DNA of 64,000 nt from Streptosporangium album. GTDB lineage: Bacteria > Actinomycetota > Actinomycetes > Streptosporangiales > Streptosporangiaceae. The stretch lies in NCBI RefSeq assembly GCF_014203795.1, contig NZ_JACHJU010000006.1:62001-126000 (forward strand), given 5' to 3'. A program made the position numbers and the translations under genes. The number at the start of each line of letters is the position of its first letter. Position 1 is the stretch's first letter. The notes under the pieces are model-generated. The model did no database searches. It saw nothing but the letters and a program-made list of their open reading frames with translations, and was not told the DNA's origin. Shown piece by piece: positions 1 to 64,000 of this stretch.

Positions 1-375
1 CGACAGGTAGGGGTCGAGGGCGTCCAGGCCCCGGCCGGTCAGCGTCACCAGCTCCCCGGAGCGGTGGGAGGCCAGCCGGGCCGGGCCCAGCTCCTGAAGC
101 CGCGACAGCAGCCGGTGGCGCAGCGCCGACTTCACTCCGGTGGTCGTGCGTCCGGCGGCGATGCCCTGCACCAGGCCCAGCGCCCCTCGGACGGCGACGA
201 CCAGTGCCAGGAGAACCAGCGCCGAGGTCGCGAACCGCCCGGACAGCACTCCGGCCAGCACCTCCGCCTGGACCAGTACGAGCAGCCCGGCGAGGACCGC
301 CGCGCCCAGGCAGAGGGCCAGGTGGCGGCGGACGGCCCGTTCGCTCCGGGCAAGCCGTAGAAGATCCTTGTGCAT
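1..375 (-). CDS. cydD: CydD-type thiol-reductant ABC exporter subunit, N-terminal part (runs off the window)
   Basis: The first 125 residues of an ABC exporter are visible, starting at the ATG at 375 and reading off the left edge. In other bacteria CydDC exports glutathione or cysteine and is needed to assemble cytochrome bd. Two hydrophobic helices lie at about residues 18-35 and 48-65, and the segment GRGLDALDPY near residue 115 matches the part of CydD after the first transmembrane pair. It follows cydB by 17 bases in the same direction, so it is the third gene of a cydABD operon. The ATP-binding domain is outside the window, so a CydDC fusion cannot be excluded. Confidence 0.8.
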   Translation of the reverse strand, partial: MHKDLLRLARSERAVRRHLALCLGAAVLAGLLVLVQAEVLAGVLSGRFATSALVLLALVVAVRGALGLVQGIAAGRTTTGVKSALRHRLLSRLQELGPARLASHRSGELVTLTGRGLDALDPYLS

Positions 376-392
376 GCGAACCTTTGAAAGCG

Positions 393-1160
393 TCAGAAGA
401 ACGACGGGATCCGGTCGGCCGCACGCCGGGGACCGAACGTGCGCCATACCCATACTTGCGCCCCCACCATGAGCGGTGCGAACGGCAGAAGCATGACACT
501 CAACACATTCAGTGTCCCGGCGGGGGCGGTGTGTTCCAGCAGCCACGGAACGAGCGCGGCGAGCAGCGCCGTGACGGGCGCGGCCGCGGCGCACGCCGAG
601 ACCAGCAGAGCCCTGCCGGTCCGGCTCGCGCCGGTCACCTGTCCCGGCAGCCGCCAGGAGACGAAGGTCCAGCCGTGGAAGGCGAACGCCGCGGCCACCA
701 CCAGCCCGCCGCCGAGGCCGGGCAGGCTGATCGGCGGTCCGGACAGGCCGCCGGCCATCGCCACCAGCGCCATGCCCCAGCTCAGCGCCAGGCCGTAGGA
801 GCCGACGCAGATCACCCAGTCCCAGCCCGCCCGCCAGGCAGGGCCGTCGAGACGGCGACGGAACCACAGTCCCGCGTCGCGCAGGATCCACGAGACCAGC
901 AGGGAGACCACCAGCGGGTAGAGGCCGAACAGCGTGTCTCCCTCGATCGAGGGGAAGGCGCCGAACAGCACACCCGCCACGGCCACCAGCCAGACCTCGT
1001 TCGCCAGGACGAACGGCGCCATGGCGGCGACGACGCGGTCGCGGCCCTCCTGGGTCCGGCCGAGCACGGGCAGCAACATGCCCAGGCCGATGTCGAAGCC
1101 CTCCAGGGCGAAGTAGCCGATCAACAGAAGGGCGAACACGCCCGTCCAGAGGATGTCCAC
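393..1160 (-). CDS. cydB: Cytochrome bd quinol oxidase subunit II, short form
   Basis: This integral membrane protein of 255 residues pairs with CydA in the cytochrome bd oxidase, which reduces oxygen with quinol electrons. The family signature GFDIGLGMLLPVLGR lies at about residues 22-36, and eight or so hydrophobic segments follow. CydB proteins are usually about 330-380 residues, so this is a compact version and may lack the last helices. It lies 10 bases after cydA and 17 before cydD. No frameshift is visible, and the reading frame is intact from ATG to stop. The short length parallels the short CydA next door, which suggests a genuine reduced oxidase rather than damage to one gene. Confidence 0.88.
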   Translation of the reverse strand: MDILWTGVFALLLIGYFALEGFDIGLGMLLPVLGRTQEGRDRVVAAMAPFVLANEVWLVAVAGVLFGAFPSIEGDTLFGLYPLVVSLLVSWILRDAGLWFRRRLDGPAWRAGWDWVICVGSYGLALSWGMALVAMAGGLSGPPISLPGLGGGLVVAAAFAFHGWTFVSWRLPGQVTGASRTGRALLVSACAAAAPVTALLAALVPWLLEHTAPAGTLNVLSVMLLPFAPLMVGAQVWVWRTFGPRRAADRIPSFF

Positions 1161-1170
1161 GGTCTTCTCC

Positions 1171-2358
1171 CTAGAAGCTGAGCGCGTGCGCGCGCTCGGT
1201 GGAGCCGGCGGGGCCGTCGCCCGCGCCGAGCGCGGCGGCGCCGGGTCCGCGACGGACGGTCTGGGCGATCAGGAGGTAGTCGACGAGCGCCAGCAGGCCG
1301 AGCACGCCTGCGAACCCGAAGAGCGAGAGGGTGACCATCCCCGTGGTCAGGCCCGGGGACATGGCGTCGGCGACGGTCAGCTTGCCGTTGATCAGCCACG
1401 GCTGGCGGCCCACCTCGCGGGCCAGCCAGCCGCAGATCGCGGCGAGGAAGGGCAGCGGGGTCATGAGCAGGAGGATCGGGTGGGCCCAGCGCCAGCGCGG
1501 CAGCCAGTACACCGTGGGCAGCAGCACGAACATGATGAGGAGCTGGAGCGTCTGCCCGATCGTGATCATGACGCCGAGCCCGGCCCCTGCCAGGGTGGCA
1601 TCGTTGAACTTGTCCGGCTGGAAGATGCCGACCGGACCGAACTGGGCGTAGCCGAAGCCGACCGTGACCAGCGAGCCGATGAACGCGGCCACCACCCCCA
1701 GACGGAGCGATCTCGTGAAGAACTCCCGCTCGGCGGTCCGCCTGAGCAGCTGGTACGCGCTCGCGCCCATCACCACGAACCCGCCGGTCCACAGGCCCGC
1801 ACCGAGCACGTGGGGGAGTGACATGGCCAGCATGGGGTTGGTGACCAGCGCGCCGAAGTCGGTCAGCGCCAGGTGGTCGCCCCGCTCCACGGCTCCCGCC
1901 GGGTTCTGCAGGAACGAGTTGGCCACCATGATCCAGAAAGCGGAGGCGTAGGCGGTCAGGGTCACCAGCCAGATGCACGCCAGGTGGAGCCACTTGGGCA
2001 GCCGGTGCCAGCCGAAGATCCACAGTCCCAGGAAGGTGGACTCCAGGAAGAAGGCCCCGAGCGTCTCGATCGCGAGCGGCGCGCCGAAGATATCCCCGGC
2101 GTAGTGCGACAGGCCGCTCCAGCTCAGGCCGAACTGGAACTCCATCACCAGTCCGGTGACGATGCCCAGCGCGTAGTTGATCACATAGATCTGGCCCCAG
2201 AAACGGGTCATCCGCTCATGGACCGGCTTGCCGGTCAGGACGGAGCGGGTGTGCATGATCGCGACGAGGGGGGCCAGGCCCAGGGTCAGCACGACGAACA
2301 GGAAGTGAAGACTCCCCGTCACCGCGAACTGCGTCCGAGCCAGGTCGAGCACGTCCAT
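1171..2358 (-). CDS. cydA: Cytochrome bd quinol oxidase subunit I lacking the long Q-loop
   Basis: This 395-residue membrane subunit carries the haems of cytochrome bd. The conserved haem-region residues are visible: His18, Glu73 in MEFQFG, Glu106 in FLEST, His183 in SLPHVLGAG and the GRQPW motif at 317-321. Family members are usually 450-520 residues. Here the stretch between the helix at about 220-237 and the helix at about 255-280 is only some 20 residues, so the periplasmic quinol loop is essentially absent. The ATG at 2358 was chosen because the protein then begins exactly like family members; a longer upstream extension in frame has no similarity. PadR, divergent upstream, is the likely regulator. 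Confidence 0.9.
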   Translation of the reverse strand: MDVLDLARTQFAVTGSLHFLFVVLTLGLAPLVAIMHTRSVLTGKPVHERMTRFWGQIYVINYALGIVTGLVMEFQFGLSWSGLSHYAGDIFGAPLAIETLGAFFLESTFLGLWIFGWHRLPKWLHLACIWLVTLTAYASAFWIMVANSFLQNPAGAVERGDHLALTDFGALVTNPMLAMSLPHVLGAGLWTGGFVVMGASAYQLLRRTAEREFFTRSLRLGVVAAFIGSLVTVGFGYAQFGPVGIFQPDKFNDATLAGAGLGVMITIGQTLQLLIMFVLLPTVYWLPRWRWAHPILLLMTPLPFLAAICGWLAREVGRQPWLINGKLTVADAMSPGLTTGMVTLSLFGFAGVLGLLALVDYLLIAQTVRRGPGAAALGAGDGPAGSTERAHALSF

Positions 2359-2380
2359 GGTGTCACCTCCAACGTTATAT

Positions 2381-2413
2381 CCAGCTACATATAGGCATTC
2401 TACATGTAGCTGG
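2381..2413. promoter_or_regulatory. Inverted repeat between cydA and padR, candidate PadR operator
   Basis: Arms CCAGCTACAT (2381-2390) and ATGTAGCTGG (2404-2413) are perfect inverted copies. PadR proteins commonly bind ATGT/ACAT half-sites, and both occur here. The site lies in the 93-base divergent region, so it could control both cydABD and padR. Binding is inferred. Confidence 0.6.
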
Positions 2414-2451
2414 AGTATGTGTAGAGTGGCTATGACAAGGGAGGTGGCACC

Positions 2452-2853
2452 GTGAAGGAGTGGAGCGGGCAGACGGACGGCACGCCCGGCGCGGGAGGCA
2501 CGGTGAACGCCGGCGCCCCCCTCGGGCAGACGGAGATCCTGCTGCTCTCCGTGCTGAAGCAGGGCCCCCTGCACGGCTACGCGATCGTCGAAGCGCTACG
2601 GGAGCGTGGCGCGGGCACGCTGAAAATGCCGACCGGCACCCTCTATCCGGCTCTGCGCCGGTTGGAGCAGGAGGGATACCTGGCCGGCGAGTGGGGCACG
2701 GTGGGCGGGCGCAGGCGGCGCACCTACCGGCTGACCTCTTTTGGCCGTACGGCTCTGGCCGGGGAACGACCCGCGTGGCGGGAGTTCGTCGGCACGATCG
2801 GCACCGTGCCGGAGCCGCGCGCTACGTGGTGGCGGGCTCGCGCCGACGGGTGA
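2452..2853 (+). CDS. PadR family transcriptional regulator
   Basis: This winged-helix repressor of 133 residues has the typical PadR core at about residues 22-100, including GPLHGYAIVEAL, GTLYPALRRLEQEGYL and the basic wing GRRRRTYRLT. The GTG start at 2452 follows a strong GGGAGGTGG ribosome site. It is divergent from cydABD, with an inverted repeat of PadR type between them, and its 3' end overlaps by 32 bases the convergent HAAS-domain gene. PadR regulators commonly travel with such membrane partners. Control of cytochrome bd by this protein is an inference from position. Confidence 0.88.
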   Translation: MKEWSGQTDGTPGAGGTVNAGAPLGQTEILLLSVLKQGPLHGYAIVEALRERGAGTLKMPTGTLYPALRRLEQEGYLAGEWGTVGGRRRRTYRLTSFGRTALAGERPAWREFVGTIGTVPEPRATWWRARADG

Positions 2854-3508
2854 TGCGCAGGCACCAGGCCGCGCCGTACAGCTGCGCGAGCATGAAGCCG
2901 TCGCTGACCAGCGTCAGGCCGACACCCAGCGGATAGCCGGAGAAGCCGGTCGGGCCGTGCGAGCCGTACACCAGCGCCGCGCACAGTACGAGCATGACCG
3001 GGAACATGGCCCAGACGAACACGGCCAGCCCCCGGGTGACGAGCCGGGGCCGCCGGATCCTGCGCAGCCCTCGGCCCAGCGCGAACAGGGCGATCCCGCC
3101 GAGCACGCCGGTGAACATCTGCAGGATGTCCACACTCCGGGCCACCGGCACGAACCAGTCGGGCCTGGTCGCGTAGTCCAGCGGGTCGGTGGGGAAGACC
3201 TTCCAGATCACGCTCCACATGAGCGCGGTGAGCGGAACGCTGACGAAGAGCAGGGCGGCCAGCCTGCGGCCCGCCGAGATCGACAGCTCCTCCTGGTACC
3301 CCGGTGCGATCTCGCTGATCCGGCCGAACTCCTCGACCGCGACCCGCTCGGCCTCGGCCCGCTCCAGCCCCTCGGCCTCCAGCGCCTCGGCGGTGTCGAG
3401 CAGGCTGTCACGCGCCTCGGTGACCAGGTCGAGCTTCGGTCCCTTCGGGCCTCGGAGAGCACGGCTGAGCCCTGTCACGTAGTCGTCGATGATTCCGGCG
3501 CGCGCCAT
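2822..3508 (-). CDS. HAAS-domain (permease prefix) membrane protein
   Basis: This 228-residue protein has an N-terminal soluble helical part (residues about 1-75, with EARDSLLDTAEALEAEG and AERVAVEEFG) typical of the HAAS or permease-prefix domain found next to PadR genes. It is followed by about four membrane segments at residues 80-105, 130-150, 160-190 and 195-215. The ATG at 3508 was chosen over an upstream ATG because GGAGAGA stands just before it and the HAAS domain begins there. Its end overlaps padR tail to tail. The family is thought to sense or modulate membrane processes; no precise function is known. Confidence 0.75.
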   Translation of the reverse strand: MARAGIIDDYVTGLSRALRGPKGPKLDLVTEARDSLLDTAEALEAEGLERAEAERVAVEEFGRISEIAPGYQEELSISAGRRLAALLFVSVPLTALMWSVIWKVFPTDPLDYATRPDWFVPVARSVDILQMFTGVLGGIALFALGRGLRRIRRPRLVTRGLAVFVWAMFPVMLVLCAALVYGSHGPTGFSGYPLGVGLTLVSDGFMLAQLYGAAWCLRITRRREPATT

Positions 3509-3638
3509 GGTCTCTCCAGTCGGTGGGGCCTCCCCAAGGTATCCACCCCCCATCCTGGCCCCATATCCGGGACGGCGCATCGGGGACTTCCCCGAAAGGA
3601 CCCCGAACCCGCGTCCGCCGGCCGCGGACGGACCGGGA

Positions 3639-4277
3639 CTACTCGGGCCAGGCGGAGTTCTGGATGACGTCGACGAAGTCGATGTGCCTGAACCCGGGGA
3701 CGAAGTGCTCCAGGACGTCCGCGTTGACCGTGCCGAAGGTGGTGTCGGGCCGGTCCTTGAACCCTTCGGTGAAGGCCGCGAGGATCTCGCGCTTGAAGTC
3801 GGGGCGTGGATGCGCGGCGGTGACCGCGGCGACGTCCTCCGCGGACAGCTCGGCGTAGCCGATGCCGAGGACGTCGGTTTCGACCCCGGCGGTCACGAGC
3901 GCCACCTCGGGCTCCAGCCGGTAGGGCACCTCCGGCGTCGTGTGCAGGGCGATCCCCTCCCACACCTTGCGGACGTCGGCCTCCGGCAGGCCGTGGGAGG
4001 TGAGGAAGCGCCGTGCCTCGTCGGCGCCGTCGAGCTCGAAGCGCTGGTCGGTACGCCGGTAGGTCTCGGTCAGTCCCAGGTCGTGGAACATCGCCCCCAC
4101 GTAGAGCAGCTCGGGGTCGGCCTCCATCCCGAGCCGTCTGCCCTGCAGCGTTCCGAAGAGGTACACGCGGCGGGAATGGTCGTACAGCAGCGGGGGCGCC
4201 GCCTGACGGACGAGCTCGGTCGCCTCCTTCGCGAGGGCGGAATCGGGAATGGTGATGCCCGCGATCGTCTCGGTCAT
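3639..4277 (-). CDS. HD-domain hydrolase, cyanamide-hydratase-like
   Basis: This soluble protein of 212 residues has HD-superfamily metal ligands: His34 in YDHSRRVYLF, His65-Asp66 in FHDLGL, and a later His in IALHTTPEV. The pattern and length resemble the small cyanamide hydratase / DUF-type HD proteins widespread in actinomycetes and fungi, which act on small nitrogenous compounds or nucleotides. The substrate cannot be told from sequence. The ATG at 4277 follows GGGAG. It appears monocistronic, with a short inverted repeat upstream at 4352-4372. Confidence 0.75.
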   Translation of the reverse strand: MTETIAGITIPDSALAKEATELVRQAAPPLLYDHSRRVYLFGTLQGRRLGMEADPELLYVGAMFHDLGLTETYRRTDQRFELDGADEARRFLTSHGLPEADVRKVWEGIALHTTPEVPYRLEPEVALVTAGVETDVLGIGYAELSAEDVAAVTAAHPRPDFKREILAAFTEGFKDRPDTTFGTVNADVLEHFVPGFRHIDFVDVIQNSAWPE

Positions 4278-4351
4278 GAGAGTGATCTCCCTTCCGGGGT
4301 CCGATGAGGAATACCCTGCTGACCTCTACCTTCTCAACCGGGGTGGCGAGA

Positions 4352-4372
4352 ACGTCTTGCTTTTTGAGACGT
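4352..4372. promoter_or_regulatory. Inverted repeat upstream of the HD hydrolase
   Basis: ACGTCT (4352-4357) and AGACGT (4367-4372) form a perfect inverted repeat around an AT-rich centre, about 75 bases upstream of the HD gene start. It could be an operator, but no regulator gene lies alongside. Confidence 0.3.
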
Positions 4373-4451
4373 ACTATCCACGGAAATGGACAGAAAAGAG
4401 CATGCGGGATGCTCTCCGCCGCCGGTACGCGGCTCCTGCCCGGTCCGCCCG

Positions 4452-5879
4452 TCACCGCTGAGACAGGTGGACCAGCGGGGAGGGTTCCGAGGGGCCGGGC
4501 GGGCGGCGGGCGGCGTGGGAGGCGGAGCTCATCAGGAGGGTGGCGGCCGTGACGGCCGCCACCAGGACGACCCATCCCAGGACGCGGCCCATCCGCAGGC
4601 CGTACCCGCAGAGGATCCAGGAGAGCGACAGCAGCCAGCGACCCGCTGACCGGCTGGTGACGCGGCGCATCTCCATCGCCCCGAAGGCGAAGTCGGCGGC
4701 GGTGGTCCTGTCGTCCACACCGGTGCCGAGCCGGGAGTAGAGGACGGCGAGGCGGTGGGGGGTCGGCGGGTCGGCCTCGGACCCCGACCAGCCGCGCCAG
4801 GCGTGCTCGTCGGCGAGGGTGCGCCTCGGGGTCCACCAGCGCAGCGGCGGCCAGCGCAGCGCGAACCGCACGCCACGCGGGGTGGTCGCGAACGCGCAGC
4901 CGGCCAGCCGGAGCCGCTCGGGGTGGCGGATTCCGGTGAAGCCGCAGGTGCTGAGGTCCACGCGGCTCAGCGTCAGCGCCTCGGAGTCCACCCCGCGCAG
5001 CGAGGTCATCCGCGCCGGGCCCCGCCCGCTGACCGTGGCCGGGCCCCGCAGTGTCGCGCCTTCGAGGTCGGCCTCCGCGCCTTCGAGGCGTACGGCCAGC
5101 GGGCCGGCCACCCGCAGCCGCCGCAGGTCCACCGCGCAGCCGCGGGCCGTCACGTCGAGGCCGTTGCCCGCCCACGCCCCGGCGAGGCTCAGGCTGCGGC
5201 CGACCGTGGCCGGAGCCATGGAGCAGCCCGCCCAGAACCGCGCCGCCTCGAATCCGGCCAGCCCGCCGAACTCGGCCCTGCGGAACGACGACGCCCGGCC
5301 GAACCGGCACCCCCGGAAGGTGGCGTCACCGGTGAACCGGGTGCCGTCGAAGGTGGCGAACCCCTGGAACTCCGCGTTCTCGAAGGACGCGGTCCGCCCG
5401 AACCGGGCCGCGCCGAACAGCGCGTCCCGGCCGGCGCACACCCGGTCGAAGGCGGCGTGCCCGGCGACGCTCACACCGTGCAGGGACAGCTCCCTGGAGA
5501 ACCTGACCTCCCGGAAGGAGACGTTTCCCGCGAAACGCGCGTCGAGGAACGAGGCGAGGCGGTGGAAGCGGGCCTGGTCGAAGGTGACGTCCCCGTCGAA
5601 CACGACGCCGCCGAACCTGGCCTCCCCGGGGAAGACCGCCCGATCGAACCGGGCCCGGCCCAGACGGCGGTGTGTGGCGGACAGGATCCGCTCCAGCAGG
5701 TGCCCGTCGACGACGGTGCCCCGCAGGTCGATCGCGGAGCCGGGGGACAGTCCCCCGGCGACTTCGTCGAGCTCGTCCTCGTCGAGGTGAGCCAGGCAGC
5801 GCTCATAGGGTCGCCGTGCCGATCCGGCGCATTGCGGGGAGGCGGCGCAGGTAACCCAGCCCACGTCGAGAGTCGTCAT
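4452..5879 (-). CDS. Pentapeptide-repeat membrane protein
   Basis: This 475-residue protein has a central run of degenerate pentapeptide repeats (about residues 75-215) of the A-x-F type, such as ARFDRAVF, GEARFGGVVF and DVTFDQARF, which fold into a right-handed quadrilateral helix. A less regular repeat region follows to about residue 330, and one or two C-terminal hydrophobic segments lie at about 410-450 (WLLSLSWILCGYGL and VLGWVVLVAAVTAATLL). The N-terminus has a Cys pair (CAASPQC). Such proteins in actinomycetes are of unknown role. It begins at ATG 5879 and stands alone. Confidence 0.72.
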   Translation of the reverse strand: MTTLDVGWVTCAASPQCAGSARRPYERCLAHLDEDELDEVAGGLSPGSAIDLRGTVVDGHLLERILSATHRRLGRARFDRAVFPGEARFGGVVFDGDVTFDQARFHRLASFLDARFAGNVSFREVRFSRELSLHGVSVAGHAAFDRVCAGRDALFGAARFGRTASFENAEFQGFATFDGTRFTGDATFRGCRFGRASSFRRAEFGGLAGFEAARFWAGCSMAPATVGRSLSLAGAWAGNGLDVTARGCAVDLRRLRVAGPLAVRLEGAEADLEGATLRGPATVSGRGPARMTSLRGVDSEALTLSRVDLSTCGFTGIRHPERLRLAGCAFATTPRGVRFALRWPPLRWWTPRRTLADEHAWRGWSGSEADPPTPHRLAVLYSRLGTGVDDRTTAADFAFGAMEMRRVTSRSAGRWLLSLSWILCGYGLRMGRVLGWVVLVAAVTAATLLMSSASHAARRPPGPSEPSPLVHLSQR

Positions 5880-6041
5880 GACCGAGTGATACCCAGAGTC
5901 GGCGGCCAGGCGAGATCTAGGTCAAGGCGAGCCATAACTGGCCCTCCTTAATCGACATGAAGCGCCAATATTCGCTTATTTCACCTTCTACCCACTTATA
6001 GGTACGTGTTCGCTGGTTCGTGGACCTCTACGCTCCCGGTC

Positions 6042-7171
6042 ATGCGTGCTTTATCCAGGGCGTTCGCCGCCCTCGTGGCCGTCGGCGTCACCGCCGCCGG
6101 CATCACGGCCCTCACCTCAGCTCCCGCCCTGGCGGAGCCGGGCACCACCGGCGCCGTCAACATGAGCGGCACCGCGGGCAAGGTCGTGCTGGCCCGCTCG
6201 GCGGAAGGGCTGGCCTGCAACGGAGGTTCCACCCCCTGTACGGCCGAGCAGACGGCGCTGATCGCCGATCTCGTCGGATACGGCACCGCGAACTACTTCG
6301 AGGGAACCGCAGCCCCGGCCCTCTCCACCACCGTGGCCGGGTTGCGCAAGGACCACGGCTGCGCCGACACCGACGTCAACGGCGCGGACGTGGAGACGGC
6401 GGCCCCCGCACCGCGCAACCGGGCCACCGCCCTCGCCCCCTGCGGTGACGCCGAGCCCACCCCCACCCCCAGCCCCACTCCGACCGCGGAGCCCACGCCC
6501 ACGCCCACCCCCACGCCCACGCCGACGGGTGACCCGTGCGACACCCCGGTCACCCACCAGATCGCCCAGGTGCAGGGCGCCGGCGACGTCAGCCCGCTGG
6601 CCGGTCAGACCGTCCGGGTCGAGGGCGTCGTGACCGCGGACTTCCAGGAAGCGGACCAGCTCAGCGGGTTCTTCCTCCAGGACCCGACCCCGCCACCTCC
6701 GAGGGCCTGTTCGCCTTCGCGCGCAGCTCGTTCAGGGACGTCAAGGTCGGCGACCGCGTGCTGGTCACCGGGAAGGCCGTGGAGTTCAACGGCTGGACCG
6801 AGCTGTCACCGTTCCCCGTCCTCGGCAACGTCAAGGTGGCCGGCTTCAACACCCTCAACTGGTTCACCACCCTGGGCTCGCGCGGTGCCAACACCGCGGA
6901 GGAGCAGCAGCGGCAGCTGGCCAAGCTGGTCGCCGCGCTGAAGGGCATGAACGCCGACGCGGTCGGCCTGATGGAGGTGCAGAACAACGGCCAGACCGCC
7001 GTCCAGGCCCTGGTCGACGCGCTCAACGCCGAGATGGGGGCGGGCACCTACGCGGCACTCCGTCACCCCACCGAGTACAACCCGCCGGGCCTCTACCGTC
7101 CCGACGCGTTCCGTTCCTCCGACCACGACCCCGTGGTCATCGGGCTGACCCTGCCGGGAGGCAGGAGCTGA
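6042..7171 (+). pseudogene. Decayed secreted ExeM/NucH-type nuclease
   Basis: A Sec signal peptide (about residues 1-31, ending in APALA) leads into a lamin-tail-like segment (VGYGTANYFEGTAAPALS). A Pro-Thr linker of repeated PTPTP and an OB-fold part ending in GFFLQDP follow. The frame then breaks near 6689. The coding sense resumes one frame over (DPATSEGLFAF) and continues with endonuclease/exonuclease/phosphatase motifs FNTLNWFTTLGSRGANTAEE, LMEVQNNG and SSDHDPVVIGL. Intact family members are far longer. The joins after TELSP and within GAGTYAALRHP indicate two internal deletions as well as the frameshift. The intact relatives degrade extracellular DNA. Confidence 0.82.
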
Positions 7172-7186
7172 TCCCGGAGGCCATCC

Positions 7187-7226
7187 CCGGGGGCCGGTGA
7201 CGCGGAGCGTCGCCGGCCCCCGGCTT
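7187..7226 (+). terminator. Terminator after the decayed nuclease
   Basis: Arms 7187-7203 and 7207-7223 pair with one mismatch around a GGA loop, followed by a short T run (CTTTT). It lies 16 bases after the pseudogene stop. Confidence 0.7.
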
Positions 7227-7227
7227 T

Positions 7228-7570
7228 TCCTGTCCGTTCGTTCCCCGGTGGCCCTCCCGTCCGTCTGTGTGGGAGCCCCGTTCCGGGCGGGCGGCGCGAG
7301 GTTCCGGACATCGGGCCGGGCAGAGCGATACCTTGTGCTCGACGGGCGGACCGGCGCCTTCCGGGGAGAGCGACGACGCCCACGTCCGCTACCGGAACGG
7401 CACTTTGGTGATCATGCCTTTCGAGATGGTGCCTCCCGGTACGCCGTCACCGTGGTGCGCACCGACTGAACCATCCGGATCCGATGGGGACGCCTGTGGT
7501 CTCCGCCGTCGTGAGCGGGCTCCGGCCGTGACGGCGGCAGATCATTTCGAGCTCCGCGGGGGGCGGCCTC
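7228..7570. other. Intergenic stretch without a supported gene
   Basis: Short open frames occur here, for instance one ending at 7469, but none shows a recognisable domain, convincing ribosome site or membrane segment. I see nothing else in it. Confidence 0.5.
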
Positions 7571-8467
7571 TCACCACCGGTTCCGGCCGTCGACAGGATG
7601 GCCGTGATCCTGCGCCGGAGCCGGTTCCTCCTCGGCGGAGAACCGTGAGCCCGTGTATCCGGGCGGCGCGACGGGCGGGCCGCCGGGACCGCCCGGCGGC
7701 AGACCCAGGGCGGTCGAGAGCTGACGCGCCGTCTCGGCGACGATGCCTCCCATCTCCCGCAGACGGGATTCCACGGGCGCGCGGGTGACCGAAACGCTGA
7801 TGGCGCCGGCGATCAGCCCCCGATGATCCCGTACCGGCGCCGACACCCCGGCCGCGCTGTCGTCGAGCTCGACCGCGGTCACCGCGTAACCGTGGGAGCG
7901 CACGTGGGCGAGGTCGGCCATCCACCGCTTCTCGTCGCCGACCGCGGAGTCCAGGCCCGTGGGCAAGGTGGCCCGCAGGAGCGTGCCGACCTGTTCCTCG
8001 TCCCAGTCCGCGAGCAGCGACCGGCCGGCGGCCGCCATGATCACTGGAACCGAGACGCCCTCCCAGACCCGGTGGTAGGCCCGGGAAGACGGCATCGACG
8101 CCAGCGTGAGAACCATGTCGCCGCGCAGTATGCACAGGTGCGTGTCCTCGTCGAAGACCGTGGCCAGACGCTGCAGGAAGGGTGCGGACACCTGGACAAG
8201 CCTTGACTGCTGGGTCCGCGCCGCGAGGGCGAACAGGCGCCAGCCCAGGCGGTAGCGCCGGGTGAGCGGGTCCCGCTCCACCATCCCCTCGACTTCGAGG
8301 GCACGCAGCGCCCTCGACACCTGGCTCTTCTCCCTGTCCAGCCGCTGCGCGATCCAGCTGACACCGAACCCGTCCACGTCCCGGTGGTCCCCGTGACCGG
8401 CGAGCACTTCGAGGATCTCCATGTCCCGGCGCAGCCCGACAGAGGACACCGGTGTCTTCTCGCTCAT
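7571..8467 (-). CDS. IclR family transcriptional regulator
   Basis: This 298-residue regulator has an N-terminal winged helix (about residues 10-75, VSWIAQRLDREKSQVSRALRAL split across the recognition helix) and a C-terminal IclR ligand-binding domain (about 90-260, with LRGDMVLTLAS, AAAGRSLLAD and GLIAGAISVSV). A Pro/Gly-rich tail of some 40 residues is unusual. The ATG at 8467 was preferred to one 69 bases upstream because GGGTGGGG precedes it. It is divergent from an osmoprotectant-type ABC transporter operon, and two palindromes lie in the shared 121-base region, so it probably controls that operon in response to a substrate. Confidence 0.88.
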   Translation of the reverse strand: MSEKTPVSSVGLRRDMEILEVLAGHGDHRDVDGFGVSWIAQRLDREKSQVSRALRALEVEGMVERDPLTRRYRLGWRLFALAARTQQSRLVQVSAPFLQRLATVFDEDTHLCILRGDMVLTLASMPSSRAYHRVWEGVSVPVIMAAAGRSLLADWDEEQVGTLLRATLPTGLDSAVGDEKRWMADLAHVRSHGYAVTAVELDDSAAGVSAPVRDHRGLIAGAISVSVTRAPVESRLREMGGIVAETARQLSTALGLPPGGPGGPPVAPPGYTGSRFSAEEEPAPAQDHGHPVDGRNRW

Positions 8468-8489
8468 CCCCACCCGTTCATAACGAAAC

Positions 8490-8558
8490 GTTGCCAATTT
8501 TTGCAACAGTTGCAACTTATTTTGCGCTGACCGCAACTAGTCGCATACGTTTGCAAAC
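8490..8558. promoter_or_regulatory. Palindromes between iclR-type gene and ABC operon
   Basis: TTGCAACAGTTGCAA (8501-8515) is a perfect palindrome around one base. GTTTGCAAAC (8549-8558) is a second perfect palindrome, and GTTGC/GCAAC also pair at 8490-8507. All share a TTGCAA core, which suggests repeated binding of one regulator, most simply the IclR protein. Confidence 0.6.
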
Positions 8559-8588
8559 TCATGCAAGCGTAAATGAAGGCGGTCACTC

Positions 8589-9242
8589 ATGAGTTTCAGC
8601 GAGTATGTGATCTCGCGCTGGGGCACTCTCTCGCTGGCCGCCGCCGAACACGCCCTCGTGGTGGGGATCGCCATCGGCATCGCCACGGTCGTCGGCGTCG
8701 GTATAGGGCTCCTCGCCCATGATGTCCCCAAGGTGCGGAGCGGCTCGCTGACGATCTCCGCCGCGATCCTGACGGTCCCCTCCCTGGCACTGCTCACGCT
8801 GCTCATCCCGCTCACCGGACTCGGCTGGGGATCCACGCTGGTCGCGCTGACCGCGTACGCGTTTCTGCCGATCATCCGGAACACGGTGACCGGGCTACGC
8901 GGCGTGGACGCCGCCACGGTGGAGGCAGGGCGCGGGATGGGGCTGAGCCGTAGCCGTGTCCTGCTGAAGGTGCAGCTGCCGCTGGCCTGGCCGCTGATCC
9001 TGGCAGGCGTGCGCATCGCGACGCAGATGCTTATCGGCATCGCGGCCATCGCCGCCTACGTCGACGGGCCCGGGCTCGGCACGCAGATCTTCGAGGGGCT
9101 CTCCCGGCTCGGCTCGGTGAACTCGCTCAACGCGACGCTCGCGGGCACGCTCGGCATCGTGGTCATCGCCGTGCTGTTCGACCTGTTCTTCTTCACCGTC
9201 CGCCAACTGACCATTCCAAGGGGGCTCCGTGTTCGGCAGTGA
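8589..9242 (+). CDS. Osmoprotectant/quaternary-amine ABC transporter permease 1
   Basis: This 217-residue inner-membrane permease has about five or six transmembrane helices and a binding-protein-dependent transport loop (VEAGRGMGLSRSRVLLKVQLPLAW in pieces, about residues 114-137). It belongs to the OpuB/OpuC/ProW-like group that imports glycine betaine, choline, carnitine or similar compounds. The start follows GAAGGCGG. Its end overlaps the next gene by 14 bases, so the two are translationally coupled. The whole set of permease, ATPase, permease and binding protein matches the OpuC-type arrangement; the substrate is not readable from sequence. Confidence 0.85.
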   Translation: MSFSEYVISRWGTLSLAAAEHALVVGIAIGIATVVGVGIGLLAHDVPKVRSGSLTISAAILTVPSLALLTLLIPLTGLGWGSTLVALTAYAFLPIIRNTVTGLRGVDAATVEAGRGMGLSRSRVLLKVQLPLAWPLILAGVRIATQMLIGIAAIAAYVDGPGLGTQIFEGLSRLGSVNSLNATLAGTLGIVVIAVLFDLFFFTVRQLTIPRGLRVRQ

Positions 9243-10230
9243 CACCGAAGGCGTGCGTATCGAGTTGCGCGGGTTGACCAAGCAGTACCCAGGCCAGGAC
9301 GCGCCCGCGGTCGACGACGTCAACCTCGACATCCCCGCCGGAGAGCTCGTGGTCTTCGTCGGCCCGTCGGGCTGTGGCAAGACGACCACGATGAAGATGA
9401 TCAATCGTCTGGTCGAGCCCACATCGGGCGAGATCCGCATCGGCGGCAAGGACATCCTGAGCCTGCATCCCGATGAGCTACGCAGGCACATCGGCTACGC
9501 CATCCAGCAGGTGGGGCTGTTCCCGCACATGACCATCGGGCAGAACATCGGCCTGGTGCCGAAGCTGCTGGGCTGGCCGGCGGCCCGGACGGCCGCCCGG
9601 GTCGAGGAACTGCTGTCACTGGTCAACCTGGAGCCGTCGCTGTTCCACGACCGCTATCCCCGCCAGCTCTCCGGGGGGCAGCAGCAGCGCGTCGGCGTGG
9701 CCAGGGCGCTGGCGGCCGATCCACCCGTGATGTTGATGGACGAGCCCTTCGGCGCCACCGACCCCATCACGCGTGAGCATCTGCAGAAGGAGTTCGTCAA
9801 ACTCCAGAGGCAGCTGCGCAAGACGATCATTTTCGTCACCCACGACTTCGAGGAGGCCATCAAGCTGGGCGACCGCATCGCCGTACTGAAGGAGCGGTCG
9901 CACATCGCGCAGTACGACACGCCCGCGAACATCCTCGCCCAACCCGCCGACGCCTACGTCGCCGGCTTCATCGGCGAGGACGCCACGCTCAAACGGCTCG
10001 CGCTGCTGCGCGTGGAGGACCTGCCGTGCGCGGGGCCGCCGAACGGCGCGGGCCTGCCGCCGGTCGTCGCGGGCACCAGCCTGCGCGAGGCGCTGGACGT
10101 CATGATCGCGCACGGCACCGACCGCTGCAGTACGCCCTCCGGCGTGCTGACCTACGCGGCGCTGTGCGAGGCGATGAGATCCGGGCCCGGGGCCGTGCCG
10201 CAGGAGGAAGTGGTCGCCGGTGACCGCTGA
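9229..10230 (+). CDS. Osmoprotectant ABC transporter ATP-binding protein
   Basis: This ATPase of 333 residues powers the importer. Walker A GPSGCGKTTTMK is near residue 45, the Q-loop at QQVGLFPHMT, the signature LSGGQQQRVGVARAL near 145, and Walker B VMLMDEPFGATDP near 165. It has the OpuCA/ProV layout but a short C-terminal tail with at most one CBS-like segment (GTSLREALDVMIAHGTDR). Relatives with two CBS domains sense ionic strength, so osmotic gating may be reduced here. The start is a GTG inside the end of permease 1, and its end overlaps permease 2 by 11 bases. Confidence 0.9.
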   Translation: MFGSDTEGVRIELRGLTKQYPGQDAPAVDDVNLDIPAGELVVFVGPSGCGKTTTMKMINRLVEPTSGEIRIGGKDILSLHPDELRRHIGYAIQQVGLFPHMTIGQNIGLVPKLLGWPAARTAARVEELLSLVNLEPSLFHDRYPRQLSGGQQQRVGVARALAADPPVMLMDEPFGATDPITREHLQKEFVKLQRQLRKTIIFVTHDFEEAIKLGDRIAVLKERSHIAQYDTPANILAQPADAYVAGFIGEDATLKRLALLRVEDLPCAGPPNGAGLPPVVAGTSLREALDVMIAHGTDRCSTPSGVLTYAALCEAMRSGPGAVPQEEVVAGDR

Positions 10231-10987
10231 GACAGTCGCCGTCGGCCGGGTGCGACCGGCCGGAGGAGCCTTGGGGCTGCGCCACCTCATCACCCCGCTC
10301 GCCGTCTGCGCCGCGCTGGCCGCCCTGTACGCCTGGGTCGGCACACTTGAGCTCGACTCCATCGAACGGCGCAGCCTCAACCGGACGGTGATCCTGACCA
10401 AGGCCGTGGAGCACATTCAGCTGACCCTCGTTGCGACGGCGCTCGTGCTGGTCATCGCGATCCCACTGGGCATCGTCGCCTCGCGCGCCAGGAACCGGCT
10501 GATCACGCCGGTCATCCTCACCGCGGCCAACCTGGGCCAGGCGATTCCCTGCATCGGGCTTCTCGTGCTGTGCACCTTCCTGATGGGAGTGGGCTTCCAG
10601 ACCGCCCTGGTGGGGCTGGTGGCATATGCGGTGCTCCCGGTGCTGCGCAACACGATGATCGGGGTTCAGCAGGTCGATCCGACTCTCATCGAGGCCGCCC
10701 GGGGCATGGGGATGACCAGAGGGCAGATCCTGCGGCGGGTGGAACTCAAGCTGGCCGTTCCCGCGATTCTCGCCGGTCTGCGGACGGCGCTCGTCCTCAC
10801 CGTCGGCGTCGCCACACTCGGCGCGTTCGTCGCCGCGGGCGGCTTCGGTGAGCTGATCATCAACGGGCTCAAGCTGAATCGCATGCCCGTGACCGTCGTC
10901 GGCGCCGTGCTGACCGCGTGCATCGCCTTCGCCGTCGACTGGCTGGGCGCACTCGCCGAGAACCTGCTCAAGCCCCGCGGCATGTGA
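10220..10987 (+). CDS. Osmoprotectant ABC transporter permease 2
   Basis: This second membrane permease has 255 residues and about six helices. The cytoplasmic coupling loop with IEAARGMGMTRGQILRRVEL lies at about residues 155-175. It pairs with the first permease to form the heterodimeric channel. The start is a GTG overlapping the ATPase stop. A 54-base gap separates it from the binding-protein gene. The N-terminal 25 residues are hydrophilic and precede the first helix. Confidence 0.87.
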   Translation: MTAETVAVGRVRPAGGALGLRHLITPLAVCAALAALYAWVGTLELDSIERRSLNRTVILTKAVEHIQLTLVATALVLVIAIPLGIVASRARNRLITPVILTAANLGQAIPCIGLLVLCTFLMGVGFQTALVGLVAYAVLPVLRNTMIGVQQVDPTLIEAARGMGMTRGQILRRVELKLAVPAILAGLRTALVLTVGVATLGAFVAAGGFGELIINGLKLNRMPVTVVGAVLTACIAFAVDWLGALAENLLKPRGM

Positions 10988-11041
10988 CCGCGCCCCGCAT
11001 CCGACCGTCCGCAATCCCGATCCGAAAAGGTGTCTTCAGCC

Positions 11042-12013
11042 ATGGGTGCACGAACCCTCCGCCATACGCTCGCCCTGCTCGCCGCCGCGACGTTGACCGT
11101 GACCACCGTGAGCGGCTGCGGCTCCGCCGACGCCGTCGAAGCATCGAGCGCGGGTAACGAGCTCGCCGGCGCCAAGTTCGTCATCGGTTCCAAGGACTTC
11201 ACCGAGAACATCATGCTCGGGCAGATCACCGTGCAGCTGCTCAAGGCACACGGGGCCGAGGTCGTCGACAAGACCAACCTCGGCGGCACCGCTCCCAACC
11301 GTAAGGCTCTGGAGTCCGGATCGATCGATATGTACTGGGACTACTCAGGCACCGGATGGATCGAGCACCTGAAGAACGCCACCCCCATCCAGGACTCGGC
11401 CGAACAGTTCAAGGCCACGGCGGCGGCGGACCTGGAGAAGAACAAGATCCAGTGGATCGGGCCGACCCCGCTGAACAACACCTATGCCCTGGCGATCCGT
11501 TCGGAGAAGGCCAAGGAGCTCGGCGTCAAGACGATCTCCGACGTGGTCGAGCTGTCGAAGTCCAAGCCCGAGGAGGTCACGCTGTGCATCGAGACGGAGT
11601 TCTCGACCCGTGACGACGGCCTGCCGGGACTGTCCAAGGCCTACGGCATGACCATCCCGAAGGACCGGATCAGCCTGCTGGACACCGGCGTCGTCTACAC
11701 CGAGACGGACAAGGGGCAGACCTGCAACTTCGGTGAGGTGTTCACCACCGACGGGCGTATCGCCGCGCTCGACCTCACGGTGCTGCAGGACGACAAGCAC
11801 TTCTTCCCGTCCTACAACGCCGCCGTCACCCTGCGGCAGGAGACTTACCAGAAGCACCCCGCGCTCGAGAAGGTGCTCCAGCCGGTGATCGACAAGCTGG
11901 ACGACGCGACCATGCAGAAGCTCAACGCCCGGGTCGACGTCGACGGCGAGGAGCCGGGCAAGGTCTCCGCCGACTGGCTCGACAAGTCGGGCTTCCTCGG
12001 CAGCGGATCATAG
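11042..12013 (+). CDS. Osmoprotectant-type substrate-binding lipoprotein
   Basis: This extracytoplasmic binding protein of 323 residues has a lipoprotein signal ending in the lipobox VSGC (Cys near residue 23). The body begins KFVIGSKDFTENIMLGQI and continues with GSIDMYWDYSGTGW, a pattern characteristic of the OpuBC/ProX-like type 2 fold that binds betaine or choline in an aromatic cage. The ATG at 11042 was chosen over a GTG 12 bases upstream because AAAAGG lies at the right distance. It closes the operon; a large inverted repeat follows at 12015-12102. Confidence 0.88.
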   Translation: MGARTLRHTLALLAAATLTVTTVSGCGSADAVEASSAGNELAGAKFVIGSKDFTENIMLGQITVQLLKAHGAEVVDKTNLGGTAPNRKALESGSIDMYWDYSGTGWIEHLKNATPIQDSAEQFKATAAADLEKNKIQWIGPTPLNNTYALAIRSEKAKELGVKTISDVVELSKSKPEEVTLCIETEFSTRDDGLPGLSKAYGMTIPKDRISLLDTGVVYTETDKGQTCNFGEVFTTDGRIAALDLTVLQDDKHFFPSYNAAVTLRQETYQKHPALEKVLQPVIDKLDDATMQKLNARVDVDGEEPGKVSADWLDKSGFLGSGS

Positions 12014-12014
12014 C

Positions 12015-12102
12015 GGCGGAACCACCGCGCGCCACCGGACGGCGGACGGGCCCGTACGGCGTCCGCGGAGGCTCTTCCCCGGTGCGTCCGGTGGTTCCCG
12101 CC
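12015..12102. repeat. Long imperfect inverted repeat after the ABC operon
   Basis: Outer arms at 12015-12026 and 12090-12102 pair (GGCGGAACCACC with GGTGGTTCCCGCC, one bulge), and inner segments around 12031-12038 and 12079-12086 (CACCGG/CCGGTG) also pair. It could form one extended hairpin downstream of the binding-protein gene. There is no T run, so termination is only suggested. Confidence 0.5.
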
Positions 12103-12181
12103 GGATACCGGGGATGGAATGCTGAGCGGGGGTACGTGGTTATGCGAGCCGTACAGCTGTGAGAGACAAGAGGAGCCAACG

Positions 12182-12553
12182 GTGGCCACCATCGAGGTAA
12201 CCGAGAAGAACTTCAACGAGATCGCCGATGAGGGGATCGTCCTGCTGGACTTCTGGGCGGCCTGGTGCGGGCCGTGCCGCACGTTCGGGCCGATCTTCGA
12301 GAAGTCGTCGGAGAAGCACGACGACATCAAGTTCGGCAAGATCGACACCGAGGCGGAGCAGGCGCTGGCCCAGGGCTTCGAGATCACCTCGATCCCGACG
12401 ATCATGGCGATCCGCGACGGCATCGTCGTCTTCGCCCAGCCCGGAGCCCTGCCCGCGCCGGCCCTGGAGGATCTGATCGGTCAGGTCCGCGCGCTCGACA
12501 TGGAGGCCATCCGCGCCGAGCTCGCGAGCGAGATGGGCACTCAGAACAACTGA
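12182..12553 (+). CDS. trxA: Thioredoxin
   Basis: This small cytoplasmic disulfide reductase of 123 residues has the active site WCGPC at residues 28-32 and the cis-proline segment SIPTIMAI near residue 74. The GTG at 12182 was chosen because AGAGGAG precedes it and the protein then starts at the thioredoxin fold. A 15-residue C-terminal tail (about 108-123) is longer than in classical thioredoxins of about 108 residues. It is monocistronic, with a hairpin terminator downstream. The gene symbol is generic; several trx genes are usual in actinomycetes. Confidence 0.9.
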   Translation: MATIEVTEKNFNEIADEGIVLLDFWAAWCGPCRTFGPIFEKSSEKHDDIKFGKIDTEAEQALAQGFEITSIPTIMAIRDGIVVFAQPGALPAPALEDLIGQVRALDMEAIRAELASEMGTQNN

Positions 12554-12611
12554 TGCCCCGGATCGGGAAAGCCCCGCAGCCGCGGTAGCGCGTTCCAGTG
12601 GGACGGCCTGG

Positions 12612-12648
12612 AAGGGGGCGCCGCCCGTCGGGCAGGCGGTGCCCCTTT
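12612..12648 (+). terminator. Hairpin between thioredoxin gene and SapA-like gene
   Basis: Arms 12614-12625 and 12635-12645 pair (GGGGGCGCCGCC with GGCGGTGCCCC, one bulge and one G-U), followed by TTT. It serves thioredoxin and possibly the convergent gene. Confidence 0.65.
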
Positions 12649-12703
12649 CGCCGGTCGCCTCCGCCGCCGCGCGCGACCACGAGCGGGAGCGGTGCAGGTC
12701 GGC

Positions 12704-13027
12704 TCAGCCGCAGTGCACCCATTCCGAGATGAAGTAGATCTCAGGGCTCTGGCCGCCCCATTGAATGCACTTGCCCGCCGCGTTGACCTTGACCGGGCCG
12801 GCGTAAATCTTGAACTGACCCTCGTCCCTTGTGAAAGCGGCACCGCTGCTGGCCCGGATCACGGCCGAGAGGTAGGAGGCCGTGCCGGTCGTCTTCTTCC
12901 AGGTGACCACACAGTTGGTGGTGCCGTTGTAGAGCAGGTAGGCGGTGGCGCTGCGCAGATCGAACTGGTCGATCACGTGGTAGGAGCCGCCGCCGCAGGT
13001 CGTGGTCGTCGCTTCTCGGCGCGTCAT
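12704..13027 (-). CDS. SapA-like (spore-associated protein) domain, N-terminus missing
   Basis: The 107 residues from the ATG at 13027 resemble the mature part of spore-associated protein A and its secreted relatives: CGGGSYHVID, YLLYNGTTNCVVTWKK, FKIYAGPVKVNAAGKCIQWGG and a C-terminal WVHCG. Four cysteines could form two disulfides. Members of this family carry a Sec signal peptide. None can be found here: the residues before CGGGS are MTRREATTTT, and no upstream start gives a hydrophobic leader. It is probably an N-terminally decayed copy, or the start lies across an unseen frameshift. A convergent terminator hairpin lies beyond its 3' end. Confidence 0.6.
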   Translation of the reverse strand: MTRREATTTTCGGGSYHVIDQFDLRSATAYLLYNGTTNCVVTWKKTTGTASYLSAVIRASSGAAFTRDEGQFKIYAGPVKVNAAGKCIQWGGQSPEIYFISEWVHCG

Positions 13028-13403
13028 CAGGGGGAGGACGTGGTCGGCGCGGTGCCCCCGGTCCATGGGGTGGTGCCTGGCACTGGTGCTACCGCCCATC
13101 CGGGGCGCACCTGCCCGCGGCCTTGACTGTGACCATGATCGGGACAGTTTAACCCTAAAGTGATCATTGTTGCACTCTGGGAAGCTTGTCGCTTTTGGTG
13201 AAAATCGCAGCCTGGGGGAAGGCGTTGCGCATGAGTTCGGCACCGCAGTCCCGGGATCGCTCAGGGCGGCCCGGCGGCGTGAAGACGGGCGCCCGCTCGT
13301 TGTGAGCGGGCGCCCGGAATCGCTTGGGATCAGTCCGTCGCGACAACCCCTTGGAACCCAGGAGCGGAGGTTCGGGGCTTTCGGCGGAGTCGCCTCCGGT
13401 GGG
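13028..13403. other. Intergenic stretch between SapA-like gene and DAHP synthase
   Basis: It holds the DAHP synthase terminator at 13286-13316 and, nearer the SapA-like gene, an AT-richer patch around 13150-13200 that may be promoter DNA. No gene is supported. Confidence 0.5.
13286..13316 (-). terminator. Hairpin downstream of DAHP synthase
   Basis: A perfect 13-base stem (13286-13298 with 13304-13316, CGGGCGCCCGCTC and its complement) closes a GTTGT loop. It lies about 90 bases past the DAHP synthase stop, with no clear U run. Confidence 0.6.
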
Positions 13404-14735
13404 TCAGACCGAGCGGTACAGCTCCGCCACCCGGAAGGCCAGGTCCAGCGACTGGCCCCGGTTGAGGCGCGGGTCGCAGGCCGTCTCGTAGCGCCGTGCC
13501 AGGTCGCTCTCGGCGATGTCCCAGCCGCCGCCCACGCATTCGGTGACGTCGTCACCGGTCAGCTCGATGTGGATGCCTCCCGGGTGGGTGCCGAGCGCGC
13601 CGTGCACCTCGAAGAAGCCGGCGACCTCGTTCAGCACGTCGTCCAGGCGGCGGGTCTTGTGGCCGCTGGGAGCCTCGAACGTGTTGCCGTGCATCGGGTC
13701 GCAGATCCACGCCACCGTCGCACCGCTCGCGGTGACCTTCTCCACCAGTGTGGGAAGGTGGTCGCGGATCTTCGAGGCGCCCATCCGGGTGATGAACGTG
13801 AGGCGTCCGGGCTCGTTGTCCGGGTTCAGCTTCTCGATCAGGGCGAGGGCGTCCTCGGGGCTGGTCGTGGGGCCGAGCTTCACCCCGATCGGGTTGCGGA
13901 TCCGGGAGAAGAACTCCACGTGCGCGCCGTCGAGCTGGCGGGTGCGCTCGCCGATCCAGACCATGTGGGCCGAGACGTCGTACGGCTGACCGGTCCGCGA
14001 GTCGATCCTGGTGAGCGCCCGGTCGTAGTCGAGGATCAGCGCCTCGTGCGAGGAGTAGAACTCGACACTGTGGAACTCCTCCGGCTCGGCCCCGCAGGCG
14101 CGCATGAACGCCAGCGCCTGGTCGATCTCCCGGGCGAGCTGCTCGTAGCGCTTCCCGGCCGGGGACTCGGCCACGAAGTCCTGGTTCCAGGCGTGCACCT
14201 GGCGCAGGTCGGCGTAGCCGCCCTTGGTGAAGGCGCGGGCCAGGTTCAGCGTCACGGCCGAGGAGTGGTAGGCGCGCAGCAGCCGCCAGGGGTCGGGGAC
14301 ACGTGACCCGGGGGTGAAGTCGAAGCCGTTGACCATGTCGCCGCGGTAGGCGGGCAGCTCCACGCCGTCACGGGTCTCGTTGTTCTTGGATCGCGGTTTG
14401 GCGAACTGCCCGGCCATCCGGCCGATCTTCACGACCGGCACCTTCGCCGCGTAGGTGAGCACGATCGCCATCTGCAGCAGCGTCTTCAGCTTGTTGCGCA
14501 CGTCGTCCGCGGTGGCCCCGGCGAACGTCTCGGCGCAGTCGCCGCCCTGCAGCACGAAGGCCTCGCCACGCGCCACCGCCGCCAGGTCCGCCTTGAGGTT
14601 GTCACACTCCCCGGCGAACACCAGGGGCGGCAGCCCCGCCAGTTCGGCGACGACCTTGTCCAGCTCGCCGCGGTCGGGCCACTCGGGCTGCTGCGCCGCA
14701 GGCAGCTGCCGCCAGGAATCGAGGTTGATGCTCAC
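13404..14735 (-). CDS. Class II 3-deoxy-7-phosphoheptulonate (DAHP) synthase
   Basis: This 443-residue enzyme condenses phosphoenolpyruvate with erythrose 4-phosphate, the first step of the shikimate pathway to aromatic amino acids. Class II hallmarks are clear: FVLQGGDCAETF with the metal-ligand Cys67, the KIGRMAGQFAKPRS loop near residue 105, and the CDPMHGNTFEAPSGHKTR motif near 345. Length matches plant and actinobacterial enzymes. The start is a GTG at 14735 giving SINLDSWRQLPAAQQPEWPD in parts, as in relatives; no strong ribosome site is seen. An FAD monooxygenase gene lies 66 bases upstream in the same direction. Confidence 0.95.
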   Translation of the reverse strand: MSINLDSWRQLPAAQQPEWPDRGELDKVVAELAGLPPLVFAGECDNLKADLAAVARGEAFVLQGGDCAETFAGATADDVRNKLKTLLQMAIVLTYAAKVPVVKIGRMAGQFAKPRSKNNETRDGVELPAYRGDMVNGFDFTPGSRVPDPWRLLRAYHSSAVTLNLARAFTKGGYADLRQVHAWNQDFVAESPAGKRYEQLAREIDQALAFMRACGAEPEEFHSVEFYSSHEALILDYDRALTRIDSRTGQPYDVSAHMVWIGERTRQLDGAHVEFFSRIRNPIGVKLGPTTSPEDALALIEKLNPDNEPGRLTFITRMGASKIRDHLPTLVEKVTASGATVAWICDPMHGNTFEAPSGHKTRRLDDVLNEVAGFFEVHGALGTHPGGIHIELTGDDVTECVGGGWDIAESDLARRYETACDPRLNRGQSLDLAFRVAELYRSV

Positions 14736-14801
14736 GACATACCAGGCTATTGCAACCGGGCGCGCGAACTCACCTTATTGTCCACGGAGTGAGAAACTTC
14801 T

Positions 14802-16019
14802 TTATACATCGTGAGACCCTGCCGGGGTTCCGACATGCTCGGGGCGGACTCCGAAGCCGATGAAACGGCGGGCGAGGGCGCCGATCACCGGCAGCCGGGA
14901 GATGTCACGCGGCAGTCTCAACGGCCGGGCGTCTCCGGACAGGGCGCGGCTGATCAACCGGTCCTGCACCACGCGCTGGGCGAACTGGGTGATCACGGTG
15001 GGCGGAGTGCGGCGACGCTGGACCCTGGCGAGCAGGGACTCGGGAATCTCGGTTCCGGCGGCCAGCGGTCCGGCCAGCAGGTTGGCCGCGGCCACCGCGT
15101 CCTGCACGGCCAGATTGATGCCGACGCCGAAGACCGGGGACATGGCGTGTGCCGCGTCACCGATGATCAACAGGCCCGGCCGGTGCCAGCGGCGCAGCCG
15201 GTTGAGCGCGACCGACAGCACGTTCACCTCGCCGAAGCCCGACAGCAGCCCCACCCGGTCGGCGAGGAAGGGCAGCAGCCCGGCGACCGGACCGCGGAGC
15301 GCCTCTATGCCCCGGGCCCGCAGGGCGTCGAAACCGCCCTTGGGGATCAGATAGGCGAGCTGCCAGTAGGTCTCGCGGTTGATCGCCACCATCATGTGGC
15401 CGGTGGACACGCGCAGGAACAGCTGGTCGGGGTCCGTGGACTCGCGCGGCAGCCGGAACCACAGCACGTCCATCGGCGCGCCGTGCTCCACCGGGACGAG
15501 CCCGGCTGCCCGGCGCACGTCGGAGTGCCGGCCGTCGGTGGCCACGGTGAGCGCCGCCCGCAGCTCGTGCTCGCCGTCGGCGTCCCGGTAACGGACCCCG
15601 CGCACCGCGTCGCCCTCCCGGATCACGTCGTGGACCTCGGCGTTCATGACGAGGCGGAAGGTGGGGTACCGCTTGGCGGCGTCGGTCACCAGGTTGAGGA
15701 AGTCCCACTGCGGCACAAAGGCGATGTAGCCGTAGCGGCCGGGGAGCCTGGACAGGTCGGCGATCGGCACCATGGCGTCGTCGGTCCACACGGTCATGCG
15801 CTGCGCCTTGCGGTGGGGCAGCCGGTCGAACTCCCCGGCCAGGCCGAGCTCGTCGAGGAGTTGCAGGGTCGAGGGGTGGATGGTGTCGCCCCTGAAGTCG
15901 CGCAGGAAGTCGCCATGCTTCTCCAGCAGCGTCACCTGGACTCCGGCGCGGGCCAGCAGCAGGGCGAGAACGGCTCCCGCGGGGCCGCCCCCCACGATCA
16001 CGCATGTGCTCTGATCCAT
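14802..16019 (-). CDS. FAD-dependent monooxygenase of the p-hydroxybenzoate hydroxylase fold
   Basis: This 405-residue flavoprotein has three FAD/NADPH motifs: the Rossmann GGGPAGAVLALLLARAG near residue 10, the DGRHSDVR-type DG motif near 158, and GDAAHAMSPVFGVGINLAVQD near 285. Such enzymes hydroxylate or epoxidise aromatic or polyketide-like substrates with NAD(P)H and oxygen. The substrate cannot be deduced; no biosynthetic cluster surrounds it. The start ATG at 16019 follows GGGTGATG. A near-perfect 44-base hairpin stands about 25 bases upstream of the start. Confidence 0.85.
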   Translation of the reverse strand: MDQSTCVIVGGGPAGAVLALLLARAGVQVTLLEKHGDFLRDFRGDTIHPSTLQLLDELGLAGEFDRLPHRKAQRMTVWTDDAMVPIADLSRLPGRYGYIAFVPQWDFLNLVTDAAKRYPTFRLVMNAEVHDVIREGDAVRGVRYRDADGEHELRAALTVATDGRHSDVRRAAGLVPVEHGAPMDVLWFRLPRESTDPDQLFLRVSTGHMMVAINRETYWQLAYLIPKGGFDALRARGIEALRGPVAGLLPFLADRVGLLSGFGEVNVLSVALNRLRRWHRPGLLIIGDAAHAMSPVFGVGINLAVQDAVAAANLLAGPLAAGTEIPESLLARVQRRRTPPTVITQFAQRVVQDRLISRALSGDARPLRLPRDISRLPVIGALARRFIGFGVRPEHVGTPAGSHDV

Positions 16020-16044
16020 AATTCATCACCCATTGAAATTTTGG

Positions 16045-16088
16045 CACAGGGAACCCGGGAAGGGAACACCCTTGCCGGGTTCCCTGTG
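16045..16088. repeat. Near-perfect 44-base hairpin just upstream of the FAD monooxygenase
   Basis: CACAGGGAACCCGG (16045-16058) pairs perfectly with CCGGGTTCCCTGTG (16075-16088), and the intervening AAGGG and CCCTT also pair. It lies in the leader of the monooxygenase, close enough to occlude or expose its ribosome site region, and has no U run. Confidence 0.75.
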
Positions 16089-16369
16089 GTGTCGGCGAAA
16101 TTTCCAACGGATAGTGAAGTAATCCCAACGACTTTCACGTGATCTTGCCGTACTCGACGTGGGTGAGAACGAGAGCGGCCTTGGCGATATCGCCGACTCG
16201 GCTGGGGCTGAGCGTGATGTGCTGAAGCGTCCGCCGGCGTTGCTCCAGCGGTCCGTCGGCGCGGGCCCGCTCCGGTGCGTCCTTCGGTTCGGGTGCCCGC
16301 CGCGCCCGGACCGACTCTCCATGACCTCGACGATGCGGGCCGGCCCCTCGTCAACCGTCCGCCACGCCC
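16089..16369. other. Intergenic stretch between FAD monooxygenase and GntR-TetR gene
   Basis: No gene is supported. On the minus strand one frame spells a short sense-like tail (ITLSPSRVGDIAKAALVL, then a stop near 16139) that might be the last residues of a lost gene, but I do not recognise it. Confidence 0.35.
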
Positions 16370-17335
16370 TCATGACCGCGTTCGGGCTTGATCCTCCACC
16401 AGGGCGGCGAAACCGTCGAGATGGCGTGCAAGGCCGTACTCGAACAGTCCGTCCAGGTCCGACGCCGTTTCCTCTGGAATCGTGGCCAGCAGTGGGAATC
16501 GTCCGCTGTCGAGGAGTTCATCGGCCCGCTTCCGCTGTGCCAGCCACCACTGGGCGAGCGTCACACCGGTCTCCTGCTCCGCTTCGACCTCATCCGCCAT
16601 GGGCAGAGCAACGGTGACGACCAGTGCGTGCAGCGTGAGTGCCTCGCGAATCCGTGTCGTCATGGGCAGCCCAAGCCCGTCGAGTGCGCGCAGGGTCCAC
16701 TCGGTGTGGGCCATCACGTTGGGCACGAGCAACGGGCGAGTGAACGAGACGGCCCTGGGCAGCCAGAGGTGTCGCCGGCACAGCTCCCATTGCCGGCGGG
16801 AGATCAATTCGAGCTTGGCTCGCCATCCCTGTGGCCCCGGGATGGGTAGCTCTGGTTCACCGAAGGCTTCGTCGACCATCTGTGTCACCAGTTCGTCTTT
16901 GTTCGCCACGTGCCGATACAGCGACATCGGACCGACGCCGAGTTCGGCCGCGAGTCGCCGCATGGACACGGCGTCGAGTCCCTCGATGTCGGCGATCGCG
17001 ATGGCGGTGCGGAGAACGTGCTTGCGGTTCAGTGCCTGCTTGGCGACACCGGCCTGCCGCGGTCTGGGTGACGTGGTCAGGCTGACCGGCTGCTTGTGGC
17101 TCGTGCGTGCGCTGACCACCGTGCCGGAACCGACCTTCGCTTCGACCAGGCCCTCGTCGCGGAGAGCCGCCATCACTTTGGTTGCGGTCGCGACCGCGAC
17201 GCCCCATCGCTGGGCGATCTGCCGGATGGAAGGCATCCGATCACCGGGCCGCAGGTCGCCGGTCAGGATCCGGGCACGGATCTCCGCGGCGATCCGCCGG
17301 TATGGCGGATCCGGTCGCTGCGCTGACGACGGCAT
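16370..17335 (-). CDS. GntR-TetR fusion transcriptional regulator
   Basis: This 321-residue protein has two DNA-binding modules. Residues about 8-75 are a GntR winged helix (IAAEIRARILTGDLRPGDRM, IAQRWGVAVATATKVMAAL, GSGTVVS). Residues about 100-160 are a TetR helix-turn-helix (IADIEGLDAVSMRRLAAELG, MSLYRHVANKDEL), followed by the TetR C-terminal ligand domain (TetR_C type, WLPRAVSFTRPLL). Such fusions are known in actinomycetes. It is divergent from a GNAT gene, and two identical 11-base direct repeats lie between them, 20 bases apart. It may repress the acetyltransferase and hydrolase genes; the ligand is unknown. Confidence 0.85.
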   Translation of the reverse strand: MPSSAQRPDPPYRRIAAEIRARILTGDLRPGDRMPSIRQIAQRWGVAVATATKVMAALRDEGLVEAKVGSGTVVSARTSHKQPVSLTTSPRPRQAGVAKQALNRKHVLRTAIAIADIEGLDAVSMRRLAAELGVGPMSLYRHVANKDELVTQMVDEAFGEPELPIPGPQGWRAKLELISRRQWELCRRHLWLPRAVSFTRPLLVPNVMAHTEWTLRALDGLGLPMTTRIREALTLHALVVTVALPMADEVEAEQETGVTLAQWWLAQRKRADELLDSGRFPLLATIPEETASDLDGLFEYGLARHLDGFAALVEDQARTRS

Positions 17336-17378
17336 GGGAGCCCCCGATCTATTGGTGAGGTCGTTGCCTTCCGGCAGT

Positions 17379-17409
17379 GTACTAGTTCAGCTTCTACAGT
17401 ACTAGTTCA
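17379..17409. promoter_or_regulatory. Direct repeats, candidate operator of the GntR-TetR regulator
   Basis: GTACTAGTTCA occurs at 17379-17389 and again at 17399-17409, exactly 20 bases apart (about two helical turns). They lie between the regulator start (17335) and the acetyltransferase start (17472). The spacing suits a dimer of dimers or a two-headed protein. Confidence 0.6.
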
Positions 17410-17471
17410 CTTTGGCTACTCAAATGACTAAATAAACGCCACTTCTTCGGCAGTGTCGATACTCTGTACGC

Positions 17472-18083
17472 ATGACAGCAGATACGCCGTACGCATCTGT
17501 GCGGCAGGTGGATGACGCAGACCAGCAGACGGTGTTGGACATCCTCACCGAGGCGTTCATGAACGATCCCGTCGCCTGCTGGCTCTTCCCCGAGGTCGGC
17601 GAACGAGGTCGTCTCCAGTCGCACTTCTACCGCCCTCTGCTCGCCCGTCCCGCCGCCGAGACATACCTGGTCGGCCGTCACGAGGGTGCTTCGGTGTGGC
17701 TGACGTTGGCCGCAGGCCAGGCGCCCCATGAGGAGCACCCGGACGCGCCCGAGGCGGGCCTGAACTCGGTCTTCGGTGAGAGCGGCGCGCGGCTGCGGGC
17801 TCTGGGTCAGGCGCTGGCTCAACGGCACCCCGATCGCGGACCGCACCTCTACCTCCCGTGTATGGGGGTGGTCGGCGGGCGGCAGGGCGCCGGACTCGGC
17901 TCGGCGATGTTGCGGCACCGGCTGGCGCGAGCGGACGCCGACGGGCTCGCCGCGTATCTGGAAGCGGGTTCGCCCCGGAGTCGTGCCCTCTACCTGCGGC
18001 ACGGATTCGAGGATCTCGGCGAACCGGTTCGTGTGGCGGACAGCCCGCTCCTGTGGCCGATGTGGCGCCAACCGCGCCGTTGA
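17472..18083 (+). CDS. GNAT family N-acetyltransferase
   Basis: This 203-residue protein has the acetyl-CoA-binding motif A (LPCMGVVGGRQGAGLGSAML, about residues 126-145, with Q-x-x-G-x-G/A) and the late LYLRHGFE motif near residue 176 that closes the GNAT fold. The substrate is unknown; relatives acetylate small amines or antibiotics. It is the first gene after the GntR-TetR operator, and a hydrolase gene follows 106 bases later. The ATG at 17472 lacks a strong ribosome site, so translation may be near-leaderless. Confidence 0.85.
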   Translation: MTADTPYASVRQVDDADQQTVLDILTEAFMNDPVACWLFPEVGERGRLQSHFYRPLLARPAAETYLVGRHEGASVWLTLAAGQAPHEEHPDAPEAGLNSVFGESGARLRALGQALAQRHPDRGPHLYLPCMGVVGGRQGAGLGSAMLRHRLARADADGLAAYLEAGSPRSRALYLRHGFEDLGEPVRVADSPLLWPMWRQPRR

Positions 18084-18189
18084 CCGCCGACGCACGACAA
18101 CGCCGCCGACTCGCACCACCCGTCCGGCCACCCTCGCTCAACCGGCAGAACCCAACAGACAACCCAACAGGCACAAAGGGAGAACCTCA

Positions 18190-19140
18190 ATGACAACGAA
18201 CCATGAAGCAGACGCCAGCGGTGTCAGCGAACTCGGCAAGACGCCGCTGCACGACACCGCGACCGCCACGGCCGATCACGACGGTGATCGGCGACCGCCG
18301 ACCCTGGTGTTCATCCACGGCACCAACGCCCCGTCGTACATGTGGTCGGGGCTGATCAACGAACTCACCCTGCGCGGGCACCGGAGCGTGTCCGTCGACC
18401 TTCCGGGACACGGCGACGAAGCGTTCATCCCCCGTGCCTACCAGGCTCCGCAAGACCTCCAGGCGCTGGCAACCGAACCGTCGCCGCTCGCCGAGTTCAC
18501 CATCGACGACTATGTCGAGCGCGTCGTGGATGTGGTGCGCCGCGCCCGCCGCCACGGGCCCGTGATCCTTGTCGGCGCCAGCCAGGGCGGCGTCACCGTG
18601 AGCAGGGTCGGCAACGCCGTCCCCGACCTGCTCGATCGGGTTGTCTACGTCGCGGCGTACTGCTGCGTGGACCTGCCGAACATGACCGCCTATCTCGCCA
18701 CGCCGGAGAACGGCGACAGCCTGCTCCCCCAAGTGACCCAGGCGCTGGTTGCCGATCCAGCGATCCTGGGGGTGAGCCGGGTCAACTGGCGCTCGGCCGA
18801 CCCGTCGGTGTTCGACGGCATCAAGCAGTGCCTTGCCGGCGACTTCACCGACGAGGCGGTGAGCCGGCTGCTCCACACGCTCGAGCCGGACGAGACCGCC
18901 GGCATTCCCCTGGCTGAAGCGCGGGGCGAAGCGCAGACCTGGGGCCGGATCCCCCGGACGTATGTGCGCTTCACCCTCGACCGGCTGATTCCCCTGGCGC
19001 TGCAAGACCGATTCATCAACGAGGCCGACCGCCTCACTCCGGACAACCCGACTGACGTGCGAAGCGTCGCGGCACCCCATGTCGGCCCGTTCAGCCGGCC
19101 CGTACTGGTGGAGATCTTCGCCGAGCTCGCCGGCCGCTGA
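18190..19140 (+). CDS. Alpha/beta hydrolase, EstC/hydroxynitrile-lyase-like
   Basis: This 316-residue protein has the alpha/beta hydrolase oxyanion motif FIHGTNAPSYMW (about residues 39-50), the nucleophile elbow VGASQGG (Ser near 128), and a likely catalytic His in APHVGPFSRPVL near the C-terminus. It resembles the small cytosolic esterases and hydroxynitrile-lyase-like hydrolases found in actinomycetes. The ATG at 18190 was chosen over the longer upstream frame, which reads through the acetyltransferase gene. It shares direction with the acetyltransferase and may be under the same regulator. An internal stretch about residues 80-100 is lid-like. Confidence 0.82.
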   Translation: MTTNHEADASGVSELGKTPLHDTATATADHDGDRRPPTLVFIHGTNAPSYMWSGLINELTLRGHRSVSVDLPGHGDEAFIPRAYQAPQDLQALATEPSPLAEFTIDDYVERVVDVVRRARRHGPVILVGASQGGVTVSRVGNAVPDLLDRVVYVAAYCCVDLPNMTAYLATPENGDSLLPQVTQALVADPAILGVSRVNWRSADPSVFDGIKQCLAGDFTDEAVSRLLHTLEPDETAGIPLAEARGEAQTWGRIPRTYVRFTLDRLIPLALQDRFINEADRLTPDNPTDVRSVAAPHVGPFSRPVLVEIFAELAGR

Positions 19141-19159
19141 CCCGGCGCGCACTCCGAAA

Positions 19160-19263
19160 CGGCCGGCCGGGTCGGGCGCGCCGTCCGGCCACCGCTCGTC
19201 GACGAGCCTGCTCATAGGCACGGGATGACGGGCCTGGATGAGCAGCGCGGCGAGCACGGTGCG
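19160..19263 (-). pseudogene. Fragment of a SARP/BTAD-type activator
   Basis: In one minus-strand frame the segment TVLAALLIQARHPVP followed by MSRLVDERWPDGAPD matches the start of SARP family activators (DnrI/AfsR type), just before the winged-helix core. Nothing of the rest remains, and the adjoining amidohydrolase gene begins right beside it. It is a relic, about 35 residues long. Confidence 0.5.
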
Positions 19264-19269
19264 GCGTGA

Positions 19270-20481
19270 TCAAGCTGAGACGACCTCGCCCGCCTGGACG
19301 ATGTGGCGGATGCGCTCGGGCTCGGCGAGCACGCCGATGTCCCGCAGCGGGTCGCCGTCGAGCACGAGCAGATCGGCGTGCGCGCCCACGGACAGGGTGC
19401 CGATCTCGCCTGCCATGCCGACCAGTTCGGCGGCGTTGACCGTGGCCGCGCGCAGGACGTCGAGCGGCTGCTGGACCTCGCCGCGCAGGCGAAACTCGTG
19501 GTTCTGGTGCCGGTGCATGCCGCCCAGCAGGTCGGTGCCGTAGACGAGCCGCACGCCCCCGCGGGCCGCGCGTTCCAGCGCCAGGAGGCCCGCGCCGAGC
19601 ACGTCGTCGACCTTGCGCCAGCTCGACTCGGGCAGTCCGAACGCCATGCCCTCCTCCTTGAGCGCCCAGTAGGTCACCAGGGTCGGCACGAGGTAGGCGT
19701 CCTGCTCCAGGAACAGCTCGACGCTGCTGTCGTCGATCAGGTTGCCGTGCTCGATGGAGCGTACGCCCGCCTCGAGGGCGCGGTTGACGGCGCGCGCGGT
19801 ATAGGCGTGCGCGGCCACGTAGCGGTTGGCGGCCGCGGCCTCCTCGACGATCGCGCGGAGCTCGTCCATGGAGTACTGGGTGGAGTCGATGCGGTCGGTC
19901 GGGGAGGCCACGCCGCCGGAGGCCATGACCTTGATGTGGTGGGCGCCCTTGCGCAACTCGTCACGCGCGGCGGCTCGCACGGCGTCCACGCCGTCGGCGA
20001 CGCGGCCGACACCGGCGCAGCACGGGTGATCGTCCTGCTGGTTCACGCCCCGGCCACGGAAGTCGGCGTGGCCGCCGGTCTGGCTCAGTCCCTTGCCGCA
20101 GAACAGCAGCCGCGGACCCCGGACCAGGCCCTCGGCCTGGGCGTCGGCGAGGCCGAAGTCCGCGCCGGAGGCGTCGCGTACGGTGGTGAAGCCGCGGTCG
20201 AGCATCTGGCTCATGATCCGGGCGCTGTGCGCGGCGACGTACGACGGCGACATGGACCCGAGGGAGCCGAGGTCGGCGGACGCGGCGGTGACGTGCACGT
20301 GCGCGTCGATGAGGCCGGGCACGACGCTGGCGCCCGCGACATCGACCACCCGGGTGCCCTCGGGCGCGGCCAGCCCGGGGCCCGCCTCCACGATGCGGCC
20401 GTCCTCGCAGCGCAGATCGCCCTCGGCGTACTCGCCGGTGGTCACGTCGAGCAGCAGCGCGTTGCGCAGCAGCAGGCTCAC
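19270..20481 (-). CDS. Amidohydrolase, prolidase/imidazolonepropionase-like
   Basis: This 403-residue metal-dependent hydrolase of the amidohydrolase superfamily has the HVHVTAA metal motif near residue 61. HHIKVMASGG near residue 182 holds the probable carboxylated lysine, two further His lie in AAHAY and SIEHGN, and the catalytic Asp is in VYGTDLLGG near 318. The group includes Xaa-Pro and Xaa-Arg dipeptidases and other cyclic-amide hydrolases; the substrate is not certain. It overlaps the GAF gene upstream by four bases and so belongs to the MFS-GAF-amidohydrolase operon, probably for uptake and breakdown of an amide or dipeptide-like compound. Confidence 0.87.
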   Translation of the reverse strand: MSLLLRNALLLDVTTGEYAEGDLRCEDGRIVEAGPGLAAPEGTRVVDVAGASVVPGLIDAHVHVTAASADLGSLGSMSPSYVAAHSARIMSQMLDRGFTTVRDASGADFGLADAQAEGLVRGPRLLFCGKGLSQTGGHADFRGRGVNQQDDHPCCAGVGRVADGVDAVRAAARDELRKGAHHIKVMASGGVASPTDRIDSTQYSMDELRAIVEEAAAANRYVAAHAYTARAVNRALEAGVRSIEHGNLIDDSSVELFLEQDAYLVPTLVTYWALKEEGMAFGLPESSWRKVDDVLGAGLLALERAARGGVRLVYGTDLLGGMHRHQNHEFRLRGEVQQPLDVLRAATVNAAELVGMAGEIGTLSVGAHADLLVLDGDPLRDIGVLAEPERIRHIVQAGEVVSA

Positions 20482-20918
20482 TTTTCGCCCTCCCGTACAG
20501 CGGCGCGCAGCGCGGGCACGGCGAGCCGTGCGAGGGACGCGGCGGCGGCGACCGACTCCTCGTCGTAATTCCCCTCGGCGTCAAGGATGTTGAGCACCCC
20601 GAGGACCTCCCCTCCGTCGATGACGGGCACGTTGATGATGGAGCCGCAGCCCAGGCTCTCGATCAGCTCGTGGTCGGCGAAGATCTCCCGTACAGCGGCC
20701 CGGTCGGGGCCGAAGTACGGCTGGCCCGCCTCGATGCACCGGGCAATCCAGCCCTGGGCGACCTCGACGGTCTTCTCCCCGCCCACCGGATACTGTTCCG
20801 GGTGGCTGCTGTGCGCCCGGCGCAGTGCGCGGCGCCCGGGAATCCAGGCGAGGACCGTGAACAGCCGTACTCCCAGCTCCCGCCGTACGGTCGCCTCCAG
20901 TTCGTCCAGGCCGGTCAT
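20478..20918 (-). CDS. GAF-domain protein
   Basis: This 146-residue protein consists almost wholly of one GAF domain (about residues 8-140), with Cys91 in LGCGSIINVPVID and a preserved GVLNILDAEG core. GAF domains bind small molecules; free methionine sulfoxide reductases use conserved Cys residues in this fold, but the Cys pattern here (Cys61, Cys91) is not diagnostic. Start and stop overlap the neighbouring genes by four bases on each side, so it is translated with the MFS transporter and amidohydrolase. It may sense the transported compound, or stabilise the hydrolase. Confidence 0.8.
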   Translation of the reverse strand: MTGLDELEATVRRELGVRLFTVLAWIPGRRALRRAHSSHPEQYPVGGEKTVEVAQGWIARCIEAGQPYFGPDRAAVREIFADHELIESLGCGSIINVPVIDGGEVLGVLNILDAEGNYDEESVAAAASLARLAVPALRAAVREGEK

Positions 20919-22297
20919 TTCATCGTCTCCTTCGTCACGTCGGCGTGTTCGGTCAGGTCTTCGAGGGATCGTCCGGCCGTGGCCAGGCCGAACACGAGCA
21001 CGCAGATCACCCCGGCCGCCAGCACCGCCGTGGTGAGGCCGAAGACGCCCGCGAAGCCCAGGCTCGCGGCGGACAGGCCGATGATCGTGGGCGCCAGGAT
21101 GCTGCCGACCCGGCCGAACGCGCTGGACAGGCCGGTGCCGGTGGCGCGGATCCAGGTGGGGAACACCTCGGGGGTGTACGAGTAGACGCCTGCGTACGTG
21201 CCGTTGAGGAAGAAGGACAGCACCGCTCCGGCCAGCGTGATGGTGACCGGGCTGTCCATCTGGGACAGCCAGAACGCGCTGACCGCCGAGCCGGACAGGT
21301 AGATCGCGATGGTGTTCTTGCGGTCCAGCCGCTCCGACAGCCAGGCGGCGGAGAAGTAGCCGGGAATCTGCGCCAGGTAGATGATGATCGAGAACTCGAA
21401 GCTCTTCGTCACCGTGATGCCGCGCTGCACGAGCAGGGTCGGAATCCAGGAGAAGAAGCCGTAGTAGGAGAACGTGATCACGAACCAGATCAGCCAGATG
21501 ACCGCGGTGCGCCTGGCCATGGCCGGGCTCCACAGGAACCGCAGGGCGTTGAACAGGTTCACCTTCGGCGTCTCCGTCGCGGGCCGGGCGGTGGTCTCCG
21601 GGACCGGCGGGAGCGGCTCGCCGACAGCCTGCTCGACGCGGCGTTCGAGATCGGCGACCACCGCCTCCGCCTCGTCCCGGCGGCCCTGTTGCAGCAGGTA
21701 GCGCGGCGATTCGGGCAGTGAGCGGCGCCACCACAGCAGCATCACGATCGGCAGCGCGGTGAGGAGCTGCGCGACGCGCCAGCCGCTGTCCATCGTCGGC
21801 ACCACGAACCGGCCGATCAGCGCGGCCATGACGAATCCGAACGAGAAGAACCCGGCCAGCGCGCCGATGAACCAGCCGCGCCGGCTGGCGGGCACGAACT
21901 CCGACAGGAACGGCGCGATGATCGCGCTCTCCGCGCCCGCTCCTGCCCCGGCCAGCACCCTGGCCACCAGGAACACCTCGTAGTTCGGGGCGAACGCGGC
22001 GATGACGGAGAAGACGGCGTAGAAGGCCAGCGCGTACATCATGACCTTCTTGCGGCCGATGCGGTCGCCGAGCAGGCCCGCGATGGTCGCGCCGAAGAGG
22101 AACCCGAACGGTGTCGCGGACCCGATGAGGCCGAGCTGGCCGTTGCCGAGCCCCCACACCTCCTGAGCGCTGGGCAGCAGGAATGCGACCACGGCCGAGT
22201 CCATGCCGTCGAAGGTGTAGCCGAGGCCGCCGATCAGCAGCAGCAGGTAGTGCGGACGGCTCAGTGGAAGCCGGTCCAGACGGGCCAGCAAGGTCAT
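20915..22297 (-). CDS. MFS transporter of the NiaP/aromatic-acid symporter type
   Basis: This 460-residue membrane transporter has twelve helices. The Asp-containing YTFDGMDSAVVAFLLP in helix 1 and the GDRIGRKKVM signature between helices 2 and 3 (near residue 80) mark the sugar-porter/aromatic-acid:proton symporter branch. RRSLPESPRYLL near residue 195 begins the long central loop. It opens the operon and is divergent from the RpiR regulator, with twin operator-like repeats between them. The likely cargo is an organic acid or amide processed by the amidohydrolase downstream. Confidence 0.88.
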   Translation of the reverse strand: MTLLARLDRLPLSRPHYLLLLIGGLGYTFDGMDSAVVAFLLPSAQEVWGLGNGQLGLIGSATPFGFLFGATIAGLLGDRIGRKKVMMYALAFYAVFSVIAAFAPNYEVFLVARVLAGAGAGAESAIIAPFLSEFVPASRRGWFIGALAGFFSFGFVMAALIGRFVVPTMDSGWRVAQLLTALPIVMLLWWRRSLPESPRYLLQQGRRDEAEAVVADLERRVEQAVGEPLPPVPETTARPATETPKVNLFNALRFLWSPAMARRTAVIWLIWFVITFSYYGFFSWIPTLLVQRGITVTKSFEFSIIIYLAQIPGYFSAAWLSERLDRKNTIAIYLSGSAVSAFWLSQMDSPVTITLAGAVLSFFLNGTYAGVYSYTPEVFPTWIRATGTGLSSAFGRVGSILAPTIIGLSAASLGFAGVFGLTTAVLAAGVICVLVFGLATAGRSLEDLTEHADVTKETMK

Positions 22298-22340
22298 TGG
22301 CGCACCTTCCCCAGGTAGTGGCCCTGCAGTTCGATTTTCA

Positions 22341-22382
22341 GCAACCTATATTGCTTTTTGTATGAACTGCAATAGTCTTTGC
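22341..22382. promoter_or_regulatory. Two GCAA-N6-TTGC repeats, candidate RpiR operators
   Basis: GCAACCTATATTGC lies at 22341-22354 and GCAATAGTCTTTGC at 22369-22382. Both have the same half-sites and 6-base spacer, and their centres are 28 bases apart. They sit between the MFS start and the RpiR-type start. Confidence 0.6.
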
Positions 22383-22428
22383 ATAACGGGAAACGCGTAG
22401 CATGTCTCCGGGCGAGGGAGAGGATCAC

Positions 22429-23358
22429 GTGACAGAGCGCGCGCCGGACAGCTTCGAGGACTGGTTGCGCGCCCGCGTGCCCCAGCGCGGACTGCGCCCC
22501 AAGGCGGCCGCGGTGCTGGAGGTCCTCCTCTCGCAGCCGCGCCGGGCGTCGTTCGGGTCGGCGGCCGAGCTGGCCCACCTCGCGGGCGTGAACGTGGCGA
22601 CCGTGACCCGCACCGCCCAGGCGCTCGGGTTCACCGGATGGCCCGCGCTCCAGCAGGAGCTGCGCGCACGATACCTGTCGTCACTCAGCGCCGGCCAGGT
22701 CGCCGCCGAGCACAGCGGGACCGGCTCGCCCAGCTCCAGATCGCTCCGGCGCGACCTCGACAGCCTCGCGCTGCTCAACCGGCGGCTGGACGAGGCGGTG
22801 CTTCTCACGATCGCCGAGGCGATCGCCGCCGCCGGCCGTACCTTGATCGTCGCCGACGGCAGCTACGCCGCGGTCGGCCTGGCGCTCGCGCACAACGCGC
22901 GGCTGGCCGGCTACCCCGTCACGGCGGTCACCGCCGGCGACGCCGAGCTGGCGAACAGCGTGGCGGCGATCGGCGTCGGCGACGTACTGATCGCCATCAG
23001 CTTCTGGCGGCTGTATGAGAGCACGGTGCTGGCGGCCAACGTGGCGCGCTCGCGCGGCGTGCGGGTCTTCGCGCTGACCGACGCGGCGAGCCCCGCCCTG
23101 GCGGACGCGGCGGAAGCGGTGGTGATCGTGCCGGCCGAGGGGGTGGCGTTCTTCCCGTCGCTGACCGCCGGCATGGCCGTCGCCCAGGCGCTGGTCACCC
23201 AGCTCGCCGCCGTGGACCCGGGGCGCACCGGCGTCTCCATCGAGGCGGCCGAGGGCATGTGGGCGACGTTCGGCCTGCTGCACCGCCGTCCCGCACCGGC
23301 GGCCTCCGCAGGCAGGCCGGCAAAGGTCCAGCGAGCCGGTGAGGCCGCGCAGGGCTGA
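22429..23358 (+). CDS. RpiR/MurR family regulator (HTH plus SIS domain)
   Basis: This 309-residue regulator has an N-terminal HTH_6 domain (about residues 5-80, ASFGSAAELAHLAGVNVATV and TRTAQALGFTGWPALQQEL in parts) and a C-terminal SIS sugar-isomerase-like domain (about 110-280, with TLIVADGSYAAVG and GVGDVLIAISFWR). SIS domains in this family sense phosphosugars or related ligands. The GTG at 22429 was chosen because GGGAGAGGA directly precedes it; an ATG 27 bases upstream is weaker. It is divergent from the MFS-GAF-amidohydrolase operon and is its probable regulator. Confidence 0.87.
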   Translation: MTERAPDSFEDWLRARVPQRGLRPKAAAVLEVLLSQPRRASFGSAAELAHLAGVNVATVTRTAQALGFTGWPALQQELRARYLSSLSAGQVAAEHSGTGSPSSRSLRRDLDSLALLNRRLDEAVLLTIAEAIAAAGRTLIVADGSYAAVGLALAHNARLAGYPVTAVTAGDAELANSVAAIGVGDVLIAISFWRLYESTVLAANVARSRGVRVFALTDAASPALADAAEAVVIVPAEGVAFFPSLTAGMAVAQALVTQLAAVDPGRTGVSIEAAEGMWATFGLLHRRPAPAASAGRPAKVQRAGEAAQG

Positions 23359-23438
23359 GATCCGTATCATCCGGCCCGCGCGGGCGCCGGCAGGCCAGGC
23401 CGCGGATCCCGCCCGTCGCCGAGCAGGTGAACCGGCTG

Positions 23439-23725
23439 TCAGGCGGAGAGCTGGTCCAGCGCGCTGAGCAGGGAGGCGATGCTCCGGTCGCGGAGGGGGG
23501 CGTAGTCCTCCTCCGCGACCGGCGGGGGCCGTTCTCCACCAGAATGATCAACGCGAGGTGGAGGCGGTAAAGGGCGATCCGGGTGCGGGCGGAGCGGGTG
23601 AACTCCACGACGCCGCCCGCCGCCCGGTAGCCCGCCACGATCTCGTCGGTCTCCGCCGGCTCGCCGAAGATCGTCGGCGCGTCGAGCTCGGCGGCGGTGA
23701 GCGGGCGCTTGGTGTTGCTGTCCAT
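23439..23725 (-). pseudogene. Frameshifted remnant resembling an aminoglycoside-phosphotransferase C-terminus
   Basis: From the ATG at 23725 the sense frame reads PTIFGEPAETDEIVAGYR and RIALYRLHLALIILVENGP, the helical C-terminal end of APH/choline-kinase-like proteins. The frame is then lost near 23525, and the sense resumes in another frame as VAEEDYAPLRDRSIASLL to a stop at 23439. The kinase core is missing. It is a decayed fragment directly downstream of the mutarotase gene. Confidence 0.5.
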
Positions 23726-23732
23726 CGCCGCC

Positions 23733-24629
23733 TCAGATCGGGGAGATCGTCCAGGAGGTCTCGACCTTGTCGCCGGGCTGCAGCACGATCAGGTCGGTGC
23801 CGGAGTTGAAGGCGTCCGGCGGGCAGGTCATCGGCTCGACGGCCAGCCCCTGGAAGTCGAGCACCGTCCCCGTGCACACCTGGACCCAGGGCAGGACCGA
23901 GGCGTCCCAGCGGATCTCGACCCCGCCGTCCGGGCCGTTCACCCGGACCCGGACCAGCCCGTCGGCGTCCGCGAGGAGTCCGGTGAAGGCGTGGTCCACG
24001 GCGGTGCCGCCGACCGTCCGTGCGGTCGTGAAGTCGTACGGCGTGCCGGAGACGTCCTCCAGGGAGCGGGGCAGCAGCCGGTCGTCCACCAGCAGCACCT
24101 TGGTCGCGGGCAGGTGCAGCTCGTAGTCCTCGACCCGCTCTCCCGCCAGCAGCCACGGGTGCGGGCCGCAGCCGTAGGGGGCGGGACCGTCGCCGAGGTT
24201 CTCGGCGGTCACCGTGGTGGTCAGCCCCTCGGACGTGAGGGAGTAGAGCACCTGCAGGGCGACGGTGAACGGGTAACCGGAGGAGGGGGTGATCGTGTGG
24301 GCCAGCCGTACGGAGCCGTGCTCGTCCTCCACGGCCAGCCACTCCACCGCCTCCCAGTCGACCCCGGCGACCAGCCCGTGCAGGGCGTTGCCCCTGTCCT
24401 CCTCGTTCGCCGTCAGCCGGTGGGCCCGGCCCTCGAAGGTGTAGGAGGCGTCGGCGATCCGGTTCGGCCAGGGGGCGAGGAGGGTGCCGCTGTAGTAGGG
24501 GATCGGGCCGTCCACCGGCCAGCTGGGCACCAGATCACGTTCGCCGTGGCGGAGCACGCGCAGGGCGGCGGACCATTCGGTGATCTCGGCGTGCAGGGTG
24601 CCGCTGCGGAGGGTGAACATCCGGGACAC
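23733..24629 (-). CDS. Aldose 1-epimerase family protein (mutarotase)
   Basis: This 298-residue enzyme interconverts alpha and beta anomers of hexoses. The beta-sandwich fold has the active-site His in GNALHGLV near residue 84, a second His in GCGPHPW near 157, and the catalytic Glu in AVEPMTCPPDAF near 270. Length and motifs fit the GalM-like family. It lies 68 bases downstream of cebR in the same direction and next to a beta-glucosidase, so a role in glucose release from cello-oligosaccharides is plausible. The start ATG at 24629 has only a weak Shine-Dalgarno. Confidence 0.87.
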   Translation of the reverse strand: MSRMFTLRSGTLHAEITEWSAALRVLRHGERDLVPSWPVDGPIPYYSGTLLAPWPNRIADASYTFEGRAHRLTANEEDRGNALHGLVAGVDWEAVEWLAVEDEHGSVRLAHTITPSSGYPFTVALQVLYSLTSEGLTTTVTAENLGDGPAPYGCGPHPWLLAGERVEDYELHLPATKVLLVDDRLLPRSLEDVSGTPYDFTTARTVGGTAVDHAFTGLLADADGLVRVRVNGPDGGVEIRWDASVLPWVQVCTGTVLDFQGLAVEPMTCPPDAFNSGTDLIVLQPGDKVETSWTISPI

Positions 24630-24697
24630 GGGGGTCCTTTCACCAGGAGGGAGAGTCGAACGTGATCGGATCGAAGGTATACGGGCCGGGGACCCTG

Positions 24698-25705
24698 TTA
24701 AGCGGAGGCCCGCTCGACCAGATGGGTGTCCAGTATCACCACCGGTTGCTCCAGGTGCTCGCCGTTGATGCGGGCCACAAGGAGATGGGCCATCTGGCGG
24801 CCCATCGCCTCGGTCGGCTGGTGCACGGTGGTGAGCGCGGGGGAGGAGTGCGAACCGGCGGGGGAGTCGTCGAAGCCGATCACCGCCACGTCCTCGGGGA
24901 TGACCTTGCCCTCCTCCCGCAGCACCCGGATCGCACCCAGCGCCATCGGGTCGGAGGCGGTGAACACCGCGTCGATGCCGGAGTTCTCCGCGAGGAGTTT
25001 GCGCATCGCGACGATTCCGCTCTCCTCGCTGAAGTCGCCGTAGGCCACGATCTCGGGCAGGCCGGTGGCCAGCAGCGCGTCACGGTAGCCCGCGAGCCGG
25101 TCCACGCCCACACCCATGTCCTGTGGCCCCGCGATGGTGGCGATCCGCCGCCGGCCCTTGCCCAGCAGGTATTTGACCGCCTGCCGGGCGCCTGCCCGGT
25201 TGTCCACGTCGACGTAGCTGTAGGGGGTGAGCCCGACGGGCCGGCCGCCGATGACGGTCGGCACGCCCATCGCCTCCAGCCGTCCGGGCAGCGGGTCGGC
25301 GCCGTGCAGCGAGATCAGCAGCACTCCGTCGACGTGCTGGCCGGTCAGGTAGTGCTCCAGCCGCTCGTGGTCCTGCTGTGACTGGGCCATCGCCAGGATG
25401 AGTTGCAGACCGGTCTCGGAAAGGGCCGAGCCGATGCCACGGATGGTCCCGGCGAAGTAGGGTTCGTCGAAGACGCGCAATTCCGACTCCGAGACCACCA
25501 GTGCGACCGTGTCGGTGCGCCGGGTGACCAGTGCGCGGGCGGCCCTGTTCGGAACGTAGCCCAGCTCCTGGATCGCCTGCTGCACGGCGTCACGGGCCTT
25601 CTCGCTCACCTTCGGTGAGCCGTTGATGACCCGCGACACCGTGCCACGGCCGACACCGGCCAGAGCCGCGACCGCCTCAAGCGTCGGACGACGGTCGCCG
25701 TTCAT
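24698..25705 (-). CDS. cebR: CebR-like LacI family repressor of cellobiose use
   Basis: This 335-residue LacI-type repressor has an N-terminal helix-turn-helix and hinge (LEAVAALAGVGRGTVSRVIN and KVSEKARDAVQQAI), with a periplasmic-binding-protein-like ligand domain after about residue 65. In streptomycetes CebR binds TGGGAGCGCTCCCA and is released by cellobiose. Two perfect copies of that box lie upstream of cebE in this window, which supports the assignment. The ATG at 25705 has GGGGG 10 bases upstream; an ATG at 25720 is also possible. It follows bglC at the end of the ceb region, rather than being divergent from cebE as in Streptomyces. Confidence 0.85.
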   Translation of the reverse strand: MNGDRRPTLEAVAALAGVGRGTVSRVINGSPKVSEKARDAVQQAIQELGYVPNRAARALVTRRTDTVALVVSESELRVFDEPYFAGTIRGIGSALSETGLQLILAMAQSQQDHERLEHYLTGQHVDGVLLISLHGADPLPGRLEAMGVPTVIGGRPVGLTPYSYVDVDNRAGARQAVKYLLGKGRRRIATIAGPQDMGVGVDRLAGYRDALLATGLPEIVAYGDFSEESGIVAMRKLLAENSGIDAVFTASDPMALGAIRVLREEGKVIPEDVAVIGFDDSPAGSHSSPALTTVHQPTEAMGRQMAHLLVARINGEHLEQPVVILDTHLVERASA

Positions 25706-25738
25706 GTTCTTCGCCCCCATAAGAGATTCGCTGACCCC

Positions 25739-27159
<1,421 letters not shown>

Positions 27160-27163
<4 letters not shown>

Positions 27164-28038
27164 GCCTTGACCGCACCTTCCATGAGGCCGCCGACGATCT
27201 GGCGGCCGAACGCGACGAAAACGATGAAGAGAGGGAGGACCGAGGCCGCCGTGCCGGTGAACAACATGACGTAGTCGGTGCCGTGGGCCTGGTTGAGCGC
27301 CGCGATCGAGGTCTGCACCACCGGGTTGTCCGGGTTCAGCACGATCAACGGCCACATGAACTCGTTCCAGCTCTGCATGAAGGTGAGCAGTGCCAGCACC
27401 GCCATGCCGGGCCGTACCGCGGGAAGCACCACGTTGGCGTAGATGCGCATGGTGGAGGCGCCGTCGACGCGGGCCGCCTCGACGAGCTCGTCCGGCACCG
27501 CCTGGGTGGTGTACTGGGTCATCATGAAGACCCCGAACCCGTTGACCAGGAAGGGCAGGATCACCGCCTGGATCTGGCCGGTCCAGCCGAGGGTCACCAT
27601 CATCTCGTAGAGCGGGACGATGCCCATCTGCTGGAGCGGGACCATCATGGTCACCAGGATCAGGCCAAGCAGGATCTTGCTGCCCCGGAACCGCAGCTTG
27701 GCGAAGGCGAAGCCGGCCAGGGTGGAGATGAGCACGACCGAGAGGGTCACCGTGATCGACACGATGGCCGAGTTGATCAGGCCGGTGGCGAAGTAGGCGT
27801 CCTCGGTGGACAGGAGCCGCTGGATGTTCTCGCCGAGGTGGCCGCCCGGGAGCAGCGGCGGCGGGGTGTCGATGGCCTCGTCGTTGGTCCGCGTGGCCAT
27901 GATGAACATGTAGTAGATCGGGAAGGCCGACAGCACGAGCGCGAAGGCGAGGACCACCTTCGTCAGCGGGCCCGCGTCCCAGATCCGGTTTCGGGGCTGC
28001 GAACGCGTGGAGCGCGGCCGGGTCTGAATCGCCGTCAC
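27160..28038 (-). CDS. cebG: Cellobiose ABC transporter permease CebG-like
   Basis: This 292-residue inner-membrane permease has six helices and the MalG-type coupling loop EAARVDGASTMRIYANVVLP near residue 192. It pairs with CebF to import cellobiose and cellotriose. Its start overlaps the cebF stop by four bases and its stop overlaps bglC by four, so the genes are coupled. The hydrophilic N-terminal 25 residues precede the first helix. No ATPase is encoded in the operon, as in Streptomyces, where MsiK is shared. Confidence 0.9.
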
Positions 28039-29015
28039 TTTTTACCCCCGATGCGGCGGGTGAAGGAGTAGTTGATCAGTGTTCCGATGAGGATCAGCGC
28101 GAACAGCAGCCAGGCGGCCGCCGAGGCGTAGCCCATGTCGAAGTCGCGGAACGCCTCCTTGACGATGAACATGGCCACCGTCTGGTACTGGCCGGTGGCG
28201 CCGCCCGCCATCGTCGGGTTGCCCTCGAACATGACCGGCTCGGTGAACAGGGTCAGACCGCCGATGGTGGAGATGAACACGACGAAGACGAGTGTCGGGC
28301 GCAGCATCGGGACGGTGATCTGCCAGAACTGCCGCCGGGGCGAGGCGCCGTCGAGGGCGGCGGCCTCGTAGAGATCCTTGGGGATCGTCTGCATGGCGGC
28401 GAGCAGGATGATCGCGTTGTAGCCGGTCCAGCGCCAGTCGATCATCGTGGAGATGGCGATCCACGCGCTCCAGCTCTGGTTCTGCCATTCGATGGCGTCG
28501 ACGCCGAACAGGCCGAGGAACCAGTTGATCATGCCGTAGTCGCGGCCGTAGAGCTGGGTGAAGACGACGGCGACCGCGACGACCGAGGTAACCAGCGGGA
28601 GCAGGACGCCGAGGCGGAAGAAGAGCCGGCCGCGGATGCGCTTGTTGAGCGCGTTGGCGATGATGAGGGCGAGGACGAGCTGCGGGATCGTCGAGATGAC
28701 GAACATCCCGAGGGTGTTGACCACCGCGTTCCAGAACGCCCCGTCGGTGATCAGGTTGATGTAGTTGTCGAGTCCGAGGAAGGTCTTGTCGCCGGCGAGT
28801 TCCCAGTCGTACAGGGACACCCAGAGGGTGTAGCCGAGCGGGAAGACACCGAAGATCGCAAATAGCAGGAAGTACGGCGAGACGAGGAAGTAGGGGGTCG
28901 CCCGGAGGTCGAACCTGGCGAATCCTCTGCCGCCCCGTCCCGGACTCCGGTGCCCGGCGGTCCGGCGAGGGCCGGGCCTCCGCGCCGGAGCGGGGGTGTC
29001 GACGTTCAGGGTCAT
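28035..29015 (-). CDS. cebF: Cellobiose ABC transporter permease CebF-like
   Basis: This 326-residue MalF-type permease has a basic, Pro/Arg-rich N-terminus (about residues 8-35), then six helices. The conserved loop EAAALDGASPRRQFWQITVP lies near residue 233. With CebG it forms the transmembrane channel for cello-oligosaccharides bound by CebE. It lies 82 bases after cebE and overlaps cebG. The order cebE-cebF-cebG-bglC is that of the known streptomycete locus. Confidence 0.9.
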   Translation of the reverse strand: MTLNVDTPAPARRPGPRRTAGHRSPGRGGRGFARFDLRATPYFLVSPYFLLFAIFGVFPLGYTLWVSLYDWELAGDKTFLGLDNYINLITDGAFWNAVVNTLGMFVISTIPQLVLALIIANALNKRIRGRLFFRLGVLLPLVTSVVAVAVVFTQLYGRDYGMINWFLGLFGVDAIEWQNQSWSAWIAISTMIDWRWTGYNAIILLAAMQTIPKDLYEAAALDGASPRRQFWQITVPMLRPTLVFVVFISTIGGLTLFTEPVMFEGNPTMAGGATGQYQTVAMFIVKEAFRDFDMGYASAAAWLLFALILIGTLINYSFTRRIGGKK

Positions 29016-29097
29016 CGGTCAGCCTTTCAGCGGAGGGCAGTCGACGGGCCCGGCGGGGGGACAGCCGCCGCCGGGCCCGTGCGGGACGGGATGGGGA

Positions 29098-30450
29098 TCA
29101 GCCCGCTGCCTTGGTGCCGGCCTCGATGAACCTGGTCCAGGCCTCCCCGTAGGGGATGGAGCCCTTGTCCATGCCCTCGAGGACCTTCTCCGCCGCGGTC
29201 TTCACCTGGGCGTGCTTCTCACCCAGGAAGACGGGCAGCAGGTCCTTGACCGAGTCGCTGAAGATCTTGCCGGTGGGCGCGTCGCTGAAGAACCCGTTCT
29301 TCATGTCGGCCACCGCCGGGTCCTGCTGTCCGGACAGGGAGCTCGGGAAGGCGCCGGCCTCCTGGAAGGCCGCGACGTGGCCCTCCTTGCCGGTGAGGTA
29401 GTTCAGGACCTCGGCGGCCTCCTTCGGGTGCTTGCTCTGTGCGGGGACCGCCAGGTAGGAGCCGCCCCAGTTGCCGGCGCCGCCGGGGACCCCCGCCACA
29501 TCCCACTTGCCCTTGCCCTCGTCACCGGCGTTGCCGGAGATGACGCCGAGCATCCAGGCCGGGCAGCCCATGACGGCGAAGCCGCCCTTCTTGATCGCCG
29601 CGTTCCACTCCGGGGTGAAGGAGGCGAGCTTGGCGGTCAGGCCCGCCTCGCTGTAGGACTTCACCGTGTCGAACGAGGTCTTGATGGCCGGGTTCTTGTC
29701 GATGACGAGCTGGTTGCCGGTGTCGAAGTAGGCGATGTTGCCGTTCTTCGGCGCCTCCTGCGACAGGACCACGTTGTAGAGGGTGTTGGGTCCGTCGAGG
29801 AACTTCGGGGCGCCCTTGCCGGGGTTGGCGGCCTGGAACTTCTTGCCGATCTCCATGAAGGAGGCCCAGTCCGGCCAGAGTTTGCTGACCTCGTCGCGTT
29901 CGCCCGGCAGGCCGGCCTTCTCGAGCAGGTCCTTGCGGTAGCACATGCCCATGCCGCCGATGTCGGTGCCGAGGGCGAAGAGCTTGCCGTCCTTGTTGAT
30001 GCCGTTGTCCCATTTCGCGGCGGGGAAGTCGGTCTTGCGGCTGTCCAGCCCGTACTGGGCGAGGTCCGTGAAGAACTGCGGGCGGGCCTTCATGAGGCCC
30101 ATCGCGCCCTCGTCGATGCCGACGATGTCCCCGGTGCCGCTGCCGGCCTGCAGCTTCTGCAGGAGCTGGGGCAGGTAGACGTCCTCGAACCGGTCGGTCA
30201 GGTTCTGGTATTTGACCTGGATGTTCGGGTGCGCCGCGTTCCACGTCTCCACGGCCTTCTTGTAGCCGAAGTTCGCGCCGCCGCCGAAGGTGTGCACGGT
30301 GATGGTCACCGGCTCGGCGGCGGGCGCGGAGGCGCCGCCGCCGGCCGCGGACTTGGCGGGCTCGTTCGAACCGCAGGAAGTGATCGCCAGGGCGGTGGCC
30401 GCCATCACCGCGACCGCGGCGAGCTTGCCATGCCGCTTGGTGTTCAACAT
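29098..30450 (-). CDS. cebE: Cello-oligosaccharide-binding lipoprotein CebE-like
   Basis: This 450-residue extracytoplasmic binding protein has a lipoprotein signal with lipobox ITSC (Cys26) and the cluster 1 sugar-binding-protein fold. Landmarks are VTITVHTFGG, PNIQVKYQNL, DIVGIDEGAMGLM and a late GKEGHVAAFQEAGAFPSS. It would capture cellobiose and cellotriose for CebFG. Two perfect CebR boxes lie upstream, centred about 110 and 240 bases from the ATG. A GAGGGG ribosome site precedes the start. Confidence 0.9.
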   Translation of the reverse strand: MLNTKRHGKLAAVAVMAATALAITSCGSNEPAKSAAGGGASAPAAEPVTITVHTFGGGANFGYKKAVETWNAAHPNIQVKYQNLTDRFEDVYLPQLLQKLQAGSGTGDIVGIDEGAMGLMKARPQFFTDLAQYGLDSRKTDFPAAKWDNGINKDGKLFALGTDIGGMGMCYRKDLLEKAGLPGERDEVSKLWPDWASFMEIGKKFQAANPGKGAPKFLDGPNTLYNVVLSQEAPKNGNIAYFDTGNQLVIDKNPAIKTSFDTVKSYSEAGLTAKLASFTPEWNAAIKKGGFAVMGCPAWMLGVISGNAGDEGKGKWDVAGVPGGAGNWGGSYLAVPAQSKHPKEAAEVLNYLTGKEGHVAAFQEAGAFPSSLSGQQDPAVADMKNGFFSDAPTGKIFSDSVKDLLPVFLGEKHAQVKTAAEKVLEGMDKGSIPYGEAWTRFIEAGTKAAG

Positions 30451-30553
30451 TACGGACCCCTCTCAGGTGGTCGCCCGAATTGATGGGAGGTGACATCGCG
30501 CATCGGTCCCCGACAAACACGATGCGCGATGGGTTAGGTTCCTCAACGTTTTT

Positions 30554-30567
30554 TGGGAGCGCTCCCA
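30554..30567. promoter_or_regulatory. CebR box 1 upstream of cebE
   Basis: TGGGAGCGCTCCCA is a perfect 14-base palindrome identical to the CebR operator known from streptomycetes. It is 104 bases upstream of the cebE start, within AT-richer promoter DNA. Confidence 0.85.
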
Positions 30568-30683
30568 CGAAGAGTGGACGATAGGCAACCAAGGCGTCAA
30601 TATGCCGAAACTCAACCGTTACATCTGGCCTGTTCGTGGGGGATTAATGACTTGATACCTCGCAAACCTCTCAGAGAGGCGCC

Positions 30684-30697
30684 TGGGAGCGCTCCCA
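30684..30697. promoter_or_regulatory. CebR box 2 upstream of cebE
   Basis: A second identical TGGGAGCGCTCCCA lies 130 bases further upstream. Two sites might allow looping or independent control of a second promoter. No divergent gene starts to its right. Confidence 0.8.
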
Positions 30698-30808
30698 TCA
30701 CATAGTGACGTACCGTGACATTCCGTACGGCAGAGCCGTCGTCGGGGAAAGCGGGCATCCGGGGGCTGCGGGCGGCGGGCCCCCGGAAGGCGGCGGGCCG
30801 GACGCCGG

Positions 30809-30842
30809 AAAGGGGCCCGGCTCAGATGAGCCGGGCCCCTTT
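30809..30842 (-). terminator. Terminator of the CHAP hydrolase gene
   Basis: A perfect 16-base stem (30809-30824 with 30827-30842) has a 2-base GA apex. On the minus strand the 3' arm ends in TTT. It lies 60 bases beyond the CHAP gene stop. Confidence 0.75.
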
Positions 30843-30901
30843 CGGTGCCGGTGGGCCGGCCCGTCCGGAGACGGGTGGCCGTGGTGTGCGGTGCCGGTGG
30901 G

Positions 30902-31606
30902 TCAGCCGCTGTAGACCGGGTAGCCGTAGCCGACGACCTGGGACTTGGGCCGGACGCGCGCCTCGACCTTGCCGTTGCCGGTGTTGCCCTCGATCGTGCT
31001 GATCGTGCCGTCGCCGTTGTCCTTCTTCACGAAGCCGACGTGGTCGATCCCGCTGATGTCCTTGCCGCCCTGCCAGTCGTAGAACACGACGGCGCCGGGC
31101 TTGGCGACGTCACCCCAGTGGCCGTTGTCCTTGAACCACTGAGCGTAGGCGACGGTGTAGGCGTCCCAGCCCATGGTGGGCCGGATGCCGGCCTGATCGC
31201 CGACCCAGGAGACGAACATCGCGCACCAGGGGGCGTTGGCGTAGTCGGCCACGTTGCCGCCGTCGCGGGCGAGGGTCTCCCTGGCTCGCGGGGAGGACAT
31301 GTACCAGGACTGGAACTTCGTCCCGCCGCCCTGGGCGTTCTCCGAGATGCCGATCTGGCGGGCGGCGATGTCCAGGACCTGCGAGGCGGTGACCTTGGGC
31401 AGGCGCTCGGCCTGGAGCTCGAGAGGGGTCTTGGCGACGTTGGCGGTCTTGACGACCTCCGTCGAGGGAGCACTGAGCGGGCTGTGCCCGGCGGTCTCCG
31501 CGAGGGCCGCGGGAGCCGCGAGGGTGCCGCCACCGACGAGGATGGACGCGCCGAGAAGAATGTGGGCCAGGTTACGTGACCTGGGAGTAACGCGGTTCGT
31601 GGCCAT
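30902..31606 (-). CDS. Secreted CHAP-domain peptidoglycan hydrolase
   Basis: This 234-residue exported protein has a signal peptide (about residues 1-36, ending AALA). A linker is followed by a CHAP domain with catalytic Cys128 in NAPWCAMFVSW and His189 in SGIDHVGFV. CHAP enzymes cleave peptide cross-links or amide bonds in cell-wall peptidoglycan. The start ATG at 31606 follows GGAG. Its transcript begins with a c-di-AMP riboswitch leader (31638-31754), as is common for actinobacterial wall hydrolases, so expression probably falls when c-di-AMP is high. Confidence 0.9.
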   Translation of the reverse strand: MATNRVTPRSRNLAHILLGASILVGGGTLAAPAALAETAGHSPLSAPSTEVVKTANVAKTPLELQAERLPKVTASQVLDIAARQIGISENAQGGGTKFQSWYMSSPRARETLARDGGNVADYANAPWCAMFVSWVGDQAGIRPTMGWDAYTVAYAQWFKDNGHWGDVAKPGAVVFYDWQGGKDISGIDHVGFVKKDNGDGTISTIEGNTGNGKVEARVRPKSQVVGYGYPVYSG

Positions 31607-31637
31607 GAGGGGGAGAACTCCTTGCTTCGCTTCTCAT

Positions 31638-31754
31638 GCCGCCTACCGGGTTAGCTGACGGGTTCGGGCTGGGAAGTGCCCTACGGCGCGAAGGCGTCGA
31701 TTCACCCCAAGAAAAGTGGTTCCCCGGTTCCGCGAGATCCGCGGATTCGGCGGC
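31638..31754 (-). promoter_or_regulatory. c-di-AMP (ydaO-yuaA type) riboswitch
   Basis: Read on the minus strand, the leader has the conserved aptamer pieces in order: GAACCGGGGAACC, GGGGTGAATCG, AGGGCACTTCCCAGCCCGAA and ACCCGTCAGCTAACCCGG. Terminal GCCGCC and GGCGGC strands pair to close the structure. This is the arrangement of actinobacterial ydaO riboswitches before cell-wall hydrolase genes. The aptamer ends about 32 bases before the CHAP start. Confidence 0.88.
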
Positions 31755-32132
31755 CGTGCTCATGGGGCGGAGTCATCCGCTCCGATGAAGCACGGACGGG
31801 CAATGTGATGGTGGCCGCGTAGGTCTTGGTTGACCGAGGCATTCACCAGGAATGACTCGAAACTACGTGAAAGGGACGAACAATTACAAGTAGGGCACAT
31901 TGCCCTGACTTGGGAATACGCCGAAATCGAGGGGGAAGCTTTGGGGTCCCGTCAGGATCGACGACTCCGGGCCAGGCGCCCGCTCGGAGCTGGAAACGCC
32001 TATGGGGAAGGCGTTCCCGGGCGGCGGCGCCACGGCGGGGCCGCCCTGTCGTAATCTCTCCCCCGGCAGTTTCGCCATCAACGTAGATCTTTTAGATAAG
32101 GGCCTCTTCACCTGCGAAAACGCCCGTCGCGC
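31755..32132. other. Intergenic stretch upstream of the riboswitch
   Basis: It must hold the CHAP gene promoter near 31760-31860. A small hairpin GGAAACGCC...GGCGTTCC lies around 31991-32013, and an AT-rich patch around 32080-32100. Short open frames here show no domain, and no gene is supported. Confidence 0.5.
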
Positions 32133-32711
32133 TCATGGTTTGACCTCGGCCCAGGCATGGATCAGCGGCAGCAGCACCCTGTCGACCGTGTCCTCGACGA
32201 AAGCCTCGTCCAGTGGCCTGCCGCTGATGAGCAGCCGGTGCCAGACCAGGGCCTCGGTGACCGTCCTGATCTCGCCGGGATCCGCCTTCCCCCGCAGCTC
32301 GCCCCGCTCGCGGGCGCGGGCGAGCAGCGGGGTGGTGCCGGTGATGTCGGGGCGCGGCACGTTCTCGCGCAGGGCGGCCGCCAGTTCGGGGGTGGTGAGC
32401 ATGGCCGGGAGCAGTCCGAAGACCAGACCGTGCTTCTGCTCCATGGTCCGGCAGAATCCGCCCACCGCCGCCACGAGGTCACCGCGCATCGTCCCGGTGT
32501 CGGGCGGCGGTGTGACGTCGATCTCCAGATGGTTGCAGACCAGGTCCACCACCAGGGCCTCCTTGCCCGGCCAGCGGCGGTAGATCGTGGCCTTGCTCGC
32601 GCTGGCGCGCTTGGCGATCTGGTCGACGGACATGCGGTCGAACCCGACCTCGGAGAGCAGCTCCATGGTCGCGTCGAGAATCGCCCGCTCTCGCCTGGGG
32701 TCGAGACGCAA
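32133..32711 (-). CDS. TetR family transcriptional regulator
   Basis: This 192-residue repressor has an N-terminal helix-turn-helix (LDATMELLSEVGFDRMSVDQ, IAKRASASKATIYRRWPGKE, about residues 11-53) and a TetR_C_11-like ligand domain with HGLVFGLLPAMLTTPELAAAL. The start appears to be TTG at 32711 because GGAGG stands four bases before it and the protein then begins in register with relatives. It follows the SDR gene by 15 bases and probably represses the pair through the palindrome at 33629-33649. Confidence 0.85.
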   Translation of the reverse strand: MRLDPRRERAILDATMELLSEVGFDRMSVDQIAKRASASKATIYRRWPGKEALVVDLVCNHLEIDVTPPPDTGTMRGDLVAAVGGFCRTMEQKHGLVFGLLPAMLTTPELAAALRENVPRPDITGTTPLLARARERGELRGKADPGEIRTVTEALVWHRLLISGRPLDEAFVEDTVDRVLLPLIHAWAEVKP

Positions 32712-32726
32712 GGTGCCTCCGGTGGG

Positions 32727-33599
32727 CTACGAGTGCTGTGTGATCGCCTCGAATCGTACGCCTGTGAACTCCTCCGACCTCTCCCACAGCCGCCGGGCCA
32801 CGCTCTCGTCCAGCGCCCTGGGGGAGGGGGTCAGTGCCTTCAGGCCGGGACCGATGAACTGACCTCCGGTCACGCGGGGAGAGGTGGCGGCGTAGAGGGA
32901 GGGGGCCGCGCCCTTGTGCGGAGGCTTGAGCACCAGCCGGATGAGGGCGTTGAGCGGTCCGGTGAGCACGCCCAGCTTCATGATGCCGGTGGCGGTGGCG
33001 CCGGGATGGGTGGCCACACTGAGCAGCCGTCCCTCCGCCCGGCGCTGCAGTTCCAGCGTGAACAGCAGGTTGGCGAGCTTCGATCTGCCGTAGGCCGAGA
33101 ACCGCCCGTAGCCACGGTCGAGGCCCAGGTCGTCGAAGTCGATCTTTCCCAGGCTGTGGGCGTCACTGGAGACCGTGACGACCCGGGCGCCCGGCCTGGC
33201 CAGGAGTTGCGGCAGCAGTAGCCCGGTCAGGGCGAAGTGCCCCAGGTGGTTGGTGCCGAACTGCATCTCGAAGCCGTCGGCGGTGGTCCGCCGGGGGATC
33301 ATGCCGACTCCCGCATTGTTGATCAATATGTCGACGGGCCCGTCGACGGCGGCGGCGAACGCCCGCACCGAGCTCAGGTCGGCCAGGTCGAGCCGTCGCA
33401 GCTCGATCCGCGCGCCCGGGACCTCCGACCGGATCGCGTCCCGGGCGGCCTCTCCCTTGACGAGGTCCCGTACGGCCATCACGACCCGGGCGCCGTGCCC
33501 GGCCAGCTGCAGGGCGGTGGGAATCCCGATGCCGCCGCCGGCGCCGGTGACCACCGCGGTGGAACCGGTCAGGTCGGGGATGTCGTTCGGAGTCCACAT
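32727..33599 (-). CDS. Short-chain dehydrogenase/reductase
   Basis: This 290-residue NAD(P)-dependent oxidoreductase has the cofactor motif TGAGGGIG near residue 19, the NNAGVG motif near 95, and the catalytic YGRSKLANL near 163. The sequence resembles the retinol dehydrogenase/oxidoreductase group of SDRs abundant in actinomycetes; the substrate is unknown. It is the first gene of a two-gene operon with a TetR regulator. The ATG at 33599 follows GAGGAG, and a TetR-style operator lies 30 bases upstream. Confidence 0.87.
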
Positions 33600-33628
33600 G
33601 ACGTGCTCCTCTGAGACGTGAGATTAGA

Positions 33629-33649
33629 TGTACGAAACCGTTCCGTACA
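33629..33649. promoter_or_regulatory. Palindrome upstream of the SDR-TetR operon
   Basis: TGTACG (33629-33634) and CGTACA (33644-33649) frame a near-symmetric centre AAACCGTTC. The size and symmetry are those of TetR operators, so autoregulation by the downstream TetR gene is likely. Confidence 0.6.
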
Positions 33650-33750
33650 CTACGGTAGGCCGTCCCGCACCGGACGCGCAAGCGGGTGTACGCGCGTGTT
33701 CACCCGTAGTTCCCGGGCGCGTAAGCCGTCCCGGTTACGGTGAGGCGGTC

Positions 33751-34788
33751 GTGAACGGGTCATCGCCCGGCGTGGAGGACGGTCGAGACCACGCGCGGGA
33801 GCAGAGTTCGGCCGTCGCCTGGGTGGAGTCACCGCTGCAGATGCTCTGCGCCGTGGAGGCCTGCCACGCCGGGCTGCTCGGCGCCCACGCCCGGGTGGTG
33901 CCCCGTGCGGGGCTGCGCCCGCTCGCCGTCACCGGCCGGGAGATCTCCCGGCTGGACCTTCCTCCGGGGCTGGAGATGGCACCGCCCGAACCCGAGATGC
34001 CCAGGCCCCGGCGGGGCGCGGCCTGGGCGGCCGGCGACGCCTTCTCCGGAAAGGTCCAGGCGGGCTGGCTCACCGCCCTGCCCGGCCGGATCGTGATCGT
34101 CGACGACGGCCTGGCCACCATCAGGCTCCTGGAACTGCTCACCGGCCGGATCTGGACCCCGCTGCTACGGGCCCGTGCCACCGCCGGCCCCCTGCGGGCC
34201 GCCCTCGGAACGGCCGCCGGCCTGCGGCTGCGCGCCGCCGCCCGATCCGGCAGGCTGTCGGTCTTCACCGCCCTGCCCGTCCCCGACGAGCTGGCGCGGG
34301 CCGTACGGGACAGGGGAGCGGAGCTGATCACCCACGACTTCGCCTGGCTGCGGTCACAGCCCCTGCGCAGGCCCCGTCCCGAGGAGCGCACCGTCGTGCT
34401 GGGCACCTCGCTGGTCCGCAACGGCCTGATCCACCGCGACCCCTACCTCACCTGGCTGGCCGGGCTCGGCTCCTCCGAGCCGGTGGCCTACTTCCCGCAC
34501 CGCCGGGAGGACCCTCACGATCTCGCCCAGATCGGGCGACAGCCCGGTATCACCGTCTACGACGGCGGGATCCCGGCCGAGATGACCCTGCGAGGACTGG
34601 CCGCCGAACAGCGGGTGCTGAGCCTGCCCTCCACCGCGGTCACCTCCCTCCGGGTCCTGCTCTCGGCCCGTGGCGTCGCCGTGGAGACGGTGGACGTCCC
34701 CGACACGTGGTGGACCGCCCAGGCGGCTCCCTCACTCCGTTCCCATCTGTCGATGTTCGCCCATCACGACACTGGAGTCACAGGTTGA
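33751..34788 (+). CDS. Sialyl/polysialyltransferase-like glycosyltransferase
   Basis: This 345-residue protein resembles bacterial sialyltransferase families of GT-B type. It has an early AWVESPLQMLCAVEA segment (residues 22-36), as in the lipooligosaccharide sialyltransferase/PST group, a DDG motif at 118-120 in RIVIVDDGLATI, and a C-terminal GT-B half with a PSTAVTSLRVLL serine-threonine motif. The usual KPHP motif appears only as YFPHRRE, so activity or acceptor may differ. The GTG at 33751 has GAGGCGG upstream. It overlaps the next gene by four bases and lies in a nonulosonate cluster, which supports transfer of a sialic-acid-like sugar. Confidence 0.72.
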   Translation: MNGSSPGVEDGRDHAREQSSAVAWVESPLQMLCAVEACHAGLLGAHARVVPRAGLRPLAVTGREISRLDLPPGLEMAPPEPEMPRPRRGAAWAAGDAFSGKVQAGWLTALPGRIVIVDDGLATIRLLELLTGRIWTPLLRARATAGPLRAALGTAAGLRLRAAARSGRLSVFTALPVPDELARAVRDRGAELITHDFAWLRSQPLRRPRPEERTVVLGTSLVRNGLIHRDPYLTWLAGLGSSEPVAYFPHRREDPHDLAQIGRQPGITVYDGGIPAEMTLRGLAAEQRVLSLPSTAVTSLRVLLSARGVAVETVDVPDTWWTAQAAPSLRSHLSMFAHHDTGVTG

Positions 34789-35987
34789 AGGTTCTGGCCG
34801 TGGCCGACTCGGATTCCTACCTGAAGTGGGCCGCCCACCTGCTCGATGATCTCCCTTCGAGCTGTACGGCGGAGCTGACGGTGATCCGTACCCCCATCAC
34901 GCCCTCCCCGGCCCAGATCCGCGCGGCCGTCGCCGGCGCGGCCGCCGATCCACCCGTGCTGTCGGCCCGGGGACTGCGCCGGGCCGCCGAGCGGTTACGG
35001 CCCGATGTGGTGCTGGTCGCCTGTACCGGGCCCGTGGTGGACATCCTGGTGGGCGAGGTGCTCGCCGGCCTGGCACCGCGACCGGTGTTCGTCTCCGGGC
35101 TGCCCGGGATCTCCATCCCGGCGACCGAGAAGGCATGGGTGTTCCGCAGCGGGTGCGACCTGTTCGTCCTGCACAGCGAGCGGGAGGTCGAGGAGTTCTC
35201 GGCGCTGGGCCGTGAGCTGGGCGGGGGCGGGGCGGTGGGCCTGACCCGGCTGCCGTTCCTGAACAGCGGCGAGGACGTCCCCGTCACCGGCCCGCGTAAC
35301 CGGGTGGTGTTCGCGACCCAGGCCAAGGTGCCCAGGCGCAGGGAGGAGCGCGAACGGATCCTGCTCGCCCTGGCCGAGCTGGCCGAGCGGCGTCCGGACC
35401 TCGACGTGGTGGTCAAGCTCCGTGCCCTGGACACCGAGCGGCAGACCCACAACGAGCGCCACCCCTACCAGCGGCTGTGGCAGTCGCTGACGGACGGAGG
35501 CCGGGTCCGCCCCGATGGCGTGAGCTTCGCCGCGGGGCCCATGCGCGAGCATCTGGCCCACGCGGCCGGATTCGTCACGGTCAGCTCGACCGCCGCGCTG
35601 GAGGCGATCGCCCAGTCGGTGCCCCTGCTGGTGCTGTCGGACTTCGGGGTCAGCGCAGAGATGATCAACCTGGTCTTCGAGGGCAGCGGCCTGCTCGGCA
35701 CCCTGGACGACCTGTCCGAAGGGCGTTTCCGCACCCCGGAGGAGGCCTGGTGCCAGGCCAACTACTTCCACCGGCGTGGGGAGAGCGACTGGGTGTCCCA
35801 GATGGTCACGCTGGTCGCCCGGGTCCGGGCGGGACGCCTGGCCCCGGCCCGGTCCCTGCTCGACGGCCCGCAGTACGCCGCCGCGCGGCGCCGTGCCCGC
35901 CTGCGCGTCGAGGTCCCGCCCAACGTGCTGCGCGCCGGCTATCGGGCCAAGCGCCGGATGACCCGCTATCTGAAGGTCTTCGGCTGA
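34785..35987 (+). CDS. DUF6716-type putative glycosyltransferase
   Basis: This 400-residue protein begins KVLAVADSDSYLKWAAHLLD, which with its GT-B-like C-terminal half matches the DUF6716 putative glycosyltransferases of actinomycetes. Landmarks include FVSGLPGISIPATEKA near residue 105, NRVVFATQAKVPRRREER near 175 and VTVSSTAALEAIAQSVP near 265, the last being a donor-site-like motif. The start is TTG at 34785, overlapping the previous stop (TTGA), with GGAG before it. Coupling to the preceding sialyltransferase-like gene argues for a shared glycan pathway. The enzymatic role is not established for the family. Confidence 0.7.
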   Translation: MKVLAVADSDSYLKWAAHLLDDLPSSCTAELTVIRTPITPSPAQIRAAVAGAAADPPVLSARGLRRAAERLRPDVVLVACTGPVVDILVGEVLAGLAPRPVFVSGLPGISIPATEKAWVFRSGCDLFVLHSEREVEEFSALGRELGGGGAVGLTRLPFLNSGEDVPVTGPRNRVVFATQAKVPRRREERERILLALAELAERRPDLDVVVKLRALDTERQTHNERHPYQRLWQSLTDGGRVRPDGVSFAAGPMREHLAHAAGFVTVSSTAALEAIAQSVPLLVLSDFGVSAEMINLVFEGSGLLGTLDDLSEGRFRTPEEAWCQANYFHRRGESDWVSQMVTLVARVRAGRLAPARSLLDGPQYAAARRRARLRVEVPPNVLRAGYRAKRRMTRYLKVFG

Positions 35988-36060
35988 GCCCCGGAGCCGG
36001 TCCGGGAGGCATCGGCCAGCCGGGTTCCGTCTCCGTCCGCCGTCTCCGCTTCTGGGCGTT

Positions 36061-37350
36061 TTAAGGGAGTGCTCGCGACAGGCGGCGGCGGAGCCTCTCC
36101 AGCGTTCCGGGCTCCTGGACGGCGGCCGCGGGGAGCAGTCCCAGAGCGGCCAGGCGCTGGCGTTTGAAGTAGCGGGCCGGCCCGTGGGCGTCCAGGTAGG
36201 CGGCGGTGGCCTGGCGCATACCGGGGTAGACCTCACTCTGCATGCAGTAGCCGACCGCTCCGACCAGCGCCGGAAGATCCACCGGCGGTGGCCCCTCCAG
36301 CGACCCGTCGGCCGACAGCCGGGGGAGCAGGGCATCGGCGATGGTGGCGGGGACGCGGTTGCTGTTCTCGTACGGCGTGAGCCGTTCCAGGACCAGTTCC
36401 CCGCCCACCGTGGCGACCGGCAGGCCGAAGCACCGCCCCGCGGTGACCAGGGCGGTGGAGAAACAACCCGTCACGAGGGCCGGTCGCAGCGCGGCGAAGC
36501 ACGACTCGGCCGGAACGGCCTCTCCCACGACCGCCAGCTCCACGCCCAGTTCGCCGGCCGTCTCACGGAGCCGCTGGGCGTGCCGCCGCCCACCGGCCGG
36601 GTGGGGCTTGAACAGGACGGTCTCGGCTCCCCGGGCGGCCAGGCCGCGCAGCATCTCCGCGTGCAGCCCGGCCTCCTCCTCGGGGGTGACGATGTCCAGC
36701 GCGGACAGGTACTGGCCGAGGATCATCGGCGCACCGGCCGGCAGGCCGTCCATGCCCTGCCCGGCGACGCCGCCCCGCTCGACCACGTCAAGGAAGGCTC
36801 GGTCGGGAAGGGCCTCGGCGCGCACGCCGTACTCCGACAGCAGCAGGGGCGACAGGCCCGGTACGAGGTCGAGGTGGAGCAGCCGGGTGATCCGGCCGGA
36901 GATCTCCTCCGGGAGTGGGTCCCGGGTCGGGCCGTAGCTCATCAGGCCGTCGGAGTAGACCGTGATCGGGCAGTCCCTGACCAGCCCGGCCAGGGTCCGC
37001 GACGGGGGGACCGCGATGGACTCCAGGACCAGCTCGTCGGGGCCGTCGTCAAGGGAGAGATGGGAGCGCAGCAGGCGGCCCAGCATCGGGACCTCGATGA
37101 CCCGCGCCTTCCAGTCCGACGGATGCAGCGGGGCCACGATGTCGTTCCACGACCGGACCTCGTCGAACAGCGGGCGCAGCGCGGCGAAGCCGGGGGCCTC
37201 GTCCAGGGGCGGGGTGATCTCCGGAATGGCCGCGTTGTTGGAGACCAGCAGGATACGGCGGCCCCCACGCGACCCGAAGCGACCGTCGCCGATCGCCGCC
37301 GCCAGCGTCATCGCGCCGAACAGCGTCGAGGCGTAGAACAGCTGCGTCAT
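36061..37350 (-). CDS. Alpha-2,8-polysialyltransferase family protein
   Basis: This 429-residue glycosyltransferase carries the family motifs: FYASTLFGAMTLAAAI at residues 5-20, an Asp-Gly pair in YSDGLMSYGPT (134-135), the HP motif in LFKPHPAGG (248-251) and the serine-threonine motif GCFSTALVTA near 300. In this family the acidic, HP and S/T motifs bind CMP-sialic acid. It overlaps the upstream GT2 gene by four bases and convergently faces the 33.7-36.0 kb pair. It probably builds chains of, or adds, a nonulosonic acid made by the trifunctional enzyme upstream. Confidence 0.8.
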   Translation of the reverse strand: MTQLFYASTLFGAMTLAAAIGDGRFGSRGGRRILLVSNNAAIPEITPPLDEAPGFAALRPLFDEVRSWNDIVAPLHPSDWKARVIEVPMLGRLLRSHLSLDDGPDELVLESIAVPPSRTLAGLVRDCPITVYSDGLMSYGPTRDPLPEEISGRITRLLHLDLVPGLSPLLLSEYGVRAEALPDRAFLDVVERGGVAGQGMDGLPAGAPMILGQYLSALDIVTPEEEAGLHAEMLRGLAARGAETVLFKPHPAGGRRHAQRLRETAGELGVELAVVGEAVPAESCFAALRPALVTGCFSTALVTAGRCFGLPVATVGGELVLERLTPYENSNRVPATIADALLPRLSADGSLEGPPPVDLPALVGAVGYCMQSEVYPGMRQATAAYLDAHGPARYFKRQRLAALGLLPAAAVQEPGTLERLRRRLSRALP

Positions 37351-38276
37351 CGGGCCTCCAGCAGTTTCCGCAGGATCTGGTCGCGTTCCGGGTCCAGCCG
37401 GGTCTCGGCGAGCAGGCCCTCGGGCAACCGCCGCAGGGCCTCGGCTCCGCGCTGCTCGAAGCGGTCGCGGAGCTCGGGGGAGAAGCGGTCGCCCAGCTCC
37501 AGGTGGTGGGCCAGCAGTGCGCAGAACGTACGCACGGCCTTGGGCGTGAACTCGTCCTCCAGGTCCGCCAGGACCAGGTCGAAGGCGTCGAAGAAGTGCA
37601 GTTGCCTGGCGTCGCCGATCTGGGTCAGCGAGCCGGACACCATCCGCCGGTAGAAGAGCCCGGCCAGGGAGACCACCGCGAACGAGCCCGCCTGCCGGTG
37701 CAGCCGCCAGATCCACGGCCGGTCCTCGGCGGTGTGCAGGTGCCCGGGGAAGGTCAGCAGGTCACCGAGGTCGCGCCGGTAGATCCCGGCCCACGCGTAG
37801 GGGTAGTCGACCATGGTCTTCACCTCGGCGGGAAGGATGTGGTCGCGCGGCTTCAGCACCACTTCCCGGGTGGCCAGGGGGGCGCGGTGGATCACCCTCC
37901 TGCGCCCCTCCACCTGGACGTGGTCCACCCGGACGAAGTCGCAGCCGAGCCGTTCGGCCGCCCCGACCAGGTCGGTGAGATAGCCCGGCGCGAGCCAGTC
38001 GTCACCGTCCATGAAGGTCAGGTAGCGGCCCGAGGCCAGCGACGTCCCGAGGTTACGGGCGTCCGCCAGCCCGGCCGGCGTCTCGTTGCGCAGGACGACC
38101 AGGCCGGGCAGGTCGGCGCGGAAGTCCTCGATGATCTGCCCGGTCGCGTCCACCGACCCGTCGTCGACCACGATGAACTCGAATTCCCGGTGCGCGTTTC
38201 TGGCGAGCGAGGTGAGCGCGTCCGATATGTAGAGCTCGGCGTCCCGCACCGGGACGACGACGGACAGTTTGATCAA
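37347..38276 (-). CDS. Family 2 glycosyltransferase
   Basis: This 309-residue GT-A enzyme has the N-terminal VVVPVRDAELYISDALTSL, the DDGS motif near residue 38 (VVDDGSVDATGQI) and the metal-binding DGDDWL near 91. The C-terminal part contains AEDRPWIWRLHRQ near 183, typical of TagF/CPS-type transferases acting on lipid-linked or polymer acceptors. It lies 54 bases after the trifunctional nonulosonate gene and overlaps the polysialyltransferase gene. It probably adds a neutral sugar or initiates the repeat unit. Confidence 0.88.
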   Translation of the reverse strand: MIKLSVVVPVRDAELYISDALTSLARNAHREFEFIVVDDGSVDATGQIIEDFRADLPGLVVLRNETPAGLADARNLGTSLASGRYLTFMDGDDWLAPGYLTDLVGAAERLGCDFVRVDHVQVEGRRRVIHRAPLATREVVLKPRDHILPAEVKTMVDYPYAWAGIYRRDLGDLLTFPGHLHTAEDRPWIWRLHRQAGSFAVVSLAGLFYRRMVSGSLTQIGDARQLHFFDAFDLVLADLEDEFTPKAVRTFCALLAHHLELGDRFSPELRDRFEQRGAEALRRLPEGLLAETRLDPERDQILRKLLEAR

Positions 38277-38330
38277 GTTTCCCTTCCCATCGAAGCCGCG
38301 ACGCGCCGGCGTCGCCTTCTACAGGTCCTT

Positions 38331-40382
38331 CTATACGGTGACGCGGCGCAGGCGGGACTTGGGAGCCTCCTCGCCGGGGAAGACCCGCTTGACGCCGTCA
38401 CCGAGGGCGGTCTCGATGATGCGGATGTCGCGGATCAGGTGCTCCAGGCCGGACGGCTCCAGCGAGGCGGCGTGGTCGGAGCCCCACATGGTGCGGTCCA
38501 GCGTGATGTGCCGTTCCACGGTCACCGCGCCCAGGGTCACCGCGGCGAGCGAGATCTGCAGGCCGCGCTCGTGGCCGGAGTAGCCGACGGGCACGCCGTA
38601 CCTCTCCTGGAGGGTGCCGATCGTGCGGAGGTTGGCCTCCTCCGGGGGAAGCGGGTAGGTGGAGGTGGCGTGCATCAGCACCAGCTTGGAGGTGCCGAGG
38701 ATCTCCACCGCCTGATCGATCTCCTCCAGGGTGGACATGCCGGTGGACAGGATGAGCGGCTTGCCGGTGGCGGCGAGCGCGCGGAGCAGTTCCAGGTCGG
38801 TCACGCTGGCCGAGGCGATCTTGTGGGTGACCACGTCCATGGACTCCAGGAACTCCACCGACGGCACGTCCCACGGCGAGGCGAACCAGTGCAGGCCCCG
38901 CTCCTCGCAGTACTTGGCGATCTGGGTGTACTCGTCCAGGCCGAACTCGGTCCTGATCTTGTACTCCATGTAGGTCATCTCGCCCCACGGCGTCTGCCGG
39001 ATCTGGTCGCGCTGCTCCAGCGGCACGCAGATCTCCGGGGTGCGCTTCTGGAACTTGACCGCCTGGCAGCCCGCCTCCGCCGCCACGTCGATGAGCCTGC
39101 GCGCGATGTCCAGATCGCCGTTGTGGTTGATGCCGATCTCGCCGATCACGTAGACCGGCTGACCGGCGCCGACCAGCGCGTCGCCGATCTGGACCGGTTT
39201 GGCGACCGGGGTGAGCCGCAGTTCGGCGCGGGGCGCGGGGGTCGTCTCGGCCGCCGGGCGGGCCGCGAGGACCCGGTCGCACAGCTCCCGTACGGCTCCG
39301 GCCCCACCCGGCCTGGTGAGCACGGTCCGGGCGGCGGCACGGACCCGGGGATGGGCGTCGGGGACCGTGACGGGCCAGCCGACCTCGCTCATCGGGCCCA
39401 GGTCGTTGACGTCGTTGCCGATGTAGGCGACGCGGGCCGGGTCCAGCCCCTCGATGGCCAGCCAGTCGCGCAGGACGGTCCGCTTGTCGGTCAGACCCTG
39501 CAGGACCGGCACGCCGAGCTTCCGGGCGCGGGCCGCGACCACCGGGTTGTGCTCGGTGGACATGATCATCAGTTTGACCCCGGACCTGCGCAGCAGCGCG
39601 ATGCCCATGCCGTCGGAGCGGCTGACCGCGACCATCTCGCGGCCGTCCTGGTCGACGTAGGCGCGGTCGTCGGTGTGCACGCCGTCGAAGTCGGTGATCA
39701 CGGCGTCCACGTCGATCGGCTCGGGCTGGTCCACGAACGGCGCCAGCGCCCGGACGATCTCCAATTCCTCGGAGGTGTCGATCTCGATGGCGTGCCGTGC
39801 CGGCACCTCCTGCACCGCGACCGTGCCGAAGAAGCGGTGACCGTGCTCGCGGAGGCCCTCGGCGCGCATCACGTAGAACGCGCCGGTCTCGCGGAAGTGC
39901 GGCTCACGGTCCTGGCGGCGCGGGCGGGAGGACGGGTCGTGGTTGACGCCCGCGCCGGCGGAGCTCCAGAGGAACTCGTGCGTCTCCAGCCCGGAGAACA
40001 CCACGTCGGCGGTGCCGTCGAGGACCTTGACGATGGCGGTGTCCAGGTCGGTGGGGTCGATGAACGCGCTGGTGCACTGCACCAGGACGACCACGTCGGG
40101 AGTCTCGGGCAGGTGGTCGAGCACGTGCAGCACGGCGGACTCGCTGGAGGCGGTCGCGCCGCTCAGCTCGTCGGGACGGTCGATCACGGTCGCGCCGGCT
40201 TCGCGGGCCACCGCGGCGATCTCCGCGTGGTCGGTGCTGACCACTACCTCGTCGATCAGTTCGGCGCGCACGCAGGCCTTCACCGCACGGGCGACCAGGG
40301 GAGTGCCGCCCACCACGGCCAGGTTCTTGAGGGGGACGCCCACCGAACCTCCACGGGCGGGGACAACGGCCAGGACTCGCAA
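38331..40382 (-). CDS. Trifunctional CMP-nonulosonate synthetase / KdsC-like phosphatase / NeuB-type synthase
   Basis: This single 683-residue protein combines three steps of sialic-acid-like sugar synthesis. Residues 1-220 are a NeuA-type cytidylyltransferase (ARGGSVGVPLKNL nucleotide loop, HFRETGAFYVM). Residues 225-375 are a KdsC-like HAD phosphatase with D231/D233 in ITDFDGVHTDD and GNDVNDLGPM. Residues 400-683 are a NeuB-type condensing barrel (IGEIGINHNG, AVKFQKRTPE, MWGSDHAASLEP). The C-terminal SAF/antifreeze domain of classical NeuB is absent. A phosphatase domain suggests a 9-phosphate product such as Kdn-9-P or Neu5Ac-9-P. The start is TTG at 40382 with GAGGAG before it. Confidence 0.88.
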   Translation of the reverse strand: MRVLAVVPARGGSVGVPLKNLAVVGGTPLVARAVKACVRAELIDEVVVSTDHAEIAAVAREAGATVIDRPDELSGATASSESAVLHVLDHLPETPDVVVLVQCTSAFIDPTDLDTAIVKVLDGTADVVFSGLETHEFLWSSAGAGVNHDPSSRPRRQDREPHFRETGAFYVMRAEGLREHGHRFFGTVAVQEVPARHAIEIDTSEELEIVRALAPFVDQPEPIDVDAVITDFDGVHTDDRAYVDQDGREMVAVSRSDGMGIALLRRSGVKLMIMSTEHNPVVAARARKLGVPVLQGLTDKRTVLRDWLAIEGLDPARVAYIGNDVNDLGPMSEVGWPVTVPDAHPRVRAAARTVLTRPGGAGAVRELCDRVLAARPAAETTPAPRAELRLTPVAKPVQIGDALVGAGQPVYVIGEIGINHNGDLDIARRLIDVAAEAGCQAVKFQKRTPEICVPLEQRDQIRQTPWGEMTYMEYKIRTEFGLDEYTQIAKYCEERGLHWFASPWDVPSVEFLESMDVVTHKIASASVTDLELLRALAATGKPLILSTGMSTLEEIDQAVEILGTSKLVLMHATSTYPLPPEEANLRTIGTLQERYGVPVGYSGHERGLQISLAAVTLGAVTVERHITLDRTMWGSDHAASLEPSGLEHLIRDIRIIETALGDGVKRVFPGEEAPKSRLRRVTV

Positions 40383-40532
40383 GGTGACTCCTCATGACAT
40401 ACGGCAAAAGCCCCTGAACTGGGGTGTTTGACGAACGCTAGCCATGAGGGTGGCCGGACAGGGGTGCCTGAGCTGAACGACCAGAGTCGCCCGCCTTAAC
40501 TTTCCGCGCGAGGTGGGGGCCCCAACACGGCA

Positions 40533-40569
40533 GGCGCCGCGGACGGCACCCAGTGCCGTCCGCGGCGCC
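40533..40569. terminator. Strong hairpin between CsbD gene and nonulosonate operon
   Basis: A perfect 17-base stem (40533-40549 with 40553-40569) has a CCA loop. It lies 20 bases beyond the CsbD gene stop and has no U run. It probably terminates CsbD and insulates the cluster. Confidence 0.65.
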
Positions 40570-40588
40570 CGTTGTCCGGGAGCGATCC

Positions 40589-40774
40589 CTACTCGGCGAA
40601 GTGGCCCCGCTTCTCGTCGGCGGCTTTCTTGGCCCTGTCCTTGGCCTTGTCCGCCGCCTCCTTCGCCTTACCCTTGGCCTGGTCCGCCCGGCCCTTGTTG
40701 GCCAGACTGTCGTTGTCGACCGTCTTGCCGGCGGTCTCCTTGACCTTGCCCTTGATCTGGTCGAAGTTCGTCAT
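40589..40774 (-). CDS. CsbD family stress protein
   Basis: This hydrophilic 61-residue helical protein begins MTNFDQIKGKVKETAGK and continues with lysine/alanine-rich repeats KGKAKEAADKAKDRAKKAAD, the CsbD pattern. Family members are general-stress or sigma-factor-regulated proteins of unknown mechanism. A GGGGGAG ribosome site precedes the ATG at 40774. The strong hairpin downstream is its likely terminator. Confidence 0.88.
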   Translation of the reverse strand: MTNFDQIKGKVKETAGKTVDNDSLANKGRADQAKGKAKEAADKAKDRAKKAADEKRGHFAE

Positions 40775-40903
40775 CGTGCTCCCCCGTGTTTCAGGACCGA
40801 TTGGTTACTGCCTCTCATAGCCAGAACCACCGGGGACCAACCGCCGCTTAGCTAACCTTAAGTTACTAAATGCCACTTCATGGTAACTGAGTGTGGTGGA
40901 TGG

Positions 40904-41863
40904 TCAGGTCGTGACGCCGATGGAGTCCATGAGCATGGGGAGCGCGCGTTCCAGGCCGCGCTGCCAGTACGGCCAGCTGTGCGTGCCGGGCCCGTAGAAG
41001 TCGACCGCCACCTCGGCACCGTCCCTTCTGGCCCGTTCGACGAACGTGACGGCCTGGTGCAGCAGAGACGCCTCCCCCTCGTCCATGGCCGTCCCGGAGG
41101 AGTCCAGCGGGCCGGGAGACCCGTCCCCGCAGGAGACGAAGAGCCGTACTCCGCGTAGCCTCCCGGTCAGGTCGGCCGGGTTGTGCGCGGCCCATTCGGG
41201 ACTGCGGGGATCGCCCCAGAGCTTCCCCGCGTCCTCGCCGCTCCGGTTGAGCAGCCAGTCGACGCCGCCGTTGCCGTCACGGGTGTGCAGCACGCCGGAG
41301 AAGGAGGCGGCGGCCTGGAACATGCCCGGATGACGGGCGGCGTAGGACATCGCGCCGAACCCGCCCATGGACGGTCCCGCCACCGCCCGCCGGTCCCCGG
41401 CGCCGTAGTCACGCTCCAGGATCCGGCGGACCTCGCTGAGGTGGAAGGTCTCCCAGTCGGGCCCCTCCCGCCAGTCGGAGTAGAAGCCGACCTCACCGCC
41501 CTCCGGCATGACCACGATCACCGGATAGCGCGAGGTGAGCCCGGCGGCCTCCCCCCGGATGGCCCACGCGTCGTAGTCGGGCTGGCAGCAGGCGTTCAGC
41601 AGGTACAGCACCGGCCACGGTCCCGAGCCCGGCCGCCAGCCTTCGGGCAGCAGCACCCTGACCATGCCCTTACGGCCGAGCGCGGCGGAGGTGACCGTGA
41701 GTACGAGGTCACGCTCGCTCCGCTGCTCGACCTGGACGGCCTGCCCTCCTACGGAGATGTCGGAGTCGGAGGAGGAGAACGGGACCAGCAAGGCCAGGAG
41801 CACGGCCGCCACCGCCGCTCCGGCCAGCAGGAGCACTCCCAGACGTACGGCTGTGCGGTTCAC
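40904..41863 (-). CDS. Exported esterase-family (antigen 85/EsterD-like) alpha/beta hydrolase
   Basis: This 319-residue protein has an N-terminal signal anchor (VRLGVLLLAGAAVAAVLLAL) and an esterase D/Fes-like hydrolase domain: VLYLLNACCQPDYDAW near residue 85, nucleophile elbow AGPSMGGFGAMSYA (Ser near 165), acid region SCGDGSPG, and catalytic His in GPGTHSWPYW near 295. The fold includes antigen 85 mycolyltransferases and enterochelin esterases; this organism type usually lacks mycolic acids, so esterase or acyltransferase is the safe call. The GTG at 41863 was chosen to place the hydrophobic leader at the N-terminus. Confidence 0.8.
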   Translation of the reverse strand: MNRTAVRLGVLLLAGAAVAAVLLALLVPFSSSDSDISVGGQAVQVEQRSERDLVLTVTSAALGRKGMVRVLLPEGWRPGSGPWPVLYLLNACCQPDYDAWAIRGEAAGLTSRYPVIVVMPEGGEVGFYSDWREGPDWETFHLSEVRRILERDYGAGDRRAVAGPSMGGFGAMSYAARHPGMFQAAASFSGVLHTRDGNGGVDWLLNRSGEDAGKLWGDPRSPEWAAHNPADLTGRLRGVRLFVSCGDGSPGPLDSSGTAMDEGEASLLHQAVTFVERARRDGAEVAVDFYGPGTHSWPYWQRGLERALPMLMDSIGVTT

Positions 41864-41970
41864 AGGTCCATCCTGACGCTCCGTGACCCTCCCGTGAAGC
41901 TCATCCGCCCGATGAGCGGTCGGAAGACCGCATGCCGAGCCGTCTCCCGGCCCTCGGCCTCTTCTGGGAA

Positions 41971-42843
41971 TCAGCCGGTTCCCAGGAGCGCGATGAGGGT
42001 GAGGGTGGCCATGGACAGGAAGGTGGAGAGGAGGATGGCGTCGCGGGGCAGCTCGGTGGGACGGCCGTACTCGGCGGCGTAGACGTAGGTGTTCTGCGCG
42101 GTGGGAAGTCCCGCGAACAGGACGGCCGCGAAGAGCGCGGGGCCGTCGAGATGGAGGAGGCGACCGGCCAGGAAGGCCATCAGAGGCTGGAGGAGCAGCT
42201 TGAGCGCCACCACCGGGCCGGTTGCGCGCCAGGCGATCGCCGAGCCCTTCAGGGACATGCCCAGCGAGAAGAGAGCCAGGGGCACCGCGGCGCCGCCGAG
42301 GATCTCCAGGGGCCCCGACACCGGATCGGGCAGGTGCAGGCCGAGGGCGGACATGCCCAGGCCGAGGATCGAGGCCGCCACGATCGGCGTCCGCAACGGG
42401 GCCAGCAGGGACGAGCGTTCGGCTCCGAGGCCAAGGAAGATCAGCGGGGAGACCACCAGGATCTGGAAGACCATGACCGACACCACGAACGTCGCGTCGT
42501 GCAGGACGTACAGGCCGACGGGGATACCCAGGTTGCCGGAGTTGACGTAGGCCGACGACATCGCGCCGATCACCCGGTCGGGTAGCTTGCCGCGGATCAG
42601 GGCAAGCGCCGGCAGCCCGACGGCGAAGGTGCTGAGGGCGAAGGCGAGCAACGGGCGCGGCTGGATCTGGCCGAGCGGGGTACGGCTGAGCGTGGTGAAC
42701 AGTACGGCCGGCATCGCGATGGTGAACGCGAACTCCGTGAGCGCCCGCTGGACATGCCCGCTCGCCACTCCGAAACGGGCGGCCAGCCAGCCGAGGGCAC
42801 CAATGATCCAGATCGGGGTGAACGCCGCAATGATCGCCTGCAC
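41971..42843 (-). CDS. AEC (auxin efflux carrier) family transporter
   Basis: This 290-residue membrane protein has about ten helices, including the conserved SSAYVNSGNLGIPVGLYVL near residue 100 and the late FAGLPTAQNTYVYAAEYG near 245, both AEC hallmarks. Family members carry small organic anions or auxin-like compounds across the membrane. The GTG at 42843 was preferred to an in-frame GTG nine bases upstream because the first helix then starts properly; neither has a good ribosome site. It stands 107 bases after the esterase gene's start side and is otherwise alone. Confidence 0.8.
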   Translation of the reverse strand: MQAIIAAFTPIWIIGALGWLAARFGVASGHVQRALTEFAFTIAMPAVLFTTLSRTPLGQIQPRPLLAFALSTFAVGLPALALIRGKLPDRVIGAMSSAYVNSGNLGIPVGLYVLHDATFVVSVMVFQILVVSPLIFLGLGAERSSLLAPLRTPIVAASILGLGMSALGLHLPDPVSGPLEILGGAAVPLALFSLGMSLKGSAIAWRATGPVVALKLLLQPLMAFLAGRLLHLDGPALFAAVLFAGLPTAQNTYVYAAEYGRPTELPRDAILLSTFLSMATLTLIALLGTG

Positions 42844-42910
42844 CCGGCACACCGTAGCCGGACCCGGCCCCTGGTCACGTCCGGGCCTCCGCCGGCCGGT
42901 TCTCGCCGAC

Positions 42911-43021
42911 AGCATCGGGAAGCCCGCTCCGATCACCGATGAGGTGGAGAAGATCCTCGGCCGTCCCGCACACACCTACGCCGAGTGGGTCGCCGACGAC
43001 GTCGCCGCCTTCCGGGGCTGA
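42911..43021 (+). pseudogene. C-terminal relic of an NmrA-like NAD(P)-binding protein
   Basis: The frame ending at 43021 reads ITDEVEKILGRPAHTYAE and WVADDVAAFRG, the typical last residues of NmrA-like atypical SDRs (GRPARTFAEWA...). The Rossmann part is missing; upstream sequence is occupied by the start of the AEC gene on the other strand. It is a fragment only. Confidence 0.5.
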
Positions 43022-43123
43022 CAAGGAGGGCGGCGCGGCGGTTCATGCTGACCTGCCGGGGTACGCCCGTGCCGCCGGGCCATCTCACGGATGGCGGGAA
43101 AGGGCAGGCGAAGGGAGACGGTG

Positions 43124-43696
43124 ATGCGCGGGCTGGTGTGGATGAAGGATGAGGGCGCCGAATACGCGGAGGTCGACTTCGCGCAGGAGATGACGGCGGT
43201 CGGTGTGGCGATCGGCGCGGATCCGGTGCCCTACCGGCTGGAGTACACCCTGCGCACCCTTCCCGGGCACATCACCGAACTGCTCACCGTACGGGCTCAC
43301 GGCGCGGGCTGGTCCCGGGCCCTCGACCTGCGCCGCTCCACCCAGGGCATCTGGTCGTGCGAGACCAAGGAGGAGGGGCACCTCGGCGGGCCGCCGCCGG
43401 GCGGGGACGTGAACGTCCTGAACGACGCGCTCGACTGCGATCTCGGGCTCTCGCCGCTGACGAACACCATGCCGGTCCTCCGCCACGGCCTTCACCGGGC
43501 CGGCGGGCACGTCGACCTCGTCATGGCCTGGGTCGAGGTCCCCTCCCTGCGCGTGATCCATTACCCGCAGCGCTACACCCACGTCCGTCCCAACGTCGTG
43601 CGCTACGAGAGCGAGGGCTTCAGCGCCGACCTCACCCTCGACGACGACGGTGTCGTCGTCGACTATCCGGGGCTGGCGAAGCTGATCACCCCCTGA
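43124..43696 (+). CDS. Putative glycolipid-binding domain protein
   Basis: This 190-residue protein matches the bacterial putative glycolipid-binding family (PF06475-like): YRLEYTLRTLPGHITELLTV, WSCETKEEGHLGG, DVNVLNDALDCDLGLSPLTN in pieces, and VEVPSLRVIHYPQRYTHV. Family members are related to a TB protein solved as a beta-barrel that may bind glycolipid. The ATG at 43124 follows AAGGGAG; the GTG three bases earlier is nearly equivalent. It appears single, convergent with the beta-helix gene. Confidence 0.8.
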   Translation: MRGLVWMKDEGAEYAEVDFAQEMTAVGVAIGADPVPYRLEYTLRTLPGHITELLTVRAHGAGWSRALDLRRSTQGIWSCETKEEGHLGGPPPGGDVNVLNDALDCDLGLSPLTNTMPVLRHGLHRAGGHVDLVMAWVEVPSLRVIHYPQRYTHVRPNVVRYESEGFSADLTLDDDGVVVDYPGLAKLITP

Positions 43697-43770
43697 CGGC
43701 CCGTGGCCGCCGCCGCGACGCCAGGCGGTGGGCACGGGCCGTTGAGCCGGTCCGGCCGCCGTGGAGGGTG

Positions 43771-45546
43771 TTATCCGGCCAGGAGGTGCCGGTAGGCCGG
43801 TTCCAGGCCCGCCTCGGCGAGGATGCCGGCACCGGCGGTCTCACCGAGTGCCTGGTCGAAGCCGTCCTTCGGCAGCGTGCTGTTCTTCTCATAGACAACG
43901 CCCTCGGGCAGCGCGTCAAGGCCGATGGGGTCGGCGTCCCAGAAGTTGCCGGTGTAGACGACGTTCTCCAGCGGCGGCCAGACCTGGAGCACGGCCGTGT
44001 TGTCGCCACGGCAGACCACGTTGCCCTCGACCGTCGCCCACGCCGTGCCGTAGTCGGTGTAGAGCCCGAAGTTGTACGGCGTCAGCGTGTCGCGGATGAC
44101 GTTGCCGCGCACGACCGTCCGGTCCGCGCCGGAGGTCCCCTGGCTGCTGGAGAGGTAGATCCCGCCGCCGTCGGCCAGCACGCCCATCGTGTTGAAGGTG
44201 AGGTTGTGCAGGATGCGGCCGCCGTACGCGTCCTCCCCTCCGTTGATGACGATGCCGCAGTGCGGCACGTCGTTCACCTGGTTGTGCGCCACCGCCGAGT
44301 TCTGCGTCGCCGTCAGCGAGATTCCGGGCGAGCCCGAGTACTCCTGCCCGACGTGATGGATCCAGTTGTTCTCGACGCGGTTGCCGTGGTTGCCCTCGGG
44401 GGCGGTGGCCGCGCCGATGGAGACGCCGCCGCCGGAGATGTCGTCGAACACGCTGCCGAGCACCGTGTTCTCCCGGCTGCCGCCGGAGAACCGCAGCGCG
44501 GTCGCGCCCAGGCGGGTGAAGCGGCACCCCTCGACGGTGACATGCTCGCAGTTCTCGAAGACGACGTTGGCCGGGATCGCCGCCGACTCCTGCGGCACCG
44601 TCACCCACGCCTGCCCGTCGGCGAAGGTGACCTTCTCGATGGAGCCGCCCTCGTAGTAACCGTTCCCGTGATAGTGCAGGAACCCTTCGGGGCGGCCGGG
44701 GCGGAGCCAGGTGGCGTCGGCGAAGGTGACGCCCCTGAAGGAGACCCCGCGCGTGCGCCTCGCGTGGACCAGGGTCTGCAGCGCCGGGGCGACGACCCGG
44801 GCCCGCTCCGGGTCCTCGCCGGGGCGCGGCAGGTAGTACAGGACGTGCTCGCCTGGCGTGGACCGGTCGAGGGCGAACGTGCCGGGCCGGCTGAGGAAGG
44901 TCGCGCTGTTCTCGACGGAGGAGGGGGCGCCGGGGCCGTGAGACTCGGCGCCCTCCCAGGCGGAGTTGTAGAGGTCGTCGGCCCAGCCGAAGGCCGGCTG
45001 GGCCATCGTGATCGTGGTCGACCGCTCGTCGCCCGAGATGTCCGCCACGCTCAGGCGCGCCTCCGTCCACGGGTAGAGGCCCCGGTAGACGAACTCGATG
45101 TCCGCCGGACTCCGCCAGGACTGGGGGACCGTGCTGTCGGTGACATAGCCCGACTCTGTCCTGGTGACCGTGCCGGGGATGCCGTCGAGGGTGGCCCGCT
45201 CGGCACGGCGGCCGTCGACGGAGAGCCGGCGGGTGTCGAGGTCGCCCACCTCGGCCCGCCACAGCTCCCCCTCCCGCCGCCAGCCGGAGATCGCCCGGCC
45301 GCCGCTGATCACGACCTCCTCCCGCTCGGGGGTCCCGTGGCCGTGGGCCTGGTAGGTCACTCCGGAGTCGTCCTCGGTGAGGTCGAACGTCGATGTCAGG
45401 GTGTAGGTGCCGGCGCGGAGGCTGACGACGACGTCGGAGGGGAGGGTGCGGGCGTGGTCCCTCGCCCGTTCCAGGGTGGCGAACGGCTGCTCGGACGTGC
45501 CGGGCCAGAGATCGTTACCGGTGGGGGCGACATAGAGTCGGGTCAT
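43771..45546 (-). CDS. Right-handed parallel beta-helix protein, probable polysaccharide-active
   Basis: This 591-residue protein begins LYVAPTGNDLWPGTSEQPFATL, the typical opening of parallel beta-helix enzymes (pectate-lyase/GH-like fold), and contains many coil-type repeats (HVTVEGCRFTRLG, ENTVLGSVFDDISGGGVSI, NRVENNWIHHVGQEYSG). It lacks any signal peptide, so it acts inside the cell or is exported otherwise. Relatives include glycoside hydrolases and lyases, but the catalytic residues cannot be assigned here. It is divergent from a TetR gene with a shared operator-like repeat, suggesting substrate-induced expression. Confidence 0.75.
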   Translation of the reverse strand: MTRLYVAPTGNDLWPGTSEQPFATLERARDHARTLPSDVVVSLRAGTYTLTSTFDLTEDDSGVTYQAHGHGTPEREEVVISGGRAISGWRREGELWRAEVGDLDTRRLSVDGRRAERATLDGIPGTVTRTESGYVTDSTVPQSWRSPADIEFVYRGLYPWTEARLSVADISGDERSTTITMAQPAFGWADDLYNSAWEGAESHGPGAPSSVENSATFLSRPGTFALDRSTPGEHVLYYLPRPGEDPERARVVAPALQTLVHARRTRGVSFRGVTFADATWLRPGRPEGFLHYHGNGYYEGGSIEKVTFADGQAWVTVPQESAAIPANVVFENCEHVTVEGCRFTRLGATALRFSGGSRENTVLGSVFDDISGGGVSIGAATAPEGNHGNRVENNWIHHVGQEYSGSPGISLTATQNSAVAHNQVNDVPHCGIVINGGEDAYGGRILHNLTFNTMGVLADGGGIYLSSSQGTSGADRTVVRGNVIRDTLTPYNFGLYTDYGTAWATVEGNVVCRGDNTAVLQVWPPLENVVYTGNFWDADPIGLDALPEGVVYEKNSTLPKDGFDQALGETAGAGILAEAGLEPAYRHLLAG

Positions 45547-45558
45547 GAACGGCTCCGA

Positions 45559-45594
45559 TGTTTATGGCGTATACAATGGTGTGCATCATAAACA
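45559..45594. promoter_or_regulatory. Inverted repeat between the beta-helix and TetR genes
   Basis: TGTTTATG (45559-45566) and CATAAACA (45587-45594) are perfect inverted copies, with GTATAC (45569-45574) inside. It lies in the 69-base divergent gap and is the likely operator of the TetR protein. Confidence 0.65.
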
Positions 45595-45615
45595 CGGAAA
45601 GGAGGAGGAGCGCAA

Positions 45616-46560
45616 ATGGTCGGTGACCCCGATCGCACGGTGGAGTTGCTCTGGCGGGCCGGGGAGTCGCCGGCGCGTGAGGCCAGACAGGGCCTGAGCG
45701 TCGACAGGATCGTGGAGTCCGCGATCAGGGTCGCGGACTCCGAAGGTCTGGAGGGGCTGTCGATGCGGCGCGTCGCCGAGCTGCTCGGCTTCACCACCAT
45801 GGCGCTCTACCGTCACGTGTCCGGCAGGGACCAGCTCGTCGACCTGATGTGCGACGCGGTGACCGGCGAGGCGGTCGGCGCGGACGCCGTGAAGGGCGGA
45901 GCGGACGGCAGGGAGGCGCCGGCCGGGGGGGCCGACGGCCCGGGGGCGGTGACCGGCGAGGCGGACGGTGCGCAGGGCGGGGACGGCTGGCGGGCGGCGC
46001 TGGAGGCGTGGGCCCGGAGCTCGTGGGCTCTCCGCGAACGCCATCCCTGGCTGTCCGAGGCGCAGGGCACGCGCACCGTGCCCGGACCCAACTCCATCGC
46101 CCACTTCGAGCGGGCCCTGAGCGTCGTGGCGGGGACCGGCCTGACCCCCGCCGAGATGCTGGCGGTGGTCGGCCTGGTCGGCAGGTACGTCGACGCCGAG
46201 GCGCGGCAGAAGGTGGAGGTCGCCCGGGTCGAGCGCCGCACCGGGGTGACCGAGGAGGAGTGGTGGGGAGCCCGCCACTCCCTGTACGACAGGCTGGACG
46301 TCTATCCGACACTGAGACATATCTGGGAGTCGGGAGGCTACGACGAGCCCGAAGATCCTTTCGCGTTCGGGCTGGGGCGCGTGCTTGACGGCGTCGAGGC
46401 GTTGATCCGATCACACTGTGATGAAACTCGTGATGAAACTGACCTGTGTCGCGTGTGCGGCTCCGCCATCGAGCAGCCCGGGTCCGGCCGCCCGCGTGAC
46501 TACTGCTCCCGCGCCTGCCAGCAGCGGGCCTACCGCAGGCGCCGGAGTTCCCAGGAGTGA
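45616..46560 (+). CDS. TetR family regulator with a C-terminal cysteine cluster
   Basis: This 314-residue regulator has a TetR helix-turn-helix at about residues 30-75 (VESAIRVADSEGLEGLSMRR, TMALYRHVSGRDQL) and a TetR_C domain (WLSEAQGTRTVPGPNS). Two oddities stand out. A Gly/Ala-rich insert at residues 82-124 contains a repeated AVTGEA (81-86, 111-116). A C-terminal CRVCG...YCSRAC module (Cys278, 281, 297, 301) is followed by basic residues, resembling a small zinc knuckle. The start has GGAGGAGGAG. It is divergent from the beta-helix gene. Confidence 0.85.
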   Translation: MVGDPDRTVELLWRAGESPAREARQGLSVDRIVESAIRVADSEGLEGLSMRRVAELLGFTTMALYRHVSGRDQLVDLMCDAVTGEAVGADAVKGGADGREAPAGGADGPGAVTGEADGAQGGDGWRAALEAWARSSWALRERHPWLSEAQGTRTVPGPNSIAHFERALSVVAGTGLTPAEMLAVVGLVGRYVDAEARQKVEVARVERRTGVTEEEWWGARHSLYDRLDVYPTLRHIWESGGYDEPEDPFAFGLGRVLDGVEALIRSHCDETRDETDLCRVCGSAIEQPGSGRPRDYCSRACQQRAYRRRRSSQE

Positions 46561-46658
46561 CGGCGCGGAGACGTGCGACCTCGGGCTCCAGGCGGCCCGC
46601 GTCCGCCGCACCGGCCCGCTCGGCGGCGGTACGGTGTTCTGGCCGCGATAATGGCCGG

Positions 46659-46795
46659 GTGACGAGTGACCGGCTGGAACGGCCGACACCGCTGACTCTC
46701 GACGACTACTGCGCACTCGATGAACATCTCCGCCGGGAGCTCGAGGTCGTCGACGGGGTGGCCACGCCGCGTGAACGGCGCGACAGAGCTCACAC
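46659..46795 (+). pseudogene. N-terminal fragment of a Uma2-family (DUF820) protein
   Basis: From the GTG at 46659 the frame reads PTPLTLDDYCALDEHLRREL and EVVDGVATPRERRDRAH, the start of Uma2 family endonuclease-like proteins (PD-(D/E)XK fold). The similarity ends near 46795, just before the right end of the IS200/IS605-type element. The gene was most likely interrupted or truncated there. Confidence 0.55.
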
Positions 46796-46877
46796 GGTAT
46801 CGCCGTGCCGTACGGCCAGGCCGGCATTTGAACTCCTCCCTGGCCTGGGGGCCGGAGATTCTCCCGTCGCGTCGCGG

Positions 46878-48146
46878 TTAAGCGGCGCGCGGGGGTTGAC
46901 GCCTCGCAGACCGGGCAGCCCCGAGGTCTCCGCGTCCTGACACCGCAGTTCCTGCGGCGTTGCGAATGTTGATCGCGGCGTTGGTGTCGGCGTGGCCGAC
47001 CCACCCACACGCGGGGTTGGCGCAGGAGAACCGGGTGCCGTCACGGGAGGCCGCGTCGCGGTGCCCGCACTGGTGGCAGGTCTGTGACGTGCCCGGGGCG
47101 GGGACCTTCACCACCAGCCCGCCGCGATCACGGGTTTTGTACTCCAGCAAGGCGACCGTGCGGCCCCACGCCTCGCCGGTGATGGCGCGGTTCAGCCCTG
47201 CCTTCTGCGTCACGTTCCGGCCGGGTTGTTCGATCGTGCCCTTGGCAGAGCGGACCATGTTCGCGATCTTCAGATCCTCCACCACGATCACGCTGAAGGT
47301 GTCAGCGAGTTCGGTGGTGGTCTGGTGCTGCCAGTTAACGGCTCGGCGCTTGGCTGTCGCGCGGAGCCTGGCTATCTGGTCATAGGTGCGGGTCAGCCGA
47401 TGAGAGGTCCGCTGTCCGGGGGTACGGGCAGCGCGCTGGCGGGCGGATTTCTTCTCCAGGCGGCGCAGGTGTTCACGCTCACCGCCGGTGAGCCAGGGGC
47501 CGTGCTCACGCGTGGTCTGGTCCGACAATGCCAAGGCGACGGTGATCCCCCGGTCGATCCCCACGGCTGGACCGGGATGGGTCTCCATGACCGGAGCGGT
47601 CATGGTCTCGGTCCGGAACACGATCTGCCAGCCAAAGGCGTCCTTGACCAGCCGGGCTCCGGTGATCCGCCCGGTCGGGCCGCCCTTGGTGACGCCGGGC
47701 AGGTCCTTGGTCCACCGAAACCGCACCCGCCCGACCTTGGGCAGGTTGACCGCACCCCACCGCCGGTTGATTCGCTTGATCTGCAGGTCGCGAGCCTGAG
47801 GCACATCGACGGCCGGTCGGGAACCGAACCGGGCCTTGAACGTCGGGCGTTTAGCGGGGTGATCAGGGTTGAAGAAGTTCGCCCACGCCTGCCGGTAGGT
47901 CTTCAGCACGGCCTGAGCCGCCTGGGCGGGCAGTTGGCCTATCCAGTCGATCTCATGACGAGCCGCCCGGATCGCGGTGTCGCACTCCTTCAACGTCGCG
48001 AACCGGCCTTGGCGGAAGGTGAAGTACTCGTGTAGCAGGTTCCACAGCGTGCGGGCGGTGTGCGCCTGGCCGTCCAGCACCGCCACCTGGGCTGTGCTCA
48101 ACTCCAGGCGGGCCACATGCGCCCGCGTCTGCCTCACCTTCTCCAC
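46878..48146 (-). CDS. tnpB: TnpB, RNA-guided endonuclease of an IS200/IS605 element
   Basis: This 422-residue nuclease is of the TnpB family, the ancestor of Cas12. The RuvC-like active site is complete: Asp198 in VGIDRGI, Glu290 in VVEDLKI and Asp387 in GHADTNAAINI. The zinc finger Cys357, Cys360, Cys375 and Cys380 is intact between them. TnpB uses an omega RNA made from the element's end to cut DNA. That RNA would come from its own 3' end and the tail to about 46828. The GTG at 48146 faces the dead tnpA. With TnpA inactive, the protein may now serve another purpose or be in decay. Confidence 0.9.
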   Translation of the reverse strand: MEKVRQTRAHVARLELSTAQVAVLDGQAHTARTLWNLLHEYFTFRQGRFATLKECDTAIRAARHEIDWIGQLPAQAAQAVLKTYRQAWANFFNPDHPAKRPTFKARFGSRPAVDVPQARDLQIKRINRRWGAVNLPKVGRVRFRWTKDLPGVTKGGPTGRITGARLVKDAFGWQIVFRTETMTAPVMETHPGPAVGIDRGITVALALSDQTTREHGPWLTGGEREHLRRLEKKSARQRAARTPGQRTSHRLTRTYDQIARLRATAKRRAVNWQHQTTTELADTFSVIVVEDLKIANMVRSAKGTIEQPGRNVTQKAGLNRAITGEAWGRTVALLEYKTRDRGGLVVKVPAPGTSQTCHQCGHRDAASRDGTRFSCANPACGWVGHADTNAAINIRNAAGTAVSGRGDLGAARSARRQPPRAA

Positions 48147-48169
48147 ACCCTGATCGTATCATTTGGTTT

Positions 48170-48596
48170 ATGTCACCGAGATGGAAACCGAACCCCGATG
48201 TGTACACCGGACGGCACGCCGTCTATCACCTCCACGCCCATTTGGTGTTCGTCACCAGGTACCGGAGGGGGCCTTCGCTGACCCGATGCCGGTCCGATGC
48301 GGACAGATCATGCGGGAGGTCTGTGCCGACTTCGAGGTCGAACTTCGCGAGTTCGGCGGCGAGGACGACCCCGTCCGCCTGCTGGTCCACTACCCACCCA
48401 AGGTCGCCTTGTCCAAGCTGGTCAACTCGCTGAAGGGGTCTCGGCGCGGATGCTATGCAAGGAGTTCAGCGCCCACGTCCGCAAGTACCTGTGGGGCGGG
48501 CATTTCTGGTCCGGCTCCTACTTCGCCGGGTCGGTTGGCGGGGCACCCCTGACCGTGCTCAAGCAGTACATCGAGCAGCAGAAACGGCCGGTCTGA
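48170..48596 (+). pseudogene. tnpA: Decayed TnpA (Y1 HUH transposase), two frameshifts
   Basis: The sense runs through three frames: YTGRHAVYHLHAHLVFVTRY, then REVCADFEVELREFGGEDDP and HYPPKVALSKLVNSLKG, then EFSAHVRKYLWGGHFWSGSY and a C-terminal LKQYIEQQKRPV. The frame breaks near 48272 and 48437. The HUH motif, normally His-hydrophobic-His in DHVHLLVHY, reads DPVRLLVHY, so a metal-binding His is lost. The catalytic Tyr in LKQYIEQ is still there. The element cannot transpose with this protein. Confidence 0.8.
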
Positions 48597-48607
48597 TCGG
48601 GGTGGAC

Positions 48608-48633
48608 GCCGATTCGCCTGGCGGCGAATCGGC
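48608..48633 (+). terminator. Hairpin after tnpA
   Basis: A perfect 11-base stem (48608-48618 with 48623-48633, GCCGATTCGCC and its complement) has a TGGC loop and follows the tnpA remnant by 11 bases. It may be a terminator or part of the element end. Confidence 0.5.
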
Positions 48634-48671
48634 TGTTCTTGCCCCGCTACGCGGGACAGTCCGCTTCACCC

Positions 48672-48687
48672 CCGGCCTGAAGGCCGG
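48672..48687. repeat. Element-end hairpin on the tnpA side
   Basis: CCGGCCTGAAGGCCGG is a perfect 7-base stem with a 2-base apex, of the kind recognised by TnpA at the left end of IS605 elements. Confidence 0.55.
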
Positions 48688-48731
48688 AGCACTACGGACG
48701 AAACCGGGTAGACCTTGACACCTGACGCGTC

Positions 48732-48830
48732 ATGTTCGAAGACGCCATAGGCCGCATCGAGCCCCGCCGCACCGCCCGGGCCTACCTGTCCGGACTGCTG
48801 TCGGCTACCGAGGCGAGCGTTGCGCGATGA
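48732..48830 (+). pseudogene. N-terminal fragment of an IS701-like transposase
   Basis: The frame from the ATG at 48732 reads MFEDAIGRIEPRRTARAYLS and GLLSATE, similar to the start of IS701-family DDE transposases (a recurrent RVEPRRRARAYLRGLL). It stops after 32 residues. It lies next to fragments of other insertion sequences. Confidence 0.5.
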
Positions 48831-49015
48831 ACAGCTCAAGACGGAGATCACCTGGATCTACCAGGACAACTACTCCTGCTTACGGCTTCCGCAAGATCCA
48901 CCGGCAGCTGCGCCGTGATGGTCATCCGGTCGCTCGATGCACGGTCCAGCGGCTGATGGGCGAGCTGGGCATCTTCGGGCTGGTCCGCGGGAAAGCCCGG
49001 CGAAGAAGCGGGGGT
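48812..49015 (+). pseudogene. Fragment of an IS3-family OrfB transposase
   Basis: LRDEQLKTEITWIYQDNYS continues one frame over as AYGFRKIHRQLRRDGHPVAR and CTVQRLMGELGIFG. This is the HTH_21 region at the start of IS3 OrfB. A frameshift near 48879 and the missing catalytic DDE part show it is dead. Confidence 0.7.
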
Positions 49016-49026
49016 TCGTGCATTAA

Positions 49027-49266
49027 GGCCCTCCACTTGGGTCGGCGTCACCAGGGGCAAAGTAGCCGTGAGTGATCGGCCCCCATCGTCTGACGGAGAG
49101 TCCGGACCGCATCGTGGCTGTTCATCAGCCTTGCGAGAAGAATCGGTGTCCCAGACGACTGCGGAGCGCAATGGCTTCGCATCCTGATCAAGGATTCCGC
49201 CGGAAGGCTTTGACCTGGTCTTTCTCGCTACCTTGGGGCTGGTGGCGCCAACCCGAGTGGAGGGCC
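49027..49266. mobile_element. 240-bp element with 40-base terminal inverted repeats (MITE-like)
   Basis: The left end (49027-49066, from GGCCCTCCACTTGGGT to AAAGTAGC) and the right end (49227-49266, from GCTACCTTGGGG to GTGGAGGGCC) are inverted copies with about 7 mismatches in 40. The 160 bases between them code for nothing recognised. The right end overlaps the last 13 codons and stop of the cation transporter gene. It is either a MITE or an internal deletion of a larger element. Confidence 0.75.
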
Positions 49267-49953
49267 GCCCTTGCGATCGGTCGAGCAGCAGCCGTCGAGG
49301 CAGGCTTCCGGGGTGGAGCCGGCGGGGTGGGGGGTGCAGCAGGCGTCGCCGCGCCAGGCTTCGCGGCCTTCCTTGACCGCCACCGCGGCGATGACCAGGG
49401 CGGCGATCGGGTCGGCCCAGGACCAGCCGAAGGCGCTGTTGAGCGCGAGCCCGGCCAGCAGCACCGCCGACAGGTAGGTGCACAGCAGCGTCTGCTTGGA
49501 GTCGGCCACGGCGGAGGCCGAGCCGAGCTCGCGGCCGGCGCGCCGCTGGGCTGCCGACAGGAACGGCATGATCATCAGCGAGAGCGCGGCGAGAATGAGG
49601 CCGGGAGTGGAGTGTTCGGCCTCGCCCGCGCCGAGCAGGGCGCGTACGGCGTCGAAGGTGACGTAGGCGGCCAGCGCGAAGAAGGAGATCGCGATGACGC
49701 GCAGCGCGGCCCGTTCCCGCTTCTCATGGTCAGTGGCCGAGAATTGCCAGGCCACCGCGGCGGCGGAGGCGACCTCGACGATCGAGTCCAGGCCGAAGCC
49801 GATGAGGGCGGTCGAGGTGGCCATCGTGCCGGCGGTGATGGCCACCACCGCTTCGATCGCGTTGTAGGTGATGGTCGCGGCCACCAGCAGCCGGATGCGC
49901 CGGGTCAGCATGGCGCGACGGGCCGCGCTGGGGCCGAGCGCGATGCTGACCAT
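49228..49953 (-). CDS. Cation transporter of CDF type, with an insertion-derived C-terminus
   Basis: This 241-residue membrane protein of cation-diffusion-facilitator-like type has about six helices and the metal-site segments LIGFGLDSIVEVASAAAVAW and SAFGWSWADPIAALVIAAVA. Relatives coupled to ArsR genes end in a Cys-rich tail; here CCTPHPAGSTPEACLDGCC is present, but the last 16 residues (from STDRKGG) read into the inverted end of the 240-bp element. Its ATG overlaps the ArsR stop by one base (TGATG), so the two are coupled. Likely job: export of a thiophilic metal sensed by the ArsR protein. Confidence 0.82.
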   Translation of the reverse strand: MVSIALGPSAARRAMLTRRIRLLVAATITYNAIEAVVAITAGTMATSTALIGFGLDSIVEVASAAAVAWQFSATDHEKRERAALRVIAISFFALAAYVTFDAVRALLGAGEAEHSTPGLILAALSLMIMPFLSAAQRRAGRELGSASAVADSKQTLLCTYLSAVLLAGLALNSAFGWSWADPIAALVIAAVAVKEGREAWRGDACCTPHPAGSTPEACLDGCCSTDRKGGPPLGLAPPAPR

Positions 49954-50288
49954 CAGCAGCAGCCCTTCTCTGCCGCATCCGGGCAGGTGACGTCGGCGGC
50001 GACGGCGACCACCGCGGTGCGCAGGTCGTCCAGCGCGTGCCCGAGCCGTACGTCGGCCAACTCATAACGGGTGCGGCGGCCGACCGGCACGCCGACCACC
50101 AGGCCGCAGTCGCGCAGGCAGGCCAGGTGATTGGACAGCCGGGTGCGGGAGATGCCCAGCAGCTCGGCCAGGTCGGCGGGGTGAGCCGGAGCCTCGCGCA
50201 ACGCGAGCAGGATCCGGCAGCGGATCGGATCGGCCAGCGCCCGGCCGAAACGGGCCAGGACCTCGATTTCGGGGGCGATCGTCAACAT
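49953..50288 (-). CDS. ArsR/SmtB family metal-sensing repressor
   Basis: This 111-residue winged-helix repressor has the ArsR core ARFGRALADPIRCRILLALR and the recognition helix ISRTRLSNHLACLRDCGLVV, ending with CPDAAEKGCC. The Cys pairs fit a CmtR/ArsR-type site for cadmium, lead or arsenic-like ions. The ATG at 50288, with GAAGG before it, was preferred to a GTG at 50303. It is coupled to the CDF gene. A TTCAA/TTGAA inverted pair at 50292-50314 overlaps its own start region. Confidence 0.87.
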   Translation of the reverse strand: MLTIAPEIEVLARFGRALADPIRCRILLALREAPAHPADLAELLGISRTRLSNHLACLRDCGLVVGVPVGRRTRYELADVRLGHALDDLRTAVVAVAADVTCPDAAEKGCC

Positions 50289-50291
50289 GCC

Positions 50292-50314
50292 TTCAATGTA
50301 CACGAAATCTTGAA
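50292..50314. promoter_or_regulatory. Candidate ArsR operator
   Basis: TTCAA (50292-50296) and TTGAA (50310-50314) are inverted half-sites just upstream of the ArsR start. This is typical placement for autorepression, but the half-sites are short. Confidence 0.35.
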
Positions 50315-50521
50315 TTCAGGAAGTTGTGGACAGTCGGCGGAACAGGCCACAACTTTGCGACATATGAACAGATATTCAGGTGTCGGGATCGCCAACCGCG
50401 CCGCCTGGGCGAAACCAGTGTCCACACGCCTGTCGGTGCACCGGTCCATGCCTATGGTGCGCGCCGCCATCGCTCTCCTGCGCCCTGAGCCCAACTGCAC
50501 GCCCGACCGCGAGGCCCTTCG

Positions 50522-50850
50522 ATGAGCGCCGGGCACGGCCATGGACATGGGCATGGCCATGCCGGGGGCCGTCATCGGTGGCGGCTGGCTGGCTGGTAGC
50601 CGCCACCGGCCAGTCCTTCTGGGACACCTTTGTGGCCTTGGCGATCGGCGTCTTCGTCGCGGTGCGCGCCATCGCGCTCGGCCGCCAGGTGGTGGCCGTG
50701 CTGGGCCAGCACGTGCCCGAAGGCATCGACTCGGCCGCGGTCACGGCGGACCTGGCCGCCATCGACGGCGTGCGTGACGTGCACGACCTGCACCTGTGGA
50801 CGCTGACCTCCGGCATGAACGTGGCCACCGCCCACCTTCACTCCGGACCC
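50522..50850 (+). pseudogene. Internally deleted CDF-family zinc/cadmium exporter
   Basis: An N-terminal MSAGHGHGHGHGHAGGRHRW marks the His-rich start of CzcD/ZitB-type exporters. After about 22 residues the frame breaks, and the sense resumes as VAAGWLVAATGQSFWDTFVA, VLGQHVPEGIDSAAVTADL and HDLHLWTLTSGMNVATAHL, the C-terminal part of the same family. Most of the membrane core is missing, so it is dead. Confidence 0.75.
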
Positions 50851-50939
50851 GCCGCGCCGGGCAGTTGGCCATTCCTGCTGCCCGGCACTTGGTATGACCC
50901 GCATTCGGAACTGGCGCCCGGTATGGAGCTGCCTTGTTT

Positions 50940-51066
50940 TCGAGATGTCTACCGGGTGCCGGCAGAACAGGTCGATGGCGTCATCGGAGTCGATACCCAC
51001 CGCGACAGCCTGGCCGCGTTCCTGGAGGCCTCCGGCGAAAAGGCGGTGGAAGTCCGCCGCCCCTGA
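50940..51066 (+). pseudogene. N-terminal fragment of an IS110-like transposase
   Basis: In the frame ending at 51066, VDGVIGVDTHRDSLAAFLEA and SGEKAVEVRRP match the DEDD start of IS110-family transposases (VIGVDTHKD). It is fused in frame to the CDF pseudogene and ends at once. No other part of the element is visible. Confidence 0.6.
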
Positions 51067-51326
51067 GCGGCGGTCGTGAGCGGTGAATAACGTCGGGCGA
51101 TCATCTCGTTCTCCACCCGGGCGGCCCAGTGTCAGCGCGGCGACGCCGATCGTGGTGCGTGCCGGGTCTCGCTCGCCTTCGGCCTGGCAGCCCGGCCGGC
51201 GTCCGCCGCGTCGTCGTGCGCGGCGGCGTTCAGGGTCGAGACCCGGCGCAAGAACCTGCAGCTGACCTACACGCTCGCGTCGCTGGAAAACGCTGCCCAA
51301 CTACCAAAGTCCTCGTCAGCAAGGAC
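51067..51326. other. Intergenic stretch between IS110 relic and pullulanase remnant
   Basis: No gene or clear terminator is seen. One plus-strand frame contains FRVETRRKNLQLTYTLASLE, which looks coding but is not recognised; it may be another transposon relic. Confidence 0.35.
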
Positions 51327-54300
51327 CTAGGGCTGGACGAAGACCGCGACCGTGCGGGCCGGGACCGTCAGCGTGCCGGTGGTGGAATCGAAGGCCGACC
51401 GCTTCACGGCGGCGTCGTCGCCGGCCGTCTGTACGGGGTGGAGCGTCACCTGGGCGCCCTTGAGCACGGCCACGGTCTGCGGCTGCTCCGAAGGGGTCGC
51501 GTTGAAGACGACGGTGATCGACTTCCAGTGCGGGTCGACACCGGAGGCGTCCAGGTGCATGGTCACGACACCGGGGGTCTCCGCGGTGCCGCTGGTCGGG
51601 AAGGACAGCCGCCTCTGCACCTCGGCCGCGGAACCGAGCGAGAAGGCGGGGGAGGAGGAGCGGATCTTCAGCAGCTCGCCGTACGCGGCCCGTGCCGAGC
51701 CGATCGCCGCGCAGTCCGGACTGAGCGCCGGGTCGGCGAGCAACGGCCGGGCGTAGGCCCACTTGTCCTCGTTGTCGGTCTTGGGCGGCAGGCCCGCGCC
51801 GAAGCCGTTGCCCTGTGAGCAGTCCCACAGCAGCCGGTTGAACCAGTCGCCGGAGTCGAAGGAGTTGCGGTCGAGCGACTTGGAGCGGAGCCGCTCACTG
51901 CCCGCGTGGACGAACGAGGTGCCCTGTCCCAGTACGGCCGTGGCCAGCGAGAGCGACTGCATGCGCACCCGGTCGGCCATCGAGGTGGGCTGCGGCAGCT
52001 TGTAGGCCAGCGCGTCGAACAGCGTCTCGTTGTCGTGGGCGTCCACGTAGGTCACGACCTCGCCGGGCGAGGCGGTGTAACCGGCGGGGGAGCCGTTGTA
52101 GTCGACCTCCGCCCCCTTGACCTGCCTGCCGCTGGAGGCGGTGAAGGTGTAGTCGCGCAGGTTGCCGGTGAGCCCCACCTTGATCAGGTCCTGGTAGCCC
52201 AGGAGACGGGCCCGCTGCTGCTCGGCCGTGCCGTTGGCGGGCGACCCGTTGGGCGCGCCGGCCAGGCCCGAGCCGAAGCCCTGGACACGGGGGTCGGCGT
52301 CGAACGGGCTGCCGCCGCGCACCGCGTCACGCAGCCGGTCGCTGAAGGTGCCGATCCCGGTGCCCGCCATGTTGAGCTGGGTGGCCTGGGTGAAGCGGGC
52401 GTCGTTGGCCACCTCGCCGAAGTTCCAGCCCTCGCCGTACAGGATGATCGACTTGCCGTCCACGCAGTCCCTGGCGAGGGTCAGCCCGTCCAGGGCCTTG
52501 CGGACGGCGAGGATGTTCTCCTTCGGGTGGTGGCCCATCAGGTCGAATCGGAAGCCGTCCACCTTGTACTGCTTCGCCCAGGTGACGATGGAGTCGACGA
52601 CGAGCTTGCCCATCATCGCGTGCTCGGGCGCGGTGTTGGCGCAGCAGGTGGAGGTGGCCACGGTGCCGTCGTCCAGCAGACGGTGGTAGTAACCGGGCAC
52701 GATGCGGTCGAGCACCGAGGTGGGGTCCTGGCCGGCGGCGTGGGTGTGGTTGTAGACCACGTCCATGACCACCCGGAGTCCGGCCCCGTTGAGCCCCGCC
52801 ACCATGCCGCGGAACTCCTTGATCCGGCCGGAGCCGTCCGGGTCGGAGGCGTAGGAGCCCTCGGGCACGGTGTAGTGGAACGGGTCGTAGCCCCAGTTGA
52901 AGGAGTCCTTGGCCGCGGTCCGCATGACGCAGGCCTGCTGTTCTTCGGAGTCGGCGGGCATGGAGGCCAGGTCGCAGCCGGGCTCGCTGCGGTCGGCCTT
53001 CCTCTCCGGGACGGTCGCCATGTCGAAGACCGGCAGCAGGTGCACGTGGGTCAGGCCGTCCTCGGCGAGCCCGCGCAGCTCCTTCATCCCGGCGCCGTCT
53101 CCGGCGAACGCCGCGTAGGTGCCGCGCTGCGCGGCGGGGACGGAGGCGTCGGAGGCGGAGAAGTCGCGCACGTGCAGCTCGTAGATCGACGCCGCGCTCT
53201 GGGGGACGGCCTTGGGCTTGGGCAGGGACGACCAGCCGGCGGGGGTCAGGGAACGGTCGGAGAGATCCACGATCTGGCTGCGGACCGAGTCGGCGGCCAG
53301 TGACAGACTGTAGGGGTCGGTCACCTCATTGGTGACGATCTTGCCCGCGGCGGGCGCGTAGACCGTGACCAGGAAGGTGTAGTAGCGCCCCTTCCAGGAG
53401 GCCGGTCCCCGCACCGACCAGACACCGGTCGCCTCGTCGCGCCGCATCTCGTGGACGGTGCGGCCGGTGCCGGCGGCGTCGCGGTAGAGGGCCAGCTCGA
53501 CCTTGCGCGCGGTGGGCGCCCATACCGACAGCCGCGAGTCCCCGTGCGCGGCCGGGCCGAGTTCGGCGCCCGCCGCCTTGGCGTAGACGTCGTCGAGCAC
53601 GCCGGGGAGCTGCACGCCGGTGGCGGTCAGCAGGGCGCCCGAGGCGTCGCGCTCGACGGCGACGACCTGGCCGCGCAGCGCGCCGGCGATCAGGTCGGTG
53701 TCGCGCGGGTCCACCGTGAACGCGGCGTAGGCGGCCAGGTGCGGCCACTTCGCCTTCTGCGCGTCGGTGAGCGTGCCGGGGGTCAGCCGGATGATCCGCA
53801 GGTCGCCGGTGAGGTCCCCCTTGGCGTAGGCGATGTCGCCCTTGGCGGAGAAGGCCAGCGAACGGTGGAGCGAGGGGGACGGCTCGACCTTCCATACGAC
53901 GGTGTCGCGGTCGATCCAGTGCGCCGCCGCCTTGCTCAGGTCGGCGTCCGCGCCACGGGCGGAGGGCTGGGGCAGCAGGTAGCCCTCGGTGGCGGCCACC
54001 CGCCAGGTCTCGTTGCCGAGGGTGGTGAGGTCCAGCGCCTGGTCGTCCGGCAGGTCTTTCTCGTCACCCTTGTGGATGATGTAACTCACGTTCTTCGCCC
54101 TCTCGCTCAAAGGGACGCGGAAGTAGACCCCGAAACCGTTCTCGCCGGCCGGCCGGAGCGGGGCGGCCCACTCGGTGGGAGCGGCCACATCCCCCACAGG
54201 TGCAGTCCCCAGCCCTCGTAATTCCCATCCGGCCGGTGGTAATGCATGATCGCGATGTTCTCGGCCGCGGCCCGGGTCGGATGGACCTTCATCCCGCGCT

Positions 54301-54425
54301 TGTGCGCCTCACGCACCAGCTGCTTCATCTGGGCGTTCGTGCCCAGGTGCGGGTCGATCCCGGTGAAGTCGGTGATCCAGATCGCGGTGCTGCCGAGGCC
54401 CTTCGCGTCGGGGGAGGAGTGGCCA
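51327..54425 (-). pseudogene. pulA: Truncated, frameshifted secreted amylopullulanase
   Basis: From 54197 an open frame of 956 residues encodes most of a pullulanase: a PUD carbohydrate-binding part ([20 protein letters not shown]), an N-terminal N_domain, then the GH13 barrel with [40 protein letters not shown] and YVDAHDNETLFD. Upstream, in another frame, are pieces of the preceding alpha-amylase domain ([19 protein letters not shown]). The frames join at LHLWG, where one base is missing (54190-54215). The amylase core and signal peptide are gone. The enzyme would debranch alpha-1,6 links in starch. Confidence 0.8.
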
Positions 54426-54430
54426 GACCA

Positions 54431-54795
54431 CCGGGGGCCTCCGCTGAGTTATTTCGGGGGTGTTGCCCGGAAGTTACTCATTGGACATGATCTATGCAAT
54501 CCCTTGCTGCAACTTTCTGAATTGTGATGATTCCAGGGTGTACAGCGGGGTTGCGGCTGTGGAGCACGGGGTCTCCGGGGAGACGGACATGTCATCTGAC
54601 GTGCATGTATCCCCTGTGGGGCTGGAGTGAGGGAAGTTGTCACCACTCGCGGCTTTAGGGGAGTTTGTAACAACTTTGCAGACACTTGCAGAAAATTCTT
54701 CCAATGAAGTTCACGTCGGCGTAACGTCCGGCGTACTCCAACTCCGGCCTGTCGGCTCCCCCAGCCCTGGCCGGTCCCCTGAACTATGAGGAGAA
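54431..54795. promoter_or_regulatory. Regulatory region of the mal operon
   Basis: This 365-base gap has lower GC and holds TTGCTGCAA (54504-54512), a perfect small palindrome. It also holds two direct TTGCAG repeats (54676-54681 and 54686-54691), one helical turn apart. Repeats of this TTGCAG kind are associated with MalR control in streptomycetes; the assignment here is inference. No gene is seen. Confidence 0.5.
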
Positions 54796-56094
54796 ATGAT
54801 GCGGCGAGCCTTCTCGGCTGCGACGATCGTCGCGGCCCTCGCCCTGGCGGTCTCCGCCTGTGGTGGCGGCACCAGTGATTCGGCGGCGGCGCCCGCCCAG
54901 TCGGCCGCGGCCGATCCGTCGAAGATCAGCGGCGAGATCACCTGGTGGGACACCGTCCGGCCGGACAGTGAGGGCCCGACGTTCCAGGCGCTCATCAAGG
55001 AATTCGAGGCGAAGTACCCCAGTATCAAGGTCAAGTACGTCAACGTCCCGTCGGACCAGGCGCAGGGGCAGTTCCAGACCGCCGCGCAGGCCGGCACCGG
55101 GGCGCCGGACGTGATCCGCTCGGAGGTGGCCTGGACCGCGCAGTTCGCCTCCCTCGGCTACCTCCAGCCGCTGGACGGCACGCGCGCCGTCGAGAACGAG
55201 TCCGACTTCATGGCCAGCCCGCTGAGCAGCACCAAGTACAACGGCAAGGCCTACGCCGTGCCGCAGGTCACCGACACCCTGGCGCTGCTCTACAACAAGA
55301 AGCTCCTGGAGAAGGCCGGCTACGACAAGGCCCCCACCACGGTGGAGGAGCTCAAGAAGGTCGCGCTCGACGTCAAGTCCAAGACGGGTGTCAACGGGCT
55401 CGCGCTCAACGTCGACTCCTACTTCCTGCTGCCGTTCATGTACGGCGAGGGCGGAGACCTCCTCGACGTCCAGAACAAGAAGATCGTCGTGAACTCCCCG
55501 GCCAACGTGAAGGCCATGGCGACGGTCACCGACCTGATCACCTCCGGCGCCGCGCCCAAGCCCGCCACCCAGGACAGCTACGCCAACGCCATGACCGCCC
55601 TCAAGGACGGCAAGGCCGCGATGATCTACAACGGCCCCTGGGCGCTGTCGGAGATCTACCAGGGCAAGGAGTTCAAGGACAAGGCCAACCTCGGCATCGC
55701 CCCCGTCCCCGCGGGCTCCGCCAAGGCCGGTGCCCCCACGGGCGGCTGGAACCTGGCCATCTACGCCGGTTCCAAGAACCTGGGCGCCTCCTACGAGTTC
55801 GTCCGCTTCATGAGCACCGCCGAGGCCCAGGCCAAGGTCGCCAAGGAGATCAGCCTCCTGCCGACCCGCACCTCCGCCTACGGCAACCCCGACGTCCAGG
55901 GCAACAAGGACGTCGCCACCTTCAAGCCGATCATCGACACCGCGGTCGCGCGGCCGTGGATCCCCGAGGGCGGCCAGCTCTTCCAGCCGCTGCTCGAGGG
56001 CTACCAGGCGATCGTGGGCGGCAAGACGACCCCCGAGGACATGCTCAAGAAGGTTGACAGCGACTACCACGGCATCTTCAAGGACTGGAGCTGA
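54796..56094 (+). CDS. malE: Maltose/maltodextrin-binding lipoprotein
   Basis: This 432-residue extracytoplasmic binding protein has a lipoprotein signal with lipobox VSAC (Cys near residue 22), then a cluster 1 sugar-binding fold (GEITWWDTVRPDSEGPTFQA, IKVKYVNVPSDQAQGQFQTA, DVIRSEVAWTAQFA, AVPQVTDTLALLYNKK). The acidic and Trp-rich start of the mature part fits maltose-type ligands. Start ATG at 54796 with GAGGAG before it. It opens malEFG-aglA-malR; expression likely responds to the LacI regulator downstream. Confidence 0.9.
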   Translation: MMRRAFSAATIVAALALAVSACGGGTSDSAAAPAQSAAADPSKISGEITWWDTVRPDSEGPTFQALIKEFEAKYPSIKVKYVNVPSDQAQGQFQTAAQAGTGAPDVIRSEVAWTAQFASLGYLQPLDGTRAVENESDFMASPLSSTKYNGKAYAVPQVTDTLALLYNKKLLEKAGYDKAPTTVEELKKVALDVKSKTGVNGLALNVDSYFLLPFMYGEGGDLLDVQNKKIVVNSPANVKAMATVTDLITSGAAPKPATQDSYANAMTALKDGKAAMIYNGPWALSEIYQGKEFKDKANLGIAPVPAGSAKAGAPTGGWNLAIYAGSKNLGASYEFVRFMSTAEAQAKVAKEISLLPTRTSAYGNPDVQGNKDVATFKPIIDTAVARPWIPEGGQLFQPLLEGYQAIVGGKTTPEDMLKKVDSDYHGIFKDWS

Positions 56095-56097
56095 CCC

Positions 56098-57111
56098 GTG
56101 GCGCTCTCGACTGGACGTGTGAACGGCACGACCAGCGACCGGGCCGCGGACGCCACCGGCGTCCGCGGCCCGGGCCGCCGTGAGAAGGCCGGCCCCGCCC
56201 GCCGGGCGATGGCCCGGCACTGGTACGCCTGGGCCATGGTCGTCCCGGTGGTCCTGGTCACCGGCCTGCTGATCGGCTGGCCGCTGGTCCGGGGCGTCTA
56301 CCTGTCCCTCACCGACGCCACCGAGGCCACCATGGGCCGCACGATCGGCGTCAACGTCATCCCCTCGACCTACGAGTTCGTCGGGCTCGACAACTACGTC
56401 TCGATCCTGGGTAGCGGACTGTTCTGGGAGAAGCTGGTCTGGACCGTCATCTGGACCGTCGTGTGCGTCGGCCTCCACTACAGCCTCGGTCTCGGCCTGG
56501 CCATGCTGCTCAACCGCAGGGTGCGGTTCCGTTCCACCTACCGGCTGCTGCTGATCCTGCCCTGGGCGATCCCGGGGTTCGTCGCCGCGTTCATCTGGCG
56601 CTACCTCTACAACAGCGACTACGGCGTCATCAACGCGATGCTGAAGGCGGCCGGGTTCGGGGCGGTCGGCTGGCTCGACGAGCCGACCACGGCGAAGATC
56701 GCGGTGATCGCGGTCAACGTCTGGATGGGCGTGCCGTTCATGATGATCGCGGTTCTCGGCGGCCTCCAGTCGATCCCCGGCGAGCTCTACGAGGCGGCCG
56801 AGATGGACGGCGCGACGCCGTGGCAGCGCTTCCGCCACATCACCGTCCCCGGCCTGCGCACGGTGTCGAGCACCGTCGTCCTGCTGGGCACGATCTGGAC
56901 GTTCAACATGTTCCCGGTGATCTTCCTGATCACCCGGGGAGGGCCGGGCAGCTCCACGGAGATCCTGGTCACCTACGCCTATCGCGAGGCCTTCACCAGC
57001 ATCCGCAACTACTCGGGCTCCGCGGCCTGGGGAATGATCATCCTGTTGCTGCTCGTCGTGCTGGCCCTGGTCTACCGCCGCGCGCTGCGCAGGCAGGGGG
57101 AGGTCTGGTGA
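56098..57111 (+). CDS. malF: Maltose ABC transporter permease MalF-like
   Basis: This 337-residue permease has a hydrophilic N-terminus (about residues 1-38), six or more helices, and the coupling loop YEAAEMDGATPWQRFRHITV near residue 233. It is separated by three bases from malE and overlaps malG by four. The GTG at 56098 was chosen because it directly follows the malE stop. Energy would come from a separate ATPase, probably the MsiK-like protein at 61476-62768. Confidence 0.9.
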   Translation: MALSTGRVNGTTSDRAADATGVRGPGRREKAGPARRAMARHWYAWAMVVPVVLVTGLLIGWPLVRGVYLSLTDATEATMGRTIGVNVIPSTYEFVGLDNYVSILGSGLFWEKLVWTVIWTVVCVGLHYSLGLGLAMLLNRRVRFRSTYRLLLILPWAIPGFVAAFIWRYLYNSDYGVINAMLKAAGFGAVGWLDEPTTAKIAVIAVNVWMGVPFMMIAVLGGLQSIPGELYEAAEMDGATPWQRFRHITVPGLRTVSSTVVLLGTIWTFNMFPVIFLITRGGPGSSTEILVTYAYREAFTSIRNYSGSAAWGMIILLLLVVLALVYRRALRRQGEVW

Positions 57112-57980
57112 GCTCGATCACCGCAGGTTCCACCGGACGCGCGCGCAGGCGCGGCGAACGCGGCGTCGGCAGCTCGATCCTGCTGCACGCCACCCTCATC
57201 GCCGCGTCGCTGATCTCGATCTTCCCCATCGTGTGGCTGATCCTGACCTCGCTCAAGCCGCGGGACGGCTGGCTCTCCACCGAGCTGGAGCTGTTCAACC
57301 AGCCGTCGCTGGACAACTACATCCGGGTGCTGACCGAGACGCAGTTCCCGACCTGGCTGCTCAACTCGGTGATCGCCGCCGGCCTCACCACGGTCCTCGG
57401 CGTGTTCCTGGCCTCCACCACCGGATACGCGATCAGCAGGTTCCGCTTCCCGGGACACCGGGGGGTCATGTGGATGTTGCTGATCACCCAGATGTTCCCG
57501 GTGGCCATCCTGATCGTCCCGCTCTACAACCTGATGGCCGGGCTCGGCCTGCTCAACCAGATTCCCGGCCTGGTCATCGCCTACATGACGGTCTCGGTGC
57601 CGTTCTGTGCGTGGATGATGAAGAGCTACTTCGACTCCATCCCCAGGGAGATCGACGAGGCGGGAATGGTCGACGGGCTGACCCCGTTCGGTACGTTCTG
57701 GCGGGTCATCCTTCCGCTGGCCCGGCCGAGCCTGGCCGTCACCGCCTTCTACTCCTTCATGACCGCCTGGGGTGAGGTCGCCTACGCCTCGGTCTTCATG
57801 TCGCAGGAGGAGAAGCGCACACTCGGCGTCGGTCTGCAGCAGTTCGTCGGCCAGCACTGGTCCGACTGGGGGCTGCTGACCGCCTCGGCCGTGCTGATCG
57901 CGGTTCCGGCGTCGATCGTGTTCCTGCTCGTCCAGCGCCACCTGGTCGCCGGTCTCACCGCCGGCGCCACGAAGTCGTAA
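57108..57980 (+). CDS. malG: Maltose ABC transporter permease MalG-like
   Basis: This 290-residue permease has six helices (first at about residues 24-45, ISIFPIVWLILTSL) and the loop EIDEAGMVDGLTPFGTFWRV near residue 183. The GTG at 57108 overlaps the malF stop and has GGGGGAGG upstream; it was preferred to the long open frame that starts inside malF. It completes the channel for maltodextrins. Confidence 0.9.
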   Translation: MSSITAGSTGRARRRGERGVGSSILLHATLIAASLISIFPIVWLILTSLKPRDGWLSTELELFNQPSLDNYIRVLTETQFPTWLLNSVIAAGLTTVLGVFLASTTGYAISRFRFPGHRGVMWMLLITQMFPVAILIVPLYNLMAGLGLLNQIPGLVIAYMTVSVPFCAWMMKSYFDSIPREIDEAGMVDGLTPFGTFWRVILPLARPSLAVTAFYSFMTAWGEVAYASVFMSQEEKRTLGVGLQQFVGQHWSDWGLLTASAVLIAVPASIVFLLVQRHLVAGLTAGATKS

Positions 57981-58029
57981 CACCACTGTGCTATCACGTC
58001 CTGATATGTCACTTGATCGGGGGACCAAT

Positions 58030-59646
58030 ATGACCGAGCTCGTCCAGGCGGGCCACGCCAGCGAAACCGCCACCCGGTGGTGGCGCGACGCGGTGATCTA
58101 CCAGGTCTACGTACGCAGCTTCGCCGACGGCAACGGCGACGGCATCGGCGACCTCCTGGGCGTACGGAGCCGGCTGAGGTATCTGGCCGACCTGGGGGTC
58201 GACGCCGTCTGGCTGACCCCCTTCTACACCTCGCCGATGGCCGACTTCGGTTACGACGTGGCGGACTACCGGGACGTGGACCCGATCTTCGGATCGCTGG
58301 CCGACGCCAGGGCACTGATCGACGACGCGCACCGGCACGGCCTGCGGGTGATCGTCGACGTCGTGCCCAACCACACCTCCGACAGGCACGTGTGGTTCCA
58401 GCAGGCCGTGGCCGCCGGCCCCGGCAGCCCCGAGCGGGAGCGCTACATCTTCCGCCAGGGCAAGGGGGAGAGCGGCGAGGTGCCCCCCAACGACTGGGAG
58501 TCGGTCTTCGGCGGTCCCGCCTGGACCCGGCTGCCCGACGGTGAGTGGTACCTCCGCCTGTTCGCCCCCGAGCAGCCCGACCTGAACTGGGAGAACCCCG
58601 AGGTTCACGAGGAGTTCGCGTCGGTCCTGCGGTTCTGGCTCGACCTGGGCGTGGACGGCTTCCGCGTCGACGTCGCCCACGGCATGGTCAAGGCCGAGGG
58701 ACTGCCCGACGTCGGCCACCCCGACCAGGTCAGGATGATCGGCTCCGACGTGGTCCCGTTCTTCGACCAGGACGGCGTGCACGAGATCCACCGGGCCTGG
58801 CGCAGGCTGCTCGACTCCTACCCGGGCGAGCGGATCGGCGTCGCCGAGGCGTGGGCGCCGTCCCCGCAGCGGCTGGCCGACTATGTCCGCCCGGACGAGC
58901 TGCACCAGGCGTTCAACTTCCACTTCCTCAACACTCCGTGGGACGCGGCCAGGTTCCGCGCAGTGATCGCCGAGTCGCTGGCCACGGCCGCGCTGGTCGG
59001 GGCGCCCAGCACCTGGGTGCTGTCCAACCATGACGTCAAGCGGCATCTCACCCGCTACGGCGGCGGCGAGACCGGTCTGCGTCGCTCCCGTGCGGCCGCC
59101 CTGTTGATGCTCTCGCTGCCCGGGTCGACCTACGTCTACCAGGGCGAGGAGCTCGGCCTGCCGGAGGTCCTCGACCTGCCGGAGGAGTTCCTGCGCGACC
59201 CGCAGCGGCTGCGTAACCCCGACGACGGCCGCGACGGCTGCCGGGTTCCGATCCCGTGGGCCGACGTCGAACCGCACTTCGGCTTCAGCCTGCCGGGCAT
59301 CGAGGAGTCGTGGCTGCCCATGCCCGCCTCCTGGGGTCCGCTCAGCGTCCAGTCCCAGCTGCGCGACCCGCACTCCACGCTCCGCCTCTACCGGGCGGCG
59401 CTGGAGATCAGAAAAGGCCGCCGGGCCTTCGACGGCGCGCCGCTGACCTGGCTGGACTCCCCCGAGGGGACGCTGTCCTTCCGCCGGGGCGAGGAGTTCG
59501 CCTGCACGGTCAACCTGACCGGCGAGCCGGTCGAGCTGCCCCTCCCCGGGCGGGTCCTGCTGGCCAGCGAGGAACCGGCCGTCGACGGTGACGTGGTACG
59601 GCTCGCACCGGACTCCGCCGTCTGGTGGGAACGCGATGCCGTATAA
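58030..59646 (+). CDS. aglA: GH13 alpha-glucosidase
   Basis: This 538-residue cytoplasmic glycoside hydrolase of family 13 (oligo-1,6-glucosidase/alpha-glucosidase branch) cleaves maltose and maltodextrins to glucose. Motifs run VIYQVYVRSFADGNGDGIGD (23-42), VDVVPNHTSD (109-118), GFRVDVAHG with nucleophile Asp214, GVAEAW with acid-base Glu273, and LSNHDVKRHL with Asp335. The ATG at 58030 follows GGGGGA. It overlaps the regulator gene by 11 bases, matching the streptomycete malEFG-aglA layout, with the regulator placed after it. Confidence 0.9.
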   Translation: MTELVQAGHASETATRWWRDAVIYQVYVRSFADGNGDGIGDLLGVRSRLRYLADLGVDAVWLTPFYTSPMADFGYDVADYRDVDPIFGSLADARALIDDAHRHGLRVIVDVVPNHTSDRHVWFQQAVAAGPGSPERERYIFRQGKGESGEVPPNDWESVFGGPAWTRLPDGEWYLRLFAPEQPDLNWENPEVHEEFASVLRFWLDLGVDGFRVDVAHGMVKAEGLPDVGHPDQVRMIGSDVVPFFDQDGVHEIHRAWRRLLDSYPGERIGVAEAWAPSPQRLADYVRPDELHQAFNFHFLNTPWDAARFRAVIAESLATAALVGAPSTWVLSNHDVKRHLTRYGGGETGLRRSRAAALLMLSLPGSTYVYQGEELGLPEVLDLPEEFLRDPQRLRNPDDGRDGCRVPIPWADVEPHFGFSLPGIEESWLPMPASWGPLSVQSQLRDPHSTLRLYRAALEIRKGRRAFDGAPLTWLDSPEGTLSFRRGEEFACTVNLTGEPVELPLPGRVLLASEEPAVDGDVVRLAPDSAVWWERDAV

Positions 59647-60685
59647 CGGCGGCCTGCCGGGGAACGGCGTGGCCAGGCTGGCCGACATCGCCGCGCAGGC
59701 GGGGGTCAGCGAGGCCACGGTCAGCCGGGTGCTCAACGGCAAACCGGGTGTCTCCGCCGCCACCCGGCAGGCCGTCCTGGTCGCGCTGGACCTGATGGGG
59801 TACGAGCGTCCGCAGCGGCTGCGCCAGCGCAGCAACGGGCTGATCGGCCTGGTCACCCCGGAGCTGGACAACCCGATCTTCCCGGCGTTCGCCCAGGCCT
59901 TCGAGAAGACCCTGACCCAGCACGGCTACACCCCGCTGCTCTGCACCCAGCTCCCCGGCGGCGCGGTGGAGGACGAGTTCACCGAGCTGCTCGTGGAGCG
60001 CGGGGTCAGCGGCATCATCTTCGTCTCCGGACTGCACGCCGACACCACCGCGCGCTCCGACCGCTACACCCAGCTCATCGGGCAGGGTGTGCCCATCGTC
60101 CTGCTCAACGGGCACGCGGACGGCGTCCCGGCGCCGTTCATCTCTCCCGACGACCGGGCGGCGGCGCGGCTGGCCGTACAGCATCTGGTGGATCTGGGGC
60201 ACGAGCGGATCGGCCTGGCCGTCGGGCCGCGCCGGTTCGTGCCGGTGATCCGCAAGATCGAGGGGTACCGGCAGGCGATGGCGCAGCTGCTGGGCGCGAC
60301 CGAGGTGGACGAGCTGATCTCGCACTCGCTGTTCTCGGTGGAGGGTGGGCAGGCGGCGGCGGCGCAGTTGCTGGAGCGTGGCTGCACCGGGATCGTGTGT
60401 GCGTCGGATCTGATGGCGCTGGGCGCGATCCGGGCCTGCCGGGACCGGGGGCTGTCGGTCCCGGGGGAGGTCTCGGTGGTCGGATTCGACGACTCGCCGC
60501 TGATCGCGTTCACCGACCCGCCGCTGACCACCGTGCGTCAGCCCGTCCAGTCGATGGTCACCGCCGCGGTGCACACCCTGCTGGAGGCCGTCTCCGGCGC
60601 GCCCGCACAGCAGTCCGAGCTCATCTTCCAACCGGAGTTCATCGTCCGGGGCTCGACGGGCTCGGGCCCGAAGATTCTCCGCTGA
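59636..60685 (+). CDS. malR: LacI family regulator of the mal genes, MalR-like
   Basis: This 349-residue repressor has an N-terminal LacI helix-turn-helix and hinge (RLADIAAQAGVSEATVSRVL near residue 15) and a sugar-binding core with GLIGLVTPELDNPIFPAF, APFISPDDRAAARLAVQHLV and VVGFDDSPLIAFTDPPLTTV. It overlaps the alpha-glucosidase end, so it belongs to the same operon and probably represses it without maltose. A second copy at 63077 is near-identical; a 382-base stretch is exactly the same in both. The ATG at 59636 was chosen over an upstream in-frame GTG inside aglA. Confidence 0.88.
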   Translation: MPYNGGLPGNGVARLADIAAQAGVSEATVSRVLNGKPGVSAATRQAVLVALDLMGYERPQRLRQRSNGLIGLVTPELDNPIFPAFAQAFEKTLTQHGYTPLLCTQLPGGAVEDEFTELLVERGVSGIIFVSGLHADTTARSDRYTQLIGQGVPIVLLNGHADGVPAPFISPDDRAAARLAVQHLVDLGHERIGLAVGPRRFVPVIRKIEGYRQAMAQLLGATEVDELISHSLFSVEGGQAAAAQLLERGCTGIVCASDLMALGAIRACRDRGLSVPGEVSVVGFDDSPLIAFTDPPLTTVRQPVQSMVTAAVHTLLEAVSGAPAQQSELIFQPEFIVRGSTGSGPKILR

Positions 60686-60808
60686 AGCTTTCCGGTCAGG
60701 GTCTGCAGATCTGACATTTCCGGGTGCCAGGTCTTACTTTTGACATATTCCGGGAACATCCGTGAAACCTGTCTAGGACACCCTGATGTCCAGAGAGAGG
60801 TGATCGAA

Positions 60809-61441
60809 ATGATGGTGCGGCTACGGGTGTCCTTTCCCGACCGCCCGGGTGCGCTGGGCCAGGTGGCCCGGGTGCTCGGCACGCTGGGAGCCGACATCCT
60901 CCAGGTCACGGTGCTGGAACGCCAGACGGGCCGGGCCGTGGACGACTTCACCGTCTCCTGGCCCGGCACCGCCGATGCCGACACCGTCCGGGAGCGGCTG
61001 TCGGTCGTCCCCGGGATACGCGTCGAGGCCGTCTGGCCCACCCGTGAGATCCCCGGTGCCGCCCCCGACTACGACCTGCTCAAGCACGTCGCGTCAGATC
61101 CGGGCAGGGCCTTCGCGACCCTCGTGGACGCCCTGCCCGACCTGGTGAGCGCCGAATGGGCGGTCCTGATGTCCTCCGTGACCGGCGAACTCGTCCACCG
61201 TAGCTGGCAGGCACCCCGGTCGCTGGACGAGACGGGCGGTCTCGCCGGAGTCAAGGCGGCCGACCTCACCCCGCTGCGCCCCTCCGCCCTCGGCGCGGGC
61301 CGCCACCGGCTGATGAGCCTCCCCGTGCCGGAGGCGTCCCTGCATCTCATCCTCGCGCGGACCGAGGGGCCGCCCTTCCACCGGGTGGAGATGGACCGTG
61401 CCATCCGCGTCCTGGAGATCGTCTCCATCATCGGCCGTTGA
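60809..61441 (+). CDS. ACT-domain protein
   Basis: This 210-residue protein has an N-terminal ACT domain (about residues 2-75: VRLRVSFPDRPGALGQVARV, LGADILQVTVLERQTGRAVD), the small amino-acid-binding module. The C-terminal half is conserved in actinobacteria but unassigned (SVTGELVHRSWQAPRS, PEASLHLILARTEGPPFHRVE). Such stand-alone ACT proteins are thought to regulate enzymes or transporters by binding amino acids. The ATG at 60809 follows AGAGAGAGG. It appears alone, convergent with the ATPase gene. Confidence 0.75.
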   Translation: MMVRLRVSFPDRPGALGQVARVLGTLGADILQVTVLERQTGRAVDDFTVSWPGTADADTVRERLSVVPGIRVEAVWPTREIPGAAPDYDLLKHVASDPGRAFATLVDALPDLVSAEWAVLMSSVTGELVHRSWQAPRSLDETGGLAGVKAADLTPLRPSALGAGRHRLMSLPVPEASLHLILARTEGPPFHRVEMDRAIRVLEIVSIIGR

Positions 61442-61475
61442 GGTCCCGCGCCGTGCCGGCGACCGGCCCGGTGGC

Positions 61476-62768
61476 TCAGCGGTGCGGGGGGGCGATGCGG
61501 GCGCCGTCCATGGTGAAGAGCATCAGACGGGTGACGTCGACACCCACGCGGGCGGGTTCACCGGCCCGCCAGACGGGCCGGACGCCGAGACGGACGATCA
61601 GATCGGCCCGGCGATGGGTGCCCCCGGCGACCTGCTCCTGTTCCTGCTGGGGTTCGGGCTCGGAGCCGAACCCGGAGCCGGGCAGCAGTCGCCTGATGAC
61701 GGCCCGGGCCCGGCCGCCCGGAGCGGAGGCCGCCAGGTCCCGCGCCTTGCGACGGGGGTCGGGGGGCTCGGGGACGGCCACGGAGGGGATGCCGCTCTCG
61801 ACGTAGGCGAGCCACTCGTGGCCGTGGTACTCCAGTGTCCGGACGCGGCCGAGGAAGGTGGGGCCCTCGAACGTCTCGGGGACCGGGGCGAGGCAGTCCG
61901 GGCGCAGACCGACGATGATCTGGTGGCCGACGTGCTGGGAGATGGCGTAGGCCCGCGGATCGGTCCAAGGGATCATGATCTGGTGCGCCCCGAAGTCCAG
62001 CAGGATGAACTGGTTCTGCGGGGTGCGCACGGTGGCCGCGAGCAGGTTGAGCTGCTGGGAGCTGAGGAAGGCGGCGGTGAAGGCGGTGGCCGGGTCGTTG
62101 TAGACCTGGCCGGGGGTGCCGACGTCCTGGAGCACGCCCCGGTTCATGATGGCGATCCGGTCGGCCAGCGTCAGGGCCTCGACCTGGTCGTGGGTCACGT
62201 AGATCGTGGTCACGCCGAGCGAGCGGACCAGCGAGGAGATCTCCATCCGGAGTTCGGTGCGCATGCCCGCGTCGAGGTTGGAGAGGGGCTCGTCCATCAG
62301 GAAGAGCGAGGGCTGGCGGACGATCGCCCTGCCCATCGCGACGCGCTGGCGCTGGCCGCCGGAGAGCGTTCCAGGGCGGCGGTCGAGGGTCTCGTCGATG
62401 TGCAGCGCCTTGGACAGCTCCGTCACCCGTTCCCGGACCATCGCCGGATCGGCCTTGGCGATCTCCAGGGGGAAGGCCATGTTGCCGCGCACCGTCCGGT
62501 GCGGGTAGAGCGCGCCGTTCTGGAAGACCATCGCGACGTCACGGTCGCGCGGGGCGAGGTCGTTGGCCAGGTCGCCGCCCAGCCACAGATCTCCGGTGGT
62601 GATCTCCTCCAGGCCGGCGATCATCCGGAGGAGAGTGGACTTGCCGCAACCGGAAGGGCCCAGCAGGACCAGGAACTCCCCGTTCTCGGCGCGCAGGTTC
62701 ATTCGATCGACCGCGAGGTACCCGCCGGGGTAGACCTTGCTCACATTGTCGAGGACGACGGTACCCAT
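61476..62768 (-). CDS. msiK: MsiK/MalK-like sugar ABC transporter ATPase
   Basis: This 430-residue ATPase of the MalK/UgpC family energises sugar importers. Walker A is GPSGCGKST (37-45), the signature LSGGQ at 135-139, and Walker B ends in Asp159 (SLFLMDEP). A C-terminal TOBE-like domain follows, interrupted at about residues 325-390 by a Pro/Arg/Glu-rich insert (PEPQQEQEQ region) not usual in the family. The ATG at 62768 was chosen because GGGAGGAACG lies upstream. In streptomycetes MsiK serves several sugar systems; here both cebEFG and malEFG lack their own ATPase, which fits this role. Confidence 0.85.
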   Translation of the reverse strand: MGTVVLDNVSKVYPGGYLAVDRMNLRAENGEFLVLLGPSGCGKSTLLRMIAGLEEITTGDLWLGGDLANDLAPRDRDVAMVFQNGALYPHRTVRGNMAFPLEIAKADPAMVRERVTELSKALHIDETLDRRPGTLSGGQRQRVAMGRAIVRQPSLFLMDEPLSNLDAGMRTELRMEISSLVRSLGVTTIYVTHDQVEALTLADRIAIMNRGVLQDVGTPGQVYNDPATAFTAAFLSSQQLNLLAATVRTPQNQFILLDFGAHQIMIPWTDPRAYAISQHVGHQIIVGLRPDCLAPVPETFEGPTFLGRVRTLEYHGHEWLAYVESGIPSVAVPEPPDPRRKARDLAASAPGGRARAVIRRLLPGSGFGSEPEPQQEQEQVAGGTHRRADLIVRLGVRPVWRAGEPARVGVDVTRLMLFTMDGARIAPPHR

Positions 62769-63076
62769 GCGCGCTCGTTCCTCCCGGACCATGTTGCCCG
62801 GATCCAGCCTTGTGATTGATGAGGTAGTACATCGCGCTACTTGCCCATGTGTCCATAGGTGTTGTTAGAAATCGCACATCTACCGGTTACTTCGCTTTTT
62901 TTCGACTATTAGGAAAGTTTCGAGTCAGAAGACATCGGGCCACAACTGGATCAACGCCCGTAACGATGGGCGGGGATGTTACGGTTTGCACAAAGTTTCG
63001 GTAACGCGTTTCATGCCCGGAGAGCTGAACGTCTCCTGGCTTGCACGCGATTCAGTCGCATGGTGGGGTACGTCTG
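62769..63076. other. Regulatory region between the ATPase and the second LacI gene
   Basis: This 308-base divergent gap is AT-richer near 62850-62925 and must contain promoters for both genes. A weak inverted pair GTAG/CTAC lies at 62824-62840. No gene is seen. Confidence 0.5.
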
Positions 63077-64000
63077 ATGGATGGCGAGATCACGCATACG
63101 CCCCGATCCCGACCTGATGGCGCGGGGATCCGGCTGGCCGACATCGCCGCGCAGGCGGGGGTCAGCGAGGCCACGGTCAGCCGGGTGCTCAACGGCAAAC
63201 CGGGCGTGTCGCAGGGGACCAGGCAGGCGGTGCTGACGGCGCTGGACCTGATGGGGTACGAGCGTCCGCAGCGGCTGCGCCAGCGCAGCAACGGGCTGAT
63301 CGGCCTGGTCACCCCGGAGCTGGACAACCCGATCTTCCCGGCGTTCGCCCAGGCGATCGAGAAGGCGCTGACCCAGCACGGCTACACCCCCGTGCTCTGC
63401 ACCCAGCTCCCCGGCGGTGCCCCCGAGGACGAGTTCACCGAGCTGCTGATCGATCGCGGGGTGAGCGGCATCGTCTTCGTCTCCGGGCTGCACGCCGACA
63501 CCACGGCCAAAATGGACCGTTACGCCCGGCTGACCGACCGCGGCCTGCCCATCGTCCTGCTGGACGGCTACAGCGGCCAGATCAAGGCGCCGTTCATCTC
63601 TCCCGACGACCGGGCGGCGGCGCGGCTGGCCGTACAGCATCTGGTGGATCTGGGGCACGAGCGGATCGGCCTGGCCGTCGGGCCGCGCCGGTTCGTGCCG
63701 GTGATCCGCAAGATCGAGGGGTACCGGCAGGCGATGGCGCAGCTGCTGGGCGCGACCGAGGTGGACGAGCTGATCTCGCACTCGCTGTTCTCGGTGGAGG
63801 GTGGGCAGGCGGCGGCGGCGCAGTTGCTGGAGCGTGGCTGCACCGGGATCGTGTGTGCGTCGGATCTGATGGCGCTGGGCGCGATCCGGGCCTGCCGGGA
63901 CCGGGGGCTGTCGGTCCCGGGGGAGGTCTCGGTGGTCGGATTCGACGACTCGCCGCTGATCGCGTTCACCGATCCGCCGCTGACCACCGTGCGCAAACCC
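63077..64000 (+). CDS. Second LacI family regulator, near-identical paralogue of MalR (runs off the window)
   Basis: The first 308 residues of a LacI-type repressor have the same helix-turn-helix as the regulator at 59636. The two genes align without gaps at a constant offset of 3456 bases. The stretch 63587-63968 is identical to 60131-60512, while the middle and the N-terminal leader (MDGEITHTPRSRPDG) differ. The identical recognition helix suggests both bind the same operators. It is divergent from the MsiK-like gene and may control it. Confidence 0.9.
   Translation, partial: MDGEITHTPRSRPDGAGIRLADIAAQAGVSEATVSRVLNGKPGVSQGTRQAVLTALDLMGYERPQRLRQRSNGLIGLVTPELDNPIFPAFAQAIEKALTQHGYTPVLCTQLPGGAPEDEFTELLIDRGVSGIVFVSGLHADTTAKMDRYARLTDRGLPIVLLDGYSGQIKAPFISPDDRAAARLAVQHLVDLGHERIGLAVGPRRFVPVIRKIEGYRQAMAQLLGATEVDELISHSLFSVEGGQAAAAQLLERGCTGIVCASDLMALGAIRACRDRGLSVPGEVSVVGFDDSPLIAFTDPPLTTVRKP

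Follow-up and report, generated by a model that had tools for sequence, protein, structure and literature searches.

We found that a single minus-strand open frame in the 64,000-nucleotide window of Streptosporangium album (the whole stretch of DNA that was analyzed) encodes a NeuA-type cytidylyltransferase, a KdsC-like phosphatase, and a NeuB-type synthase as one protein. The frame is conserved among relatives with its catalytic residues kept, and it lies within a conserved gene neighborhood and downstream of a direct repeat. Based on these observations, we consider it likely that the protein is a trifunctional CMP-Kdn synthase serving a phosphate-free, teichulosonic-type wall polymer, possibly switched by PhoP. 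The C-terminal NeuB domain would condense mannose-6-phosphate with PEP to give Kdn-9-phosphate, the KdsC-type middle domain would convert this to Kdn, and the N-terminal NeuA domain would use CTP to form CMP-Kdn. The neighboring glycosyltransferases would then use CMP-Kdn to build a Kdn-containing wall glycopolymer (teichulosonic acid) free of phosphate, the synthesis of which may be turned on by PhoP under phosphate limitation.

Three domains in one frame

A sequence-only reading of this DNA had placed a single 683-residue frame at positions 38331-40382 without naming its strand; the coordinates proved exact, and the strand is minus. The gene starts at a TTG codon (40382), with GAGGAG 6 to 11 bases 5' of it, and its stop codon occupies 38331-38333. 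The plus-strand translation of the same interval is also open, but it is antisense to the coding frame and was discarded. The protein is made up of the following parts.

39738..40382, minus strand: domain 1 (residues 1-215), NeuA-type CMP-nonulosonate cytidylyltransferase, third step (Pfam, alignments, and fold)
39258..39719, minus strand: domain 2 (residues 222-375), KdsC/YrbI-type HAD phosphatase, second step (NCBIfam, alignments, and fold)
39204..39257, minus strand: linker (residues 376-393), rich in Pro and Ala, low model confidence
38334..39203, minus strand: domain 3 (residues 394-683), NeuB-type PEP-condensing synthase without a SAF domain, first step (NCBIfam, Pfam, and fold)

This domain order, as first read from the letters, was borne out by Pfam, NCBIfam, AlphaFold2, and Foldseek. 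Together with PDB searches, the matches put the NeuA part at about residues 1-212 and the NeuB part at about 395-680. Pfam matched residues 5-158 to CTP_transf_3, 297-356 to HAD, and 430-665 to NeuB. Gathering scores were passed both by the NeuA part (PF02348, 76.7 bits versus 22.6) and by the NeuB part (PF03102, 280.3 bits versus 22.1, profile positions 1-241 of 241). NCBIfam assigned residues 225-377 to a KdsC-type phosphatase and 410-679 to NeuB_NnaB; no NCBIfam model was passed by the 683-residue protein at its curated cutoff. The N-acetylneuraminate synthase equivalog TIGR03569 reached 268.3 bits against 399.65 (profile positions 1-277 of 329). The phosphatase domain fell below the cutoffs of the KdsC/YrbI subfamily model TIGR01670 (94.8 bits versus 106.95), of another KdsC model (107.2 versus 208), and of NF058599, the Kdn-9-phosphate phosphatase equivalog (87.6 versus 180). 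The lower score on the Kdn-9-phosphatase model than on the KdsC models argues against the CMP-Kdn reading.

The C-terminal SAF domain usual for NeuB, which had been called missing, is indeed absent: Pfam detected none within the 683-residue protein, and the NeuB_NnaB alignment stops at profile position 277 of 329. A SAF domain provided by an adjoining gene was rejected as a candidate, since both SAF matches in the genome lie on another contig (C1, with the window on C6), one in a PseI-type NeuB and the other in a 320-aa frame.

Structure prediction, which had been suggested as a check, yielded three confident domains (AlphaFold2, 61-row alignment, mean pLDDT 89.2). The only inner stretch below 50 pLDDT, residues 378-390, falls in the linker, and with a pTM of 0.51 the model is readable for the fold of each domain and not for their relative placing. 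Foldseek matched the NeuB domain to 6ncs (TMt 0.88) as well as 8h2c and 1xuu, the phosphatase domain to 3mmz (TMt 0.86 to 0.91) and KdsC entries, and the NeuA domain to the CMP-Kdn synthetase 9t4z and 1qwj (TMt 0.84 to 0.88) as well as 1eyr. The nearest solved structure to the phosphatase domain is 3mmz from Streptomyces avermitilis, with 55 to 56% identity.

Spread and origin of the fusion

A scan of genome contigs returned 542 relatives, and in all of the best 80, which as top matches are a biased sample, a single frame runs across the three domains. The genera in the titles of these 80 are presumably Streptosporangiaceae. A search for the same fusion in other actinomycetes, which the sequence-only reading had called for, matched 115 of 250 genomes of the window's family (E ≤1e-60, a threshold reached by none of the other 135). 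The fusion was found in 98 of the 115, comprising 97 single full-length, stop-free matches (the window's own included) and one genome (G366) in which two pieces form one open frame. Another 14 are split, with NeuA-KdsC and NeuB as separate neighbors or with a single stop between them. The remaining 3 (G275, G372, and G434) are broken, apparently at contig ends. Planobispora takensis is among the organisms with a fused locus. In the class, 116 of 296 genomes match (E ≤0.001), many of them weakly, and outside the family only G248 has an uninterrupted full-length match. In the phylum, 24 of 396 genomes match (E ≤1e-60), and only the window's own genome does so over the full length without interruption. 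The 80 fused top relatives and the 98 fused family genomes speak against a chance or assembly fusion; the fusion is genuine and common to a whole group of relatives. For each of the three domains taken separately, all 7 pairs tested had a lower dN than dS.

Mobile elements were also searched. The fusion protein has no PHROGs match, and 7 of the 10 relatives on viral contigs (38 to 55% identity in the best segment) align only over the NeuB part, which speaks against a phage origin. A plasmid collection gave 131 matching records, 8 of them aligning over 80% or more of the query; among the 25 matches listed, the only full-length single piece is in a chromosome-sized Nonomuraea gerenzanensis record.

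For comparisons among loci, we assembled 88 fused loci (the window's own, the 80 best relatives, six further loci, and L173), merging two collections so that some species are possibly counted twice, and 31 split loci. L178 (its two parts are on opposite strands), L192 (NeuA incomplete), and L174 and L187 (one part missing) were excluded from both the residue counts and the tree. A quick-method tree of 57 loci (26 of the 88 fused loci and 31 split) requires the fused/split label to change twice: 25 of the fused rows cluster together (SH-aLRT 100), and L173 groups with L188, a split locus (95). The end branches of L173 and L188 are long, which makes the place of the second origin less sure. L173, from the same genome (G248) as L095, keeps a methionine where the NeuB start used to be. 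In the split relatives L092-L094, both genes are in one frame and parted by a single TAG; L097, from the genome whose longer stretch is L176, has a stop after the phosphatase and is likewise split. The single TAG, the retained methionine, and the tree together point to the loss of a stop between two tightly packed genes, and we conclude that the fusion probably arose in this way, most likely twice.

Gene neighborhood, substrate, and activity

The fusion gene has putative glycosyltransferase genes beside it and is preceded by a repeat.

40474..40500, minus strand: direct repeat resembling a PHO box, 5' of the fusion gene, with GTTAA and GTTCA at a distance of 22 bases
37347..38276, minus strand: family 2 glycosyltransferase (GT2; Pfam), directly downstream of the fusion gene
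36061..37350, minus strand: alpha-2,8-polysialyltransferase-family (PF07388) glycosyltransferase, starting at the methionine of MTQLFYAST (37350)
34707..35987, plus strand (opposite to the fusion gene): DUF6716 putative glycosyltransferase (PF20471)
33628..34788, plus strand: protein with a VAWVESPLQ stretch (from 33814)

Among the 80 fused loci, the GT2 and polysialyltransferase-family genes are each present in 79, DUF6716 in 67, and a match to the 33628..34788 protein in 54; the corresponding counts in 35 split loci are 25, 22, 25, and 17. All of these are lower bounds, because the flanks reached up to 6 kb and ended early in some loci. The 33628..34788 protein has no Pfam, NCBIfam, or PHROGs match, and we take its VAWVESPLQ stretch to resemble sialyltransferase-type enzymes. 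Six Streptomyces-like split loci (L176, L183-L186, and L193) have adjoining NeuA-KdsC and NeuB genes with the GT2, polysialyltransferase-family, and DUF6716 genes in their flanks.

This gene content would fit a teichulosonic acid locus. Excerpts of the literature describe the Streptomyces polymer as composed of Gal and Kdn (PMC11481543, PMC7831098), assign it in Streptomyces coelicolor to the PhoP-controlled cluster SCO4873-SCO4882 (PMC13011467, citing Ostash 2014), and name SCO4881 NeuB (PMC2367054). In the excerpted Planobispora rosea study (PMC8269224), a "Sialic acid synthase" compared with SCO4880, a GT2 compared with SCO4878, and other genes are Pho activated, and the authors treat the locus in their metabolic model as teichuronic acid genes, with GalNAc and glucuronate. 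Judging from the published names, this "Sialic acid synthase" would be the fusion protein; our link to the SCO and P. rosea genes draws on such names and on the gene content of Streptomyces-like genomes. The teichuronic acid reading of that model, as far as the excerpt presents it (PMC8269224), is open to a testable correction, as the enzymes suggest that a polymer of Kdn is made instead.

The PHO box of Streptomyces consists of 11-base direct repeats. A GTT[AC]A pair occurs in 79 of 81 regions upstream of fusion genes, a count that is descriptive, as the spacing test was framed after the upstream sequences had been viewed and the copies share ancestry. Among the controls, Markov-shuffled sequences averaged 0.04 of 81 and never exceeded 1, and the pair occurred in 0 of 640 coding windows and in 0 of 49 regions upstream of the 33628 gene. 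In 22 other loci (21 split plus L173), the 22-base pair was never found on the gene's strand; five of them have an 11-base pair somewhere, which in two of the five (L170 and L171) is on the opposite strand, ∼240 bases upstream, and L173 has neither spacing. A scan of the window for GTTCACC-N4-GTTCA with up to 2 mismatches returned 5 matches versus 3.09 expected, which is no evidence by itself, and two-unit PHO scoring (score ≥11) gave a weak excess (10 of 82 regions versus 8 of 246 mononucleotide shuffles). Based on this PHO-box-like repeat, the fusion gene is possibly under PhoP control; against this stands the spacing, which is 22 bases in 75 of the 81 regions and 11 bases in 4.

The substrate was addressed by pairwise alignment with meningococcal NeuB, the residue roles being those given in an excerpted study of that enzyme (PMC6795526). 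E25, K53, Q55, K129, Y186, H215, E234, and H236, the PEP and metal residues among them, are retained, and the sugar-side contacts N74, T110, F112, and N184 are replaced by E468, S502, W504, and S574. In the same excerpt, the SAF arginine R314 contacts ManNAc, and R314A is inactive and R314K active (PMC6795526); R314 has no counterpart in the fusion protein. The host genome encodes a type I mannose-6-phosphate isomerase, and neither NanE, which would supply ManNAc-6-phosphate, nor NeuC was found there over the cutoff (two weak matches each). NanE exceeds the cutoff in 8 of 12 other genomes of the genus (G299, G397, G414, G377, G464, G351, G449, and G481), so that ManNAc-6-phosphate would be available in most of the relatives examined, and has no match in the other 4 (G476, G491, G429, and G457). 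The fusion is present in 7 of the 8 NanE-bearing genomes (absent from G377) and in all 4 without NanE; it is therefore independent of NanE, though NanE is common among carriers. Taken together, the pattern of residues, SAF, and NanE favors mannose-6-phosphate as the substrate and Kdn as the product, without proving them, and the early lean toward Kdn stands.

The same three steps could instead run on ManNAc-6-phosphate, making the protein an animal-type trifunctional CMP-Neu5Ac synthase that feeds a sialic acid polymer. The best NCBIfam score of the NeuB part is to N-acetylneuraminate synthase, a polysialyltransferase-family gene lies close by, the NeuA and HAD parts share one chain as in animal CMAS (1qwj and 3ewi are among the matches), and seven carriers of the fusion have NanE. 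We nevertheless regard CMP-Neu5Ac as an unlikely product, given that the TIGR03569 cutoff was missed, the domain bearing the ManNAc-contacting arginine is absent, the sugar-side contacts are replaced, and the host lacks NanE and NeuC matches over the cutoff.

A second alternative concerns the linker, which ranges from 13 to 34 residues among the 88 fused copies. Pro and Ala together account for 45% of the 1,649 linker residues, and dN is above dS there in 2 of 7 pairs (L007 and L015). Such a variable and predicted flexible segment, the split neighbors L092-L094 only one in-frame stop away, and the methionine kept by L173 would fit a NeuB part that is mainly made or acts as a separate protein, through an internal start or cleavage of the linker, leaving the fusion with little functional weight. 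This is quite improbable, as only 4 of the 88 linkers contain a methionine (a count of ATG starts) and all 25 sampled rows of the fused tree group are fused, with no split row there.

Catalytic residues bear on whether all three domains of the proposed CMP-Kdn synthase work. In the HAD phosphatase family, the motifs are DxD, S/T, K, and DxxD; the corresponding D231/D233, S275, K300, and D324/D327 are invariant in all 88 fused copies, alongside the fold match. The NeuB residues E415, K443, Q445, K521, Y576, H604, E623, H625, and D636 are equally invariant (88/88), as are R10, S13, K19, N20, Q102, R153, R156, Q157, E200, and D202 of the NeuA part, and this core set is also kept in 30 or 31 of the 31 split copies. 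The excerpted work on the E. coli and meningococcal CMP-nonulosonate synthetase gives roles to R12, K21, Q104, D209, and D211 (PMC2901514). Here, the PF02348 match is accompanied in 88 of 88 copies by R10, K19, Q102, and D202, and the D209 place holds Glu (E200) in all 88 fused and all 31 split copies. Catalytic-residue loss in any domain, which the sequence-only reading had named as evidence against itself, was seen among the listed residues only in the NeuA part, at R155 (kept in 83 of 88) and at the loop lysine of ARGGSKG. The latter is V in 40, A in 47, and T in 1 of the fused copies (V14 in the window) versus K in 27, Q in 2, R in 1, and V in 1 of the split copies; it is gone in both fusion lineages, while L188 retains K.

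The changed loop lysine and the Glu at the D209 place, together with the precedent of animal CMAS, a NeuA-HAD chain whose HAD part is inactive, could mean that one domain, such as the cytidylyltransferase, is dead or repurposed and its step supplied by another gene. We consider this very unlikely, because the remaining NeuA residues are kept (R155 in 83 of 88), neither the HAD nor the NeuB set has lost a residue, a search of the host genome (E ≤0.001) matched only the fusion itself and the PseI-type NeuB, and the CMP-Kdn synthetase 9t4z aligns with the same V and Glu there, suggesting that activity survives either change. The fusion is a conserved and probably working three-domain enzyme.

A wider proposal seems possible but on balance doubtful. 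The protein may act as an assembly line from mannose-6-phosphate to CMP-Kdn on one polypeptide, with the phosphatase taking Kdn-9-phosphate directly and passing Kdn on; SAF loss may mark a mannose-6-phosphate-specific NeuB branch from actinomycetes to rhizobia; and a Kdn wall polymer free of phosphate, not teichuronic acid, may replace teichoic acid in phosphate-limited Streptosporangiaceae.

Comparison with known systems

The three-domain fusion is a variant of a known pathway and not another kind of system. No NeuA-phosphatase-NeuB protein is named in the excerpts retrieved from open-access PMC literature, in which NeuB fusions carry one extra domain (PMC3438082, PMC9000132). If the assignment is correct, an enzyme that makes CMP-Kdn from a single gene would be a convenient tool for synthesizing Kdn glycans, and the SAF-less fusion makes the role of SAF in NeuB substrate choice testable.

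Animal CMAS joins a cytidylyltransferase to a KdsC-like HAD domain within a single chain; in animals, the synthase and the phosphatase are each a protein of their own. Both halves of the mouse enzyme (1qwj and 3ewi) are among the structure matches of the fusion protein, which differs in its NeuB domain. PpNeuA, the CMP-Kdn synthetase 9t4z, is the second-best sequence match and the top-ranked fold match of domain 1 and shares the V at the loop lysine place, but its 251-residue chain is a cytidylyltransferase only.

The NulO synthase of Leptospira interrogans is, in the excerpted account, also a NeuB fusion with a proposed 9-phosphate route, but it has two domains, with NeuB at the N terminus and a different partner as the extra C-terminal domain (PMC3438082). 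The Leptospira NeuB 6ncs, at 285 to 290 residues, appears from its length to be too short for a SAF domain. The Kdn route of Bacteroides thetaiotaomicron, as excerpted, has the same proposed chemistry, from mannose-6-phosphate and PEP to Kdn-9-phosphate and Kdn (PMC6200933), but it uses separate enzymes, and the window phosphatase scores under the cutoff of NF058599, the model of the B. thetaiotaomicron phosphatase (3e81).

Sinorhizobium meliloti (CP140934.1) encodes a 312-aa NeuB without a SAF match, a 389-aa NeuA-KdsC, and an adjoining DUF6716 gene. There, unlike in the window, NeuB and NeuA-KdsC are separate genes (∼42% identity), NeuB comes first, and genes for a capsular polysaccharide and for an ABC transporter permease are close by. 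The capsule of Sinorhizobium fredii contains Kdn, according to an excerpted source (PMC9000132). The Streptomyces-like split loci resemble the window in having NeuA-KdsC and NeuB genes with GT2, polysialyltransferase-family, and DUF6716 genes in their flanks, and the published S. coelicolor teichulosonic acid cluster likewise includes a NeuB (SCO4881). They differ in that NeuA-KdsC and NeuB, separate and adjoining genes there, are one protein in the window.

Flanking genes and PHO-box-like sites

A CsbD-like gene for a 61-residue protein (window 40589-40774, minus strand, as is the fusion gene) lies immediately upstream of the fusion gene. Farther off is the following frame, which resembles an IS200/IS605-type TnpB and which we presumptively name as such:

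Window 46878-48146, minus strand: TnpB-like frame with CxxC zinc-finger motifs in its translation

Near the 5' end of the frame beginning at 33628, upstream of its VESPLQ part, we observed GTTCACCCGTAGTTCC (window 33698-33713), which has one mismatch to a PHO-box pattern. The 11- or 22-base GTT[AC]A pair was absent at this site in 49/49 relatives. Two split loci, L170 and L171, carry 11-base PHO-box-like repeats (GTTCACC/T...GTTCA) on the strand opposite to the NeuA-KdsC gene and ∼240 bases upstream of it.

Second NeuB of the host genome

The host genome encodes another NeuB:

G000:C1:4047681-4048532 (L174:6986-8026): second NeuB, PseI model plus SAF domain

Its score exceeds the PseI cut-off (456 versus 340.25), the SAF domain is present, and a GT2 gene adjoins it. 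This protein marks a separate, pseudaminic-acid-type pathway.

NeuA loop position

Both fusion lineages lack the NeuA loop lysine: the position is V, A, or T in all 88 fused copies (window 39738-40382 and relatives) and K in 27 of 31 split copies. Like the fused copies, the CMP-Kdn synthetase 9t4z also lacks this lysine.
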